Source of the DNA: an uncultured Caldimicrobium sp. | Lineage (GTDB): Bacteria; Desulfobacterota; Thermodesulfobacteria; Thermodesulfobacteriales; Thermodesulfobacteriaceae | Length of the DNA stretch: 11,169 bases | Direction of reading: 5' to 3' | Assembly: GCA_938091475.1 (NCBI GenBank) | Contig: CALLJI010000014.1 | Coordinates: 1-11,169, forward strand | In this document: one piece after another, positions 1-11,169 of the stretch | Layout: every line of letters starts with the position of its first letter | How positions within the stretch are numbered: position 1 is the stretch's first letter | Program-made: the position numbers and the translations under genes | The notes under the pieces: generated by a model | The model's input: the letters and a program-made list of their open reading frames with translations, nothing else | Database searches by the model: none | What the model was told of the DNA's origin: nothing

Positions 1-665
1 GGAAAAGAAGGATTTTGAACAAAAGAAGCTACCTCATTAGCCACCTCTTCAGAGGGATCAACTAAAGCTATCCTCTTCCCTGCCTTTTCTCCTATCAATT
101 TTTTAATCAAAGGATAATGAGTACAACCTAAAATCAGGGTATCAATCCCCTTCATCTTTAAAGGCAATAAATATTTTTTAACAATTCTTCTTGTCTCTGG
201 TTTATTTAACCATCCCTCTTCTATTAGGGGAACCAAAAGAGGGGCTGGATTAGCTATAACTTTTATCTCTGGATCTACCTCACGAAAGAGTCTCTGATAG
301 ATACCACTTTCCACAGTAGTGCGCGTCCCAATGATACCAATTACTTTCTTTTTAGTAAGAGAAAGAGCCTTTTTAAAGGAAGGTGTGACTACCTCAAAAA
401 AGGGAATATCCTTAAAAACTTCCTTTAATGTAGGCATAGCGGTGCTGGAAACGGTATGACAGGCAACTACTATCAGCTTTGCACCTTTATTCAATAGAAA
501 TTTAGTATTCTCCAGGGCGTATTTGGTTACAGTTTCTGCGCTCTTTGTACCATATGGTGTACGAGCGGTATCTCCAAAATAAATAATCTTATAATGGGAT
601 ATTTTCTCTAAGAGTTCCTTAACCACAGTTAATCCACCCAGTCCTGAGTCAAAAACACCTATCAT
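1..665 (-). CDS. murI: Glutamate racemase, C-terminus cut off by window edge
   Basis: Converts L-glutamate to D-glutamate in the cytoplasm for peptidoglycan synthesis. Translating the minus strand from the ATG at 663-665 gives 221 residues running off the left edge. The N-terminal FDSGLGGLTV (residues 5-14) carries the Asp-Ser pair of the family, and FGDTARTPYGTKS (30-42) is the usual substrate-loop motif. The two catalytic cysteines are Cys69 in VACHTVSS and Cys181 in LGCTHYPL, the latter followed by the family Thr-His. The full family length is about 250-270 residues, so about 30-50 are missing. An oddity is His70, where the family usually has Asn (CNTAS). AAGGG lies about six bases before the ATG and overlaps the end of the small membrane protein gene, whose stop is 3 nt upstream. 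This is the last visible gene of the rlmE operon. Function is well supported by motifs; the His substitution is not expected to change the call. Confidence 0.95.
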   Translation of the reverse strand, partial: MIGVFDSGLGGLTVVKELLEKISHYKIIYFGDTARTPYGTKSAETVTKYALENTKFLLNKGAKLIVVACHTVSSTAMPTLKEVFKDIPFFEVVTPSFKKALSLTKKKVIGIIGTRTTVESGIYQRLFREVDPEIKVIANPAPLLVPLIEEGWLNKPETRRIVKKYLLPLKMKGIDTLILGCTHYPLIKKLIGEKAGKRIALVDPSEEVANEVASFVQNPSF

Positions 666-668
666 AGC

Positions 669-959
669 TTAGCCCTTCATTCTAAAATAGTGTTCAAAAC
701 TTGCAGAAAGACTGGTTAATAAGGCAATGACTAAAAACCATTTTAAAAAATCTATCTTAGAAAAATATTTTTTACTAAAGCGATACTTTAATCCATTAAT
801 AATTATAGTGAGCCCCAGAGCATAAAGGCCTGAACCAAAAAAAATTTTTGCACTCTCAAGAAGGGTTCTTTCAATGTTTAGAGGATAGATGCGCAAACTA
901 AAAAGAAACCAGAGAAGCCCCATTAAGAAAAAATAAGCATAGCCACTGGTTATTCTCAT
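669..959 (-). CDS. Small hypothetical membrane protein (96 aa)
   Basis: I do not recognise this family. The 96 residues contain three hydrophobic stretches that could span the membrane: about 7-23 (YAYFFLMGLLWFLFSLR), 39-57 and 70-88. A basic loop (about 58-70, rich in Lys and Arg) separates the second and third. No catalytic motif, cysteine or signal-peptidase site is evident. It sits between the DUF364 gene (stop 3 nt before this ATG) and murI (3 nt after this stop), so it is almost certainly co-transcribed and probably translated; AGGG lies just before the ATG. The tight fit in the operon is the main argument that the gene is real. Any link to cell-wall precursor synthesis rests only on adjacency to murI. 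Confidence 0.72.
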   Translation of the reverse strand: MRITSGYAYFFLMGLLWFLFSLRIYPLNIERTLLESAKIFFGSGLYALGLTIIINGLKYRFSKKYFSKIDFLKWFLVIALLTSLSASFEHYFRMKG

Positions 960-962
960 ACC

Positions 963-1706
963 CTATTTGATTTTTAGATTTATTTTCTCTAAGGCTTTAT
1001 TTTTAAAAAAGGCAGGTGTTCCCTTCCCCTCACAAACTAACCTAAGGAGAAGCTCACTATCCTTAACGATAGCTCCACAAAGCCATTTTATAGGTGTAAA
1101 TTTGAATACCTCTGGACATAGAGGAGTGGTTGGTCCCATAAGAACTACCTCAGGGATCTTCTCTAAGACTGGAAAATATTGGTGTAAAGTTTTGTTAGCA
1201 AGGGTGGCTGAAGTAACTATGGCAAGCTTAAAATCTTCCCCTTTTGTTATGAACTTTTCAGGGGTTATACCTCCCTCTTTTTCTATTACATAGATGCTTT
1301 TTACCTTTCCCTCTAATTTTTTAAAAAGGGGTTGAAAATAGCCTATCATTAGGACGCTATCCTCTTTTGATAAAGGAATCTTAGAGAAAGGGTCTTCTGA
1401 TAGATATTCTTTAAAGACTGCTTCTCTCCGATTGATGAGTGCATTGATCACAGATAAGGCTAAAGTTGACTCAAGGGGAATGCCTTGAAGATAACTTTTT
1501 ACGATTAAATCAGCAGGCTCTTTCCAAAAGCGCATCTCCCTTGCATCACAGCAAGAATTCACCAAATCTTTATCTACATAAGCTAACCCACTTCCCCCTC
1601 TCTCTAATTCTGAAAAGGCATAAAAAAGGCTGATGACAGCCCTCTTGATCCTTTTTCCTCGTCCAAGGCTCCGGGCAACCTCAACTAAATCTTCATAAAT
1701 AGCCAT
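963..1706 (-). CDS. DUF364/DUF4213 putative heavy-metal chelation protein
   Basis: 247 residues matching, from memory of the family, the two-part architecture DUF4213 (N-terminal, about 1-90) plus DUF364 (about 105-235), a Rossmann-like domain annotated as putative heavy-metal chelation. Recognisable family signatures are GYFQPLFKKL (122-131), VTSATLANKT (164-173) and LMGPTTPLCPEVF (189-201). A Cys-Cys pair (52-53), Cys197, Cys210 and Cys225 could bind metal, but that is inference. The biochemical role of the family is not established. The gene starts 7 nt after the stop of the Mrp-type ATPase and has GAGGT overlapping that stop, so the two are probably co-expressed and possibly translationally coupled. 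Members often lie near metal transport or cofactor genes, which would fit an Mrp-type partner here. Family assignment is fairly secure; function is not. Confidence 0.82.
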   Translation of the reverse strand: MAIYEDLVEVARSLGRGKRIKRAVISLFYAFSELERGGSGLAYVDKDLVNSCCDAREMRFWKEPADLIVKSYLQGIPLESTLALSVINALINRREAVFKEYLSEDPFSKIPLSKEDSVLMIGYFQPLFKKLEGKVKSIYVIEKEGGITPEKFITKGEDFKLAIVTSATLANKTLHQYFPVLEKIPEVVLMGPTTPLCPEVFKFTPIKWLCGAIVKDSELLLRLVCEGKGTPAFFKNKALEKINLKIK

Positions 1707-1713
1707 TTAAACC

Positions 1714-2493
1714 TCAGTGGAATCTAAAAATCTTTTTGAGTACAGCCTTAGCAAGCTTCTCTCTCAATTCTTTATATTTATCAAACTGTAAAAATTCTTC
1801 TAAACTTTCCATTTCACTTAGTTCCGACATAAAGGGAATTTCACAAGTTACTGGAAGTCTTGTCTCTTTTAAAAATTCATCCAAAGCTTCTTCTTTTTTA
1901 AAAAGCCCGCCCATATTTTTCACTACTCCCAAAAGAGGCACTTTTCTCTCCTTTAAAATAGAGAGGGTTCGCATAGTATCTGCAATAGAAAGTTTATGCG
2001 GAGTAGTTACCAAAAGAAATCCATCGGGTTGAAATAGCTCAATCATATTCAGAAATATATCTCCTGTGCCTGGTGGCAAATCAAGCACTAAAAAGTCTAA
2101 AGGTCCCCACAAAACGCGCTGACTAAGTTCTTGAAGAAGTTTCCCTGCCATCAAACCCCTCATAAATATGGGCTCTTTATCGGAGACAAGGAGAGATAGA
2201 CTCATAACCTTTATTCCACACACTTCAACAGGCTTATACCCATAAGCATCTAAGAGAATATCTCTCCTTGGGGCACCTAAAAGTAAAAGGACATTTGGCC
2301 CGTAAAAATCAAGATCAAAAAGGCCAACGGAAAAACCTTCCTCTCTCAAAGTCAAAGAAAGCAAGAGGGAGAGGGTGGTTTTGCCTACTCCACCTTTCCC
2401 GCTTCCAACGGCAAGAATGAAGCGCACTTCCCTAAGAGGGGTATGTTTTCTGAATTGAAGTGCTCCTTTTTCTAAATCAGAAAAATTTGCCAT
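1714..2493 (-). CDS. Mrp/ApbC-type P-loop ATPase lacking the CxxC motif
   Basis: 259-residue member of the Mrp/NBP35/MinD-like ATPases. Mrp/ApbC proteins usually bind and transfer Fe-S clusters in the cytosol. The deviant Walker A GKGGVGKTT spans 32-40, the second signature Lys is in place, and the Walker B region LDLPPGTGD (137-145) and MRGLMAGKLL (111-120) are typical of Mrp rather than of MinD or ParA. Two things are unusual. The N-terminal DUF59 domain of long Mrp proteins is absent, which is common. More striking, the Cys-x-x-Cys that normally follows the conserved Asn-Met is missing: after NM at 193-194 comes GGLFKKEE. Only Cys92 and Cys217 remain, so a canonical bridging cluster at the dimer interface is unlikely. 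It lies 24 nt downstream of dapB and 7 nt upstream of the DUF364 gene. It may serve another metal or cofactor client. ATPase class is certain; client is unknown, so I give no symbol. Confidence 0.88.
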   Translation of the reverse strand: MANFSDLEKGALQFRKHTPLREVRFILAVGSGKGGVGKTTLSLLLSLTLREEGFSVGLFDLDFYGPNVLLLLGAPRRDILLDAYGYKPVEVCGIKVMSLSLLVSDKEPIFMRGLMAGKLLQELSQRVLWGPLDFLVLDLPPGTGDIFLNMIELFQPDGFLLVTTPHKLSIADTMRTLSILKERKVPLLGVVKNMGGLFKKEEALDEFLKETRLPVTCEIPFMSELSEMESLEEFLQFDKYKELREKLAKAVLKKIFRFH

Positions 2494-2517
2494 AGCTGTC
2501 CCTGAGATCTAAAATAT

Positions 2518-3330
2518 TTAGAGCTCTCTTAAACCAAGCACATCCAGCATATTATAGACACCAGGTGCCTTTCCTACTACCCAGAGAGCTGCTCTTATAG
2601 CACCTCTGGCAAAGGTTTCTCTTGAGCTTGCCTTATGCACAAGTTCAATTCTCTCACCCATCCCAGCAAAGAGTACCGTATGTTCTCCCACAATATCACC
2701 ACCTCTGACAGTTTGAATCCCTATCTCTAAAGGGGGTCTTTCTCCTATGATGCCCTCTCTACAAAACCTAAAATTTTCTTCACTTCTTCCTAAGGCTTGA
2801 GCCACTGCTTGAGCAAGTTTTATAGCTGTCCCACTTGGTGCATCCTTTTTCATCCTGTGGTGCGCTTCAATTATTTCTATATCAAATCCTTCGCTTAGGG
2901 TTTTAGCAGTAATTTCTACTAATTTAGTTAAAAGGTTTACCCCCATACTCATATTGTAGTCCTGAACCAGGGGGAAATGATTCTTAGCAAGATGATGGAT
3001 TTCTGCTAATTCTTCCTTGGAAAACCCTGTGGTTCCAATTACCATAGCCTTCCCAAAGTTGGCATTAATCTTAGCATGTTGAAGGCTGGCTTTGTGGAAG
3101 GTAAAATCTATGATCACCTCTCCCTTCTCGATAACTTTTTCCAAAGAGTCTTCAATCACAATGCCCGTCTTTTGCACACCGATTAATTCACCCAGATCTT
3201 TACCTACATTTAGGTTATCTGGTGCTTCAAAAGCTGCAACCACTTCTATCTCAGGATGTTGAGAAATCAATTGCACAATCGTTTTACCCATACGGCCCGC
3301 TGCTCCAGCCACAATGGCCTTTACTGGCAT
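2518..3330 (-). CDS. dapB: 4-hydroxy-tetrahydrodipicolinate reductase
   Basis: 270 residues, the usual length. DapB reduces 4-hydroxy-tetrahydrodipicolinate with NAD(P)H in the diaminopimelate branch that supplies lysine and peptidoglycan cross-links. The N-terminal dinucleotide-binding loop is VAGAAGRMGKTI (7-18), and VIGTTGF (97-103) is the second nucleotide-side motif. The catalytic signature EAHHRMKKDAPSGTA (155-169) contains the His pair 157-158, Lys161 matching the catalytic Lys of the E. coli enzyme, and the SGT substrate-binding loop. The start codon at 3328-3330 lies inside the 3' end of sbcD (10-nt overlap) and is preceded by a near-perfect Shine-Dalgarno AAGGAGGTG five bases away, which fixes the start and suggests high translation relative to its neighbours. 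Downstream comes the Mrp-type ATPase. No other dap gene is in the window. Very secure. Confidence 0.97.
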   Translation of the reverse strand: MPVKAIVAGAAGRMGKTIVQLISQHPEIEVVAAFEAPDNLNVGKDLGELIGVQKTGIVIEDSLEKVIEKGEVIIDFTFHKASLQHAKINANFGKAMVIGTTGFSKEELAEIHHLAKNHFPLVQDYNMSMGVNLLTKLVEITAKTLSEGFDIEIIEAHHRMKKDAPSGTAIKLAQAVAQALGRSEENFRFCREGIIGERPPLEIGIQTVRGGDIVGEHTVLFAGMGERIELVHKASSRETFARGAIRAALWVVGKAPGVYNMLDVLGLREL

Positions 3331-4490
3331 AATGACACCTCCTTTTTCTCCAAATTATAAAACTCTTCCAAGTTTTTCAGAAAAACTTCCCAAAGTTTAG
3401 GCTCTATCTCCTTTCCCTCAACCAAAGCATAAAATTCCTTAAATAAAGCCTTTTCATCTAAATCTATTGCCTCCAGAGAAAAATTTACCTCTACTTTATC
3501 TTCCTTGGAAAAATTAGATGAGTAGGTGTATTCCAGATAAAGCAAATTTGGAAAGAGAGCCTTAAGCCTTTCGTAGACATTAAAAATAGGCTTTTCATCT
3601 TCAAGTATAATCTTTGTATAAGCATTAGTTTTAGGCTGCTTCTCAATCTGAGCAAAAGTCCCTTTAAGAGTAAGGAGTTCATAGGGAGAAGTCAAGGCCA
3701 TAAATTCATTTCGGATGATCCTGTTATCTCTCCATTCTATAAATCTAACTCCCCTCTCTTCAATAAAGGTCTCAAAGGAATAAGGCATAGGTGCACCAGG
3801 ATAGATAAATTTTTCTTTTTTCATTTGAGGGCGATGCAGATGCCCTAAACAGGCTATGTCAAAGGATTGAAACATAGCTTCTGGTAAGAGATAATCTTCG
3901 GAAAACCCTTTTATGGAAATTTCCTCCCCACAGCTTTGGAATTGATCTAAGGCAAAGTGGGTTACTATAAAGGCAGGCCTTTTAAAAGGGATTTCTTTAA
4001 AAAGGGTCTCTAAAAGAGTTGTGTAAGTTATAGATTCTGGGATTTCAAAGGAAAGGAAGGCTCTTGCTTTCTCTAATAACTCATAGAGGGGAAGATAGGG
4101 TAAAAAATAGAAGTTTACTTCCTCTCCCCGATTATCCTTAAGGGAAAAAGGGGTAAAAAAATACTTTAAGTGGTCAATAAGATAAATTTGCGCCTGCTCT
4201 AAGAAATAGCTATGATAGGCTGTTCTTCGAGAATCGTGATTTCCAAGGATAAAAAAAGAAGGAATTTTGTAAGTAGAAAGCTCTTTCAAAAAATCTTCGT
4301 AAAAATAGAGAGTTTCCTGATCAGGAATAGGTCTATCTAAAATATCTCCTGCCACAATTAATAAGTCTGGTTTTAGGTCCTTTAAGCAGGAAAGAAATTC
4401 TCCTTGAAAAAATTCTGCTTGTTTTGACAAGAGTTTTTCTCTATAGAGAAATTTGCCCAAATGCCAGTCTGAAGATAACAATATTTTCAT
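3321..4490 (-). CDS. sbcD: SbcD/Mre11-type DNA double-strand-break nuclease
   Basis: 389 residues of the SbcD/Mre11 calcineurin-like phosphoesterase family. Such proteins form the Mn-dependent nuclease of the SbcCD complex, which opens hairpins and trims blocked DNA ends. All five phosphodiesterase motifs are visible: DWHLGK (8-13), GDILDRP (48-54), GNHDSR (83-88) with the catalytic His85, THFALD (176-181) and GHLHRP (215-220). The C-terminal part (about 260-389) is the more variable capping region. The gene overlaps rlmE by four bases (ATGA) and dapB by ten, so translation is probably coupled. The usual ATPase partner sbcC is not adjacent: the next gene downstream is dapB. The partner is either elsewhere in the genome, or this is a solitary Mre11-like nuclease. 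Family is secure; the exact orthology to SbcD is likely rather than certain. Confidence 0.9.
   Translation of the reverse strand: MKILLSSDWHLGKFLYREKLLSKQAEFFQGEFLSCLKDLKPDLLIVAGDILDRPIPDQETLYFYEDFLKELSTYKIPSFFILGNHDSRRTAYHSYFLEQAQIYLIDHLKYFFTPFSLKDNRGEEVNFYFLPYLPLYELLEKARAFLSFEIPESITYTTLLETLFKEIPFKRPAFIVTHFALDQFQSCGEEISIKGFSEDYLLPEAMFQSFDIACLGHLHRPQMKKEKFIYPGAPMPYSFETFIEERGVRFIEWRDNRIIRNEFMALTSPYELLTLKGTFAQIEKQPKTNAYTKIILEDEKPIFNVYERLKALFPNLLYLEYTYSSNFSKEDKVEVNFSLEAIDLDEKALFKEFYALVEGKEIEPKLWEVFLKNLEEFYNLEKKEVSLCQ
3336..3344 (-). promoter_or_regulatory. Strong Shine-Dalgarno site of dapB
   Basis: AAGGAGGTG on the minus strand, five bases before the dapB ATG and inside the last codons of sbcD. 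It is the best ribosome binding site in the window and decides the dapB start. Most other genes here have weak sites or rely on overlap with the upstream gene. Confidence 0.85.
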
Positions 4491-5083
4491 TTTTTATTAA
4501 AGGCTATTATAAAAAGTTCTTTACTTCCCTTTCGGGTAGCAGTTGGTCTAAAAATTTTAACATTCTCAAAGGATTTTTCAAATTCTCTTTGGACCTTTTT
4601 TAGCTCTGGACCATCAAAAATTTTTACCACCATATCGCCACCTTTTTTAAGAAAAGCTTTGGCTAAGTCCAAGGCTTTTAAGACTAATTCCACAGATCTC
4701 AGGTGATCTGAAAAGTCAATACCTGTAGTTTTAGGAGCCATATCACTGAGAATGAGATCAAACTTTTCTATTTTTAATGGCGCAAAATCTTCTGGGCTTA
4801 AGGTGAAAACATCTTTTTGGATAAAGGTAAAAAGAGTAGATTTGAACTTAACCGGTTCTATATCCACACCTACCACCTTTCCTTCCTTCCCCACAATTTC
4901 GCAAGCAAATTGTGACCAAGAGCCTGGGCTTGCTCCTAAATCCAATATTTTATAACCAGGTTTTATTAGCTTAAAGCGTTCTTGAATTTCTTTGAGTTTA
5001 AAAACAGAACGGGCTGGATACCCCTTTTCTTTAGCTAATCTTGCCCATTTATCAAACCAAGGATTTTTTTTGAAACCTTTCAT
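4487..5083 (-). CDS. rlmE: 23S rRNA (uridine-2'-O-)-methyltransferase RlmE/FtsJ
   Basis: 198 residues, close to the 209 of the E. coli enzyme that 2'-O-methylates U2552 in the 23S rRNA A-loop late in 50S assembly. The SAM-binding motif I is DLGASPGSWSQ (48-58). The catalytic Lys-Asp-Lys-Glu tetrad is intact with family spacing: Lys29 in FKLKEI, Asp114 in LSDMAPKTTG, Lys154 in VVKIFDG and Glu189 near the end. The ATG at 5083 is the only sensible start, because the protein already begins at the conserved N-terminal region. No Shine-Dalgarno sequence precedes it; instead a -10-like TAAAAT sits seven bases upstream (see promoter). It is the first gene of the seven-gene minus-strand run, and its stop overlaps the sbcD start as ATGA. 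Very secure. Confidence 0.96.
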   Translation of the reverse strand: MKGFKKNPWFDKWARLAKEKGYPARSVFKLKEIQERFKLIKPGYKILDLGASPGSWSQFACEIVGKEGKVVGVDIEPVKFKSTLFTFIQKDVFTLSPEDFAPLKIEKFDLILSDMAPKTTGIDFSDHLRSVELVLKALDLAKAFLKKGGDMVVKIFDGPELKKVQREFEKSFENVKIFRPTATRKGSKELFIIAFNKK

Positions 5084-5090
5084 AGCATAA

Positions 5091-5118
5091 ATTTTAATCT
5101 ATGGAGATTTTATTTCAA
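5091..5118 (-). promoter_or_regulatory. Predicted sigma70-type promoter of the rlmE-murI operon
   Basis: On the minus strand TTGAAA (5113-5118) and TAAAAT (5091-5096) are separated by 16 bases, a good match to TTGACA/TATAAT. The -10 box ends only seven bases before the rlmE ATG, so transcription would start at or within a base or two of the start codon. There is no Shine-Dalgarno sequence, which fits a leaderless mRNA. Prediction only. Confidence 0.55.
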
Positions 5119-5133
5119 ATTTTCGTTGTGTAG

Positions 5134-5180
5134 TTACTATTTTGAAACATCACAGTTAATTACTATTTTAAAATGTCACA
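5134..5180. repeat. Direct repeat pair, possible insertion-sequence end relic
   Basis: Two 21-base copies at 5134-5154 and 5160-5180 agree at 18 of 21 positions, with a 26-base period. Both begin TTACTATTTT and end TCACA. On the minus strand each copy starts with TGTGA and ends in AATAGTAA. Short internal direct repeats beginning with TGT are typical of IS21-family ends, so this may be what is left of one; that is inference, and no transposase is present. The pair lies just upstream of the rlmE promoter and could alternatively be a double operator. Confidence 0.5.
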
Positions 5181-5218
5181 TAAAGGGTGCGATATGCTTT
5201 ATAAAAATGGTTTTCTTT

Positions 5219-5242
5219 GTAGTGGCACGGCACCGCCGTGCC
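5219..5242 (+). repeat. REP-like element 1
   Basis: GTAG at 5219-5222, one T, then an eight-pair perfect stem GGCACGGC/GCCGTGCC (5224-5231 with 5235-5242) around the loop ACC. It faces element 2, so the two form a head-to-head pair like a BIME of enterobacteria. The stem type recurs in element 8. Confidence 0.75.
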
Positions 5243-5246
5243 CAAA

Positions 5247-5273
5247 GAGGGCAGCCGCAAGGGCTGCCTCTAC
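5247..5273 (-). repeat. REP-like element 2
   Basis: On the minus strand GTAG (5270-5273) leads into a seven-pair stem GGCAGCC/GGCTGCC (5250-5256 with 5262-5268), closed by two further pairs beyond a bulged base at 5249. The loop is five bases. The bulge near the foot resembles classical REP hairpins. Confidence 0.72.
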
Positions 5274-5291
5274 GATTTTTTTATAATTATT

Positions 5292-5315
5292 GGGCTCAGC
5301 ATGCTGAGCCCCTAC
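5292..5315 (-). repeat. REP-like element 3
   Basis: A perfect 20-base palindrome, GGGCTCAGCATGCTGAGCCC (5292-5311), followed directly by CTAC (5312-5315), i.e. GTAG at the foot on the minus strand. AT-rich flank CAAATTTTTATTT follows. Confidence 0.78.
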
Positions 5316-5329
5316 AAATTTTTATTTCT

Positions 5330-5353
5330 GGGCAAATCGTGATTTGCCCCTAC
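5330..5353 (-). repeat. REP-like element 4
   Basis: Nine-pair stem GGGCAAATC/GATTTGCCC (5330-5338 with 5341-5349) with loop GT, followed by CTAC (5350-5353). It differs from element 6 by a swapped A-T pair in the stem, a compensatory change. Confidence 0.78.
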
Positions 5354-5362
5354 AGTTTTTCT

Positions 5363-5385
5363 CGCAGGCTAAAGCCTGCGGCTAC
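5363..5385 (-). repeat. REP-like element 5
   Basis: Eight-pair stem CGCAGGCT/AGCCTGCG (5363-5370 with 5373-5380) around AA. One base separates it from CTAC (5382-5385), which is GTAG on the minus strand. Confidence 0.75.
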
Positions 5386-5398
5386 CATTATGTATTGG

Positions 5399-5421
5399 GT
5401 AGGGGCAATTCGTGAATTGCC
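5399..5421 (+). repeat. REP-like element 6
   Basis: GTAG (5399-5402) followed after one G by the eight-pair stem GGCAATTC/GAATTGCC (5404-5411 with 5414-5421), loop GT. It is oriented opposite to element 5. Its stem type returns in element 10, about 5 kb away. Confidence 0.77.
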
Positions 5422-5440
5422 ACAATGGGTTTAATATGTG

Positions 5441-5463
5441 GGCGATTGGTGAACCGCCTCTGC
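5441..5463 (-). repeat. REP-like element 7, degenerate
   Basis: Imperfect stem GGCGATT/AACCGCC (5441-5447 with 5452-5458) containing one mismatch, followed by CTGC (5460-5463), i.e. GCAG instead of GTAG on the minus strand. It looks like a decayed member of the family. Confidence 0.5.
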
Positions 5464-5488
5464 CATAATAACCATTCATTTCAGAGAC

Positions 5489-5517
5489 TTGCAATTCCTC
5501 ATAAATTACTTTAAAAT
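5489..5517 (+). promoter_or_regulatory. Predicted sigma70-type promoter of the rpe operon
   Basis: TTGCAA (5489-5494), a 17-base spacer and TAAAAT (5512-5517). The ATG at 5526 follows the -10 box by eight bases and has no Shine-Dalgarno sequence, so a leaderless transcript is likely. The same TAAAAT-to-ATG geometry is seen for the divergent rlmE promoter. Confidence 0.52.
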
Positions 5518-5525
5518 TACCTTGT

Positions 5526-5921
5526 ATGCAAAACCAACCTATAGCCAAAAATCCAGTACTTCTTCAACTTCCTACAGGGCTTTATTTGGGTTTAGTCTGC
5601 TATAATCCCCTTTATGAAAACTTAAAATTTGTTTTAGAGAAAAGAGATTTTTTTGAGATGGAATGGCCTGCCCTAATGGTCTCTCAAGAGAAAGGTTTTT
5701 TTCCTATGCTGCTTGGATTACCCTATATTACAATTCAGCGTTGTCAGATCCTCTGGTATACCACCCACATTCCCTCAGACATTCTTAAACAATATCAAGC
5801 CTTTATACCCTTTTTAAGTGAGAAATCGGCTGTTCCTCCTCCCTCTCCCTCCCCTAAAAGTTCTCCCCCTAAAATTATTCCCTTCCCTACTAAAGAGAAA
5901 GGGAAAAAGGATGACTCTTAA
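5526..5921 (+). CDS. Hypothetical protein upstream of rpe (131 aa)
   Basis: I do not recognise this protein. The first 98 or so residues look like a compact globular domain rich in aromatic residues and leucine (for example LPTGLYLGLVCYNPLYENL at 15-33, and FFPMLLGLPYITI at 58-70). Residues 101-122 are Pro/Ser-rich (VPPPSPSPKSSPP), and the last nine are highly charged. There is no signal peptide and no clear membrane span. It starts at the first ATG after a predicted promoter and overlaps the rpe start by 11 nt in another frame: its codons GAT GAC TCT TAA contain the rpe ATG. Translation of rpe is therefore probably coupled to it. The protein-like composition of the N-terminal domain, a promoter in the right place and the overlap support a real gene. 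The low-complexity tail could be a flexible linker or interaction segment. Confidence 0.72.
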   Translation: MQNQPIAKNPVLLQLPTGLYLGLVCYNPLYENLKFVLEKRDFFEMEWPALMVSQEKGFFPMLLGLPYITIQRCQILWYTTHIPSDILKQYQAFIPFLSEKSAVPPPSPSPKSSPPKIIPFPTKEKGKKDDS

Positions 5922-6585
5922 ACTTCCTGAGCATAGACCTTTAATTGCACCCTCTCTCCTCTCTGCTGACTTCTCCCAACTTCGCCATGAGATTAAGGCA
6001 GTAGAGGAGGCTGGAGCAGAGCTCTTGCATTTAGATGTGATGGACGGAGTTTTTGTGCCCAATCTTACCTTTGGTCCATTAGTTATATCCTCCCTTAGGC
6101 CTCATTCAAAATTACTTTTTGATGTGCATTTAATGATCGTCCATCCTGAAAGATATCTGAAAGCCTTTGCAGAGGCAGGAGCAGACCTCATCTGTGTTCA
6201 CCTTGAAGCAACTCCACATGTGCATAGAGCCATTACTCAAATCAAAGAGCTTGGAAAATTAGCAGGGCTCTCACTTAATCCCCATACCCCTCTTGAAAAC
6301 CTTGAATACCTGTTAGAAGAACTTGATTTTGTCCTTATTATGAGTGTTAACCCAGGCTTTGGTGGTCAAAAATTTATTCCCTCTGCCCTGAGAAAGATTG
6401 AAAAACTAAAAAATCTCATTCTACAAAAAAATTTGCCCACTCTCATTGAGGCAGATGGAGGTATAAACGCTGAGACTGCTTCCTCAGTAATAAAAGCAGG
6501 CGCTGATATACTTGTTGCAGGGTCTGCGATCTTCGGGAAAAAGGATTATCACCAGGCTATTTCAGAGTTAAAATCTCCCACATAA
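5911..6585 (+). CDS. rpe: Ribulose-phosphate 3-epimerase
   Basis: 224 residues when started at the ATG at 5911, matching the usual family length of 210-230. Rpe interconverts D-ribulose 5-phosphate and D-xylulose 5-phosphate in the pentose phosphate pathway on a TIM-barrel fold. Visible signatures are IAPSLLSADF (12-21), HLDVMDGVFVPNLTFGP (40-56) with metal ligand His40 and catalytic Asp42, His73 in VHLM, MSVNPGFGGQKF (144-155) phosphate-binding loop, and EADGGIN (180-186) with the second catalytic Asp182. The open frame extends upstream to an ATG at 5818, but that adds 31 residues of low-complexity sequence lying over the upstream gene and absent from the family. AGAAAGGG about seven bases before 5911 supports the shorter start. 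It ends 29 nt inside the convergent pgsA-type gene. Very secure. Confidence 0.97.
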   Translation: MTLKLPEHRPLIAPSLLSADFSQLRHEIKAVEEAGAELLHLDVMDGVFVPNLTFGPLVISSLRPHSKLLFDVHLMIVHPERYLKAFAEAGADLICVHLEATPHVHRAITQIKELGKLAGLSLNPHTPLENLEYLLEELDFVLIMSVNPGFGGQKFIPSALRKIEKLKNLILQKNLPTLIEADGGINAETASSVIKAGADILVAGSAIFGKKDYHQAISELKSPT

Positions 6586-7492
6586 GCTTTATACTTTTTA
6601 GACCATCTCTATAAAGGCTAAAGAAAAGGACTGGCATTAAACTGTAAAAGAGGGTGCCCTTTAGGGACCATTCTAAGCTTAGCATTATGAACAAAAGCAA
6701 GATAAAGAGAGACTCCTCTTGGGCATGAAGAGGAGAGCTTTTGGCAAGGCCTTTACGAAAAAAATAAAAGGAAAGACTTAAGGGTACAACCCAAAAAAAA
6801 GCCCCTGTAAAGGGAAAAATCGCAAGAAGTGTTAAGTTATAAGTAAGGGAGAGAAGGGATTTAGCTCCTCTTAGAGGCTCTATTTTTGTTCGCATAAGGG
6901 CTCTCTTTACTCTATAAAAATAAGGCACTGCAGAGATATAACTAAATATGGCTAAAGCCCAGAGAAAATAATTTATAAACTCAAGGAACTCAATGCTTAC
7001 CAGACTCAAAGCAATAGTTAAGCCAGCTAAGGACATTTGAAAAAAGGTTTTGAATCTTGCAATTTCTGCTACTCTCATAGCCTCAGGAAACCAACTTCTT
7101 AACCAGGCTACTATTATTTCTCTGCTCAAAAGCAAGGCAACTGGTGCAAAGGAAAAATAATTCAGATATACTAAGGTCAAATAAAGCACAGTGACAAAGA
7201 TTTTATCTGCTACAGGGTCAAGAAGGGCCCCAATAGGGGTAATTTGTTTCCTCCGTCTGGCTAAAAGACCATCTAAATAATCTGTAACACCAAGAAGGGA
7301 GCCTAATCCAAGTGAGCAAAGTTTGGCTATGTATCCTTCTAAAAATAAAAGGGCAACTGGAAGAGGAAGAAGAAAAATTCTAAGAAGGGTAATTCGATTG
7401 GGATTGATTTTACTTAAAAATCCCTCCTCTGACTCCTTACCTCTAACTGCCTCTATTTTTTTAATTTCAAATCCTGGATAGCCTTCAGACAT
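6557..7492 (-). CDS. PgsA-type CDP-alcohol phosphatidyltransferase with membrane extension
   Basis: 311-residue integral membrane enzyme of the CDP-alcohol phosphatidyltransferase family. The complete signature D-x2-D-G-x2-A-R-x8-G-x3-D-x3-D is present at Asp71, Asp74, Gly75, Ala78, Arg79, Gly88, Asp92 and Asp96 (DYLDGLLARR to LLDPVADK). The closest match in style is PgsA, which makes phosphatidylglycerophosphate from CDP-diacylglycerol. PgsA proteins have about 180-200 residues; the catalytic core here is about 28-200, preceded by 27 charged residues and followed by about 110 residues with three or four further hydrophobic segments (about 205-230, 255-275, 280-300). The ATG at 7492 lies 40 nt inside the transglutaminase gene, with GGAG eight bases before it and no good later start. 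It overlaps rpe tail to tail. Substrate is not proven: another CDP-alcohol transferase activity is possible. Confidence 0.86.
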   Translation of the reverse strand: MSEGYPGFEIKKIEAVRGKESEEGFLSKINPNRITLLRIFLLPLPVALLFLEGYIAKLCSLGLGSLLGVTDYLDGLLARRRKQITPIGALLDPVADKIFVTVLYLTLVYLNYFSFAPVALLLSREIIVAWLRSWFPEAMRVAEIARFKTFFQMSLAGLTIALSLVSIEFLEFINYFLWALAIFSYISAVPYFYRVKRALMRTKIEPLRGAKSLLSLTYNLTLLAIFPFTGAFFWVVPLSLSFYFFRKGLAKSSPLHAQEESLFILLLFIMLSLEWSLKGTLFYSLMPVLFFSLYRDGLKSIKLMWEILTLK

Positions 7493-9105
7493 CTTCTAAG
7501 CTCCATTAATCCCTCTTTCTCAATAGGCTTATCTCTATAATAATACTGAGAATAAATTTTTACAAACTCAAGACTTTTCTCCTTAAGTTCCCCTTCTTGA
7601 ATTCTCTCAACTAATTCAAAAAGACCTTCGCTCTCCTTTCTCACATAACCTCTGCGCTCTAAATATTTTAAAAATTCCTTCAGCACTCTCTTTTCCGGAC
7701 TTAGGAAAAACAATTTTCGCTCCTTTAATAGCCATATAACAGCAAGGAATAGGATCAAGAAAAGGAGAAAAACCAAGCCAAGTTTTATTTCAGGGGGCAA
7801 CTTGAGACGAAAAATTTCTCTGCTCTCAAAATATTTCTTCTTCTCTCTAAGGGTAAGAGCTTTTTTAAGAGTAAAGAAAAGTCTTTTCTGTTTGTCTAAA
7901 TCATAATCTACAATAAACTTTGTATAGTAAAAATCAACCGTATCCCAAAGGAGTTTTAATTTTCCAAAAATAGTTTCTTCTGCTTGTAAGAGGATGAGAG
8001 AAGAAGTAGGGGTTGGGTCAATTACTTTCCAAGTGCCTCCTATCCAAGCTTCCACCCAGGAATGGGCAAAATCCTGTCTCACTAAATAATATTTCCCCCT
8101 TTCTTGATAAAGAGCTCCTCTATATCCTCCTATCACCCTTGCTGGAATTCCGTTTAATCTAAGAAGTAAGGCAGTAGCTGTAGCAAAATATTCACAGTTT
8201 CCCCTTTTTGCTTTGAAGAGAAATTCATCCAGTGAATTTTCTCCAAGGGGAAGTCCTCTCAGGGTATATCTGAATCTTTCTCTCTGAAAGTAACTTAATA
8301 TATTCTCTAAGGTTTCTTCAGGTGAATTGCCTTTTAATTTTTTAGCAAGTTCTTTGATAGCTGGGCTAAGTCTTGGGGTTTGGAGGTAAAATTTTTTCTT
8401 CCTCTCCGAAAGCTCCTCCTCTATAGTCCAAGGCTTATCTCTTTGTAGATAAAGGGCATACTTAGAAGGAGCTCCCTCTACCTCCCTCCACCTTAAAACT
8501 TCATCCACAAATCTTTCTATTTCTCTGTTTTCCTTAACTGTTACAAGTTCATAGAGAGAGGGTAAATAGCCCTCCAAGTCCCTTGCAAGATATACTGCTC
8601 CCCAAATCCCCTTTCTTCTACGATAGGGTTTACTCTCCCATCCCTTAATTTCAAACTCTCTTCTACTCCAGAGAGATCCATCAAAGGTATCAAAAACGAT
8701 TACTCGAAAGTAAAGCCTCTCTGGTGGAAAAATCTTTCCTCCCTCAAAGGTAACTCTAAAGACAATTTCACTACTTTCTTGGATCTCAGAAAATGCCCCA
8801 AGTCTTATGTTTTCAGTAAAGCCTGTGGTTGCCTTTGCCTTAGCTCTCCCTATGTCAAATAAAGGTTTCTGCATCCTGGGCAAGGCAATAAAAAAAAGGC
8901 TCCCCAAAAGTAAAGTTGCCCCAAAAAGATAAAGCCAATTTCGCGTTAAACTCCCCACCTCTTGAAAGGTTATTTTTTTTGTCTCACCTTCCTCCAGATA
9001 GAGGTGCAAAAAGAGGGCATAACCTATATAAAAAAGCTGAAAGAAAAGAAGGATAAAAAACCAGAGAGCAGTATGGTAAAAGCTTGCTCCTGCTAAAAGA
9101 AGCAT
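7453..9105 (-). CDS. TgpA-like transglutaminase, C-terminal part after a frame change
   Basis: Carries membrane helices, a large extracytoplasmic transglutaminase-like domain and a C-terminal membrane span, as in TgpA (DUF3488 plus transglutaminase core). The catalytic triad is intact: Cys304 in RGNCEYFATA, His348 in FAHSWVEAW and Asp363 in VIDPTP (numbered from the ATG at 9105). Helices lie at about 13-35, 57-75 and 433-457. That ATG is probably not the real start: the frame is open back to 9150, where it reads KKKLRDAFQIYLLE, as expected in the middle of the TgpA N-terminal membrane domain, and a TAG at 9151-9153 blocks it further up. Joined to the upstream fragment with one base fewer in the A8 run, the product is 664 residues, a normal TgpA length. 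The 3' end overlaps the pgsA-type gene by 40 nt. TgpA genes usually follow moxR and DUF58 genes, as here. Confidence 0.88.
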   Translation of the reverse strand: MLLLAGASFYHTALWFFILLFFQLFYIGYALFLHLYLEEGETKKITFQEVGSLTRNWLYLFGATLLLGSLFFIALPRMQKPLFDIGRAKAKATTGFTENIRLGAFSEIQESSEIVFRVTFEGGKIFPPERLYFRVIVFDTFDGSLWSRREFEIKGWESKPYRRRKGIWGAVYLARDLEGYLPSLYELVTVKENREIERFVDEVLRWREVEGAPSKYALYLQRDKPWTIEEELSERKKKFYLQTPRLSPAIKELAKKLKGNSPEETLENILSYFQRERFRYTLRGLPLGENSLDEFLFKAKRGNCEYFATATALLLRLNGIPARVIGGYRGALYQERGKYYLVRQDFAHSWVEAWIGGTWKVIDPTPTSSLILLQAEETIFGKLKLLWDTVDFYYTKFIVDYDLDKQKRLFFTLKKALTLREKKKYFESREIFRLKLPPEIKLGLVFLLFLILFLAVIWLLKERKLFFLSPEKRVLKEFLKYLERRGYVRKESEGLFELVERIQEGELKEKSLEFVKIYSQYYYRDKPIEKEGLMELRRCLKAIQDLKLKK

Positions 9106-9448
9106 TTCTAAAAGATAGATTTGAAAGGCATCTCTTAGTTTCTTTTTTTTCTAAAAGTTTAAGGCTTAAGAGCAAGAGTAATGTCTGAAGAGATCTTTCT
9201 AAAAAATTGGCTAAATCTACCGTTAGAAAAAAGAGAATTATGAAAGCAACTCCCGCTAAATTAATGAACCAGCGAGGCAAAAAATAATTTTTATGATCAA
9301 GAAGTAAGGCACTTAATATCAAAAAAAGAGAGAGAAAATAAAAATAAGGCGAAAGGATACTATGAATAGCTATTAAGGGTGGGATCACACTCAAGAAAAT
9401 TAAAATTCTTTCCAAGTTTTCCTTAAGTAATAGCTTCCTTTCCTTCAT
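8984..9448 (-). CDS. TgpA-like transglutaminase, N-terminal fragment (frameshifted)
   Basis: N-terminal membrane part of the same transglutaminase gene. Residues 1-102 look like TgpA, with hydrophobic helices at about 15-33, 35-50, 60-78 and 86-99 ending in LKLLEKK. From residue 103 on, the reading changes character (RCLSNLSFRNASFSRSK) and is an out-of-frame translation of the continuing tgpA gene, stopping at 8984-8986. The change occurs at the run of eight A (9143-9150 as T on the plus strand). The ATG at 9448 overlaps the end of the DUF58 gene by 26 nt; no Shine-Dalgarno sequence precedes it, so coupling to DUF58 translation is likely. Either the gene is broken, or the assembly has a one-base homopolymer error, or expression uses slippage. 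I consider assembly error and natural slippage about equally plausible. Confidence 0.75.
   Translation of the reverse strand: MKERKLLLKENLERILIFLSVIPPLIAIHSILSPYFYFLSLFLILSALLLDHKNYFLPRWFINLAGVAFIILFFLTVDLANFLERSLQTLLLLLSLKLLEKKETKRCLSNLSFRNASFSRSKLLPYCSLVFYPSFLSAFLYRLCPLFAPLSGGR
9143..9150 (-). other. A8 homopolymer at the tgpA frame change
   Basis: Eight A on the minus strand (GAA AAA AAA GAA in the upstream frame). The downstream frame opens exactly here, directly after a TAG at 9151-9153. Removing one A, or adding two, restores a single 664-codon gene. A -1 ribosomal shift would not give the right frame; RNA polymerase slippage or a one-base indel would. Confidence 0.8.
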
Positions 9449-10331
9449 ATAAAGAGAGAGCGGTAAGTAATTTTAATTTATGAGCTTCTCCCCTCTGAGG
9501 AGAATAACTAACATTTCCCAGTTTTAAACCCACTGCTTCACCTTTAAGTATTGCTTTCAAAATAAGAAAGGTTGCGCAGCTTATTTTATCTTCAAGCCCT
9601 ACTATAGGGAGTTTATCGAGATCTATAAGGAGAAGAGGGCTTTGCCCCTCCAAATAAACCTTTCTCTTTAGCTCTTCCCATTTAGCCCATGCCTTCCAAT
9701 AGATGAGTTTTTTGGGGATGCCTGCAAGGTAATCAGAGATGCTATAAAATTCCTCTGAACCCAAGACCAGACCACCGCTCTGTCCCTCTTTCCTCTCCCT
9801 TTTTTCCCTCTCAGAAAAATAACAACTCTTGGGTTCTGGAAATACTATAAATCTTTGCTCCACTTGGATGGTCTTTTTCCTCTCAAAGAGGGCCATAGGA
9901 AAAGGAGAAGAAAGCTCTATCTCTTTTATGACATAAAGCCCTCTTTTTCGGGGAGTAAAGGCAAAGGATGCCTCTATCTCTCTATAAAAATAGGGAATTT
10001 TAATAAAGATCTCCTCAAGATCTTCCTTTCTTTCAAAGGAAATCTTTATTCTGTATAAAAATCCCCAACCCAAAGACTTTCTGCACTTTATCTTGAAGAT
10101 GCTTCTTCTTCCTGCATAGGCCTCCGAGGGAGGATAAATTTCTATTTTTAAACTAGCAAGATTAAGTCTTGCAAATAATCCAGAAAGCCACATAAAACTT
10201 AATAATAGAGAAAGCAAAAAATAGAGAAAATTATTTCCAGTATTGACAGCGGAGACCCCAAGGAAAATGGTAAGGCCAGTATAGATAAAACCAGCTTTAG
10301 TGATTTTTAAAGAACTTTGAAAGAGCTGCAT
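9423..10331 (-). CDS. DUF58 domain protein, membrane-anchored
   Basis: 302-residue member of the DUF58 family, whose genes regularly lie between moxR and a TgpA transglutaminase; the function is unresolved but envelope-related. Two N-terminal helices (about 12-28 and 34-54) anchor it. A beta-rich middle part contains RGLYVIKEIELSSPFPMALFE (130-150), matching the conserved block that ends in P-x-G-L-F in most members. The DUF58 core motif appears at 194-226 as EEFYSISDYLAGIPKKLIYWKAWAK; the canonical form is about E-F-x3-R-x-Y-x2-G-D-x4-I-x-W-K-x-x-A, so Arg is Ser198 and the Asp after Gly204 is Ile. At 302 residues it is shorter than many members. The ATG at 10331 is directly preceded by an in-frame TAG and has no Shine-Dalgarno sequence, which is odd. 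Its 3' end overlaps the tgpA start by 26 nt. Family assignment is good. Confidence 0.84.
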   Translation of the reverse strand: MQLFQSSLKITKAGFIYTGLTIFLGVSAVNTGNNFLYFLLSLLLSFMWLSGLFARLNLASLKIEIYPPSEAYAGRRSIFKIKCRKSLGWGFLYRIKISFERKEDLEEIFIKIPYFYREIEASFAFTPRKRGLYVIKEIELSSPFPMALFERKKTIQVEQRFIVFPEPKSCYFSEREKRERKEGQSGGLVLGSEEFYSISDYLAGIPKKLIYWKAWAKWEELKRKVYLEGQSPLLLIDLDKLPIVGLEDKISCATFLILKAILKGEAVGLKLGNVSYSPQRGEAHKLKLLTALSLYEGKEAIT

Positions 10332-10361
10332 CTAAAATTCATTTTTTTTAAAATTTATCAT
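10332..10361 (-). other. Nine-codon open frame abutting the DUF58 start
   Basis: ATG at 10359-10361 is preceded at seven bases by AGAAGGG, a fair Shine-Dalgarno site. It encodes MINFKKNEF and ends in TAG directly before the DUF58 ATG, in the same frame. It is either a leader peptide coupling translation to DUF58, or the original start of DUF58 cut by a nonsense change. The DUF58 ATG itself has no ribosome binding site. Confidence 0.4.
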
Positions 10362-10428
10362 CTATATTCCCTTCTCTAATCACTGGGCACCCTAAGTATT
10401 TGAGTTAGCCCTTGCAGCTGCCCCATTA

Positions 10429-10452
10429 GGGCACGGCGTGCCGTGCCCCTAC
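10429..10452 (-). repeat. REP-like element 8
   Basis: Nine-pair perfect stem GGGCACGGC/GCCGTGCCC (10429-10437 with 10440-10448) around GT, followed by CTAC (10449-10452), i.e. GTAG at the foot on the minus strand. Same stem type as element 1. Confidence 0.78.
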
Positions 10453-10467
10453 GAAACAATTCTGGCA

Positions 10468-10486
10468 GGGGCAACCCAGCCCCTAC
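10468..10486 (-). repeat. REP-like element 9, short stem
   Basis: Five-pair stem GGGGC/GCCCC (10468-10472 with 10479-10483) with a six-base loop, followed by CTAC (10483-10486). The flank CAAATTTT matches that of element 3. Shorter than its relatives, possibly decayed. Confidence 0.6.
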
Positions 10487-10494
10487 AAATTTTG

Positions 10495-10519
10495 GGGGCA
10501 ATTCTTGAATTGCCCCTAT
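10495..10519 (-). repeat. REP-like element 10
   Basis: Ten-pair perfect stem GGGGCAATTC/GAATTGCCCC (10495-10504 with 10507-10516) around TT. The foot reads ATAG on the minus strand (CTAT at 10516-10519) instead of GTAG. Same stem type as element 6. Confidence 0.72.
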
Positions 10520-10533
10520 CTTCTTTCCCTTCT

Positions 10534-11169
10534 CTAATCAATGGGCACCTTAAGCTGATTTAAAATCTCTTCAACTAAGCTTTCTCTCTCCGAATGATAT
10601 TCCTCTTTAAAAATCAAACGATGGGTAATTACATATGGCGCTAATTCTTTAATATCCTCTGGTATGAGATAATCTCTTTTTTCTAAAAAAGCTTTGGCTT
10701 TAGCTGCTTGTAGAAGATTAAGAGCGCCTCTCGTGGAAAGTCCAATCAAAACATAAGGACTTTCCCTCGTTGCTGTTACTAAATCTAAAAGATAGTCCAA
10801 AATCCTTTCAGAGACTCGAACTTCTTTTACCTTCTCTTGAAGTCTTATAATTTCCTCTGGACTAAAGATAGGCTGAATCTCTCTTAATTCCTCTTTTAAA
10901 CTACCTCTTCTAAGGATCTCCTTCTCCACCTGTCTTTCAGGATAACCTATGGAAATTTTCATTAGAAATCTATCTAATTGTGCTTCAGGAAGAAAAAAGG
11001 TTCCATAGAGTTCTATGGGATTTTGGGTGGCCATAAGAAAGAAGGGCGTAGGAAGTGGATAGGTTGTGCCATCTACAGTTACCTGCCCCTCCTCCATTGG
11101 CTCAAGTAGAGCACTCTGCGTTTTAGGGCTCATCCTGTTTATTTCATCTATCAAGACTAAATGGTTAAA
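10534..11169 (-). CDS. MoxR-family AAA+ ATPase, N-terminus cut off by window edge
   Basis: The minus strand is open from the right edge and gives 211 residues, the C-terminal two thirds of a MoxR protein (about 310-330 in full). Visible are the Walker B block LVLIDEINRMSPKTQSALLEPMEEGQ, sensor-1 ATQNPIE, and the family signature GTFFLPEAQLDRFLMK with its arginine finger region. The helical lid follows with sensor-2-type STRGALNLLQAAKAKA. Walker A is outside the window. MoxR ATPases act as chaperone-like partners of DUF58 and VWA-domain proteins in the cytoplasm. The internal TTG at 11152-11154 is only part of Walker B and is not a start. The stop lies in the right copy of a 30-bp duplication. 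DUF58 follows after about 200 nt occupied by REP-like elements, unusually far for this gene pair. Confidence 0.94.
   Translation of the reverse strand, partial: FNHLVLIDEINRMSPKTQSALLEPMEEGQVTVDGTTYPLPTPFFLMATQNPIELYGTFFLPEAQLDRFLMKISIGYPERQVEKEILRRGSLKEELREIQPIFSPEEIIRLQEKVKEVRVSERILDYLLDLVTATRESPYVLIGLSTRGALNLLQAAKAKAFLEKRDYLIPEDIKELAPYVITHRLIFKEEYHSERESLVEEILNQLKVPID

Follow-up and report, generated by a model that had tools for sequence, protein, structure and literature searches.

A row of GTAG-footed REP hairpins in an uncultured Caldimicrobium probably forms the interior of an IS-derived, MITE-like element

The window, the whole 11,169-nucleotide stretch of DNA analysed here, is contig 14 of a draft genome (G000; GCA_938091475.1) of an uncultured Caldimicrobium sp., which comprises 1,260,560 bases in 233 contigs and is 72% complete. 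Two divergent ORFs face away from the region of interest: an FtsJ-family gene at 4487-5083 (- strand), which we take to be rlmE, and a 131-aa ORF at 5526-5921 (+ strand) with no match in Pfam. The ORF after the latter presumably encodes a ribulose-phosphate 3-epimerase-like protein, judging from its sequence. Between the divergent ORFs, 5219-5463 holds six hairpins with perfect stems on an exact GTAG foot and a seventh, degenerate one on GCAG, which bears out the first-pass annotation's count of seven hairpins on GTAG or a one-base variant (Table 1). They lie on both strands and are joined by AT-rich linkers. First-order Markov copies of this region contain a mean of 0.007 GTAG hairpins, compared to the 6 observed.

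The feature reaches beyond its hairpins: it opens with a tandem pair of IS-end repeats and starts at about 5129, our inferred position of the exact terminus. The leader between these repeats and the first hairpin recurs at other copies, as read from 33 distinct matched pieces of 5100-5212 in sampled loci of the genome, some of which stop short of the leader. In the window copy, seven hairpins follow the left end, with no recognisable right end. On the far side of the array, 5456-5476 is an imperfect inverted repeat (71%) of the leader sequence at 5206-5226, possibly the worn remnant of a second left end. No IS end was recognised within the window near the lone hairpin downstream.

Table 1. Features of the array and its surroundings in the window.
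Feature	Position	Strand	Details
Putative IS left end (LE), ISNCY/IS1202-type	5129..5180	+	TGTAG terminus, then TTACTATTTTGAAACATCACA (5134-5154) and TTACTATTTTAAAATGTCACA (5160-5180) in tandem
Leader, IS end to first hairpin	5181..5218	+	recurs at other copies
REP hairpin 1	5219..5242	+	stem type A (CACGGC), foot GTAG; hairpin scans
REP hairpin 2	5250..5273	-	stem type D (CAGCCC), foot GTAG; hairpin scans
REP hairpin 3	5292..5315	-	stem type B (CTCAGC), foot GTAG; hairpin scans
REP hairpin 4	5330..5353	-	stem type C (CAAATC), foot GTAG; hairpin scans
REP hairpin 5	5363..5385	-	stem type F (GTAGCCGCAGGCT), foot GTAG; word exact in genomes of many phyla; hairpin scans
REP hairpin 6	5399..5421	+	stem CAATTC, loop variant CAATTCGTG, foot GTAG; hairpin scans
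Degenerate REP hairpin 7	5440..5463	-	foot GCAG (one-base variant), stem imperfect; read from sequence, missed by strict scans
Lone REP hairpin	10429..10452	-	stem type A, between two ORFs; same family as array

Hairpins of this kind are abundant in the genome. A strict pattern (GTAGGGGC, palindrome positions, GCCC) gave 307 forward and 332 reverse matches and none in the reversed control; because elements footed on both sides may count twice, the true number of hairpins is somewhat below the match count. A looser hairpin pattern matched 921 times (control 1). Copy numbers for the genome are lower bounds, with 40 of 221 candidates scored in one search and 40 of 94 in another. Among stems of at least 7 bp, 258 have GTAG at the foot, against 18 expected from its frequency, in 135,912 bases that are enriched for arrays (the window and 35 stretches, 34 of them picked for similarity to the window array). 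Across 36 sampled sequences, likewise array-enriched, 281 of 284 GTAG[GC][GC] hairpins fall outside ORFs of at least 150 aa, which cover 53% of the sampled bases; the remaining three are all inside the ORF of a RAYT. The hairpins are GTAG-type REPs: short palindromes with GTAG at one foot, numerous and mostly extragenic. The first-pass annotation had staked its repeat family on further copies and on an excess of GTAG at stem feet over chance, and both are present, the copies numbering in the hundreds and lying mostly outside ORFs.

In the remaining six genomes of the genus, the same looser pattern found 19, 1, 0, 0, 0 and 0 matches, the 19 being in G001. Among the genomes searched, the REP expansion is peculiar to the lineage of G000. 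This distribution bears on the idea that the hairpins are RNA elements, terminators or determinants of mRNA stability, that regulate rlmE and the gene at 5526. GC-rich stems beside AT-rich linkers and a position between divergent ORFs would suit such a role. However, the window array itself has no match in the six other genus genomes, it lies upstream of two divergent starts, and arrays in this genome string together as many as 18 hairpins on mixed strands, unlike terminators. We regard a regulatory role of this kind as very improbable.

About 13 stem words share the constant GTAG foot in the genome, in line with the proposal that several stem types stand side by side: A CACGGC, B CTCAGC, C CAAATC, D CAGCCC, E CACAGC, F CAGGCT, G CAATTCAAG, H CGATTC, I CACGAC, J CAGGGC, K CTGGGC, L CGGTTC and M CAATTCACG. 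Within arrays, A, H, I, J, K, L and M occupy one strand and D, G, B, C, F and E the opposite one. These classes were derived from set A, loci picked by similarity to the window array, in which 843 of 881 pairs agree with the rule (within-array strand shuffles: mean 475, maximum of 500 shuffles 545). Set B was gathered with the type-I word or from the first places of the general pattern, after removal of hairpins with an already seen 20-nt context, and 341 of its 352 pairs agree (shuffles: mean 197, maximum 239). CAATTC was divided into G and M only once both sets had been seen, set B having shown CAATTC mixed (5 and 6). Leaving out the CAATTC words, agreement is 753 of 776 pairs in set A (highest shuffle 477) and 308 of 315 in set B (highest shuffle 220).

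The words also follow one another in a preferred sequence. The best cyclic order in set A, D-G-B-C-(M)-F-E-I-H-J-A-L-K, accounts for 177 adjacent steps forward and 32 backward, with the fit placing M, a strand-1 word, amid the strand-2 run. In set B, 68 of 106 steps follow this order (0.64, versus 0.51 with words permuted within strand class; p = 0.004). The strand of the stem types is nearly absolute, and their order is a tendency. REP types in fixed opposite orientation are a property of BIMEs, and the BIME-like pairing noticed in the window is confirmed, with the strand fixed by stem type. Hairpins 4 and 6 of the window do differ by a swapped A-T pair, which had been taken for a compensatory change. 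Across the genome, CAAATC and CAATTC exist as distinct stem words with many copies each, so the swap between hairpins 4 and 6 is no evidence of a compensatory change.

The 72% complete genome yielded a single Y1_Tnp gene, a 237-aa ORF on contig 217 (L044). It contains MPNHIH, LWQRNYY and YIINNP, which match the NH[IFV]H, WQ and YIxNNP motifs of TnpAREP subclass 2.4, and it scores 27.7 bits against Y1_Tnp (cut-off 23) and 61.5 against REP_Tyr_transpos, under that profile's cut-off of 80. One of its flanks carries hairpins of types A and J and the opposite flank hairpins of types I, C, F, E, A and others, and three more lie in frame within its coding sequence, between the HUH motif and the tyrosine helix. 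The genome thereby contains a RAYT with the same kinds of hairpin on its flanks, which the first-pass annotation had proposed to look for. We assign the ORF to subclass 2.4 by its motifs and in-frame REPs rather than by a subclass profile. REPs that flank the transposase gene and also lie in frame between HUH and Tyr are given as a mark of this subclass in the accessible text of PMC6006769, and we dropped the in-frame REPs as a novelty for that reason.

Relatives of the RAYT (E <= 1e-10) occur in 74 of 297 genomes searched. The 73 besides its own share only its phylum, and none shares its genus, family or order, a distribution beyond its own order that suggests the gene arrived horizontally. 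GTAG hairpins occupy the same loop across the phylum, in 23 of 26 ORFs with both motifs, in a survey of 30 loci that includes our own and in which four have no ORF carrying both motifs. At the relatives' loci, GTAG hairpins are present in 13 of 15 RAYT-like ORFs versus 7 of 55 other ORFs (ATG to stop, at least 150 aa). Another set of Y1_Tnp genes from relatives (L074-L113) proved to belong to other groups: their ORFs have no GTAG hairpins inside, and just four of the loci have one nearby, of differing sequence. One genome in this set, G032, carries RAYT-like genes of another group in at least 16 closely similar copies (L074-L089), and G034 has four RAYT-like loci (L090-L093), in both cases with no GTAG hairpins in the stretches examined.

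The arrays in G000 have distinct borders. A repeat, TTACTATTTTRAAATGTCACA, marks the border between array and unique DNA, often as a tandem pair and mostly after TGTGG or a variant. At this left end, TGTGG is the majority sequence and one or two repeats follow. A second type of border, reading TTATTCCTAAGGTCAAGTCACACT... from outside, was taken as the opposite (right) end, and its terminus is ...ACA in 6 of 12 two-ended units. The end repeat (20 bases, at most one mismatch) is found in 10 of 198 genomes including our own, all of the same family (control 0). In two family relatives, G011 and G027, it precedes transposase ORFs. The G027 transposase (L376) scores 296.6 bits against the ISNCY transposase profile NF033594 (cut-off 250); in G011, two pieces of one copy score 88.7 and 129.3 and a piece of the other copy 59.3, all under the cut-off. 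Because the repeat stands ahead of ISNCY transposase ORFs in relatives, we read the border repeats, from sequence, as the ends of an ISNCY/IS1202-type IS. The accessible text of PMC10132070 describes TGT ends for the family and target duplications of 16-28 bp for the IS1202 group, and that of PMC10045372 gives the group's duplications as 5-6, 15-17 and 24-29 bp.

A search for rve matches gave no ISNCY transposase candidate in the 72% complete draft, and since no transposase gene stands beside the ends in G000, we class the element as IS-derived and MITE-like rather than as an IS. The end repeat is also absent near the rve genes of G002, G003 and G006 at up to five mismatches. Short, gutted ISNCY copies that retain the start of the transposase gene occur within the family (L385, L394 and L399 in G007; L336 in G005). 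No REPs were seen in the parts of these copies examined, and they are probably the empty form of the shell.

Among 50 distinct IS ends with 250 nt of sequence on both sides, 49 have hairpins on the inward side and none on the outward side (176 versus 0 hairpins). We used this union because its two component groups share 12 ends: 22 ends picked by the end motif alone (22 inward with 79 hairpins, 0 outward) and 40 ends in REP-picked loci (39 inward with 143 hairpins, 0 outward). All 10 motif-picked ends absent from the REP-picked loci have hairpins inward and none outward. One could suppose that IS1202-type elements took REP arrays as insertion targets, and IS insertion into REPs is known, according to the accessible text of PMC8450116 and a reference title in PMC2817692. 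Such a preference predicts REPs outside the IS ends, whereas 0 of the 50 ends has one within 250 nt outward, and we give this account hardly any credence.

Counted from the arrays, 44 of 76 have at least one IS end in the correct orientation within 350 nt, and 10 lie between a left and a right end. An end in the wrong orientation occurs at 0 of 152 array sides, some of which are cut short. The other 32 arrays have no recognisable end, 14 of them being cut on one side by the end of the locus or contig. These counts come from a per-array table; a best-match search on joined flanks undercounts. Array orientation is likewise tied to the ends. Read inward, the strand rule runs in the same sense at 43 of the 49 left ends and at all 7 right ends, these 56 ends representing fewer arrays, with L014, L017, L021, L026, L032, L037, L353 and L358 counted from two ends (by eye). 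At six left ends the array runs the opposite way. By eye, two of the six (L024, L031) are right ends that the motif missed and two (L026, L032) have a left end on both sides, leaving L030 and L166 as orientation exceptions. At 18 of the 49 left ends the array opens with a type-A hairpin in the plus sense.

The 12 two-ended units also carry traces of target duplication. Their own outer flanks align better than swapped flanks (means 8.25 versus 5.66; permutation p = 0.00015), and 16 bp is the best duplication length among the registers and lengths tried, a long duplication in the 16-28 bp group. Direct repeats of 16 bp are seen in 4 of the 12 units, with 13 (L020), 14 (L036), 13 (L155) and 14 (L343) identical sites. 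The other eight lack a clear duplication (10 of 16 in L353, 2-7 of 16 in the other seven). Since one of the swapped pairs also scores 13 of 16, it is the permutation, not any individual unit, that carries the test; the L020 case is weakened by the similarity of its right flank to that of L017. The duplications have diverged at 2-3 of 16 sites, which suggests that the shell movements are not recent. No empty site was seen in a relative. For the window array we compared, by eye, the surroundings of rlmE within the genus: the neighbour in G001, G004, G005 and G006 is a gene other than that at 5526, and the pieces from G002 and G003 show no upstream ORF. At L390 in G007, again by eye, an IS left end lies about 300 nt upstream of an apparent ortholog of the window's 5526 gene; this locus has no GTAG hairpins and different genes on its opposite side.

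An ordinary RAYT-mobilised REP/BIME family, in which the RAYT inserted hairpins or pairs singly and the IS ends are incidental neighbours, would account for the GTAG foot, the stem diversity and a RAYT flanked by the same hairpin kinds. It also sits well with the 32 arrays that have no recognisable IS end, and opposite orientations are general in BIMEs as described in the accessible text of PMC2817692. Independent insertions, however, would not confine hairpins to the inner side of the IS ends (49 of 50 versus 0 of 50), lock array orientation to those ends or leave 16-bp duplications outside the ends of some units, and we therefore think it unlikely that the RAYT acted alone. The first-pass annotation had inferred a mobilised repeat family. 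It was right that this is a REP family with a RAYT, but many of the arrays also lie within the ends of an unrelated DDE-type IS, some complete units have target duplications around them, and the strand and, to a lesser degree, the order of the stem types are fixed, so that mobilisation by the RAYT is at best half of the story.

Taken together, these results make it probable that the array fills the inside of a non-autonomous, MITE-like element derived from an IS, loaded with REPs and spread by an IS transposase. An ISNCY/IS1202-type IS would have lost its transposase gene, and its ends would have come to enclose an array of about 13 kinds of GTAG REP, each with a preferred strand. The RAYT, with these REPs as its predicted substrates, probably built the ancestral array in one such shell by single-strand cutting and joining at GTAG. 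An IS transposase acting on the IS ends would then have copied whole loaded units to new sites, producing the 16-bp target duplications; the ISNCY transposase that moved the shells would now be missing or lie in the unassembled part of the genome. Later loss of single hairpins and of one end may have left the present mosaic copies. The REPs of this genome seem to have spread as IS cargo as well as by their own enzyme.

A bolder version unites two unrelated transposition systems in one element. A RAYT with self-inserted REPs would have settled inside an IS1202-type shell; the HUH enzyme would have multiplied and diversified the hairpins while a DDE transposase spread the loaded shell, so that the REPs expanded as MITE cargo. 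We hold this version in even balance. The array downstream of the RAYT gene terminates in an IS right end (one mismatch in 24; L044 1328-1351), as expected if the RAYT still lives in a shell, and the contig ends before any left end could appear.

REPs, BIMEs, RAYTs with internal REPs, IS1202 elements and MITEs are each already known, and the comparisons that follow refer to the accessible text of the sources. The GTAG-tagged REPs of Di Nocera et al. 2013 (PMC3733652) share the GTAG foot, stems of 5-13 bp, several families per genome, dimers and clusters, association with RAYTs and some intragenic copies; no array enclosed by IS ends and no strand rule over about 13 words is described there. 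Species with several families have repeat-specific REPtrons in that account, whereas a single RAYT was found here, with 72% of the genome covered. TnpAREP subclass 2.4 (Quentin et al. 2018, PMC6006769) offers the NHIH, WQ and YIINNP motifs, double-foot REPs and the flanking and in-frame REPs between HUH and Tyr, but no REP arrays between the ends of another IS are described. BIMEs of E. coli and Stenotrophomonas (PMC2817692) have opposite REP orientations, modular repetition and hybrid arrays of REPs from different RAYTs; they consist of few REP types, unlike the roughly 13 stem words here, and boundaries formed by IS ends are not described. IS1202/ISNCY elements and MITEs (PMC10132070) resemble our shell in the 16-28 bp duplications of the IS1202 group and probably also in the TGT end and an additional transposase-binding site, whereas here REP hairpins replace the transposase gene (a RAYT gene and REPs beside one right end). 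A search that included few subscription papers found no published account of REP arrays as cargo between IS ends.

To our knowledge, RAYT-driven movement is hard to catch, and how REPs and BIMEs spread is for that reason an open question. The arrays described here bear the marks of a better understood mechanism, namely IS ends, locked orientation and target duplications. They point to a second road to REP abundance and caution against crediting every REP expansion to a RAYT, and the series of copies lets the growth and loss of arrays be read.

One stem word has a far wider range than its neighbours. The exact 23-nt type-F word, CGCAGGCTAAAGCCTGCGGCTAC (window 5363-5385), is present in at least 111 stretches of other genomes (L204-L314). 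Hosts among the matches listed, named from 80 of them, include Nitrospirae, Planctomycetes, Ignavibacteria, Omnitrophota, Aerophobetes, Cloacimonadota, WOR-3, Clostridia, Anaerolineae, Acidobacteria, Brevinematales, Uhrbacteria and others. A partner hairpin, CCGCAACC or CCGCACCC, lies within 400 nt in 26 of the 111 listed loci, and the two are in opposite orientation in 39 of 39 pairs among the matches listed. We rejected a cross-phylum alphabet of stem words: in the 111 listed type-F loci, 15 of 16 other words or loop variants gave 0 matches and one CAATTCATG variant gave 1. The core word was not found in the literature searched, and a REP so widespread and unchanged deserves separate study. 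At one of the 111 listed loci (L306, 6846-7320), and only there, a RAYT-like ORF of 158 aa has type-F hairpins on both sides, which makes it a candidate transposase of the widespread word.
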